From Candidatus Saccharimonadota bacterium (GTDB taxonomy: Bacteria > Patescibacteriota > Saccharimonadia > Saccharimonadales > Saccharimonadaceae), in assembly GCA_017962365.1 (NCBI GenBank), contig JAGCVL010000001.1, positions 1 to 34,277 on the forward strand: 34,277 nt of DNA, read 5' to 3'. Position 1 is the first letter of the stretch; every line of letters starts with the position of its first letter. Positions 1 to 34,277 of this stretch are shown here, piece by piece. The position numbers and the translations under genes were made by a program. The notes under the pieces are model-generated. The model was not told the DNA's origin, made no database searches, and was given only the letters and a program-made list of their open reading frames with translations.

Positions 1-43
1 CCGCCAGCATTCAACCTGAGCCAGGATAAAACTCTCCATTATA
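1..43 (-). rRNA. rrs: 16S ribosomal RNA, 5' end only (continues beyond the left edge)
   Basis: Read on the minus strand, positions 35 to 16 give AGAGTTTTATCCTGGCTCAG, the universal 5' segment of bacterial 16S rRNA, followed by the usual GTTGAATGCTGGCGG. The mature 5' end is placed near 43 by alignment with the E. coli 5' end and is approximate. The rest of the gene lies outside the window. The segment matches the 27F primer site except for T instead of G at its eighth base. A promoter lies about 115 nt upstream. Confidence 0.95.
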
Positions 44-159
44 GAAAATTTGAAAAACTCAAATTAAATAAATAAACTGACGATGATTAATTGCACAACT
101 AAATTGTTAAACTATTTCTAAAGACTTCTAAAAATTCTCGCAGCTTTAGACTAATTATT
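44..159 (-). other. 16S rRNA leader, possible boxA-like element
   Basis: This is the transcribed spacer between the predicted rRNA start site (near 153) and the mature 16S 5' end. On the minus strand, 113-101 reads AGTTTAACAATTT, which resembles the TTTAACA core of the boxA antitermination signal found in rRNA leaders. The match is short and the region is AT-rich, so the boxA assignment is tentative. No ORF of note is seen. Confidence 0.4.
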
Positions 160-188
160 AGTTTACACCACCCTAATTAAAATGTCAA
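160..188 (-). promoter_or_regulatory. rRNA promoter, -35/-10 type
   Basis: On the minus strand, a perfect -35 TTGACA (188-183), a 17-bp spacer and the -10 TAAACT (165-160) precede the 16S gene. The sequence just upstream of the -35 is A/T-rich with T and A runs, resembling an UP element. This is one of the strongest core promoters in the window, as expected for rRNA. Confidence 0.8.
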
Positions 189-223
189 GAGTTTTTTTAC
201 TAAAAATGTCAGAAATTTTAATT

Positions 224-1561
224 TTATTGCCTCCTCTTTTTCCCTACTGGAATAATCCACCATATAATATATACTATGCCAAGAGAAATGACCATCGGTA
301 AACACCAATCTGCCCCTGAATCACCATCGTGGGGTGGTTCTCCAGTATCTGGAGTTTTTGGTATTATATATGGTTCAAATTCCAACTTTGATTCTGCTCC
401 CGCGTCGGTTTTGACTTCGGATTCGAATTCCGTGTCTACTGATTCTGATTCTAGCCCCTCTGGTTCTTTAATTTCTACCACCTCTGGTGCTTCCTCTAAT
501 TCTAAATTCCCTTCCAGATTGAGGATTGTTTCTTCTTCTGGTTTCAAGTCGTATTCAAGCTCCATTTCGCCCGATTCTTCTTCTAGTTCCGAGTCATCTT
601 CTGGGTTCATATCGTCCGATTCGTCCTCTAGTTCTGGATCCTCCTCGAGGCTTATCTCTTCTGGTTCATCCTCTAATTCTAGGTCCTCTTCGAAATCCAT
701 TTCGTCATCCAATTCTTCTTCCGGATCCGGATTTTCTTCTGGAGTATCCGTCGGTTCAGAAGTAACTACTAGTGGGCTAATATCCAGCGTTTTATCTTCA
801 TCGATTTCGTCATATGAAACAAGACGGTACGAATATGTATTATTTAGCATGTAGTAGGACCCCCGACACTCTTGTCCTACATCGAATTCTTCATTAGAAA
901 GACACCTTCCCAGATAATCATCACCGCCAGCAACCATCCTTCCGGCATTATCAATAGCTGCATATAAGATTTTTCCGCCAATATTGCCAGTGAATGAACC
1001 GGTTGATAGCACCAGCCGGATCTCTTCCCTTGATTCAATCCACGGTTCATCACCATGCCTAGTTTCGGCATAAACAACATGTACTCCATCTTCCACTTCG
1101 CCACTTTTAATCTGTTCAATATACTCTGTGGCGCTCCGAGTTTTAATCTTTTCGTTATCTAACCAATACACATAGAGTTCAGCTATCCTTGTCTCCTCTT
1201 CATCACCAGCCAATCTATCATCACCAGTATAATATACCCTGATCGTGTTGCGGTATGGGTTAATTGCGGTAACCAATATCATACTATGTCGGAGTTGCCA
1301 GACCGCCTTGTAGCGATTGCCGTCCGTTCTGATATATCTTGCCCTTTCAAATTCTAGGCAAGAATAATAGTCGGGTGATTTTAGACAAGGATTTCTCGCC
1401 TTAATCTCGGCTTCGACTTCCATGTCGCGCTCAATTAATTCTGGTATATACCAATATTCTCCACCTACATCATCCGCTGTCATGGCTAGGACGGTGGCTG
1501 GGTTTAATATTTGCCCGACTGATAATACGATAGATATCACTAGGGCTATAGGTTTTTTCAT
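224..1561 (-). CDS. Secreted acidic surface protein with PDTG-type C-terminal anchor
   Basis: This 445-residue protein has an N-terminal signal peptide (MKKP, then a hydrophobic stretch, cleavage probably near residue 27). A unique extracellular domain of about 230 residues follows and matches no family I recognise. Residues ~270-385 are strongly acidic and include 15-residue repeats of the LEDEPEEI/LEDESDDM/LEEESGEM type. The C-terminus has a TPDTG motif, a hydrophobic segment (~417-437) and the basic tail GKKRRQ, the layout of a sortase-type anchor with PDTG in place of LPXTG. Cys pairs in the extracellular domain suggest disulfides. It is probably a cell-surface adhesin or spacer; the function is not known. 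It has its own promoter (1622-1651) and lies just upstream of the 16S gene in the same direction, with no strong terminator seen between. Confidence 0.8.
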   Translation of the reverse strand: MKKPIALVISIVLSVGQILNPATVLAMTADDVGGEYWYIPELIERDMEVEAEIKARNPCLKSPDYYSCLEFERARYIRTDGNRYKAVWQLRHSMILVTAINPYRNTIRVYYTGDDRLAGDEEETRIAELYVYWLDNEKIKTRSATEYIEQIKSGEVEDGVHVVYAETRHGDEPWIESREEIRLVLSTGSFTGNIGGKILYAAIDNAGRMVAGGDDYLGRCLSNEEFDVGQECRGSYYMLNNTYSYRLVSYDEIDEDKTLDISPLVVTSEPTDTPEENPDPEEELDDEMDFEEDLELEDEPEEISLEEDPELEDESDDMNPEDDSELEEESGEMELEYDLKPEEETILNLEGNLELEEAPEVVEIKEPEGLESESVDTEFESEVKTDAGAESKLEFEPYIIPKTPDTGEPPHDGDSGADWCLPMVISLGIVYIIWWIIPVGKKRRQ

Positions 1562-1589
1562 CTTTCCCTTTCCGCTCGTGAAAACCCAC

Positions 1590-1625
1590 TACTCTCACAA
1601 AACAATTATTAATTTTGCGAGAGTA
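1590..1625. repeat. 13-bp inverted repeat over the surface-gene promoter and start site
   Basis: The arms 1590-1602 (TACTCTCACAAAA) and 1613-1625 (TTTTGCGAGAGTA) are complementary over 13 bp with one mismatch, which would be a G-U pair in RNA, around a 10-nt loop. The repeat overlaps the -10 element (1622-1627) and the predicted start site of the surface gene. It is not followed by a T-run, so it reads better as an operator or 5' mRNA hairpin than as a gyrA terminator. Confidence 0.6.
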
Positions 1626-1651
1626 TAGGCACTGGTCGTGCGAAAAGTCAA
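1622..1651 (-). promoter_or_regulatory. Promoter of the acidic surface protein gene
   Basis: On the minus strand, -35 TTGACT (1651-1646), an 18-bp spacer and -10 TATACT (1627-1622). The predicted start is near 1615, giving a leader of about 55 nt. The -35 is preceded by a G-run, GGTGGGGGG, also seen at the putative comM -35. Confidence 0.7.
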
Positions 1652-1737
1652 CCCCCCACCCTGATTTTAAGAGACTTAAGCGGTACTACCTCTTAGGAAA
1701 GATGAAATGTGCTATTGCTTTATCTAATATAAGAAGA

Positions 1738-4239
1738 CTATTTTTCAGATTTTTGCTCACCCGATTCTTCGGTTTCTTCTTCTGGAAGAACGATACCGAT
1801 GGATGCGACAGTGTCACCTTCACTCATCTTCATAATGCGAACGCCCTGAGTAGCGCGGCCGAGGGTCGGAATCTCTTTCATGGCAACGCGGATGGCCTGA
1901 CCTTTAGTAGACATCATGATGACCTCCTTGGCAAGTGGATCTAGAGTATGGACAGCGACGATTGGACCGGTCTTTTCAGTAACGGTAGCAACCTTAATAC
2001 CTACGCCGCCACGTTTGTGTGGTGGGAAGTTAGAAACTAGTGTAGCTTTACCGTAGCCATTTGCTGAGACCGCGATGAGTTTTTGCTTTGGATCGGTAAT
2101 TACATCCATGCCGACAATTTCATCTTTTGGACGGAGACGCATACCCCTCACACCCATGGCGGCGCGGCCCATGACGCGGACTTCTTTTTCGTTAAATCTG
2201 GTAGCCTGGCCAGCTGAGGTGCTAATGACGATGTCATTTTCGCCGGTGGTCTCTTTGACCCATTTTAGTTCATCACCCTGGTCTAGCTTGATAGCGATGA
2301 GGCCATTACTGCGGACATTGAAGAAATCTTTAATAGCGGATTTCTTGATGGTGCCTTTCTTGGTCGCCATAAAGAGATAACCGTCGCCACCAGTCTCGCC
2401 CTGCTTAATAATGGCGGTGATTTTCTCCTCTGGATGGAGGTTCAGCATATTAACAGCGGCAGTACCCTTAGCAGTCAGCGAAGCCTGTGGCACCTCATAG
2501 GCCTTAGAGCGGAAGAGACGTCCTTGGCTGGTAAAGAATAGAAGGTGATCGTGCGAATTGGCAGTCAAAATCTGAGCAATGACATCTTCCTCTTTGGTAG
2601 TCATGCCACGCTTACCTTTACCGCCGCGGTTTTGCTTCCTAAAATCAGCCTGAGGGACACGCTTCATGTAATTCTCGGAGGTGAGCAAGATTACGCTTTC
2701 CTCTTCTGGGATAAGCTCTTCCTCGGAGAACTTACCGACTTCATGATTAATAATCTTGCTGCGACGTTCGTCACCGTATTTCTCTTTCATGGCGATGAGT
2801 TCTTCTTTAACGACACGCAAAATCTCTTGCTCGCTGGCAAGGATAGCCTCCAGCTTCTTGATGAGTTCGTGGAGCTCTTTCAACTCAGCTTCGATTTTGT
2901 CGCGTTCGAGACCCTGGAGACGGCGAAGCTGCATCTGAAGAATGGCATTAGCCTGAATTTCGGAAAGGCCGAACCTTTGCATGAGCTGCTTATCTGCATC
3001 ATCATAAGCCGCGCGAATAACCTTGATTACTTCATCGATATTATCAAGGGCGATTTTTAACCCCTCAAGGATATGGGCGCGCTCCTTGGCCTTTTGGAGG
3101 TCAAACTCGGTACGACGGCGAATCACTATCTGGCGATGCTTGATGAACTCGCTGAGAATTTCCTTAAGACCTAGCACGCGAGGCTGAATTCCGTCAACCA
3201 AGGCTAGGACGTTATAATGGAATGTAGTCTGTAAATCGGTAAGTTTGTAGAGTTGATTTAAGATTTTCTTCGGGAAAGCATCCTTCTTAAGTTCAATCAC
3301 CACGCGCGTCTTACCGCGAGCGGATTCGTTTCTAGCATCAGCGATATGAGTGAGCTTTTTCTCTTGAGCTAGGTGTACTACTTTCTCGATGAGAGCTTCT
3401 TTACTCACGCCATACGGCATCTCCGTAATGACGATGTTGTAACGGCCATTTTTGCGCTCTTCGATATTTGCTACACCGCGGATAGTGACAGAACCTTTAC
3501 CCGTAGCATAGGCTTGCTTCATCGGTGCACCACCGTAAACTTCAGCACCAGTCGGGAAATCTGGACCCTTAACGTGTTTCATAAGGCCTTCGAGGCTGAT
3601 TTCTGGGTCATCAATAAGCGCTACGGTAGCATCAACAAGCTCGCCAAGGTTGTGAGGTGGGATATTGGTAGCCATACCAACAGCAATACCCATCTGACCA
3701 TTTAAAAGAATGTTTGGCAAAGCGGCCGGGAGAACTACCGGCTCCTTTTCTGTGCCATCGAAGTTATCGCGAAAATCAACAGTATTTTTCTCTATGTCAG
3801 CAAGTAGCTCGACGCCGACTTTATCCATGCGGGCCTCAGTATAACGCTCAGCAGCTGGTTCATCGCCGTCGGCAGAACCGAAGTTACCCTGGCCTTCTAC
3901 CAAAGTATATCGCATTTTCCAGGGTTGAGCGAGGTTGACCATAGCATCATAGATGGATGAATTGCCGTGTGGGTGATATTTACCCATCACTTCACCGACG
4001 ATACGGGCGGATTTGACCGTAGGATGAGGAGCTTTCCAGCCGTTTTTATTCATTGCGTATAATATACGGCGGTTGACTGGTTTCAAACCATCGCGGACAT
4101 CAGGGAGGGCGCGGTCGATAATTACGGACATGGAATACTTAAGGAAGTAATCCTCCATGGTATGTTCGACTGGCTTAATCTCTAAACCATCTTGGATTGT
4201 CAGATTTTCATTATTGTTTATATTCTTGTCGTCTTCCAT
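1738..4239 (-). CDS. gyrA: DNA gyrase subunit A
   Basis: GyrA is the DNA breakage-reunion subunit of gyrase, which introduces negative supercoils with GyrB. The 833-residue protein shows the quinolone-pocket region HPHGNSSIYDAMV (89-101) and the catalytic Tyr133 in AAERYTEAR. The GyrA-box QNRGGKG (536-542) begins the C-terminal wrapping domain and separates GyrA from ParC. The resistance-determining positions equivalent to E. coli S83 and D87 are the wild-type Ser94 and Asp98. An acidic tail follows the last blade. A good AAGGAGG ribosome-binding site overlaps the gyrB stop codon, with 9 nt between the genes, so the pair is co-transcribed. No clear terminator is seen downstream. Confidence 0.97.
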   Translation of the reverse strand: MEDDKNINNNENLTIQDGLEIKPVEHTMEDYFLKYSMSVIIDRALPDVRDGLKPVNRRILYAMNKNGWKAPHPTVKSARIVGEVMGKYHPHGNSSIYDAMVNLAQPWKMRYTLVEGQGNFGSADGDEPAAERYTEARMDKVGVELLADIEKNTVDFRDNFDGTEKEPVVLPAALPNILLNGQMGIAVGMATNIPPHNLGELVDATVALIDDPEISLEGLMKHVKGPDFPTGAEVYGGAPMKQAYATGKGSVTIRGVANIEERKNGRYNIVITEMPYGVSKEALIEKVVHLAQEKKLTHIADARNESARGKTRVVIELKKDAFPKKILNQLYKLTDLQTTFHYNVLALVDGIQPRVLGLKEILSEFIKHRQIVIRRRTEFDLQKAKERAHILEGLKIALDNIDEVIKVIRAAYDDADKQLMQRFGLSEIQANAILQMQLRRLQGLERDKIEAELKELHELIKKLEAILASEQEILRVVKEELIAMKEKYGDERRSKIINHEVGKFSEEELIPEEESVILLTSENYMKRVPQADFRKQNRGGKGKRGMTTKEEDVIAQILTANSHDHLLFFTSQGRLFRSKAYEVPQASLTAKGTAAVNMLNLHPEEKITAIIKQGETGGDGYLFMATKKGTIKKSAIKDFFNVRSNGLIAIKLDQGDELKWVKETTGENDIVISTSAGQATRFNEKEVRVMGRAAMGVRGMRLRPKDEIVGMDVITDPKQKLIAVSANGYGKATLVSNFPPHKRGGVGIKVATVTEKTGPIVAVHTLDPLAKEVIMMSTKGQAIRVAMKEIPTLGRATQGVRIMKMSEGDTVASIGIVLPEEETEESGEQKSEK

Positions 4240-4248
4240 CTTTCCTCC

Positions 4249-6228
4249 TTAAAAGTCCAAATCATCTAAGTTAACTGAAGCGGCGCCGGCCTGGATGAAG
4301 TTCTTGCGGAGTTCGACTTGGTCTCCCATGAGCTTCGTAAACACAGCATCGGCTTTTTCGGCGTCTTCAACATGAACCTTGACCAAAATACGATTCTCTG
4401 GATCCATGGTGGTTTCCCAGAGCTGTTTGGCGTCCATTTCGCCAAGACCTTTAAAGCGCTGTTGCGCAGTATATCCAGCCTGTTTGAAGCGCTCTTGCGT
4501 TTCGTCGATCTTGGTACCGGCTTTCTTTCGCTCCTCAATCTTTTCGGTTAGTTTTTTCTCGAGGGCAACTTCATCATATAGATAATCAATCTTGCGAGCG
4601 TTACCTGTACCCTTGATTAGCCCGAATAGAGGTGGTTTTGCTAGATAAACATGCCCCTCTTCGATGACCTGTGGCATATAACGGAAGAAGAAGGTCATAA
4701 GGAGTGTAGCAATATGAAGACCATCGACGTCGGCATCAGTCATAAAGATTATTTTGTCATAACGGAGGCCGTCTATATTGAACTGGTCACCAATGCCCAC
4801 GCCAAGACCTTTAATGAGTGAAACTAGCTCAGCATTGGCGAGCATCTTATCTAGGCGAGCGCGCTCGGTGTTGAGAACCTTACCACGAAGTGGTAAAATA
4901 GCCTGAATTTGCGGATTTCGGCCCTCTTTGGCGGAACCAGCAGCGGAGTTACCCTCTACAATAAAGAGCTCGCATTCGTTACGGTTACGAGAGGAACAGT
5001 CGGCAAGCTTGCTTGGGAGATTAAGACCTTCAAATGCACCTTTTCTGATAACATTGTCACGAGCGGCGCGAGCGGCCTTGCGGGCACGAGCGGCCAAAGT
5101 AGCCTTACCGACTATCTTTTTAGCAATCTGAGGATTCTCTTCTAAGTAATAGCTGAAATATTCGGTCATAACCTTATCGACGATACCGCGAACTTCTGGG
5201 TTGCCAAGTTTATTTTTAGTCTGGCCTTCGAATTGCGGATCTGGGAGCTTGACTAAGATTACCGCCGTGAGGCCCTCCTTGATGTCATCACCGGTGAGAT
5301 TATCCTCTTTTTCTTTCAAAAGTCCATTTTTGCGAGCATAATCATTAATCGTACGGTTTAACCCAGTACGGAAACCCACAACATGCATACCGCCATCTGG
5401 GGTAAGAACGTTGTTGGCGAATGGCTTCATGATTTCGGCAAAAGTGTCATTGTATTGGAGGGCGATCTCTACGCCGGTGTCGCCAACCTGTTTCTCAACA
5501 TAAAAGATGTCGTCAGAGAGAAGTTCTTTACCGCTATTTAGGCGCTTAACATAGCTCTTAATGCCGCCTTCGAAGTAGAATGACTCGTGAGCACCCGTGC
5601 GTTCATCTTTGACAGTAATCAATATACCCTTAGTAAGGTAGGCTTGGTGACGGGCATAATTTGCTACCCAATTGTAGTCAAATGTGGTAGTTTCCTTAAA
5701 AATAGTAGGGTCTGGATAGAAGGTAATAGAGGTGCCGTGTTCGCGTGGCGAGCCTTTAGATACTTGTAACTCCATGGTCGGCTTACCGGTATCGAACTCG
5801 ATATGGTGCGTCTTACCATCTCGGTAGACCTCAGCGGTCATATGAGTAGATAGAGCATTAACGACCGAAGAACCGACGCCGTGAAGACCAGATGATACCT
5901 TGTAACCACCATCACCGAACTTACCACCAGCATGGAGCACAGTGAGAACCGTCTCCAGAGTAGATTTATGAGTCTTTGGGTGAATATCAACAGGGATACC
6001 GCGACCATTATCGTCCACTCTAACGCCACCGTCGGACAGAATGGTAATTTCAATTTTATTTGCGAACCCAGCAATCGCTTCATCAATAGAGTTATCCGCA
6101 ATCTCTTTGATTAGATGATGTAAACCGTCGTAACCAGTAGAGCCAATATACATGCCAGGCCTCAACCTGACCGGCTCTAGACCTTCCAAGACGCGAATTT
6201 CAGACGAATCATAGGCTTCTTTTGCCAT
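4249..6228 (-). CDS. gyrB: DNA gyrase subunit B
   Basis: GyrB is the ATPase subunit of gyrase. The 659-residue protein has the GHKL ATPase with Glu42, Asn46 and Asp73 in VDDNGRG, and GLHGVGSSVVNA as the ATP lid. The transducer domain follows, then the TOPRIM domain with EGNSAAG (425-431) and the metal-binding DADVD (498-502), and the C-terminal RFKGLGEM block. It lacks the ~165-residue insertion found in E. coli GyrB, as in many other bacteria. The residue equivalent to E. coli Asp426 is Asn427. It is the first gene of gyrB-gyrA, with a -35/-10 promoter at 6259-6287 and an AAGAGG ribosome-binding site. Confidence 0.97.
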   Translation of the reverse strand: MAKEAYDSSEIRVLEGLEPVRLRPGMYIGSTGYDGLHHLIKEIADNSIDEAIAGFANKIEITILSDGGVRVDDNGRGIPVDIHPKTHKSTLETVLTVLHAGGKFGDGGYKVSSGLHGVGSSVVNALSTHMTAEVYRDGKTHHIEFDTGKPTMELQVSKGSPREHGTSITFYPDPTIFKETTTFDYNWVANYARHQAYLTKGILITVKDERTGAHESFYFEGGIKSYVKRLNSGKELLSDDIFYVEKQVGDTGVEIALQYNDTFAEIMKPFANNVLTPDGGMHVVGFRTGLNRTINDYARKNGLLKEKEDNLTGDDIKEGLTAVILVKLPDPQFEGQTKNKLGNPEVRGIVDKVMTEYFSYYLEENPQIAKKIVGKATLAARARKAARAARDNVIRKGAFEGLNLPSKLADCSSRNRNECELFIVEGNSAAGSAKEGRNPQIQAILPLRGKVLNTERARLDKMLANAELVSLIKGLGVGIGDQFNIDGLRYDKIIFMTDADVDGLHIATLLMTFFFRYMPQVIEEGHVYLAKPPLFGLIKGTGNARKIDYLYDEVALEKKLTEKIEERKKAGTKIDETQERFKQAGYTAQQRFKGLGEMDAKQLWETTMDPENRILVKVHVEDAEKADAVFTKLMGDQVELRKNFIQAGAASVNLDDLDF

Positions 6229-6258
6229 CTTAATACCTCTTCTTAAATATACCTATAT

Positions 6259-6287
6259 ATTATATACCCCGTCACGGGAAAAATCAA
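6259..6287 (-). promoter_or_regulatory. gyrB promoter with palindrome in the spacer
   Basis: On the minus strand, -35 TTGATT (6287-6282), a 17-bp spacer and a perfect -10 TATAAT (6264-6259). The -35 overlaps the stop codon of the upstream ATPase gene. The spacer contains the palindrome CCCGTGACGGG (6268-6278), which could be a repressor site or a supercoiling-sensitive element. The leader to the gyrB ATG is about 24 nt. Confidence 0.7.
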
Positions 6288-8818
6288 GACTTTTTGGAAA
6301 GCCAAGCATCAAGAAAACCTTTTTCTGGCTCAGAAGCGGTTTCCGAGGCTTCTGGTGGCTTCTCAGCGGCTTTTTGGGCGGCAGACCAACGATCGTTGAT
6401 TTCCTTTTCCACCTCTGAACGTGTTTTGGCATATTTAGTGGCGGAATAAACTTTGAGTGACTCCATTAGCTCATCGTTTGGTTGCCCCATCGGTGCCGGC
6501 AGACTCATAGTAAACGGTGCTGACGGCATATCAAACATCATAACTTTGGCCACAGCCGCAAAATTTGGGGTCTTAGTGAGGTCCTCAGCGGTAAAGGTAG
6601 GAGCAAAGGCCTTAACCATCAAATCCGCATCTGTGACACCAATACGGCCGCATACGATAGTGCCTACGTTGCCAAGCAGGGCTTCGCGGATTTTTTCAGT
6701 AAGCTGGGTCATAAACTGGTTAGCTACAATAAGATTAAGGCGGTATTTGCGAGCCTCTGATAGAATAGATTCAAACGAATCGGTGGCGAAGTTTTGGAAC
6801 TCATCTACGTAAAGACAGAAATCTTGGCGCTGATCCTCTGGGATATCCTGACGACTCATAGCGGCTTGCTGAAATTTCATGACGAAGATCATACCGAGAA
6901 GGTTCGCGTTAATGTCACCAAGTCTCCCCTTGGAGAGGTTAACGAGGAAGATTTTTTTGTTGTCCATGATTTCGCGAATGTTGAAACCAGATTTGACCTG
7001 ACCGAGAGTATTTCGCATAATGGTATTGGAGAGGAATGGCCCCCATTTAGAGGCAAACCAGGTAATGACTTCGCCAGCGTCGTTTGATTTTTGAGAAGCT
7101 GGGAACTCTTTGGTCCAATAGTCATAAACGGCTTTATCTGTAACATATTTGAGCTTTGATTTAACAAACTCTGGGTCTGTAAAGCATTGAGGAATATCGA
7201 TAAAAGTGGCACCGGCTGGATCGGACATGAGGAGAAGGGCGGCGTTTCTAAACATATGCTGGCCGCGAGGACCAAAAAAGCCTTGATTTGAGGGGTCAAA
7301 GAGAGATTGGAGCATACTAATCCCCTCCTGGACAATAAAATCTTTTTGATCTGGGCTAGTGAATTCAAACATATTCATACCGACTGGGTGCTCAATATCG
7401 GCTGGGTCAAAGTATATGACATCATCAATGCGTTCCTCTGGGACACGCCTCAATAGTGCTTCTACGGCGTCACCGTGTGGGTCAATAAAAGCGAAACCGC
7501 GGCCCGCCTGCATATCCTGGAAGGCAATATTCTCGAGGAACACGGATTTGCCCATACCAGTTTGACCAATGACGTACATATGGCGACGGCGATCTTTTTC
7601 ACCGAGATAAATAGGCTTTTTAATACCTCTGAATTCGTTAGTGCCAAGGAAAATACCTTCCTGCATGAGCTTGGCTGGGCCATCCACCTGCTTGGTAAGC
7701 TGACGCTCAACCTGGGAGTTCGGGATAGAATTCTGATCTGGAAGATGATAAATACTGGCAAGTTCGACGCTATTTAGGATATTTACATTGGTTTTTAGCG
7801 GGAAAAATCTAAAGGTGTAATCCGTTACAAGCTTTTTGGGGTCCTTAAACATATTGACCTTGAAGCCGTTTAGCTCTGGGGAGTCAAACTGAGAGAAGGC
7901 GCTGATAATACCGCCGACAATAGCGTCAGAGCGAGGTTTAGTATCTGAACAGGCTATGACGCGAATAAGCGTCTCAAACCCTGGGTAACGCATTTTATTG
8001 GTGATAGCCGTGATTTCATCTTGCTTGACGCTAGAAATCTGGGTGGTTTCTTCGCGCTTTTCATGCTCTGGTGGGACTTCCCATGGGGCGCGAATGATAT
8101 CCATGGCTAGCTCTCCGATGCCGGCGCCGATGGTTTTGGTCTTTTTCTTGCCTTTGCTGATATTTTCGATGTGTTCTTTGGCTGGCGCAGACCAATTTTT
8201 TTGTGCGGGACGGAATAAAATTTGTACAGCAGCCCCTTCATCTTTGTTCACACTAGATAAAGCATTCAAAATACCCATCGAAGCGTCACGCTTCATATCT
8301 TCGTACGTAGAAATCGGGAGATAGAAGTCCTTATTTAGTGTCAATTCGGCGCCGGAGATATTTTCTAGGCGTCCGTCAGGGGCGAAGATGTTTTCTTCCC
8401 TCTTTTCCTCAATACGAGCGGTGGGGTAGGCGGACTGAATGGCTTGCTTTACCGTCTCTGTAAGGACCGCTGGTACGATAGCGTAATACCTAATGAAGCC
8501 ATCTTTTGCAATAATTTCGAAGGAAAAATGCCTTTGGCCATAGAGGCGAGTCTTGAAACCTTTAGTCAAAGTGGATGACAAGATAGAATAAGTAACCTGC
8601 GCCTTAGAAATAACTTCATTCGCCACGTCGCGCTTATCACGGCCACCACCATCGATGTCATCTGTAGTAGGCGGAAGATGGATAAGGAGTGGCACCATCT
8701 TGAGACCGCGTTCATACTTCTTGGCCTTACGAAGCCTACTTACGCTGGAAGCCGAGACCACGGCGGTAATCAGTATGATTACCGCAACGATAATGAGAAT
8801 AACCACCCAGAGTTCCAT
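6284..8818 (-). CDS. Membrane-anchored TraG/VirD4/HerA-like ATPase (type IV secretion-like)
   Basis: This 844-residue protein has one N-terminal membrane helix (4-24), a long cytoplasmic region and a P-loop ATPase domain. Walker A is GQTGMGKS (418-425), followed by FAFIDPHGD; Walker B is LYVDEFQNF (around 655) in the arrangement of the TraD/TraG coupling proteins. Members of this family pump DNA or protein substrates at the membrane. Chromosomal homologues are widespread in Patescibacteria, where the substrate is not established. It is the last gene of a three-gene operon; its ATG overlaps the upstream stop (TAATG), implying translational coupling. No other type IV secretion genes are visible here, so DNA uptake, conjugation or protein export cannot be told apart. 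The C-terminal ~40 residues are charged and low in complexity. Confidence 0.85.
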   Translation of the reverse strand: MELWVVILIIVAVIILITAVVSASSVSRLRKAKKYERGLKMVPLLIHLPPTTDDIDGGGRDKRDVANEVISKAQVTYSILSSTLTKGFKTRLYGQRHFSFEIIAKDGFIRYYAIVPAVLTETVKQAIQSAYPTARIEEKREENIFAPDGRLENISGAELTLNKDFYLPISTYEDMKRDASMGILNALSSVNKDEGAAVQILFRPAQKNWSAPAKEHIENISKGKKKTKTIGAGIGELAMDIIRAPWEVPPEHEKREETTQISSVKQDEITAITNKMRYPGFETLIRVIACSDTKPRSDAIVGGIISAFSQFDSPELNGFKVNMFKDPKKLVTDYTFRFFPLKTNVNILNSVELASIYHLPDQNSIPNSQVERQLTKQVDGPAKLMQEGIFLGTNEFRGIKKPIYLGEKDRRRHMYVIGQTGMGKSVFLENIAFQDMQAGRGFAFIDPHGDAVEALLRRVPEERIDDVIYFDPADIEHPVGMNMFEFTSPDQKDFIVQEGISMLQSLFDPSNQGFFGPRGQHMFRNAALLLMSDPAGATFIDIPQCFTDPEFVKSKLKYVTDKAVYDYWTKEFPASQKSNDAGEVITWFASKWGPFLSNTIMRNTLGQVKSGFNIREIMDNKKIFLVNLSKGRLGDINANLLGMIFVMKFQQAAMSRQDIPEDQRQDFCLYVDEFQNFATDSFESILSEARKYRLNLIVANQFMTQLTEKIREALLGNVGTIVCGRIGVTDADLMVKAFAPTFTAEDLTKTPNFAAVAKVMMFDMPSAPFTMSLPAPMGQPNDELMESLKVYSATKYAKTRSEVEKEINDRWSAAQKAAEKPPEASETASEPEKGFLDAWLSKKS

Positions 8819-9264
8819 TAGACTGCTCGCTTTCCGAAGTTACCCCTATAAATTTCCCTCATGTTTTGAATTTTTTCGCAATAGTTTGAGACGTTTCCAG
8901 TCTGGGAAAGTTCGGCGTCTGATCGTTTTATTTCTTGCAACGCGGATTTAGCGATATGGTCTCCTTCGGGACGGACAGCATCAGCATTAACTTTCACTGG
9001 CGCATCGCCCTCTAATGTTTTCTGCTGCACGACTGGCTCGAGTGGGATAATTTTGCCCATTTCTGGGTTCTGACCTGGTGCTTGGTCGGCGCTAGCGGCC
9101 TCCATGACATTGCCACCAATTTCTCTGGTATCTCGTGCTGGGCTCCAAACAGACTGATCAATATTGAGATTTGGGATATCCTCTTGGTTTTTACTAACCG
9201 GAATCTCCCCTACCCCAGGAGTAAAATAGTCGCCGTCAAATTGTCTATTTTGGCCATTATCCAT
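8818..9264 (-). CDS. Hypothetical, predicted disordered protein in the ATPase operon
   Basis: This 148-residue protein has no membrane segment or signal peptide. It is rich in Asn, Gln, Pro, Glu and Asp, especially in residues 1-100, and looks mostly disordered. A short helical, basic C-terminus (residues ~105-148, ending GNFGKRAV) may be a binding segment. I do not recognise a family. It sits between a small membrane protein and the TraG-like ATPase, overlapping the latter by one base (TAATG), so it may be an adaptor or substrate of the ATPase; that is inference. A promoter (TGTGGTAAAAT) lies 6 nt upstream of its ATG with no Shine-Dalgarno, so it may also be made from a leaderless mRNA. Confidence 0.7.
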   Translation of the reverse strand: MDNGQNRQFDGDYFTPGVGEIPVSKNQEDIPNLNIDQSVWSPARDTREIGGNVMEAASADQAPGQNPEMGKIIPLEPVVQQKTLEGDAPVKVNADAVRPEGDHIAKSALQEIKRSDAELSQTGNVSNYCEKIQNMREIYRGNFGKRAV

Positions 9265-9270
9265 ATGCTT

Positions 9271-9281
9271 ATTTTACCACA
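9271..9281 (-). promoter_or_regulatory. Extended -10 promoter at a leaderless start
   Basis: TGTGGTAAAAT on the minus strand, followed by 6 nt and the ATG at 9264. There is no Shine-Dalgarno in the remaining space. It overlaps the 3' end of the preceding membrane protein gene, so it would be an internal operon promoter. Confidence 0.55.
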
Positions 9282-9282
9282 T

Positions 9283-9636
9283 TTAAACTCTTTTGTAGAT
9301 AAAAAATTCGGCTAAAAATAGAAAAATCGCTATAAGACAAATAGTCCATGGAGTAATAGCACTAAAGGAGCGTGCCATTAGGATCATAATCGGGGCAAAA
9401 GAGAGTATGGCCGCATATAGGTAATCCTTACCTCTTAATGTATGTTTTTTGTAGGCGAAATAAAAAAATGCCTGCAGAGCAAGCGTAACGAGGCCAAAAA
9501 CAGATACGTATAATGTTGTAAAAAATACTAAAACACCTACGGGACCAATTTCGGTCGGTGATGTTAAATTAAGCATCAGAATTAAGGCTGCGAGTCCTAT
9601 AATGCTTGTAGTGATAAGAATGCGGTTATGCTTCAT
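9283..9636 (-). CDS. Small four-helix membrane protein
   Basis: This 117-residue protein has four predicted membrane helices (around residues 7-24, 31-57, 71-88 and 94-111) joined by short loops, with basic residues at the N-terminus and between helices 2 and 3. No family is recognised. It is the first gene of the operon that ends in the TraG-like ATPase, which suggests but does not prove a role with that ATPase in the membrane. Its ATG lies 6 nt after a TGTGATACAAT promoter and lacks a Shine-Dalgarno sequence, so translation is probably leaderless. Confidence 0.75.
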   Translation of the reverse strand: MKHNRILITTSIIGLAALILMLNLTSPTEIGPVGVLVFFTTLYVSVFGLVTLALQAFFYFAYKKHTLRGKDYLYAAILSFAPIMILMARSFSAITPWTICLIAIFLFLAEFFIYKRV

Positions 9637-9642
9637 AACTTC

Positions 9643-9653
9643 ATTGTATCACA
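9643..9653 (-). promoter_or_regulatory. Extended -10 promoter of the membrane protein/ATPase operon
   Basis: TGTGATACAAT on the minus strand with the ATG at 9636 only 6 nt beyond it. No -35 and no Shine-Dalgarno are seen. Confidence 0.65.
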
Positions 9654-9684
9654 TTTTTTGGTAGCCCCCAAGAGTTTGTTATGG

Positions 9685-9757
9685 GAGAAGCGGGGGGTTA
9701 TCTGGCTCTAAAATCTTAACTATTTGCCACAACCCTTATCCCGCGTTCTCTTTTTTT
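9685..9757 (+). terminator. Long segmented hairpin followed by T7 on the plus strand
   Basis: On the plus strand four stem blocks (GAGAA, GCGGG, GGGTT, TGGC) pair in order with GCCA, AACCC, CCCGC and TTCTC, and the stem is followed directly by seven T (9751-9757). This has the form of an intrinsic terminator for a plus-strand RNA, yet every gene to its left is on the minus strand. It may instead be a helix of the minus-strand RNA described above. Confidence 0.4.
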
Positions 9758-9937
9758 GACCGCTTCACGCTAGGTGAAGCACGAGTCCTTGTCGTCTTTT
9801 CCTTTCGTTCTTGTTTATGTTTTTATAAGGTGCTAACGAAAGATTTGGCGGCGCGCTCAACGCTTTACTTGGCGGAGCTCTAGGTAATTCCTATGTTGTA
9901 ATTTATGGCTAGAAATTACCTTTTCGCCCGCCAAGGT

Positions 9938-9970
9938 CTACGGTTTATTTCTATATTTTGTTTTTGCCAT
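9938..9970 (-). CDS. 10-codon micro-ORF (MAKTKYRNKP)
   Basis: An ATG with a good ribosome-binding site (AAAGGAG at 9982-9976, 5 nt spacing) opens a 10-codon frame, MAKTKYRNKP, ending in TAG just before helix 1 of the candidate structured RNA. It is basic, too short to recognise, and could be a leader peptide controlling the downstream fold. A second, overlapping frame of 18 codons (9951-10007) starts MTKTKTSNK, similar at the N-terminus, which hints at a duplicated start region. Confidence 0.3.
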   Translation of the reverse strand: MAKTKYRNKP

Positions 9971-10020
9971 TTTGACTCCTTTTGTTTGATGTTTTTGTTT
10001 TAGTCATCTCGACTGTCTTC

Positions 10021-10031
10021 ATAATAGCACA
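10021..10031 (-). promoter_or_regulatory. Extended -10 promoter of the candidate structured RNA
   Basis: TGTGCTATTAT on the minus strand, matching the recurrent TGTGnTATAAT motif at ten of eleven positions counting n as matched. Predicted start near 10014. Confidence 0.55.
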
Positions 10032-10071
10032 AGCTTCTTTAAAATGCAATAGTTTTATTCAACTTTATTGA

Positions 10072-10144
10072 TGTAATTTTTACAACTGTTCTCTCTTTTG
10101 TTCCCTGTTCTATATTTTTGCTCAAAATGTTGTAATATTTACAA
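10072..10144. repeat. Pair of TGTAA-N3-TTACA palindromes
   Basis: TGTAA-TTT-TTACA at 10072-10084 and TTGTAA-TAT-TTACAA at 10130-10144 are perfect palindromes with 3-nt centres, 59 bp apart centre to centre. They lie upstream of the 10021-10031 promoter and downstream of the tmRNA terminator. Their form suggests sites for a dimeric DNA-binding protein that is not identified. Confidence 0.5.
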
Positions 10145-10188
10145 TATTATACTGAAAATAAGCTGTTTTTGTATTTTTTTACTATAAC

Positions 10189-10210
10189 CAAAAAACCGCA
10201 AAACTGCGGC
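10189..10210 (-). terminator. tmRNA terminator
   Basis: On the minus strand, CCGCA-GTTT-TGCGG is followed by TTTTTT. It begins about 15 nt after the encoded CCA of the tmRNA. Confidence 0.85.
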
Positions 10211-10223
10211 CTAAAATCAAAGT

Positions 10224-10578
10224 TGGTGGAGCTGCCGGATACTGCCTCCGGGTCCGAGTCATCACGTGGACGCGATTCTACATATATAGTTTTCTGTTTT
10301 GTCTTGGCGACTATTTTAAGCTGCAGAAAACGAAACTTAAAACCGCCATGGCTAATTGTCGAATCACAATGTGCCGTTTTTGTGACCGTATTTCCGTTGT
10401 ATGATAATCTATGTTCTACGGAACCTCAAACATTAGACCAGCCTAAATAATATTAAGCATATGCAGGCATGTATGCAACATGCGCTACTTTTGTGTTTTT
10501 AGCACTTATTTAATACTTACGGTATTCAATCGATATGCCTCACGCCTGTTAATGATCCGTCTAAGCTTTGTCAGCCCC
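10224..10578 (-). ncRNA. ssrA: tmRNA (trans-translation RNA), atypical T-loop
   Basis: tmRNA rescues stalled ribosomes and tags the unfinished peptide. On the minus strand the 5' end GGGGCTG (10578-10572) pairs with CAGCTCC (10234-10228), followed by ACCA, and contains the G3-U70 pair that marks alanine charging. TTAGACGG stands in place of the usual TTCGACGG near the 5' end. The tag frame begins about nucleotide 94 at GCG (10485) and encodes AHVAYMPAYA, then TAA. GGAC precedes the T-arm as in E. coli, but the T-arm is CCGGA-GGCAGTA-TCCGG, so the loop is GGCAGTA. A TGTGGTATAAT promoter and a terminator flank the 355-nt gene. Pseudoknots between tag and T-arm were not resolved by eye. Confidence 0.9.
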
Positions 10579-10588
10579 AACTGTCATA

Positions 10589-10599
10589 ATTATACCACA
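10589..10599 (-). promoter_or_regulatory. tmRNA promoter, extended -10
   Basis: A perfect TGTGGTATAAT on the minus strand; the predicted start (near 10582) is a few nucleotides before the mature 5' end at 10578. Confidence 0.8.
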
Positions 10600-10609
10600 A
10601 ACGTTTCCC

Positions 10610-10727
10610 TGATACAAGAAGAAAGCCGGTAACTGCGAGGAAAACCGGCTTTCTATAAGTAGAGTGTGGAGTTATTTTGGCTAAATTTTTGTTTTGACCT
10701 TCTGTATAATTTTTTTATTCAGAAGCT
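10610..10727 (-). ncRNA. Candidate small RNA upstream of tmRNA
   Basis: A textbook promoter (10734-10762) would start a transcript near 10727 that contains no ATG ORF. It has a weak 5' hairpin (CTTCTG with CAGAAG) and a single-stranded stretch containing AACTCCACACTC. It ends in an 11-bp perfect hairpin (10620-10630/10644-10654) followed by a broken U-tract (TCTTG). The RNA would be about 118 nt. Alternatively the transcript reads through and forms a long tmRNA precursor. No known family is recognised. Confidence 0.45.
10620..10654 (-). terminator. 11-bp perfect hairpin, probable terminator of the small RNA
   Basis: AGAAAGCCGGT and ACCGGCTTTCT pair perfectly around a 13-nt loop. On the minus strand T-rich sequence (TTTCTTCTTG) overlaps and follows the 3' arm. 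The U-tract is interrupted, so efficiency is uncertain. Confidence 0.5.
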
Positions 10728-10733
10728 ATCTCT

Positions 10734-10762
10734 ATTATAGCGTCTCATAATGGTTGTGTCAA
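10734..10762 (-). promoter_or_regulatory. Perfect consensus -35/-10 promoter
   Basis: TTGACA (10762-10757), a 17-bp spacer and TATAAT (10739-10734) on the minus strand: a full match to the housekeeping consensus. It drives the putative small RNA, or a longer tmRNA precursor. Confidence 0.75.
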
Positions 10763-10932
10763 TACATTTTATGGACAATTTTTGTTCATTTTTGCCGAGT
10801 TTTCCACAAGCAATTTGGGGCGATTAGAGACGCCGAAAAATCCACTTTTTTGAATATTTTGGTTATGTTTTAATAACCTGTCGGCATGGTGGGGGGTTGA
10901 AAAATCCATTAGCCTATGGTAGTGTCCGGCAC
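10763..10932 (+). promoter_or_regulatory. comM upstream region with a tentative promoter
   Basis: No gene is seen in this AT-rich stretch. It contains a 6-bp hairpin (10861-10878) and GGTGGGGGG (10888-10896) followed by TTGAAA (10897-10902). Seventeen bases later TAGTGT (10920-10925) could be a weak -10, 7 nt from the comM ATG at 10933. A TTTTCCACA sequence near 10799-10807 resembles a DnaA box with one mismatch, but it stands alone. Confidence 0.3.
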
Positions 10933-12447
10933 ATGATTAGTAAAATTCATTCAGCAATACCATACGGCTTTGAGGGCAAATTAGTGGAAGTTGAGGGCGA
11001 TATGAATCGCGGATTACCAGCCTTCAATATCGTTGGCATGGCAAATAAAACCATCAATGAAGCAAAAGAGCGCGTCAGGAGCGCCATAGTAAATTCCGGT
11101 TTTAGTTTTCCGGACAAAAAAGTAACGATAAATTTGGCGCCGGCAGATCTAGAAAAAGATGGCTCATATCTCGACCTGCCGATTGCATTGTCCGTACTAG
11201 TGCTATCCGGGCAGCTTTTGGCGGCTGACATACGAAATAGGCTGTTTGTCGGGGAGTTGTCCCTGAATGGCGAGCTAAGACCGATAAAAGGCATAATTAA
11301 TATCGTAGAGATCGCGAGAGAATCTGGCGTAGCAGAAGTTTTTGTGCCGATTCAAAATCTATCGCAAGCCGTGATGGTCGATAACATAGAGGTGTATGGC
11401 ATAGATACTTTGCAAAATTTATTCTTGCATCTTAAAAAGCAAGGTGATTTATGTAAGACGCGCGACGATGTAAAAGCACCCGACAGCCATCATAAATGTG
11501 CGTCTGGTCCAATTTTTGACCATATACGGGGTCAAACAATTGCAAAACGGGCAATGGAGATTGCGATTGCCGGCCATCACAACATCTTGATATCTGGTCC
11601 GCCAGGCGCAGGCAAAACATTGCTTGCGAAGGCGGCAGCAAATCTATTGCCAGCATTAACGCCAGAGGAAAAAATTGACATCACTAAACTCTACTCTATC
11701 ACTGGGGCAGTCACCGATGGTGTGATTGAGACGCGGCCTTTTAGAAGTCCACACCATACAGCGAGCGCAACATCCATAATCGGTGGCGGAGCAGGTGCAA
11801 TGCCTGGAGAAATTTCACTGGCGCATAAAGGAATACTGTTTTTAGATGAAATTCCGGAGTTTGCGCGCTCGGTACTAGAGGCTCTAAGACAGCCGCTTGA
11901 GGATAAAAAAATATCTATATCTAGGGCCAATCGCAAGAGTACTTATCCGGCGGATTTTATGCTAATCGCAACGATGAATCCCTGCCCTTGCGGTTATCTT
12001 GGCGATCCGACGCATGAATGTAAATGTTCCGACGTACAAATACAAAATTATCAGAAAAAATTGTCCGGTCCGCTGCTTGACCGAATCGATATGTATGTAG
12101 CCGTCGAAAGAGTAGAAAATAAAGATTTGATGACAAATATCCCGCCAGAAACCGGCGAGCATAATGTTGTAAAAAATACTATAACAGGGGCGATGGAGCG
12201 CCAAAAGGCCCGTTATGGCAAGTCCGGGATTTACAATTCATCGCTTTCGTCTTTTGAAATATCACAAAAAATAAAACTCGATCCGGAAGCCAAAAAGTTG
12301 CTTCTAGACGCCTCGGAGCGACTAAATTTGTCTGCTAGGTCGTATTTTAAGACCATAAAAGTCGCGCAGACTATCGCCGACCTAGATGCGGCCCCCGTGG
12401 TAACAGCAAAACATCTCGCCGAAGCGTTGACTTTTAGAAAGAGGTGA
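10933..12447 (+). CDS. comM: YifB/ComM-type AAA+ Mg-chelatase-like ATPase
   Basis: This 504-residue protein has an N-terminal Lon-protease-like (ChlI) domain (KLVEVEGDMNRGLPAFNIVG). The AAA+ core has Walker A GPPGAGKT, Walker B ILFLDEIPEF, and the cysteine-bearing NPCPCGYLGDP segment typical of YifB. A C-terminal Mg_chelatase domain ends in ADLDAAPVVTAKHLAEAL. ComM in Gram-negative bacteria is a hexameric helicase that promotes branch migration during natural transformation; the same role in an organism that takes up DNA is likely but inferred. The ATG at 10933 is chosen because family members begin close to it; an in-frame TTG at 10897 would add 12 unrelated residues. It ends in TGA overlapping an unused ATG before infC. 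Confidence 0.92.
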   Translation: MISKIHSAIPYGFEGKLVEVEGDMNRGLPAFNIVGMANKTINEAKERVRSAIVNSGFSFPDKKVTINLAPADLEKDGSYLDLPIALSVLVLSGQLLAADIRNRLFVGELSLNGELRPIKGIINIVEIARESGVAEVFVPIQNLSQAVMVDNIEVYGIDTLQNLFLHLKKQGDLCKTRDDVKAPDSHHKCASGPIFDHIRGQTIAKRAMEIAIAGHHNILISGPPGAGKTLLAKAAANLLPALTPEEKIDITKLYSITGAVTDGVIETRPFRSPHHTASATSIIGGGAGAMPGEISLAHKGILFLDEIPEFARSVLEALRQPLEDKKISISRANRKSTYPADFMLIATMNPCPCGYLGDPTHECKCSDVQIQNYQKKLSGPLLDRIDMYVAVERVENKDLMTNIPPETGEHNVVKNTITGAMERQKARYGKSGIYNSSLSSFEISQKIKLDPEAKKLLLDASERLNLSARSYFKTIKVAQTIADLDAAPVVTAKHLAEALTFRKR

Positions 12448-12455
12448 TGTATAAT
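12427..12455 (+). promoter_or_regulatory. infC-rpmI-rplT-rpmB promoter inside the comM 3' end
   Basis: TTGACT (12427-12432), a 17-bp spacer and a perfect TATAAT (12450-12455). The predicted start near 12462 lies downstream of the ATG at 12447, so that ATG cannot be the infC start on this transcript. Confidence 0.75.
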
Positions 12456-12491
12456 TATTGTCAGGTTAACTCAAGAGAAGAAAGGATTACT

Positions 12492-13010
12492 ATCAAAAAC
12501 TCATCACGCACCCGAATAAATGGAGAAATTCGTTATCCGGAGGTACGCGTAATAGGTCCAAGTGGCGAACAACTAGGTATTATGTCTAGTCGCGATGCTC
12601 AGCTTCTTGCGAGGAAACAGGGAGTGGATTTAGTGGAAATTGCCGCTAACGCCAATCCGCCGGTCGTTAAAATTATTGACTGGGGTAAATTCCAGTATCA
12701 AAAGATGAAAGAAGATGCCAAGAATCGGAAGAAGGCTCGCGAGAAACAATCCGAGCTAAAACAGATGAAGATTGGCCTCAAGATTTCAGATAACGACCTT
12801 AACATTAAAGTCCGCAAAATGCGTGGATTCCTAGACGACGGTGATCGTGTGAAGATTATGATTGTCTTTCGCGGTCGCGAAATGGCACATAAGGAACTGG
12901 GGGAGGAGTTACTAAATAAAGTACTCGGCTTACTTGGTGATGATGTCGTGATTGAGGGCAAAGCGCAGTTTAATGGACGCAACCTATCGACACAAGTACG
13001 AAAAAAGTAA
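12492..13010 (+). CDS. infC: Translation initiation factor IF-3, probable AUC start
   Basis: IF-3 binds the 30S subunit, keeps it apart from 50S and proofreads the start codon. The 172-residue product has the N-domain (RINGEIRYPEVRVIGPSGEQLGIM), the linker around KIIDWGKFQYQKMKEDAKNRKK, and the C-domain with VFRGREMAHKELG. Between the predicted transcription start (~12462) and RINGEIR there is no in-frame ATG, GTG or TTG. AAAGGA (12481-12486) lies 5 nt before ATC AAA AAC (12492), matching the place where E. coli infC starts with AUU AAA GGC. An AUC start would allow the same self-limiting control. An in-frame GTG ATG at 12444-12449 lies at the comM stop and would add 15-16 residues. It heads the operon with rpmI, rplT and rpmB. 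Confidence 0.93.
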   Translation: MKNSSRTRINGEIRYPEVRVIGPSGEQLGIMSSRDAQLLARKQGVDLVEIAANANPPVVKIIDWGKFQYQKMKEDAKNRKKAREKQSELKQMKIGLKISDNDLNIKVRKMRGFLDDGDRVKIMIVFRGREMAHKELGEELLNKVLGLLGDDVVIEGKAQFNGRNLSTQVRKK

Positions 13011-13117
13011 TTTCCTACTTTCAAGGCTGGTCGATCGCACGTTAGCTACTGGTTGTTGTAAAAAATACAAAAACAGATAGCATGATGTAATATTAACTAT
13101 AAACTAAAGGAAAACCT
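13011..13117 (+). other. infC-rpmI intergenic region
   Basis: This 107-nt spacer is long for this genome. In other bacteria the corresponding segment carries a structured site where L20 represses rpmI-rplT. A small TTGTA/TACAA hairpin is visible at 13057-13070, but no T-run, so it is not a terminator. A GTTGTAAAAAATAC block (13055-13068) recurs at two other places in the window. L20 control here is inference from position only. Confidence 0.3.
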
Positions 13118-13312
13118 ATGCCAAAACTAAAGACGCATAAGGGCACCGCGAAGCGGATCAAGATTACCGGAAGTGGTAAGATTACGCGTGAGCGAGCCTT
13201 CGGGAATCATATTCTCGCTAAAAAATCTAAAGCCAGGAAACGCAACATGAAAACTTCAGCTGCGATTAATGGCAAAATTAAGAAAAACATTAAGACAGCA
13301 TTAGGGGTTTAA
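13118..13312 (+). CDS. rpmI: 50S ribosomal protein L35 (bL35)
   Basis: This 64-residue, very basic protein has the L35 signature: [22 protein letters not shown] at the start, [12 protein letters not shown] in the middle and a basic helix at the end. It is a small 50S protein that contacts 23S rRNA. AAAGGAAAA lies just before the ATG. It is in the classical infC-rpmI-rplT order, 2 nt before rplT. Confidence 0.97.
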
Positions 13313-13314
13313 TC

Positions 13315-13662
13315 ATGAGAGTGAAACGTGGTGTGGCCGCGATGGCCAAACATAAGAAAATTCTAAAAGCCGCTAAGGGTATGCAGCATGCAAGGACCCG
13401 TAGCTATCGCTTAGGCAAGCAAGGTGTAATCAAGGCTCTTCGGTACAGTTACCGTGACCGCCGAAATCGCAAACGCGATTTACGGGCTCTTTGGATTACC
13501 CGTATCAATAACGCTTCGAGAGAGCTTGGTCTTTCCTACTCACAGCTTATCGCTGGGATGAAGGCTAAGAACATCAATCTTGACCGTAAGGTGCTAGCTG
13601 ATCTTGCCGTGAATAATCCTGAAGCATTCAAAGCAATCGTAACTGCAGTGAAGGAGAAATAA
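13315..13662 (+). CDS. rplT: 50S ribosomal protein L20 (bL20)
   Basis: This 115-residue protein is of normal family length. The N-terminal extended basic part ([22 protein letters not shown]) threads into 23S rRNA, and the globular part carries the conserved [16 protein letters not shown] and [10 protein letters not shown] segments. L20 is needed for early 50S assembly and in several bacteria represses its own operon. The ATG lies 2 nt after the rpmI stop, so translation is probably coupled. Confidence 0.97.
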
Positions 13663-13663
13663 A

Positions 13664-13876
13664 ATGGCAATTTGTGAAGTTACTGGTAAAGGCAAGATGT
13701 ATGGGCACAACGTGTCGTTCTCTCAGAGGCACACACGCAAGGTATTCAAGCCAAATGTAAGCAAGCGGACCTTGGTGATTAATGGTCAGAAGGTGAAGTG
13801 CAATATTTCAACTTCAGCACTTAGGACTTTGAAGAAAAAAGGTCTAATCGAGTCGCCAAAGGCAGCAAAAAAATAA
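13664..13876 (+). CDS. rpmB: 50S ribosomal protein L28 (bL28)
   Basis: This 70-residue protein has the L28 pattern: a short N-terminal CEVTGKG, GHNVSFSQRHTRKVFKPNV and a basic C-terminal helix. It retains one N-terminal cysteine but not the full zinc ribbon of some relatives. A strong AAGGAG lies before the ATG. In many bacteria rpmB is paired with rpmG; here it is joined to infC-rpmI-rplT, one nucleotide after rplT, and is followed by a terminator. Confidence 0.95.
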   Translation: MAICEVTGKGKMYGHNVSFSQRHTRKVFKPNVSKRTLVINGQKVKCNISTSALRTLKKKGLIESPKAAKK

Positions 13877-13881
13877 TAATA

Positions 13882-13896
13882 TTGTAATTCTTACAA
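13882..13896. repeat. TTGTAA-N3-TTACAA palindrome before the rpmB terminator
   Basis: TTGTAA-TTC-TTACAA is the same architecture as the pair at 10072-10144. Here its right half is also part of the extended terminator stem, so it may simply be an alternative hairpin arm. Confidence 0.4.
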
Positions 13897-13930
13897 CAAA
13901 AGCCACCCGTGAGGGTGGTTTTTGTTGTAT
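13892..13930. terminator. Bidirectional terminator between rpmB and the GNAT gene
   Basis: A 17-bp near-perfect stem (arms ACAACAAAAGCCACCC and its complement with one G-U) closes on a GTGA loop. A-runs on the left and T-runs on the right make it work in both directions, ending the rpmB operon and the converging GNAT gene. Confidence 0.85.
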
Positions 13931-13931
13931 G

Positions 13932-14369
13932 TTAAATAGATTGTTTAAATTTATATGAATGCTTCTTGAAATTGTTTTTCTCGTAGAAACGGTGCGCTGC
14001 CTCATTTTCTAACACGCTAGTTAGTTCGATCGAGCCACAGTTGTTATTCTTCGCATATTCTACTAATTCTAAAAGTATCTTTTCCCCGACTCCCCTACCT
14101 CTGTATTTTTCATCCACTATAAGATCTTCTACATATAACCTCTTTTTAGAATCATAGAATTTGCTCCTGAATTCCGAAAATAGTACACCAATTATTTCGT
14201 CGCCATTGGCCGCGCAGATGCAATAACTGTTTTTGCCTTGCACTTTTTGGTCAAAATTACGCAAAAATGTTTCGCGGTCTAAATTCCCTTCGTTGAGTTC
14301 ATTAAGTAGCTCGAAAGCCCGTTCTAAATCGTTTTTGTTTATCTTTCTTATTTGTATGGTATCGTTCAT
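13932..14369 (-). CDS. GNAT-family N-acetyltransferase
   Basis: This 145-residue, single-domain protein has the GNAT fold: strand-rich N-terminus, the VEDLIVDEKYRGRGVGEKIL block (acetyl-CoA pyrophosphate loop RGRGVG) and the C-terminal ENEAAHRFYEKNNFKKHSY motif. It transfers an acetyl group from acetyl-CoA to an amine. The substrate cannot be told from sequence; small amines, amino acids and protein N-termini are all possible. It is a single gene. Its ATG is 7 nt after a TGATACAAT -10 with no Shine-Dalgarno, so it is probably leaderless. Confidence 0.9.
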   Translation of the reverse strand: MNDTIQIRKINKNDLERAFELLNELNEGNLDRETFLRNFDQKVQGKNSYCICAANGDEIIGVLFSEFRSKFYDSKKRLYVEDLIVDEKYRGRGVGEKILLELVEYAKNNNCGSIELTSVLENEAAHRFYEKNNFKKHSYKFKQSI

Positions 14370-14376
14370 ATCTTAT

Positions 14377-14385
14377 ATTGTATCA
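14377..14385 (-). promoter_or_regulatory. GNAT promoter, extended -10
   Basis: TGATACAAT on the minus strand, 7 nt before the ATG at 14369. It directly follows the U-tract of a terminator. Confidence 0.55.
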
Positions 14386-14408
14386 AAAAATCTCCCTTTC
14401 GGGAGAGT
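14385..14408. terminator. Terminator between the membrane protein and GNAT genes
   Basis: TCTCCC-GAAA-GGGAGA followed by TTTTTT on the minus strand, with TTTT also on the plus strand. It insulates the GNAT gene from upstream transcription, in addition to the terminator at 14478-14504. Confidence 0.8.
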
Positions 14409-14477
14409 TTTAATTACTCTTAATCTCAAAGTATTCTTGGCTTGTGCTGCCTAAAAATACAATCGACGAGATACAAT

Positions 14478-14504
14478 AAAAAAGGGCGAGCCGTGAGGCT
14501 CGCC
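14478..14504 (-). terminator. Terminator of the 121-residue membrane protein gene
   Basis: GGCGAGCC-TCAC-GGCTCGCC then CTTTTTT on the minus strand, about 35 nt after the stop codon. Confidence 0.88.
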
Positions 14505-14537
14505 ACTAAGGTGCGATAGTTTTTTTGAGGGGGTGAG

Positions 14538-14903
14538 CTATGACCTATAAATAATGAGGGCAAATAGCTTGGCTACAAAAACAAACGGCAGTGCGAAGGC
14601 GCAGAATAACGCCACCAGAAAAACAGCAATCGGATTAGACATACCCATGCCATCAATCATTGAGAATAACGGTCCTCCCATATTGCCCTTATCCCCAGCA
14701 ATGGCGGAAAGCATGTGCATCGGAAAATTGACGACGAAGGTTACCACTGCCACTACTACGAGTATCCAATATGGTATGGGTGCGGGACCATTTTTGACGT
14801 TTGCGCAGATAAAGCCACCCGTCATCAGCGCTATGTCCATAATGAGACCAATTTTGCTAGCCGTCGCGACTGTTTTACCACTGAGTCTTCTTTTCCTTTT
14901 CAT
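14538..14903 (-). CDS. Small membrane protein, unknown function
   Basis: This 121-residue protein has a very basic N-terminus (MKRKRRLSGK) and three hydrophobic segments (about 17-34, 43-68 and 89-117). A loop containing KGNMGGPLFSMIDGMGMSN lies between the last two. No family is recognised. It has a good GGAGG ribosome-binding site and a ~64-nt leader from a TGCTACAAT promoter at 14975-14983, and stands alone between two terminators. Confidence 0.75.
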   Translation of the reverse strand: MKRKRRLSGKTVATASKIGLIMDIALMTGGFICANVKNGPAPIPYWILVVVAVVTFVVNFPMHMLSAIAGDKGNMGGPLFSMIDGMGMSNPIAVFLVALFCAFALPFVFVAKLFALIIYRS

Positions 14904-14974
14904 AATACAAGACCTCCAAAAAAATTTTTAATTTTCCATATAAATAAGGGCTATCACCTCTTTATACTCTTTAT

Positions 14975-14983
14975 ATTGTAGCA
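14975..14983 (-). promoter_or_regulatory. Promoter of the 121-residue membrane protein
   Basis: TGCTACAAT extended -10 on the minus strand, ~64 nt from the ATG. Confidence 0.5.
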
Positions 14984-15018
14984 GCTTTTATCGATTTTGT
15001 CAAATTTTCCGATTCTAC

Positions 15019-15047
15019 AAAAAATCCCCCTTCTTAAGGAGGTTTTT
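15019..15047 (-). terminator. RNase P RNA terminator
   Basis: CCTCCTT-AAG-AAGGGGG (one G-U) followed by ATTTTTT on the minus strand, directly after the RNase P RNA 3' end. Confidence 0.85.
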
Positions 15048-15053
15048 TGATAA

Positions 15054-15395
15054 ATGAGCCGTCTATAAGCCGGGTTCTGTAGTTGTGCCGTGAGGCGCGA
15101 CTGGCAATCATCTATCTAGACACTGCATTGCTACAATGTTCGAGCGGTGAACGTGCGTCCCCGAGCAGGGGCGAATAGCACTCCTTGCAACAGGTAGGGT
15201 TTGCCGCCACCACGTATCGCTACGAGATGCTGTGGGCTCTTACCCCACTCTTTTCACCCTTACCCCAAACGGGGCGGTATTGTTTCTGTGGTACTTTCCC
15301 TGTCCTTGCGGACGGTCGCCGTTAGCGACTACCTTGCTCTATGTTGCCCGGACTTTCCTCTTGGGCGAACCCAAGCGATTGCCTTTCTGGCTCAT
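15054..15395 (-). ncRNA. rnpB: RNase P RNA, catalytic subunit
   Basis: This RNA cleaves the 5' leader from tRNA precursors. Read on the minus strand it has the P4 5' strand in GAGGAAAGTCCGGGC and the matching ACAGAACCCGGCTTATAGACGGC near the 3' end. P1 is formed by ATGAGCC (15395-15389) and GGCTCAT (15060-15054). A GGGGTAAGGGTGAAA region and a purine-rich core follow the usual bacterial A-type layout. At about 342 nt it is of normal size. A TGTGATATAAT promoter lies right at the 5' end and a terminator at the 3' end. Confidence 0.95.
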
Positions 15396-15399
15396 ATAT

Positions 15400-15410
15400 A
15401 TTATATCACA
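15400..15410 (-). promoter_or_regulatory. rnpB promoter, extended -10
   Basis: TGTGATATAAT on the minus strand, starting 2 nt after the upstream ATP-grasp gene's stop codon. The predicted start (~15393) agrees with the P1 end at 15395. Confidence 0.8.
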
Positions 15411-15412
15411 AT

Positions 15413-16321
15413 TTAGGCGCCAACTCTATCTTTGCCATTATGACGAGGGGCGTTGAGTTCGATATATTCGATTATCTTAGAGGCGACGTCTATGCCGGTA
15501 ACTTTCTCGATGCCAAATCCTGGAGATGCGTTTACCTCAAGGACAAGCGGACCACGCGCGGAGCGCATAAGATCGACACCGCATACATGGAGGCCCATGG
15601 CTTTGGCCGCCTTGAGGGCGACTCGCTTCTCTTCGGCGGTAAGCTTGACTGGAGTTCCCTGTCCACCCTGGTGGAGGTTAGAGCGGAAATCATCGTCGAG
15701 CGAAGCACGTTGCATGGATGCGACTACCTTATTCCCCACCACGAAAGCACGAATATCGGTGCCGGCAGACTCTTTAATGAATTCTTGGAGTAAAATGTTG
15801 GTGCCATCCTCATTATAGAGATAAAAGGCCTGAAGGGCGGACTTGGCAGCTTTACGAGTATCAGCAAGAATCACACCGTTGCCATGGGTACCAGTGGCCA
15901 GCTTAATAATAACAGGTAGACCAATCTGCTCTAAAAGGTCATCGATATCGGAGGTATTACGAGAAACCAAAGTCTTTGGCGTATCAACGTCGTATTTAGC
16001 TAAAATCTGAGCGGCACGCAATTTGTCACGAGCGCGAGTGATAGCCACAGAGGCAGCAGAAGTCCAAACTCCTTGCATTTCAAACTGACGAACTACAGCG
16101 CAGCCATAGCGAGTCATACCATTTGAGACACGGGGGAGAATGGCATCAAATTTTGGAAGCTTTTCGCCCTCGTAGTAGACGTCTGGATGTTTATCATCGA
16201 GTGAAAGGTAACAATTTTTATATTTAATCACCCTAGCTTCGTGGCCACGTTTTGTGGCTTCTTCCAGAAGTCGTTTGGTGGAATAATTCCCTGGTCCATT
16301 TGAAAGAATTGCTATCTTCAT
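15413..16321 (-). CDS. rimK: RimK-like ATP-grasp ligase
   Basis: This 302-residue protein matches the length and order of RimK: an N-terminal Rossmann-like domain (MKIAILSNGPGNYSTKRL), a linker with ARDKLRAAQILAKY, and the ATP-grasp core with LPVIIKLATGTHGNGV, LLQEFIKES, DIRAFVVGNKVVASM and the metal-binding VLEVNASPGFGIEK. RimK adds glutamate residues to the C-terminus of ribosomal protein S6; relatives ligate other amino acids to other carriers, so the substrate is not certain. It overlaps the upstream retropepsin-like gene by ATGA, so the two are translated together. Confidence 0.9.
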   Translation of the reverse strand: MKIAILSNGPGNYSTKRLLEEATKRGHEARVIKYKNCYLSLDDKHPDVYYEGEKLPKFDAILPRVSNGMTRYGCAVVRQFEMQGVWTSAASVAITRARDKLRAAQILAKYDVDTPKTLVSRNTSDIDDLLEQIGLPVIIKLATGTHGNGVILADTRKAAKSALQAFYLYNEDGTNILLQEFIKESAGTDIRAFVVGNKVVASMQRASLDDDFRSNLHQGGQGTPVKLTAEEKRVALKAAKAMGLHVCGVDLMRSARGPLVLEVNASPGFGIEKVTGIDVASKIIEYIELNAPRHNGKDRVGA

Positions 16322-16836
16322 ATTTTCTCCTTTTTATCAAAATGTTGCTTGTGAAAATTGTATGGGTTCTCTAATAAATCCGCAGTGAGGCTGGCGGATG
16401 TTGTAAGTTTTGCACGCGGAACTGATGATTTTGACACATCAACAAGAAATTCATTTTCTATAGTATGGCGGCCAATAAGTACCGGAAAATGATTGCGAGA
16501 GCGATTTGCGAGCGTAAAGGTCGTCTCGAAAGTCTTGCCACTGATAGTGACAGGTAACTTAATACGATAACGAATCTGTTTATCGCCATACGACGACCGG
16601 ATGTGTTTAATGCGATATTCCCTAGTCGTCATGCGCTCGCCGGTATAAAATGGTGATTTTTTGCCAAATAATGCGAACGATAGGTTGCCGTCTTTATCCA
16701 TATCAATATCAGAAGCCCAAATAGCGGAAGTGTCGGCGCCGGTATCAATCTTGGCAGGAATGTCCACAATATCGGCCACCTCAATAAATTCGGTTGCACC
16801 GATGATTGGGAGTTGTGATGTTTCCTGCGTTTTCAT
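16318..16836 (-). CDS. RimB-like retropepsin/ATP-dependent zinc protease family protein
   Basis: This 172-residue protein belongs to the family often named putative ATP-dependent zinc protease (Pfam Zn_protease, PF05618), which has a retropepsin-like fold. The active-site segment is KIDTGADTSAI and a second conserved block is PVLIGRHTIENEFLVD. Genes of this family are often found beside rimK-type ligases, as here, and are thought to process the modified protein or peptide. It overlaps the ligase by 4 nt. Its ATG lies 9 nt after a TGGTACAAT -10 without a Shine-Dalgarno. Confidence 0.85.
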   Translation of the reverse strand: MKTQETSQLPIIGATEFIEVADIVDIPAKIDTGADTSAIWASDIDMDKDGNLSFALFGKKSPFYTGERMTTREYRIKHIRSSYGDKQIRYRIKLPVTISGKTFETTFTLANRSRNHFPVLIGRHTIENEFLVDVSKSSVPRAKLTTSASLTADLLENPYNFHKQHFDKKEKI

Positions 16837-16845
16837 ATCTAGTCT

Positions 16846-16854
16846 ATTGTACCA
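16846..16854 (-). promoter_or_regulatory. Promoter of the RimB/RimK operon
   Basis: ATGGTACAAT on the minus strand, 9 nt before the ATG at 16836. Confidence 0.5.
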
Positions 16855-16889
16855 TAAAGGAGCGGAAAAGTCAATCCCCTATAGCTTTT

Positions 16890-17864
16890 TTACCCCTGTA
16901 ACATCCTGTCAATAGCAGCATTGGCTTCGTGGTCGGCGACGGAGTTACTGGAGCGAGGTATGTGAGTGAATGAGACTGCTTCAAAATTTTTCAGTTTATC
17001 TTCAATATCTTGGTAGATCGGTAAGATATCTTGGTTTTTAATTGCGAAGATGCCGTTTAACTGATTGACTACCATGAGACTATCCGAGACGAAACGAACG
17101 GTTTTTAGGCCAAGTTTGATGGCGAGATTGACACCGTTTCTCATGGCGTAATATTCGGCGACGCGCGAGGTGGCAAAACCGATAAACTTTCCTCCCCTCT
17201 CGATAGTATGGCCATCCACATCGACTACGTTGTACCCGATACCAGATGGACCCGGATTGCCGCGTGAAGCGCCATCAACATAAATAGTAACCGAGGTGGC
17301 GGTATCGCGTGGTGAAACATGACTGGTCATGACTTTTTCGTCAACGATTTCCATAACCGAAAGGCTGGCCTCATTTAACTTAACATTGGTCGAGGGAAAA
17401 TCTTTGACGAATTTGTATGCCGTGTAGCGATCTTGTGGTTCCGGCCTGATAGCACCGTTTATTTTGATTTCGTAGACGATATATAGATTGCAGAGGCGAC
17501 TAGAGCCCTCTAATGCGAGGAAGGTGATGACGTCCTTTATCTTAACGGAGCTAGGGGTGAGGTTAGTGTACTCAGACAGGGTACGGACCATTGCCTCTTC
17601 TGGCTGCTCGCCAAATTTAATCTTTCCGGTGGGGAGCTCCCAAAAAACCGGGGCCTCAGAGCGACCACGGTTGCGTTTAAAAATTAAAACCCCATCCTCG
17701 TTTCTGATAATACCGACTACGCGAATTCTCTGTTTCATACCACCCTTTAGCGCCCTACCGACCTGTTTTCCCCGTAATATATACAAGGTGGGTAAAATCT
17801 TATGCGATACATCCACGGACGTAAGCCACGAAATCCCTTTAACATGATTATTCAGGAAAATCAT
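16890..17864 (-). CDS. NUDIX-like/ribonuclease HI fusion
   Basis: Residues ~43-175 are a NUDIX-fold domain (RVVGIIRNEDGVLIFKRN, then WELPTGKIKFGEQPEEAMVRTLSEYTNL). Residues ~190-324 are ribonuclease HI with VDGASRGNPGPSG, the Glu of VAEYYAM, SDS and the final Asp in SVADHEAN, so the four catalytic acids are present. The RNase H part should cut RNA in RNA-DNA hybrids. The NUDIX box has lost two metal-binding Glu positions (RTLSEY for REUxEE), so hydrolase activity is doubtful. A TGTGATACAAT promoter ends ~21 nt before the ATG at 17864, which has no Shine-Dalgarno. The ATG at 17738 (residue 43) has AAAGGGTGGT before it and begins exactly at the NUDIX domain, so it is a serious alternative start. 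Confidence 0.88.
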   Translation of the reverse strand: MIFLNNHVKGISWLTSVDVSHKILPTLYILRGKQVGRALKGGMKQRIRVVGIIRNEDGVLIFKRNRGRSEAPVFWELPTGKIKFGEQPEEAMVRTLSEYTNLTPSSVKIKDVITFLALEGSSRLCNLYIVYEIKINGAIRPEPQDRYTAYKFVKDFPSTNVKLNEASLSVMEIVDEKVMTSHVSPRDTATSVTIYVDGASRGNPGPSGIGYNVVDVDGHTIERGGKFIGFATSRVAEYYAMRNGVNLAIKLGLKTVRFVSDSLMVVNQLNGIFAIKNQDILPIYQDIEDKLKNFEAVSFTHIPRSSNSVADHEANAAIDRMLQG

Positions 17865-17885
17865 GTTGCCGATAGGGCTAATTTA

Positions 17886-17896
17886 ATTGTATCACA
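17886..17896 (-). promoter_or_regulatory. Promoter of the NUDIX/RNase HI gene
   Basis: TGTGATACAAT on the minus strand; predicted start near 17879. Confidence 0.6.
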
Positions 17897-17934
17897 TCTT
17901 GGCGGGTTCCGCCAGCTTCTTTCCCCTTCGGCTG

Positions 17935-18579
17935 TCACCCACCAATGATGAGATAGAAGAAATGGAGTACCCCATTCATGCCGTCTACCATAAGGCCAGA
18001 GAGAATATCCCCAAAAAGGAAGATGAGCGCATAGACAACAATAAAGCCGTAGCGTTCCATATTTTCCATAAAGTTCCGGACGAAGTCGGGAGCGATGGCG
18101 TATAGTACTCGCGAGCCATCAAGTGGCGGGATTGGGATAAGATTGAACAACATAAAGCCGAGGTTGATAAAAATAGTTTCCGCAAAGATAAATTTTAATA
18201 TGTCGTCACTGGAGCTATATAACATACCGGAGAAATGAGCAATTAAAAAAGCTACAAATGCGATTAAAAAGTTGGTAAGCGGGCCAGCGATAGCAACCAG
18301 TGCCATTCCCCACTCGTGCCATTTAAGATTACGATGATTAACTGGGACTGGTTTGGCGCCGCCAAAAACTGGGGCCTTTAATATATATAATATTACTGGG
18401 ACCAATATCGACATAAACGGGTCGATGTGTTTGATAGGATTTAACGTGAGGCGGCCCGCGTCTTTTGCAGTATGATCACCGAGCCAATAAGCGACTAGCC
18501 CGTGAGATAATTCATGTAAAATAACCGATATTATAATAATAATTAACACTACTATAATATATAGTGGATTTGTGTTCAT
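17935..18579 (-). CDS. Site-2-protease-type M50 membrane metallopeptidase
   Basis: This 214-residue protein has about six membrane helices. The zinc site HELSH is in the first helix region (22-26), and NLIPIPPLDGSRVL (~146-159) supplies the third ligand, as in the short M50B peptidases. It lacks a PDZ domain, so it is the minimal type. Such enzymes cut membrane-spanning regulators or remove leftover signal peptides; the substrate is unknown. Its ATG overlaps the stop of the MBL-like gene (TAATG), placing it third in an operon with a winged-helix regulator. Confidence 0.9.
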   Translation of the reverse strand: MNTNPLYIIVVLIIIIISVILHELSHGLVAYWLGDHTAKDAGRLTLNPIKHIDPFMSILVPVILYILKAPVFGGAKPVPVNHRNLKWHEWGMALVAIAGPLTNFLIAFVAFLIAHFSGMLYSSSDDILKFIFAETIFINLGFMLFNLIPIPPLDGSRVLYAIAPDFVRNFMENMERYGFIVVYALIFLFGDILSGLMVDGMNGVLHFFYLIIGG

Positions 18580-19025
18580 TAATTTAGTACCACCACTTCC
18601 TTTGTGGTCGGGAGGCTGTCTAAGGATTTGACTTTAAGTTTTTTCTCGGTGCGGGCCGCGAGCTTCAAATCTGCAACCATGCCATCAACATTACCCATAG
18701 AGATGACCAACTTCGGCTCTATCTCGCGGACAGCACGAACAGAGGATGTACAAAGAATATCTGCCACAATATCGTCGAGATTTTCTTCGATGCCGCCGAG
18801 AATACCGACGTGAACACCGCCAATTTCTACATCATAAATAGTCTTGTCGCTTTCGGTGGCGACGCCACGGATGGTAGCATCCCCAATCTCAAACTCGCCA
18901 GGGCCGGTAATTTTACCGACAGCTAGTCCAGCGTCGATGACGGCATCAGCAATGTTGAATTTTATGGCACCCTTTTTGGTGATGATGGTTATTTCGTCTG
19001 GACTTTTGCTTTCAATTTCAAACAT
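18579..19025 (-). CDS. Shortened metallo-beta-lactamase-fold protein (likely non-catalytic)
   Basis: This 148-residue protein resembles the second half of the UlaG-like MBL-fold hydrolases common in Patescibacteria: GPGEFEIGDATIRGV, a VHVGILGGI strand and a final KLVISMGNVDG block. The zinc-binding HxHxDH motif is absent and no compensating histidines are seen, so enzymatic activity is unlikely. A good AAGGAGG precedes the ATG. It is the middle gene between a winged-helix regulator (8 nt) and an M50 peptidase (1-nt overlap). I am fairly sure of the fold and not of the role. Confidence 0.65.
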   Translation of the reverse strand: MFEIESKSPDEITIITKKGAIKFNIADAVIDAGLAVGKITGPGEFEIGDATIRGVATESDKTIYDVEIGGVHVGILGGIEENLDDIVADILCTSSVRAVREIEPKLVISMGNVDGMVADLKLAARTEKKLKVKSLDSLPTTKEVVVLN

Positions 19026-19033
19026 ACTCCTCC

Positions 19034-19639
19034 TTATGATTTTATTATTTTTTCTGGATCGAAGATTTCGCTGATTTCCATCTCGAGAATCTCTTCAATG
19101 AAACGATCTCTGACGCTTTTTCTGTAAGTGAAGTCATCAACGGCCATAATGACATAATTGATTGGCTTGCCTTGCTTTTTTTCGATAATCTCTGCCCAGT
19201 GGGTGAGTTTTTTAGTCTTATCATCACCGATTATCAGAAGATCTACGCCGTCTTGCCCAGGCAAACGATTGGTGACGATGAGCCCACGGAGATAGCGACG
19301 GACTGGGCGAGTGTATTCATCCCAAGTGGTGGAGTGAACATCTTTTTCGCGACTTAGATCAACTTTTCTACTAAACATTTCACTTAGGGGATGTGCAAAT
19401 GGGTGCTTATTATTGGCTGAGTAATAAACCTTATTGTCAAAGGTTTCGTTTTTAATAATACCGATGCTTTCGAGATTGAGCAATTCTCTACGTACGGAAT
19501 TAATCTGCTCGTCAATGACCCTAGTCATCTCGCGGACATAGAAAGATTTTTCGGGATTTTCAAAGAATAATTGCAAGAGCTTAGCACGCGTCTTGCTACC
19601 AAATAATTTTTCAATTGGACTGCTATTTTCTTTGCTCAT
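19034..19639 (-). CDS. Winged-helix regulator with possible nucleotidyltransferase-like C-terminal domain
   Basis: Residues ~10-75 form a winged helix (SKTRAKLLQLFFENPEKSFYVREMTR, then NSVRRELLNLESIGIIK) of the ArsR/MarR kind. The second half (~110-195) contains VDLLIIGD and INYVIMAVDDFTYRKSVRDRFIEEIL, reminiscent of minimal nucleotidyltransferase domains that accompany such helices in many Patescibacteria; the catalytic GSxAxGxxxxxSDID pattern is not present. It is probably a DNA-binding regulator heading the operon with the MBL-like stub and the M50 peptidase. Its ATG lies 9 nt after a TGTTACAAT -10 with no Shine-Dalgarno. Confidence 0.75.
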   Translation of the reverse strand: MSKENSSPIEKLFGSKTRAKLLQLFFENPEKSFYVREMTRVIDEQINSVRRELLNLESIGIIKNETFDNKVYYSANNKHPFAHPLSEMFSRKVDLSREKDVHSTTWDEYTRPVRRYLRGLIVTNRLPGQDGVDLLIIGDDKTKKLTHWAEIIEKKQGKPINYVIMAVDDFTYRKSVRDRFIEEILEMEISEIFDPEKIIKS

Positions 19640-19648
19640 TCTATATTT

Positions 19649-19658
19649 ATTGTAACAC
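19649..19658 (-). promoter_or_regulatory. Promoter of the winged-helix/MBL/M50 operon
   Basis: GTGTTACAAT on the minus strand, 9 nt before the ATG at 19639, with an A/T palindrome just upstream. Confidence 0.5.
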
Positions 19659-19666
19659 GAAAATTT

Positions 19667-19695
19667 AAAAATAAATAAAAGTTTTATTTATTTTT
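19667..19695. repeat. A/T-only 14-bp perfect palindrome
   Basis: AAAAATAAATAAAA and its complement flank a single G (19681). The palindrome spans the miaA stop codon and lies upstream of the next operon's promoter. It may act as a weak miaA terminator or an UP-like element. Confidence 0.5.
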
Positions 19696-20460
19696 TGGAA
19701 GGTTGGCGAAATAATTTATGACATATGGATAAACTTTTTCTAGTTCCAGCCAAATGATGTCTTTGTTGCGTTTGAACCAGGTAAGTTGTCGCTTAGCAAG
19801 GTGCCAGTCATCATAAATAAATTTAGTCTTGGCCTCTTCTAGACTAATTTTACCGTTCATATAATCCCAGGCAAACTGATAAATATTGCTCTTCATCGCC
19901 TGACTATCCCAACCGTAGGTTTCAACGAGCTTTTTGGTCTCATCATAGAGTTTTGAACAAAACATTTGTTCAGCTCGTGAGGTTAACCTCGCCCTTAGTT
20001 CTTCTGGAGTCCATTTAATACCAATTATAAGATAATCACCCTTAATTTCTTTGCGGTCTGAACAAGTTTTTTGTTCAGTATCTCCTATTTTATTCCCAGT
20101 TGGACCCTTGAAGTGGTAGTCATAAATAAGCGCATCAATGTAAAGCCCGGTGCCGCCAGCAACGATGGGGATTTTGCCGCGCGACCGGATGTCTTTGATT
20201 TTAGCTTCCGCATAGGCTTTCCAGTCGGCTACAGTAAAACGCTCGCCCGGTTCAACTAAGTCCAACCCGTAGTGTGGGATACCATCCATTTCTTCAATGG
20301 ATGGTTTAGCAGTGCCTATGTCCATACCTTTATAGATGGCACGTGAATCGGCCGAGATGATCTCGCCGCCAAGTGCTTTGGCAAGCTTAATACTGACGCT
20401 AGTCTTCCCTGAGCCCGTAGGTCCCAGGATGACAATAACGGGAGCTTGCTTAGTATTCAC
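19684..20460 (-). CDS. miaA: tRNA dimethylallyltransferase
   Basis: MiaA puts an isopentenyl group on A37 of tRNAs that read UNN codons. The 258-residue protein has the P-loop GPTGSGKT (13-20), the catalytic segment ISADSRAIYKGMDIGTAKP and the dimethylallyl site VAGGTGLYIDAL, followed by a helical tRNA-binding part ending KRQLTWFKRN. It is shorter than the usual ~300 residues, mostly by a reduced insertion domain. An AAGGAAT ribosome-binding site lies in the 11-nt gap after thrS, so it is the second gene of thrS-miaA. Confidence 0.93.
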   Translation of the reverse strand: MNTKQAPVIVILGPTGSGKTSVSIKLAKALGGEIISADSRAIYKGMDIGTAKPSIEEMDGIPHYGLDLVEPGERFTVADWKAYAEAKIKDIRSRGKIPIVAGGTGLYIDALIYDYHFKGPTGNKIGDTEQKTCSDRKEIKGDYLIIGIKWTPEELRARLTSRAEQMFCSKLYDETKKLVETYGWDSQAMKSNIYQFAWDYMNGKISLEEAKTKFIYDDWHLAKRQLTWFKRNKDIIWLELEKVYPYVINYFANLPKNK

Positions 20461-20471
20461 GAGATTCCTTA

Positions 20472-22211
20472 TTATTCAAGAGACTTTAGGTATTCTGAAA
20501 GCTCAGTAAGTTTAATCTTCTCTTCTTTGTCGCGAAGACGGACGGAAACAACTTTATCCTCGGCGTCTTTTGGACCAACGATTAAGACTGCCGGGATCTT
20601 GAAATCGGTAGCACGCTTAATTTTCTTGCCGAGAGAATCGGCAGAATTATCAACGGTGTAGCGTATCTTATTTTTAGGAAGCGGGTTGTCGAGACAAGTG
20701 TCGTCTAGGATGTCGGTTATCTTATGAACATAATCGGCAACCTGGTCATTAACCGTTAAGATGCGGACATTTTCTGGTGCACTCCACATAGGAAGCCAGC
20801 CAGCAGTATGCTCTAGGTAGATGCTCATGAAACGTTCGATCGAGCCAATCAAGGCACAGTGAATCATGATCGGGGTCTTTTTGCTGCCGTCAGCATCGGT
20901 GTATTCGAGCTTGAAGCGAGTTGGCAGAGCGTAATCTAATTGCACCGTGGCAAGTTGCCATTCACGACCCAACGCATCGATAGCCATGAAGTCCATCTTT
21001 GGGCCATACATGGCGGCTTCGCCTAAGCCAATGAAATAATCCATTTTGAACTTATCGGCCATATCTTTAATGGCAGCTTCAGCCTTCTTCCACATCTCTG
21101 GAGTGCCGATGTAGCCATCGCCATCGTCACGGAATGACAAACGCAGACGAAGTTGCATGCCAATTTTCTTATAGAGATCCTTGGCGGATTCAATAAGCTC
21201 ACCAAAGATTTCACCAACTTGGTCTTCGGTACAGAAAACGTGGGAATCGTCCTGAGTGATAGCCCTTACGCGAGAGAGGCCACCAAGCTCGCCTTTTCTT
21301 TCGTCGCGATAAACCATCGTGGTTTCAAGATATTTAATTGGCAAATCTTTGTACGAACGTGGCATGCTGGCGTAAATTTGTGAGTGGTGTGGGCAAGAAA
21401 CCGGCTTAATAGCCAAGTGATCGCCGCTTTCTTGTGAGATAAACTGGAACATTTCCGGGAATTTTTCGTAGTGACCAGAAGTTTTGAATAAATCAATGTT
21501 AGCAACATGTGGAATGCAAACTTTTTTGTAACCACGCTTTAATCGGTAGCTCTGAGTAAAATCATTAAGTAAATCGCGCAGGGTTGTGCCGCGTGGGGTA
21601 AACAATGGCAAACCCGAGCCAACCAAATTAGAATAGCAGAACAAATCCAATTCCTTGCCAAGTTTGCGGTGGTCGCGAGCCTTAGCTTCTTCTTGGCGCT
21701 TTAGATATGTCTCCAGCTCTTCCTCGGTATTAAAGGCTACGCCATAGATGCGAGTGAGCATCTCGCGTTTTTCGTCACCACGCCAGTAGGCGCCAGCTAC
21801 GCGGATGAGCTTGAATGGCCCCACCTCACCGGTATTTTTAACGTGTGGGCCACGACAAAGATCGGTAAACATATCTCCCATATCATAAAAAGAGATTTCT
21901 TCGGATTCTGGCAACTCTTTGATGAGTTCGATTTTATAATCTTGGCCATGGTCGCGGGCCCAGTTTAGGGCTTCGTCTTTAGAGACAACTCGCCTTGTCA
22001 TTGGAAGCTTGCGCGCGATAATCCCACGCATCTTCTTCTCAATCTTTTCAAGATCGGTATCGCTAATTTTAGTTGTACCAAAATCAATATCGTAATAAAA
22101 ACCGTTGTCGATAGCAGGACCAATGCCGAATTTTGCATTTGGGTAGAGTTCCTGCACTGCCGCTGCGAGCACGTGGCTCAAGGTGTGGCGCATTTTTTCT
22201 AAATCGTCCAT
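20472..22211 (-). CDS. thrS: Threonyl-tRNA synthetase without TGS domain
   Basis: ThrRS attaches threonine to tRNA-Thr and edits mis-attached serine. The 579-residue protein starts directly with the editing domain: HTLSH (9-13) and CRGPH (119-123) hold the four editing residues. The class II catalytic domain follows with the zinc cysteine in KPVSCPHH, motif 2 around VYRDERKGELGGLSRVRAITQDDSHVFC and motif 3 in GSIERFMSIYLEH, then the anticodon-binding domain. The N-terminal TGS domain (~64 residues in E. coli) is absent. The leader from the TGTGTTATAAT promoter is only ~17 nt, so there is no T-box or structured operator. miaA follows 11 nt later. Confidence 0.96.
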   Translation of the reverse strand: MDDLEKMRHTLSHVLAAAVQELYPNAKFGIGPAIDNGFYYDIDFGTTKISDTDLEKIEKKMRGIIARKLPMTRRVVSKDEALNWARDHGQDYKIELIKELPESEEISFYDMGDMFTDLCRGPHVKNTGEVGPFKLIRVAGAYWRGDEKREMLTRIYGVAFNTEEELETYLKRQEEAKARDHRKLGKELDLFCYSNLVGSGLPLFTPRGTTLRDLLNDFTQSYRLKRGYKKVCIPHVANIDLFKTSGHYEKFPEMFQFISQESGDHLAIKPVSCPHHSQIYASMPRSYKDLPIKYLETTMVYRDERKGELGGLSRVRAITQDDSHVFCTEDQVGEIFGELIESAKDLYKKIGMQLRLRLSFRDDGDGYIGTPEMWKKAEAAIKDMADKFKMDYFIGLGEAAMYGPKMDFMAIDALGREWQLATVQLDYALPTRFKLEYTDADGSKKTPIMIHCALIGSIERFMSIYLEHTAGWLPMWSAPENVRILTVNDQVADYVHKITDILDDTCLDNPLPKNKIRYTVDNSADSLGKKIKRATDFKIPAVLIVGPKDAEDKVVSVRLRDKEEKIKLTELSEYLKSLE

Positions 22212-22234
22212 GTGAACTCCGTTTATTTTTTATT

Positions 22235-22245
22235 ATTATAACACA
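22235..22245 (-). promoter_or_regulatory. thrS-miaA promoter, extended -10
   Basis: TGTGTTATAAT on the minus strand, overlapping the stop codon of the TetR-like gene. Confidence 0.75.
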
Positions 22246-22853
22246 TTTTGGCGAGATTCGCTGATAACTAGCTGTAAAATGTCGGGCGAATCATAGCGTA
22301 AAAGCGGAGAAAGGCGATCATTCGCGGTGGCCGTGAGGTGCATAATTTTATTAGTAAGGTCCGGTATGAGCCGGCTATCAAAATTAGTGGAACGCCAGGT
22401 CTTGATGAGAGAAGAAATTTCGTCGACATAAATCAAGAGCAGTTCCCTGTTTTTGAGCTTAGTGATAGAGATAATTTTTGGCTCCAGTATAAGTATGATG
22501 CGATCGAGAAAATCCGGACTACCGACGTCGAGCAAAAACGATATTATAATGCTGTTAGCCGAGATAAAAAATAATAGCCTCTCGTAAATAGTGCGGAGGC
22601 GGAGACATTTGATTTTGAGGAGGCGGGTAATAGTGGCATTGGCTTTACGATAGATGTATGATTCGTAATCTGGGGCAATCTGATCTATACTTTTATGGTG
22701 GCGATAAAAAGTAGAGCGCGAGATGCGCGCTGAACTAATGAGGCGACTGGGCGAAAGCCCATCTTTGACTTTGCAATATGAAATAAGAATTGACTCTTCG
22801 GTGGAATGAAAGCGCTTGTCTTGCATGCGCTTTTCAGTTAGCCTAATCGTCAT
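22236..22853 (-). CDS. TetR-like transcriptional regulator
   Basis: This 205-residue, all-helical protein has a helix-turn-helix at ~33-57 (LSPSRLISSARISRSTFYRHHKSID) that fits the TetR recognition helix pattern. The remaining ~145 residues are helical and hydrophobic, as in TetR ligand-binding and dimer domains, but with no recognisable ligand site. The lead TTEESI-type helix typical of TetR is also present (STEESILISYC). Its ATG is 7 nt after a TGCTAAACT -10 with no Shine-Dalgarno. Target genes are unknown; thrS lies just downstream but has its own promoter. Confidence 0.75.
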   Translation of the reverse strand: MTIRLTEKRMQDKRFHSTEESILISYCKVKDGLSPSRLISSARISRSTFYRHHKSIDQIAPDYESYIYRKANATITRLLKIKCLRLRTIYERLLFFISANSIIISFLLDVGSPDFLDRIILILEPKIISITKLKNRELLLIYVDEISSLIKTWRSTNFDSRLIPDLTNKIMHLTATANDRLSPLLRYDSPDILQLVISESRQNVL

Positions 22854-22860
22854 AGTATTA

Positions 22861-22869
22861 AGTTTAGCA
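22861..22869 (-). promoter_or_regulatory. Promoter of the TetR-like gene
   Basis: TGCTAAACT on the minus strand, 7 nt before the ATG at 22853. The hexamer TAAACT is the same as in the rRNA -10. Confidence 0.45.
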
Positions 22870-22885
22870 TAAGGTTTTTATGGTT

Positions 22886-23536
22886 TCAAGTTTTACGCAA
22901 ACTACGAAGCCCCAGTGTATGGTAGGCTTCGTGGATAGTATGATCAAAACTGTCTACAATTCTGGCGTTATGACCGAAAATCTGACGAAACTTTTGTATG
23001 CAATCATTAAACTGGCCGCAAGCTAAAAATATTTGGCATGTTTTTGGTATGGTCATATGCTTTAATGCTGGCTCAAGGTCAGTCTTAAAATTGTCATCAG
23101 TAAGTTCGCCGTCGTCGATAAGCAGTGGCCAATTATCGAGACAAATGGTTTTTGCTTTTAACCTACGGGCAACGGTAAAATAAGTAAGATTTTTAGTAGT
23201 AGACTTAGTAGTAAGGATGATTGTTGGGCGCTTAACGATACGTTCTGGACTCAAACTAAAACCAATAAACTTTTGATTCGGGTATTTTCGGCGGAAATAT
23301 GAAAGGCAAGTTGCAGAAATCTGGTAATTTGCAATGACGAGGAGGTCTACATTGCCAATGTAGGGACGTAAGGATTCCTCGGTGAGCTTGCGAGCCGTAA
23401 ATGGATGTTCTTCTATCCTTTTTGCGTTTCGCCAAGCGATAATTCTGATGACTTCCACCACTGGCAGCTCTTGCTCTAACCGATCGGCAAAAAGTTCGCC
23501 ACCGTAACCAGTATCAAAGACCGCAATTTTTAGCAT
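22886..23536 (-). CDS. Glutamate racemase homologue lacking the first catalytic Cys
   Basis: This 216-residue protein aligns with the Asp/Glu racemase family: the start MLKIAVFDTGYGGELFADRL matches FDSGxGG of MurI, and two further blocks match at the catalytic cysteines. Where MurI has VIACNTAS this protein reads VIANYQIS, so the first Cys is replaced. Where MurI has GCTHYP it reads ACGQFN, keeping the second Cys but losing Thr and His. A normal two-base racemase would not work with this pair, so it may bind rather than racemise, or act on another substrate. It has an AAAGGAAAG ribosome-binding site and its own promoter. Confidence 0.75.
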   Translation of the reverse strand: MLKIAVFDTGYGGELFADRLEQELPVVEVIRIIAWRNAKRIEEHPFTARKLTEESLRPYIGNVDLLVIANYQISATCLSYFRRKYPNQKFIGFSLSPERIVKRPTIILTTKSTTKNLTYFTVARRLKAKTICLDNWPLLIDDGELTDDNFKTDLEPALKHMTIPKTCQIFLACGQFNDCIQKFRQIFGHNARIVDSFDHTIHEAYHTLGLRSLRKT

Positions 23537-23562
23537 TCTTTCCTTTCATATCTCCGTCCTAG

Positions 23563-23571
23563 ATTATAGCA
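23563..23571 (-). promoter_or_regulatory. Promoter of the racemase homologue
   Basis: TGCTATAAT on the minus strand, predicted start near 23556, leader ~20 nt. Confidence 0.6.
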
Positions 23572-23633
23572 TGAAAATATGAGGAAAAAATTTCGCTTTC
23601 TAAAGTTATGCGACAAATGTCCCGTTTCTTGAA

Positions 23634-23656
23634 AACCTATGGGGTTTTACTAGGTT
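23634..23656 (-). terminator. Weak hairpin after the FNT gene
   Basis: AACCTA and TAGGTT pair (6 bp) on the minus strand and are followed by TTTTC, 13 nt after the FNT stop. It is short and the T-tract is minimal, so this is tentative. Confidence 0.3.
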
Positions 23657-23668
23657 AAATGCAGCGTT

Positions 23669-24268
23669 TTATGCTTTTTTGTCTGGCAGTATGGTGGCCG
23701 AGCAGAGCCCCCAAGCAGCAAGAGCGCCGACGAAATTGCCGGCAGCGCAAAGAAGCACAGACCAATCGAGCCCAAGCGTAACACCCAGAGTGATGACATT
23801 TGCAATGGAGTGTTGAAAACCACAGAAAATAAAAAGTGGTACACCGAGCAAAATTCCGAGTGGCGAGCCTTTGCGATAAATTGCCACGGCGAGATACATA
23901 ATGACGCCGCAAAGCGCGGATTTTAGGAAAAATTCTGCAGAAAAGTCCCAGCCTGAAACCTTGGCGGTGGCAGCATTAAAGACGTCGACATCAATTAGGC
24001 CAAAGATTGCGCCAAGTAGATAGCCGGCGATGAGATTTGCGATTAAAATCGTGATCAGTTCGCTGATTTTGAGATTATCTTCAAAGAGAAAACCGCATTT
24101 TCCGGTAAAGAGATTGAGTTTTAGTACACAGACACCAAGTAAGCCAAAGGCGAAGAGAAGTGGACCGATTGGTGTGCCAATTTTAAGTAATATATAATCG
24201 CCGAGCCCAATCAACAAACTGGCGCCCGCGGCTAGTCGTGCCACCCTGACATAGTTTTTGAATTTCAT
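23669..24268 (-). CDS. Formate/nitrite transporter (FNT) family channel, shortened
   Basis: This 199-residue protein has about six hydrophobic segments. Family marks are AGASLLIGLGD, KLNLFTGK (for LFTGN), IPLGVPLF-like GILLGVPLFIF and GFQHSIANVI, where the central-pore histidine of FNT proteins sits in GFEHSVANM. The family usually has ~260-285 residues; here the N-terminal pore-lining helix region and loops are reduced. FNT pentamers move formate, lactate, nitrite or hydrosulfide; a lactate or formate exit route in a fermenting cell is plausible but unproven. GGAGG precedes the ATG. Its promoter is interlocked with that of tRNA-Val. Confidence 0.85.
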   Translation of the reverse strand: MKFKNYVRVARLAAGASLLIGLGDYILLKIGTPIGPLLFAFGLLGVCVLKLNLFTGKCGFLFEDNLKISELITILIANLIAGYLLGAIFGLIDVDVFNAATAKVSGWDFSAEFFLKSALCGVIMYLAVAIYRKGSPLGILLGVPLFIFCGFQHSIANVITLGVTLGLDWSVLLCAAGNFVGALAAWGLCSATILPDKKA

Positions 24269-24285
24269 GATACCTCCGTTTGAGC

Positions 24286-24322
24286 TAATTATACCATTTT
24301 TTTATCAGATGTGGTATAATTA
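24286..24322. promoter_or_regulatory. Interlocked divergent promoters of the FNT gene and tRNA-Val
   Basis: TAATTATACCA (24286-24296) and TGGTATAATTA (24312-24322) are perfect 11-bp inverted copies. On the minus strand TGGTATAAT drives the FNT gene; on the plus strand TGTGGTATAAT (24310-24320) drives tRNA-Val. The -10 of each lies where the -35 of the other would be. Confidence 0.75.
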
Positions 24323-24328
24323 TATGGC

Positions 24329-24405
24329 GGGTGATTAGCTCAGTTGGCTAGAGCGTCTCGTTTACACCGAGAAGGTCGGGGGTTCGAGCCCCTCATCACC
24401 CACCA
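24329..24405 (+). tRNA. tRNA-Val (anticodon UAC)
   Basis: The acceptor stem GGGTGAT/ATCACCC, a D-arm with GCTC/GAGC, anticodon stem TCTCG/CGAGA with loop TTTACAC (anticodon TAC), and the T-loop TTCGAGC are all normal. The discriminator is A and CCA is encoded. The gene has its own promoter and terminator. Confidence 0.96.
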
Positions 24406-24427
24406 GACGCATGTGGCGTCTTTTTTT
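24405..24427 (+). terminator. tRNA-Val terminator
   Basis: AGACGC-ATGTG-GCGTCT followed by a T-run on the plus strand. The first base of the stem is the last A of the tRNA CCA. Confidence 0.88.
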
Positions 24428-24510
24428 GTACGGAGCTCGTTCTTCGAATCAAGCCCCTTAAGTTGACATATTTCATCAATATAGCCGAGACAAAAGAACC
24501 GGAAGAGTAA

Positions 24511-25191
24511 TTAGTGTTGGACACAAGTAGTGTCGGAGTCTTCGAGGGCTTTTTGGACCTTGTCGGCGATTTCCTGTGTGGACATTTTTTCTGTGCCATA
24601 GCTTCTGACTATCTGGACAACACCATCTTCATCATACCGCATTGTATAGCTCGCACTGTCGCCTTCGGAATAATCATAGCTGAACGTACAGTGGTCTTCG
24701 CAGTGACTCTTGTAGTTTTCCGTGATTCTATCTACGATATCTTTTTCGTATTTTTTGTAACTATCTTGCATGGTTTTTAAATCCACGCTTACGGTGATGT
24801 CACCATCGGTTATTTTGCCATCTTTTACATTAATATTGACATATCTTTTGACGTTGATGCCCATGGTGGTGGTGTCGGTGGTGCAAGCGACCATTTTTTC
24901 GCTGTGACCCATGATATTTATCAATACAACCGCGGCTATCGCAATTATGGCGACAGCCCCAATAACACAACCAATGATTAGCCCTAGTTTCTTTTTGGAA
25001 CCAGGAGTATTACTACCTGTAGCCTCGGCCGGGGTGGCCTGGGGAGCTGGCATGGTCTGGGTGGTCGGGGCACCGTAAGTCGGCTGATTGAATGGTTGCC
25101 CTACTGGCTGACCTGGTACTGGGTTGACGGGTTGGACGGGATTTGGATTAGGAAAACCGTTCGCAGTCGGAATACCATTATTGTCGTCCAT
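24511..25191 (-). CDS. Membrane-anchored protein with Pro/Gln-rich tail and extracytoplasmic domain
   Basis: The protein has 226 residues from the ATG at 25191. It begins with a disordered region rich in Pro, Gln, Asn and Thr (~1-75), then a lysine stop (GSKKK), one membrane helix (~83-105) and a ~120-residue outer domain. Four cysteines there (including SHCEDHC) may form disulfides. The topology suggests that the Pro-rich N-terminus is cytoplasmic and the folded domain outside. No named family is recognised; proteins of this layout are common in Saccharibacteria. An in-frame GTG at 25227 is rejected as the start because it lies at or before the predicted transcription start; GAAAGGAAA precedes the chosen ATG. 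Confidence 0.75.
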   Translation of the reverse strand: MDDNNGIPTANGFPNPNPVQPVNPVPGQPVGQPFNQPTYGAPTTQTMPAPQATPAEATGSNTPGSKKKLGLIIGCVIGAVAIIAIAAVVLINIMGHSEKMVACTTDTTTMGINVKRYVNINVKDGKITDGDITVSVDLKTMQDSYKKYEKDIVDRITENYKSHCEDHCTFSYDYSEGDSASYTMRYDEDGVVQIVRSYGTEKMSTQEIADKVQKALEDSDTTCVQH

Positions 25192-25231
25192 AAAATTTCC
25201 TTTCGTTTTTGTGTATTTAGTAACCACTACA

Positions 25232-25242
25232 ATTATAGCACA
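25232..25242 (-). promoter_or_regulatory. Promoter of the membrane-anchored protein
   Basis: TGTGCTATAAT on the minus strand, predicted start near 25225. It decides the start codon in favour of the ATG at 25191. Confidence 0.75.
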
Positions 25243-25260
25243 TAGCTGAGATGGTGGAGA

Positions 25261-26886
25261 TTATTTTTTGATGACTTTTTTGGTAACATCAAACTTTTCC
25301 ATATAAGCTCCGAGCATGAGGCGAGTCTGAGAATAGAAAGCGGCGATGGATTGATACAGTATTGAAGTGATCGGCATCAGGATCCATTGGAGCAACATAA
25401 AAATTTCCTTGCCCTTGCGATATTTAGCGGGACGAGGCGGCAAAAGGCGGAAAGAAATCAGCACGGTAACGATAAGGCCAATGGCGGCGAACGTCTCTAC
25501 CCAGCTTACGATATTTGGCAGGTTGTAACCTACCATGGTGTGGGCGGAAAGGTTCATAATCATTGGGACCCAACCACCAAAAGCAACAATCGGAGCCATA
25601 ATAGCGAGAGTGACATGGCCATCCAGAAGACGCCAGAATTTCGGGAAGAGCTTCATGAATGGCATGAGACGTTTTTCCCTTTTGACGAAGAGCCGAGTGC
25701 CGACATACGCTACATCGGAAGCCCCATAATCCCAACGTCGGACCTGGATAAATTGAGCCTTAACCGTCTGCCAGAAGTTATCACTAAGCACTGCGTCTTG
25801 ATATATCGGGATACGAATCGGAAGAACTGAATAATTGCCGCTAAAGAAGAAGAGGCTGCGCCAATACTGATGACCGTCCTCCACAATAGTGCGTTTGCTC
25901 CAAAAGTCCATTGCCTCGAGAGCCTGCAGAGGCTGTGAGTGCGAAGCAAAATTGCGGAGCGAATGTGGGCGCATGGTAGAGATGACATTGAAGAAAGAGT
26001 TCGACAAAGCAATGACACGAGTCGGAGCGGGCGCGTCCCAGATGTTGTTCATAAAAAGTGATACCGGCTGATAACTCAGACGCTGACGACTTGGATGAGT
26101 AATAAACTCGTAGGCGACAGAGTCTAAATATTTTTCGTGCATATGATTGTCACTATCTAGTGATGTAACGATAACATTTTCGACTGGGATATGTTTGTTT
26201 TTTATATAATCTGCTACATGCTTCCCTGCGTAAGTAAGATTTGGGCCTTTGCCCACCACTTCGCCCGGAAGATCGGCTGGATGCTTGATGATGAGAAAAT
26301 CTTTGAAGGTGGTCTTGAAAGTTTTTTGCAAATACTTGGCAGTGTTTTCCATCGCTTCCCCACCACGAGCTTCGTAAGCCAATGCGACGATGATATGGTC
26401 GTTTGGGAAAGTAGTTTTATTAATTGCCTCAATGGATGGCTCTAAAATTTCCCTACCCTCATTGTAAGCGGCCACGATGATTACATGATAAATTTTGGTG
26501 GGATCCGGATAATCACCGTGCATGGCAGCCATGAGTTTGAGATTTTCTACGTGCTCATTGAAATGATAGCTTTTGTTATCGTCATCGCGGAGCTTTTCAA
26601 ACGACTCGTGTGGATGTGCAAGGTCTTCGATGCGACCGCGCCAATCTACGCGTTCGGCGCGCTTAATGACTTCGTATCCTTGGACTGTGCGGTAAGCAAC
26701 GCCGATGGCTTTGACGAGTGTACTTGCAATAATAAAGAAAAGATAGATGCTACCCAGTACCGGGTCGAGCCAAGAAAGCAAAAAAAGTAAAATAATGGCG
26801 CTGTAAGAAATGACGCCTGGTAAAATTTCGAAAAAACGATACTTCAAGGTGCGTTTTCCTTGCGGGATTTCAAGATTACGACGCAT
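25261..26886 (-). CDS. GT2-family membrane glycosyltransferase
   Basis: This 541-residue protein has two N-terminal membrane helices (~25-65) and a GT-A domain with VAAYNEG (139-144), the metal-binding DSD (244-246), VED (335-337) as catalytic base region and QVRRW (381-385) as the QxxRW motif. C-terminal membrane helices follow. This is the arrangement of processive synthases such as cellulose or hyaluronan synthase. It probably makes or extends a surface polysaccharide or glycolipid from a nucleotide-sugar; the sugar is not known. Its ATG overlaps the stop of the 120-residue membrane protein (TAATG), so it is the last gene of the operon that starts with tRNA-Thr. Confidence 0.9.
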   Translation of the reverse strand: MRRNLEIPQGKRTLKYRFFEILPGVISYSAIILLFLLSWLDPVLGSIYLFFIIASTLVKAIGVAYRTVQGYEVIKRAERVDWRGRIEDLAHPHESFEKLRDDDNKSYHFNEHVENLKLMAAMHGDYPDPTKIYHVIIVAAYNEGREILEPSIEAINKTTFPNDHIIVALAYEARGGEAMENTAKYLQKTFKTTFKDFLIIKHPADLPGEVVGKGPNLTYAGKHVADYIKNKHIPVENVIVTSLDSDNHMHEKYLDSVAYEFITHPSRQRLSYQPVSLFMNNIWDAPAPTRVIALSNSFFNVISTMRPHSLRNFASHSQPLQALEAMDFWSKRTIVEDGHQYWRSLFFFSGNYSVLPIRIPIYQDAVLSDNFWQTVKAQFIQVRRWDYGASDVAYVGTRLFVKREKRLMPFMKLFPKFWRLLDGHVTLAIMAPIVAFGGWVPMIMNLSAHTMVGYNLPNIVSWVETFAAIGLIVTVLISFRLLPPRPAKYRKGKEIFMLLQWILMPITSILYQSIAAFYSQTRLMLGAYMEKFDVTKKVIKK

Positions 26887-27248
26887 TAGATGGTCCCCAA
26901 CAATCTAAGTAGCGTGATAATCGCGCCAACGATAAGCATGGTGGTGGTAAGTAAGAAAAACTTCGCCATGCCAGCGCCGCGTTTTTTGAAAATATTTACA
27001 GCGATAAAATTATGAAATATACCGAAAATGATAGCAAGGATTGGAAAAGCAATCATGTCGGTCCAGGAACCGCTACGGTAGCCACCAATGTCACCATATC
27101 CTGTACGTACAACCGCGCTGGATGGATTAAGGTTTAATACGCCTATAACTAATAGAGCTGTAGAGATAAGGAAATTTAATATCATAAGTATCAGCATGAA
27201 GCGTTCGTGCTGATAGATGGTTTTAAAATCAGTGCCGAGATTTTTCAT
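26886..27248 (-). CDS. Small three-helix membrane protein
   Basis: This 120-residue protein has three hydrophobic segments (about 17-38, 63-84 and 95-117). The loop after the first segment contains a Gly/Tyr/Ser-rich stretch (GYGDIGGYRSGS). No family is recognised. It lies 2 nt after the DUF308 gene and overlaps the glycosyltransferase by one base, so it is very likely translated with both and may assist them in the membrane. Confidence 0.75.
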   Translation of the reverse strand: MKNLGTDFKTIYQHERFMLILMILNFLISTALLVIGVLNLNPSSAVVRTGYGDIGGYRSGSWTDMIAFPILAIIFGIFHNFIAVNIFKKRGAGMAKFFLLTTTMLIVGAIITLLRLLGTI

Positions 27249-27250
27249 AT

Positions 27251-27838
27251 TTATTCTTTGATGATTTTATCCGCTATGTAGTTGACCTGGCCGATAAACA
27301 AGACATCGCCGACAATCCCAACAAGCCCAGCAACAACCATCATCCAGCCAATAACCGTAGCGACGTCGTTGAAAGTTACAAAAATGCCGAGGACGAGCAT
27401 AATGATAGCAAGAATAAGAACATATCTCCAGATGGGGATGCCGGCGCTATTGAGTTTGATAGCGGTATTGACGCGCACGAGCGATTCGTAAATAAGGAAG
27501 ATACCGATTATGACACGGAAAACATTTGCGATGTCGTCGCCCATAACGAGGGCAGTAATACCAATCAAAATTGAAACGACACCGACTAGGAGGCCGTTGT
27601 TGAAGAAATCATTTTGGCCTTTTTCGATAAAGTAATTGATGATTTGGAAGGCGCCCTTAGCAATGAAAAATGCCCCGACGATGTAGGCAACGACTTTTAC
27701 CATAGTGTCTGGCCACGCAATAAAAAGAATGCCGAGTACAAGAATCGCGAGAGATTCAATAACGGCAGACCAGGCGGATTTTCGCACATCTTTACCGATT
27801 TGTTCAACCGGACGTTTAATAATTTCAGCTTTCGACAT
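27251..27838 (-). CDS. DUF308/HdeD-family membrane protein
   Basis: This 195-residue protein has six predicted membrane helices in three hairpins, the layout of the DUF308 (HdeD-like) family: VLGILFIAWPDT, IVGAFFIAKGAFQII, IGIFLIYESLVR and VVAGLVGIVGDV are repeated motif positions. HdeD is linked to acid resistance in E. coli, but the molecular role of the family is unclear. AAAGGAGG lies right before the ATG. The CCA end of tRNA-Thr is only 13 nt upstream, leaving no room for a separate promoter. Confidence 0.87.
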   Translation of the reverse strand: MSKAEIIKRPVEQIGKDVRKSAWSAVIESLAILVLGILFIAWPDTMVKVVAYIVGAFFIAKGAFQIINYFIEKGQNDFFNNGLLVGVVSILIGITALVMGDDIANVFRVIIGIFLIYESLVRVNTAIKLNSAGIPIWRYVLILAIIMLVLGIFVTFNDVATVIGWMMVVAGLVGIVGDVLFIGQVNYIADKIIKE

Positions 27839-27851
27839 TTAACCTCCTTTG

Positions 27852-27927
27852 TGGAGCCGATGGCAGGGTTCGAACCTGTGACCTGCTCGTTACGAATGAG
27901 CTGCTCTACCAACTGAGCTACATCGGC
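27852..27927 (-). tRNA. tRNA-Thr (anticodon CGU)
   Basis: Acceptor stem GCCGATG/CATCGGC, D-arm GCTC/GAGC, anticodon loop TTCGTAA (anticodon CGT) and T-loop TTCGAAC are clear; discriminator T and encoded CCA follow. The last pair of the anticodon stem is A31-C39, a mismatch. Promoter TGTGCTATAAT lies just upstream. No terminator follows: the DUF308 gene starts 13 nt after the CCA. Confidence 0.95.
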
Positions 27928-27936
27928 ACTAAAAAT

Positions 27937-27947
27937 ATTATAGCACA
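27937..27947 (-). promoter_or_regulatory. tRNA-Thr/DUF308 operon promoter
   Basis: TGTGCTATAAT on the minus strand, about 10 nt before the tRNA 5' end. Confidence 0.75.
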
Positions 27948-27981
27948 TCTCGCAGCCAATTCCAAGCGGGTCCTGCCGACC

Positions 27982-29826
27982 TTACGATTTAGATGTTTTT
28001 CTCCTCGTTATAATTCTACTAATGCCATAAACCGTTACTGATATATCGGTCGCTAATGCCCCGAGAATTGCTATCGGGTTTTGCCCAATATTGTTGTTTG
28101 AATCACTAGTATTGAAACCGGTGTCTGGGGTTAGAATTTCTGGCTCTGGCTCGGGTTCGGGTTCAGGAGTTGGCTCTGGCTCGGGTTCAGGTTCAGGAGT
28201 TGGCTCTGGCTCGGGTTCAGGTTCAGGAGTTGGCTCTGGCTCGGGTTCGAGCTCCCACACTGCAAACAAAATCTCATTGCCAAAAATCTCCACGTTGTCA
28301 CCCGCATGAAATATAGCAGAATCCGCATCGCTGCTCTCAGCCCAGCCAAGGAATGTGTAACCTTGGCGAGTTGGCTCGGCATCTGAAACTGCAACAGCGC
28401 AGCCAGCAACCGGGCCAATGTCAGAAATAATACTAATACTCCTTGAGGGAGGTGCACCAGGAATGGGTATTATACATTCCTGCGCAGCAATGGTTCCAGA
28501 GCCACCGTTGGCATCAAAATTCAAAGTGAATTTTACACCCCAAACTGCATATAAGGTTGCGGATCCCCACTGGTCAATGTAAACAGGCGCAGAATCGCTC
28601 ATGGGAAAAGGCACGCTATCCCCTGCATGCATTGTAGCGACAGTTGCAGTGGGTGCGTTAGCCCAGCCAAGGAATACGTAGCCTGGGCGAATTGGTTCTG
28701 TATCGGGTATAATAAATTCATGCGGTTCGTTATCTGTTGGAATATACATTAAAGTCGCAGGCACATTGGTGCCGTCAATGGCACTAAAGGATAATGTATA
28801 GGTAGGAACGTGATTGATCGTGAGGATGGAGCCATCCGCCGCTCCTCCAACTATTTTGATTGTGGCGGGCTTACTTAGATCAATGATTCTGACTCTGTCT
28901 GAGTATCCACCCGTACTGGCATTAACTAATTTAAATGCTTGACCCGTATACATCCCAACCCATTCCCTGTCTTTTACTTGATTAAACAATGGCGACAAAA
29001 GACGATAATAATAAGTATCGGTATTTATGGTTGTTGTGCCTTTCTGATTTCTAAAGTTTTTAGAAGTAAGATTGAGATTTCTGGCTGAAGAAAAGTCAAA
29101 AATGGCATTATTGCTCAAATCTAGATATTCCAAAGCGGTGTTATTAGAGACATCAATTGAAGAGAGGTTGTTGTAGTACAAATACAACTCCGTCAAAGCG
29201 GTATTATTGGAGACATCAATTGAAGAGAGGTTGTTGTAGCCCAAATTCAACTGCGTCAAAGTGGTATTATTGGAGACACCAATTGAAAAGAGGTTATTGT
29301 CGACCAAATCCAACTGCGTCAAAGCGGTATTTTTAGAAACATCAATTGAGGAGAGGTTGTTAAAGCTCAAATACAACTGCGTCAAAGTGGTATTTTTAGA
29401 GAGATCAATTGAAGAGAGGTTGTTGCTGTCCAAATACAACTCCGTCAAAGCGGTATTTTTAGAGAGATCAATTGAAGAGAGGTTGTTGTAGCCCAAATCC
29501 AACTGCGTCAAAGCGGTCATTTTTTCCAGGCCGGTTGTGTCTTCGATCTCATTAGACCCATCACCTGTACAATAGAGACTAGTTATGCTCGCTAGTTGCT
29601 CATCGGTAGGGCCACCAATGGCAGAATCACCCAACGTTTCCACCACACAATCATAAAATACTGGGTCGACAACAGTAGTGTACCCGTCTGGGATAGTATG
29701 AGTAAGCGCCGACGCGTCGTTACTTTTTAACATATTACTGGTTGCAAATATTGCAACTGGCAAAATAGCCGCGACCGAAACCAAAGCTAGTAAAGCCGTC
29801 TTTTTATGAGTGTGGAGAGCGAGCAT
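27982..29826 (-). CDS. Leucine-rich-repeat/InlB-repeat surface protein with PDTG anchor
   Basis: This 614-residue protein has a signal peptide (~1-40, [22 protein letters not shown]). A short Cys-containing cap is followed by about seven 21-residue LRRs ([21 protein letters not shown] type, ~100-245). Two InlB B-repeat-like (Flg_new) modules end LYAVWG and LFAVWE, each with GYxFLGWA. A rigid EPEPTP stalk, a LTPDTG motif, a hydrophobic segment and a basic tail (RRKTSKS) follow. It resembles internalin-type adhesins and probably projects an LRR binding face from the cell, perhaps toward a host. It has its own -35/-10 promoter and an AAAGGAT ribosome-binding site. Confidence 0.88.
28141..28250. 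repeat. 30-bp tandem repeat (EPEPTP stalk)
   Basis: Three near-identical 30-bp units and a partial fourth encode [10 protein letters not shown]. The near-identity makes length change by slippage or recombination likely. Confidence 0.85.
29131..29517. repeat. 63-bp tandem repeat (LRR units)
   Basis: The block CAAAGCGGT recurs from 29131 to 29509, exactly six steps of 63 bp. Units are very similar at DNA level and encode 21-residue LRRs, with most change at the solvent-facing codons after LxL. Confidence 0.88.
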
Positions 29827-29866
29827 TTTAATCCTTTTTATTTTATTTAATGACCCTTGTGCTTAA

Positions 29867-29895
29867 ATGATACATGACCTTTTTGAGTTTGTCAA
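29867..29895 (-). promoter_or_regulatory. Promoter of the LRR surface protein
   Basis: TTGACA (29895-29890), a 17-bp spacer and TATCAT (29872-29867) on the minus strand; leader ~35 nt. Confidence 0.7.
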
Positions 29896-29914
29896 GCGAA
29901 TCTTGTCGACCACT

Positions 29915-31393
29915 CTACTTCTTTTTGACTGGTGGAATATGTTGATCGGGTTTTTCTTTGTCTTTTTCGTTTTTGATGCGAAGAGCGCGGAGAAGTTTTT
30001 GGCGAGCGTGTGGGGTGAATATTTTCTCTAGCCAGGTTTGCTTTGGGGTCTGATTCTTAGAGGTGAGGATTTCGACCACATCGCCTTGTTCTAATTTTTT
30101 GTTCAGGTTGCTCATCTTGCCATTGATCTTGACTCCTACTACATGGTCACCGATTTCGGAGTGAAGACTGTAGGCAAAATCAAGTGGTAGTGAACCTTTC
30201 GGGAGATCGATAATGTCGCCCTTTGGGGTGTATACAAAAATTTTATCGGCGAAAAGATTAAGCTTGAGTTTCCTTAGGTCAACTTTTTTACCTTCGCGGA
30301 GTTTTGCGGCGGTCATTTGAAGCTCGGTAATCCAGAGCAGATTAGTCGGCAAGTGTTCAATCTTCCCTGTCTTATAGCTTTCGGTAAGTTTCTGTTCGTT
30401 GTAGTAAAAACTGGCGGCGAGACCATGCTCGGCGTATTCATGCATTTCTTTGGTGCGAATTTGAAATTCGACGATACGTTTGTCTTTTGTAATGACCGTC
30501 GTATGGAGAGACTGATAGCCGTTTTGTTTCGGGACGGCAATATAATCTTTGATGCGACCACCCATCGGAGTGTAGAGTGAGTGGATGACGCCAAGAGTAA
30601 GATAACAATCAGTAATGTCGTCCACAATAATACGCAGTGCGGTGAGATCATAAATCTCGCCAATGTTTTGATTGTGTTTGGCGAGTTTTTTATGAAGAGA
30701 ATAGACGGACTTGACGCGGCCGGAGAGTTCAAAGTGGATTTTTTCTTTATTGAGGGCCTCACCGATTTCCTGTTCAATTTTTTTAAGCGACTGAGCGGCG
30801 GATTTATTGTATTTGTCGATGAGGGTTTTTAGCTCCTCAAAACGGCGTGGGTCGACATACTTAAAGGCGAGGTCAGCCATCTCGACGCGAAGGAGCCCCA
30901 TATTGAGACGGTCGGCTAGAGGGGCAAAAACCTCGAGGGATTCTTTGGCGATTTTTTTCTGTTTGTCTGGTGGGAGAGCTGAGAGCGTACGAAGATTATG
31001 AAGGCGGTCGGCGAGCTTAATAATGAGAACACGAATGTCGCTACCAAGGGCAATCATGAGCCGAAGGAAGTTGTCTTTGGTCTCTGGGAGATAAGTATCA
31101 ATGTCGCGCATGCCATTTCTGGCGACAGAAAGTTTTGTGACTCCGTCCACGAGAAAAGCAACCGATTCGCCAAATTCCTGCTTAATATCTTTCAAAGTAA
31201 GGTCGGTATCTTCGACCGTATCATGAAGAATGCCGGCTATGATGGTGTCTTCATCCATACCCCATTCTTCGAGAATTTTTTTGACAGCTAGCGGGTGAAC
31301 AATATATGGTTCGCCGGTTTTGCGAAATTGACCTTCGTGGGCCTTGGTCGCCATATCAATAGCATGTTTTATGCGCTCGGAGTCTTGCTTCAT
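29915..31393 (-). CDS. RelA/SpoT homologue, bifunctional type, C-terminally short
   Basis: This enzyme makes and breaks the alarmone (p)ppGpp. The 492-residue protein has the HD hydrolase domain with ILHDTVEDT (HD at 57-58) and KLADRLHNLRTL, then the synthetase domain with GRIKDYIAVPKQNGYQSLHTTVI and VEFQIRTKEMHEYAEHGLAA. RIKD is the RxKD form found in bifunctional enzymes. A TGS domain (FVYTPKGDIIDLPKGSLPLDFAYSLH) follows. The zinc-finger/ACT part of the usual ~730-residue protein is missing, with only a Lys-rich tail. The ATG is 7 nt after a perfect TATAAT and has no Shine-Dalgarno, so the mRNA is probably leaderless. The promoter overlaps the parB stop. Confidence 0.93.
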   Translation of the reverse strand: MKQDSERIKHAIDMATKAHEGQFRKTGEPYIVHPLAVKKILEEWGMDEDTIIAGILHDTVEDTDLTLKDIKQEFGESVAFLVDGVTKLSVARNGMRDIDTYLPETKDNFLRLMIALGSDIRVLIIKLADRLHNLRTLSALPPDKQKKIAKESLEVFAPLADRLNMGLLRVEMADLAFKYVDPRRFEELKTLIDKYNKSAAQSLKKIEQEIGEALNKEKIHFELSGRVKSVYSLHKKLAKHNQNIGEIYDLTALRIIVDDITDCYLTLGVIHSLYTPMGGRIKDYIAVPKQNGYQSLHTTVITKDKRIVEFQIRTKEMHEYAEHGLAASFYYNEQKLTESYKTGKIEHLPTNLLWITELQMTAAKLREGKKVDLRKLKLNLFADKIFVYTPKGDIIDLPKGSLPLDFAYSLHSEIGDHVVGVKINGKMSNLNKKLEQGDVVEILTSKNQTPKQTWLEKIFTPHARQKLLRALRIKNEKDKEKPDQHIPPVKKK

Positions 31394-31400
31394 GCTATAT

Positions 31401-31409
31401 ATTATAGCA
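31401..31409 (-). promoter_or_regulatory. rsh promoter, extended -10
   Basis: TGCTATAAT on the minus strand, overlapping the parB stop and 7 nt from the rsh ATG. Confidence 0.7.
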
Positions 31410-32244
31410 GATTTTTGATAAGCTCTTTTACGGCCACGTCCGAACGGACTTTGAACGTGATGGAATGACCAGAGATTTTGACCTTGGCGCCGTATTTTGC
31501 GGCGAGAGCATCTTCATCCTTGTGATACTTAGTGAGCTTTGCGAGTGAGGCGCTGGATTTTTTCTTGGTGTCTTGGACGTAACGTTCGACGCGTTGCGAG
31601 GTCCAACCTTCTTTGACGATTTTGGGGAGGACTTTGGCGATGAAAGCTTCATCTTGAGCGACGAGTGGGCGCATAACTGACTCGCTAAGCTTATTCTCGA
31701 CCATGGTCTTCTTGGCGGAATCTGGAAGATTGAGCAAGCGAAGGGTACCCATGATGGAGGGCTCGGATTTGCCAACCTTTTTTGCGATATCTTTAGTGGT
31801 GAGGTTGAACTGAGACTGAAGCTTGGCGTAAGCAGTCGCAAGCTCTAGAGGGTTCAAATCTTCACGCTGGGCGTTTTCGATGATGGAAAGCTCAAGGCGA
31901 TTTTGGGAGTCCAGAGTACGAACGATGGCCGGGATTTTGTCTAGTCCGGCCAATTTTGAGGCGCGCCAGCGACGCTCGCCGGCAACGATTTTGTATTTGC
32001 CATCCTCTTTCGTCACGACAATGGGCTGCAAGACACCGTGCTCTTTGATGGATGCCGCGAGGGCCTGCAGGGCCTCTTCGCTAAAATCACGGCGAGGCTG
32101 GTCTAAGTCTGGGTGGACGTCTGATATTTTGAGTTTTAAAAGTTCACCCTTTTCTTCGCTGGCGGTGAGATCAAATTCCTCATCGACTAAATCTGTCGGG
32201 ATGAGTGACTCAAAACCGCGACCGAGACCTTTCATAGCTGTCAT
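31402..32244 (-). CDS. parB: Chromosome-partitioning protein ParB
   Basis: ParB is a CTP-dependent clamp that loads at parS and spreads to organise the origin region. The 280-residue protein begins GLGRGFESLIP, has the CTPase/nuclease-like N-domain with the arginine motif GERRWRA, then the helix-turn-helix DNA-binding domain (TTKDIAKKVGKSEPSIMGTLRLL) and a short C-terminal dimer domain. It overlaps parA by ATGA. A second in-frame ATG three codons in (32235) is an alternative start. No 16-bp parS match is visible in the window. Confidence 0.95.
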   Translation of the reverse strand: MTAMKGLGRGFESLIPTDLVDEEFDLTASEEKGELLKLKISDVHPDLDQPRRDFSEEALQALAASIKEHGVLQPIVVTKEDGKYKIVAGERRWRASKLAGLDKIPAIVRTLDSQNRLELSIIENAQREDLNPLELATAYAKLQSQFNLTTKDIAKKVGKSEPSIMGTLRLLNLPDSAKKTMVENKLSESVMRPLVAQDEAFIAKVLPKIVKEGWTSQRVERYVQDTKKKSSASLAKLTKYHKDEDALAAKYGAKVKISGHSITFKVRSDVAVKELIKNLL

Positions 32245-33017
32245 TTAGTTCTTTCCTCCAATTCTTTTGTAAAATCTTTGTAAGCTTTGGCTCCTTTGCT
32301 AAACTTGTCGTAGGCACCGACTGGCACACCGTGAGATGGGGCTTCGGCGAGGCGGACGTTGCGCGGGATAGTGGTCTTAAAGGTGAGATCTTTGAAATAT
32401 TTTTTGATTTCTTTGAGAACCTGAAGCGAGAGGCTGGTGCGTTTGTCGTACATCGTGGCGACAACGCCGAGAAGCTTGAGACTTGGGTTGGCCTGCTTCA
32501 TGACGAGCTTCATAGACTCTAGGAGCTGCGCGACGCCCTCAAGAGCGTAAAACTCGGTCTGGACCGGAAGCAGTAAATAGTCGCTTGCAATCATGCCGTT
32601 GACGGTAAGGAGCGAAAGCGATGGCGGAAGGTCGATAAGGACGTAGTCGTAATCATCTTTGACCGAATTGATGGCGTCGCGGAGACGGGTGAATTTCTTT
32701 TGCTGGCTGGTGATTTCAACCTCGGCGTTGGCAAGCTCTGGCGTGGCCGGAGCAAGGTCGAGATTCTTATATTTGGTATGATGAATGGCGTCTTTTAGCT
32801 TGCTCGTACCGGTAATGACTTCGGTCATAGTGAAGCCAAGTCTCTTGGTATCGTTTTTATCGATGCCAAGACCAGATGTCGCATTGCCTTGAGGGTCAAA
32901 GTCAATAAGTAGAGTCCGCTTCTTGTCCTTCGCGAGGTAATAGCAGGTATTGACGGCTGTAGTGGTCTTCCCTACGCCGCCTTTTTGGTTTGTCACACAT
33001 ATCACCTTCGCACTCAT
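32241..33017 (-). CDS. parA: Chromosome-partitioning ATPase ParA
   Basis: ParA/Soj forms ATP-dependent dimers on DNA and moves ParB-bound origins. The 258-residue protein has the deviant Walker A KGGVGKTT close to the N-terminus, DFDPQGNAT, and Walker B VLIDLPPS. It lacks the N-terminal helix-turn-helix of plasmid ParA, as in chromosomal Soj. The ATG at 33017 is chosen; the in-frame ATG at 33038 lies inside the TGTGCTATAAT promoter and cannot be transcribed from it. That leaves only ~9 nt between the -10 and the start codon, with no Shine-Dalgarno. Confidence 0.95.
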   Translation of the reverse strand: MSAKVICVTNQKGGVGKTTTAVNTCYYLAKDKKRTLLIDFDPQGNATSGLGIDKNDTKRLGFTMTEVITGTSKLKDAIHHTKYKNLDLAPATPELANAEVEITSQQKKFTRLRDAINSVKDDYDYVLIDLPPSLSLLTVNGMIASDYLLLPVQTEFYALEGVAQLLESMKLVMKQANPSLKLLGVVATMYDKRTSLSLQVLKEIKKYFKDLTFKTTIPRNVRLAEAPSHGVPVGAYDKFSKGAKAYKDFTKELEERTK

Positions 33018-33026
33018 AATGCTTAT

Positions 33027-33037
33027 ATTATAGCACA
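33027..33037 (-). promoter_or_regulatory. parAB promoter, extended -10
   Basis: TGTGCTATAAT on the minus strand, 9 nt before the parA ATG at 33017. Confidence 0.75.
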
Positions 33038-33089
33038 TGATGGAAATAAAACCAAACGAATAAGACGGGCAAGATTGCTGGCGAAAAAA

Positions 33090-34277
33090 CTAGGAATTCG
33101 TTAAGCAGCGTATAGAGTTATTGACGTAACGATAACCATAGAACTGGTTGACGCCTGCAGCAGTTACGCGCAATGTATGCATACCGTTGATGCTATTGTC
33201 GTCATTGTAACTTACAGTAGAGGACCAGAAGTTACCATTGTTACCCTGATGGCGCGCCGTGCCATAATAAAAGTGTCCGGAAAGAGGCGTAGAAAGGGCT
33301 TCTTGGAAATTCCTGGCGTTATTGTACTGATTGTATAGGTTTTGGAATTCACCACCGCCATTGTTATTACCAGAAGTGGAGATAACACCACCAGTTGGCA
33401 GGCGCCAGCCGGATGGGCAGATGTCTTCCGTGGCATCTATGGCAGTATTTGGCCTATCTAGCCCCGTCGAAAGGTAACAGTAGGAACCGGCACTTGCGGC
33501 ACAGAAGTTATAATAGATGCCAATCTTACCTTGGACGTAGCTAGTTGCGCCATTGATGGTGGCTTGGGTTACAGAATCGTAAGTCCAGTTGCCGCTGGTG
33601 GGATTATTCACACAGTAGTCATCATAGCAGGTGCCACTTTTTGCGACAGTTGGTCTGCCATCATAACTATAGCTATAGGCATTTGTTACTGCGTAATTAG
33701 TATATGGGCTGGAGCCACCACCATTGAAGAGATAGGTGAGAGTTTGGTAGGAGGCATTAGTCTTAGTATTGGCACTATCTAGCATGGCAGATTTTACGTC
33801 GGCATTCATGAGGTCTAGGACAAGGTTTTCCAGCATCCAGCATTTACCATCAGCAAGTTTACCTACGCGGTAGACAGTGCCGTCACGAGAGTCCGTAAGT
33901 ATTATGATGTCACCGTTGCTCATACTTAAGCAGGTGGTAGGTGCAGTACCAGCTGCAAACTCTTGCATGGTAGGTGGCACCGCCCACTGCGCATAAAGTG
34001 TAATGGTAGTACCAGCATTAGCTAGGTTGGTAACCTGCTCTCCATTAGTATAAGAAGTACCAGTACCATCTGGCATAGTATTCCAGCCATTAAATACTTT
34101 GTTTGCTGGAGCAGTGAAGGAGTTATTGGTAAGAGCAGTAGCTTGTCCTATAGTAATCTTCTGTGGAGTCATAGTACCAGTACCACCATTAGGATTGAAG
34201 TTAATGATGAAGCTATTAGTATCATTAGTAGATGGATGTACTAGTACGTATTTAACTTGTCCTACATAGGTATCTGC
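33090..34277 (-). CDS. InlB-repeat/FISUMP-domain surface protein, partial (5' end outside the window)
   Basis: The frame is open to the right edge, so the 395 residues seen are a C-terminal part; an in-frame ATG at 34172 falls inside a repeat and is not a likely start. Residues ~30-95 are an InlB B-repeat (FNPNGGTGTM ... GTTITLYAQW). The rest is a Fibrobacter succinogenes major paralogous (FISUMP) domain with DGKCWMLENL, ICPSGWRLPT, FWSST and a final SIRCLTNS. Six or more cysteines probably form disulfides. Unlike the other two surface proteins it ends at the domain without an anchor, so it is either secreted or held by its missing N-terminal part. Such proteins are frequent surface components in Saccharibacteria; the ligand is unknown. 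Confidence 0.88.
   Translation of the reverse strand, partial: ADTYVGQVKYVLVHPSTNDTNSFIINFNPNGGTGTMTPQKITIGQATALTNNSFTAPANKVFNGWNTMPDGTGTSYTNGEQVTNLANAGTTITLYAQWAVPPTMQEFAAGTAPTTCLSMSNGDIIILTDSRDGTVYRVGKLADGKCWMLENLVLDLMNADVKSAMLDSANTKTNASYQTLTYLFNGGGSSPYTNYAVTNAYSYSYDGRPTVAKSGTCYDDYCVNNPTSGNWTYDSVTQATINGATSYVQGKIGIYYNFCAASAGSYCYLSTGLDRPNTAIDATEDICPSGWRLPTGGVISTSGNNNGGGEFQNLYNQYNNARNFQEALSTPLSGHFYYGTARHQGNNGNFWSSTVSYNDDNSINGMHTLRVTAAGVNQFYGYRYVNNSIRCLTNS

Follow-up and report, generated by a model that had tools for sequence, protein, structure and literature searches.

The 34,277-nucleotide stretch of a Candidatus Saccharimonadota genome that we analysed (the window) encodes a one-piece tmRNA that probably functions with an alternative form of elbow in its tRNA-like domain. 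Its T-loop has guanine at positions 54, 55 and 58, where the standard loop has U54, U55 and A58, and comparison with other tmRNAs suggests that exchanged base pairs probably still hold the bend of the tRNA-like domain.

The gene occupies positions 10578 to 10224 on the reverse strand (355 nt). A cmscan search matched it over the full length of the tmRNA family RF00023 (model positions 1-374) with 87.1 bits, against a gathering score of 47 bits, and in a search of the whole genome this ssrA was the sole RF00023 match over the cut-off; ARAGORN reported no tmRNA at 10578-10224. Its parts stand in the standard order and the CCA is encoded. The 5′ end reads GGGGCTG ACAA AG CTTA GAC GG and the 3′ end GGAC-CCGGA-GGCAGTA-TCCGG-CAGCTCC-ACCA, so written 5′ to 3′. 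The acceptor strand CAGCTCC (10228-10234) pairs with GGGGCTG (10572-10578) through seven pairs including G3.U70, which together with the CCA gives the alanine acceptor of the family. The T-arm (10235-10251) has five pairs, CCGGA with TCCGG, and encloses the loop GGCAGTA at 10240-10246 (in tRNA numbering G54 at 10246, G55 at 10245, C56 at 10244, A57 at 10243, G58 at 10242, U59 at 10241 and A60 at 10240). The loop is adjoined by an A53-U61 pair (10247/10239) where G-C is usual. A tag reading frame, GCT...TAA (10453-10503), encodes AKNTKVAHVAYMPAYA, ends in a stop and is conserved across the genus. Directly downstream of the gene is a terminator-like hairpin (10193-10212); the pattern scan that located it gave two such hairpins in the region compared with 0.3 in shuffled sequences. 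The genome also encodes the SmpB partner (G000:C4:76811-77182, E 2.9e-32). Among the RF00023 features tested only the canonical U54/U55/A58 T-loop, which is common though not universal in the family, is replaced. Judged from its sequence this copy looks functional, and we infer that it works normally with SmpB and the ribosome.

The first-pass annotation of this DNA had described the T-loop as GGCAGTA, with G at 54, 55 and 58 and with C56 and the purine at 57 kept, and had taken both tRNAs in the window to be normal. The sequence and the cmscan alignment agree on the former, and the two tRNAs have the T-loops TTCGAGC and TTCGAAC. Close relatives with a normal loop, which would have spoken against it, were sought within the genus and none was found, GGCAGTA being present in all 32 readable tmRNAs. 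The T-stem, by comparison, varies through paired changes (CCGGA/TCCGG in 25, GGGGA/TCCCC in 5, GCGGA/TCCGC in 1 and CGGGA/TCCCG in 1), and an invariant loop on a stem that changes in this way points to more than chance. An assembly or sequencing error, whose probability we regard as negligible, is refuted: 32 assemblies of the genus carry this loop, and so do other lineages of bacteria. The GGCAGTA loop is neither an error nor the result of damage or decay. The idea that the change is unique to this genome or genus was also rejected, as the same loop is found elsewhere in the order, in Alphaproteobacteria and in the family RF01849.

The change is confined to tmRNA, since T54, T55 and A58 are kept in all 30 tRNAs examined from the same genome. 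As the tmRNA of the window has no uridine at either 54 or 55, it can carry neither m5U54 nor Psi55, while the tRNAs keep both uridines and TruB is encoded in the genome; the suggestion that T-loop modification had been lost in tmRNA only is thus borne out. Three tRNAs of this genome have an exchanged elbow pair at 19-56, namely tRNA-Gly(GCC) with U19-A56 and tRNA-Ala(TGC) and tRNA-Ala(CGC) with A19-U56 (the three loci are L397, G000:C4:16762-16835; L403, G000:C4:111990-112063; and L409, G000:C3:46194-46266).

To relate the two loops we compared 217 non-redundant tmRNAs in which both ends could be read. The D-loop dinucleotide before GAC was placed by choosing the register (a spacing of 4, then 5, then 3) according to 19-56 complementarity, and position 18 was then compared with position 55. 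A18 occurs with G55 in 165 tmRNAs and G18 with U55 in 44, so that 209 fall into one or other combination and 8 differ, among them L008 (A18 with U55) and L141, L142 and L368 (T18 with U55). With the spacing fixed at four, 195 of the 217 fit the same rule. The mutual information between 55 and 18 is 0.67 bits, whereas with other D-loop positions it is at most 0.19. At 54/58 the combinations are G.G in 122, U.A in 87, A.U in 3, C.A in 2 and C.C, U.C and U.U in one each. The 19/56 combination is G-C in 207, A-U in 8, and U-A and A-C in one each, counts that are partly forced by the register rule, and position 57 is a purine in every one of the 217. In the same sample 53-61 is G-C in 198, A-U in 16 and U-A in 3, the A-U pair occurring in the genus of the window and in g32 (L164, L165). 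For the tmRNA of the window, this covariation over the 217 tmRNAs, together with the independent tree pairs given below, would make A18 (10567) and G19 (10566) the partners of G55 and C56; both the pairings G54.G58 and A18.G55 and their geometry are what we infer from it.

The register itself is not equally clear everywhere. In the alphaproteobacterial D-loop, TAGGATCGAC, a shift of one base would give G18 G19, which counts against A18, while the D-loops of SAR11, TAGATTCGAC and TAGAATCGAC, favour the A18 register. A third type of elbow is seen elsewhere in the phylum (L141, L142, L368 and L369), with the T-loops TTCACTA, CTCACTA and TTCATTA; here a U precedes the D-loop G19, giving U18 with U55, and position 58 is C or U. 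There are also tmRNAs with A54 and U58, the reverse of U54.A58, with the loops AGCATTA and AGAATTA (L107/L361 in G158, L110 in G052 and L053 in G045), and in the G158 tmRNA position 56 is A as well.

The first-pass annotation had also drawn attention to the D-loop side and proposed that D- and T-loop changes might covary across relatives. The D-loop does read AAAGCTTAGACGG, and the replacement of TTCGAC by TTAGAC is real, with A at 10562 where most tmRNAs have C. Its coupling to the T-loop did not hold up: C, A and T before the D-loop GAC each occur with either T-loop state, with no association between them, and TTCGAC to TTAGAC was rejected as the partner of the T-loop change. The D-loop change that covaries is G18 to A, which, like the A53-U61 pair, the first-pass annotation had not mentioned.

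The coupling was examined on an rplB phylogeny covering 77 genomes, using pairs that differ at position 55 and lie on independent, supported paths. Position 55 requires at least 15 changes on this tree. For 18/55 eight independent pairs changed in the same direction and none in the opposite one (p 0.008), and for 54/58 (G54 with G58) the count was seven to none (p 0.016), while the control pair 55/57 showed no association on the 77-genome tree. Both states are found within the single family f67, each with its matching partner (TTC with GG in G299; TGC with AG in G285 and G246). The coordinated exchange at 18/55 and 54/58, with 19-56 kept, supports the changed elbow that the first-pass annotation had offered as one possible meaning of the loop.

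The loop types are unevenly distributed. In the class to which the window belongs loops with U54-G55 (TGCRAT) are common, and in its order GGCRGTN is found in most of the sampled genomes. Elsewhere in the class two genomes from a single genus (g89), outside the order, have GGCAGAA, and in the remainder of the phylum the loops seen were of UUC or UGC type, none of them with GG. On labels taken from record annotation and Rfam matches, GGCRGTA is present in nearly every sampled alphaproteobacterial tmRNA, and the gammaproteobacterial sample is UUC-type except for GGCRGTA in G333 and G480, both of which have permuted genes. These two cases reflect either a separate origin or transfer. Their loci are L224 and L291 (G333) and L374 (G480), L224 being labelled Sinobacteraceae and matching tmRNA_permuted and, weakly, alpha_tmRNA.

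The GGCRGTA loop is already known from Alphaproteobacteria, as represented by alpha_tmRNA (RF01849), whose Rfam consensus reads CCCGGGGGCgGUACCCGG and uAGGAUCGACG. The tmRNA of the window shares with it the T-loop GGCRGUA and the AG before GAC in the D-loop. RF01849, however, is a permuted gene giving a two-piece RNA, whereas the tmRNA of the window is in one piece and in the standard order, and at 53-61 it has A-U where RF01849 has G-C; the resemblance is one of convergence, not membership. With the standard RF00023 tmRNA of E. coli it has in common the order of the parts, the G3.U70 acceptor, the GGAC lead, the tag frame and the encoded CCA, but the E. coli tmRNA has a TTCRANY T-loop with G18 G19 in place of GGCAGTA with A18 G19. 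According to a 2005 paper (PMC1168896), the mitochondrial tmRNA of Reclinomonas americana has G in place of both U341 and U342, and the tmRNA of Caulobacter has G for U342. Both are two-piece tmRNAs, unlike that of the window, though the G substitutions at U341/U342 are shared; the passages of the paper on these substitutions state no link to the D-loop. From the T-loop motif of tRNA the tmRNA of the window keeps the seven-nucleotide loop, the purine at 57 and a possible 19-56 pair. It differs in having G.G at 54.58, compared with the reverse-Hoogsteen U-A of tRNA, and its U-turn would be of GNR rather than UNR type.

The best reading is that an alternative elbow has evolved convergently, in which the contact between D-loop and T-loop and the 19-56 pair are kept. 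In the tRNA elbow residue 18 lies inserted between 57 and 58, in contact with Psi55, the 19-56 pair makes up the flat outer face and 54 is paired with 58 (PMC4810234). In tmRNA, interaction of the two loops is required for SmpB binding and function (PMC3968760). In the tmRNA of the window the T-loop would instead be closed by G.G in place of U.A at 54.58, and A18 would insert into it facing G55, in place of G18 facing Psi55. The turn would be made by G55-C56-A57 (GNR) in place of U55-C56-R57 (UNR). GNRA loops make their U-turn with a GNR sequence (PMC12550061), and as G55-C56-R57 conforms to this a turn would be possible without U55. The observed exchanges fall on the two inner contacts, with the Watson-Crick pair 19-56 on the outer face retained. 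The starting point of such an arrangement may have been U54/U55/A58 with G18, followed by U54/G55/A58 with A18 and finally by G54/G55/G58 with A18. Among the tmRNAs compared U54-G55-A58 with A18 is common and G54 without G55 was not seen, and it would therefore seem likely that 18/55 changed before 54/58. The two-piece tmRNAs of Proteobacteria arrived separately at the same end state.

An elbow that is no longer needed in a reduced genome could also allow the T-loop to drift. The genome is small (625 kb), and SmpB has lost a central loop of 11 residues throughout the genus and the end of the tail in most of its members (the proteins end KKRDxERGRYA; G000:C4:76811-77182 is L147, and the others are L079-L086 and L148-L157), with a somewhat longer tail kept in G034 and G027. 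Similar losses are described for the SmpB of Carsonella, Hodgkinia and the hemoplasmas (PMC4131195). Drift does not explain a loop that is invariant within the genus on a covarying T-stem, partner positions that have changed in coordination, a conserved tag, or the same loop state in Alphaproteobacteria with large genomes. We consider relaxed constraint improbable. The missing SmpB segment lends itself to another explanation, in which a changed contact with SmpB, EF-Tu or the synthetase selected the new loop, as the central loop of SmpB contacts the tRNA-like domain (PMC4131195). A matching change in SmpB had been raised as a possibility in the first-pass annotation, and SmpB was considered as the covarying partner; it was rejected in that role as far as the loss of the central loop goes, which does not follow the T-loop state. 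GG-loop families elsewhere in the order (for example G048, G050 and G043) have an SmpB with the central loop and full tail, so that SmpB loss and T-loop state do not track each other, and the changes pair up inside the RNA. Selection by a protein contact accordingly appears unlikely.

The loop may on the other hand have changed to escape modification enzymes, or group I introns and integrases acting at the T-loop and 3′ end of tmRNA. Introns in tmRNA all lie in the T-loop and need a U ahead of the splice site (PMC11915505); GG loops are poorer in U, and with no U at 54 or 55 modification there is impossible. Escape alone leaves unexplained why the partners at 18 and 58 changed, and we regard it as very improbable. 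The alternative elbow, with its paired exchanges, is the reading that we prefer.

Few RNA tertiary structures are as conserved as the D-loop/T-loop elbow, and tmRNA is usually assumed to carry its modified bases too. We put forward tentatively, with a little less than even confidence, that the tmRNA elbow exists in two coupled states, G18.U55 (with U54.A58) and A18.G55 (with U54.A58 or G54.G58), between which it has switched some ten or more times across Bacteria while the tRNAs examined from the same cell retain U54/U55/A58, and that this rule is undescribed. A literature search did not find the GG loop in one-piece tmRNAs of this phylum or the D-loop pairing rules, though earlier papers on two-piece tmRNAs (Keiler 2000; Williams and colleagues) may hold prior notice. 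In practical terms, a standard gene finder (ARAGORN) missed this GG-loop tmRNA, and neither T54 nor Psi55 should be taken for granted in the tmRNA of Alphaproteobacteria or of the group to which the window belongs. A natural, repeatedly evolved replacement of the elbow with pairing rules would provide ready compensatory mutants with which to probe the demands that SmpB, EF-Tu and the ribosome make on the elbow. If the two-state rule is true, the tmRNA elbow would be without m5U54 and Psi55 in large parts of Bacteria.
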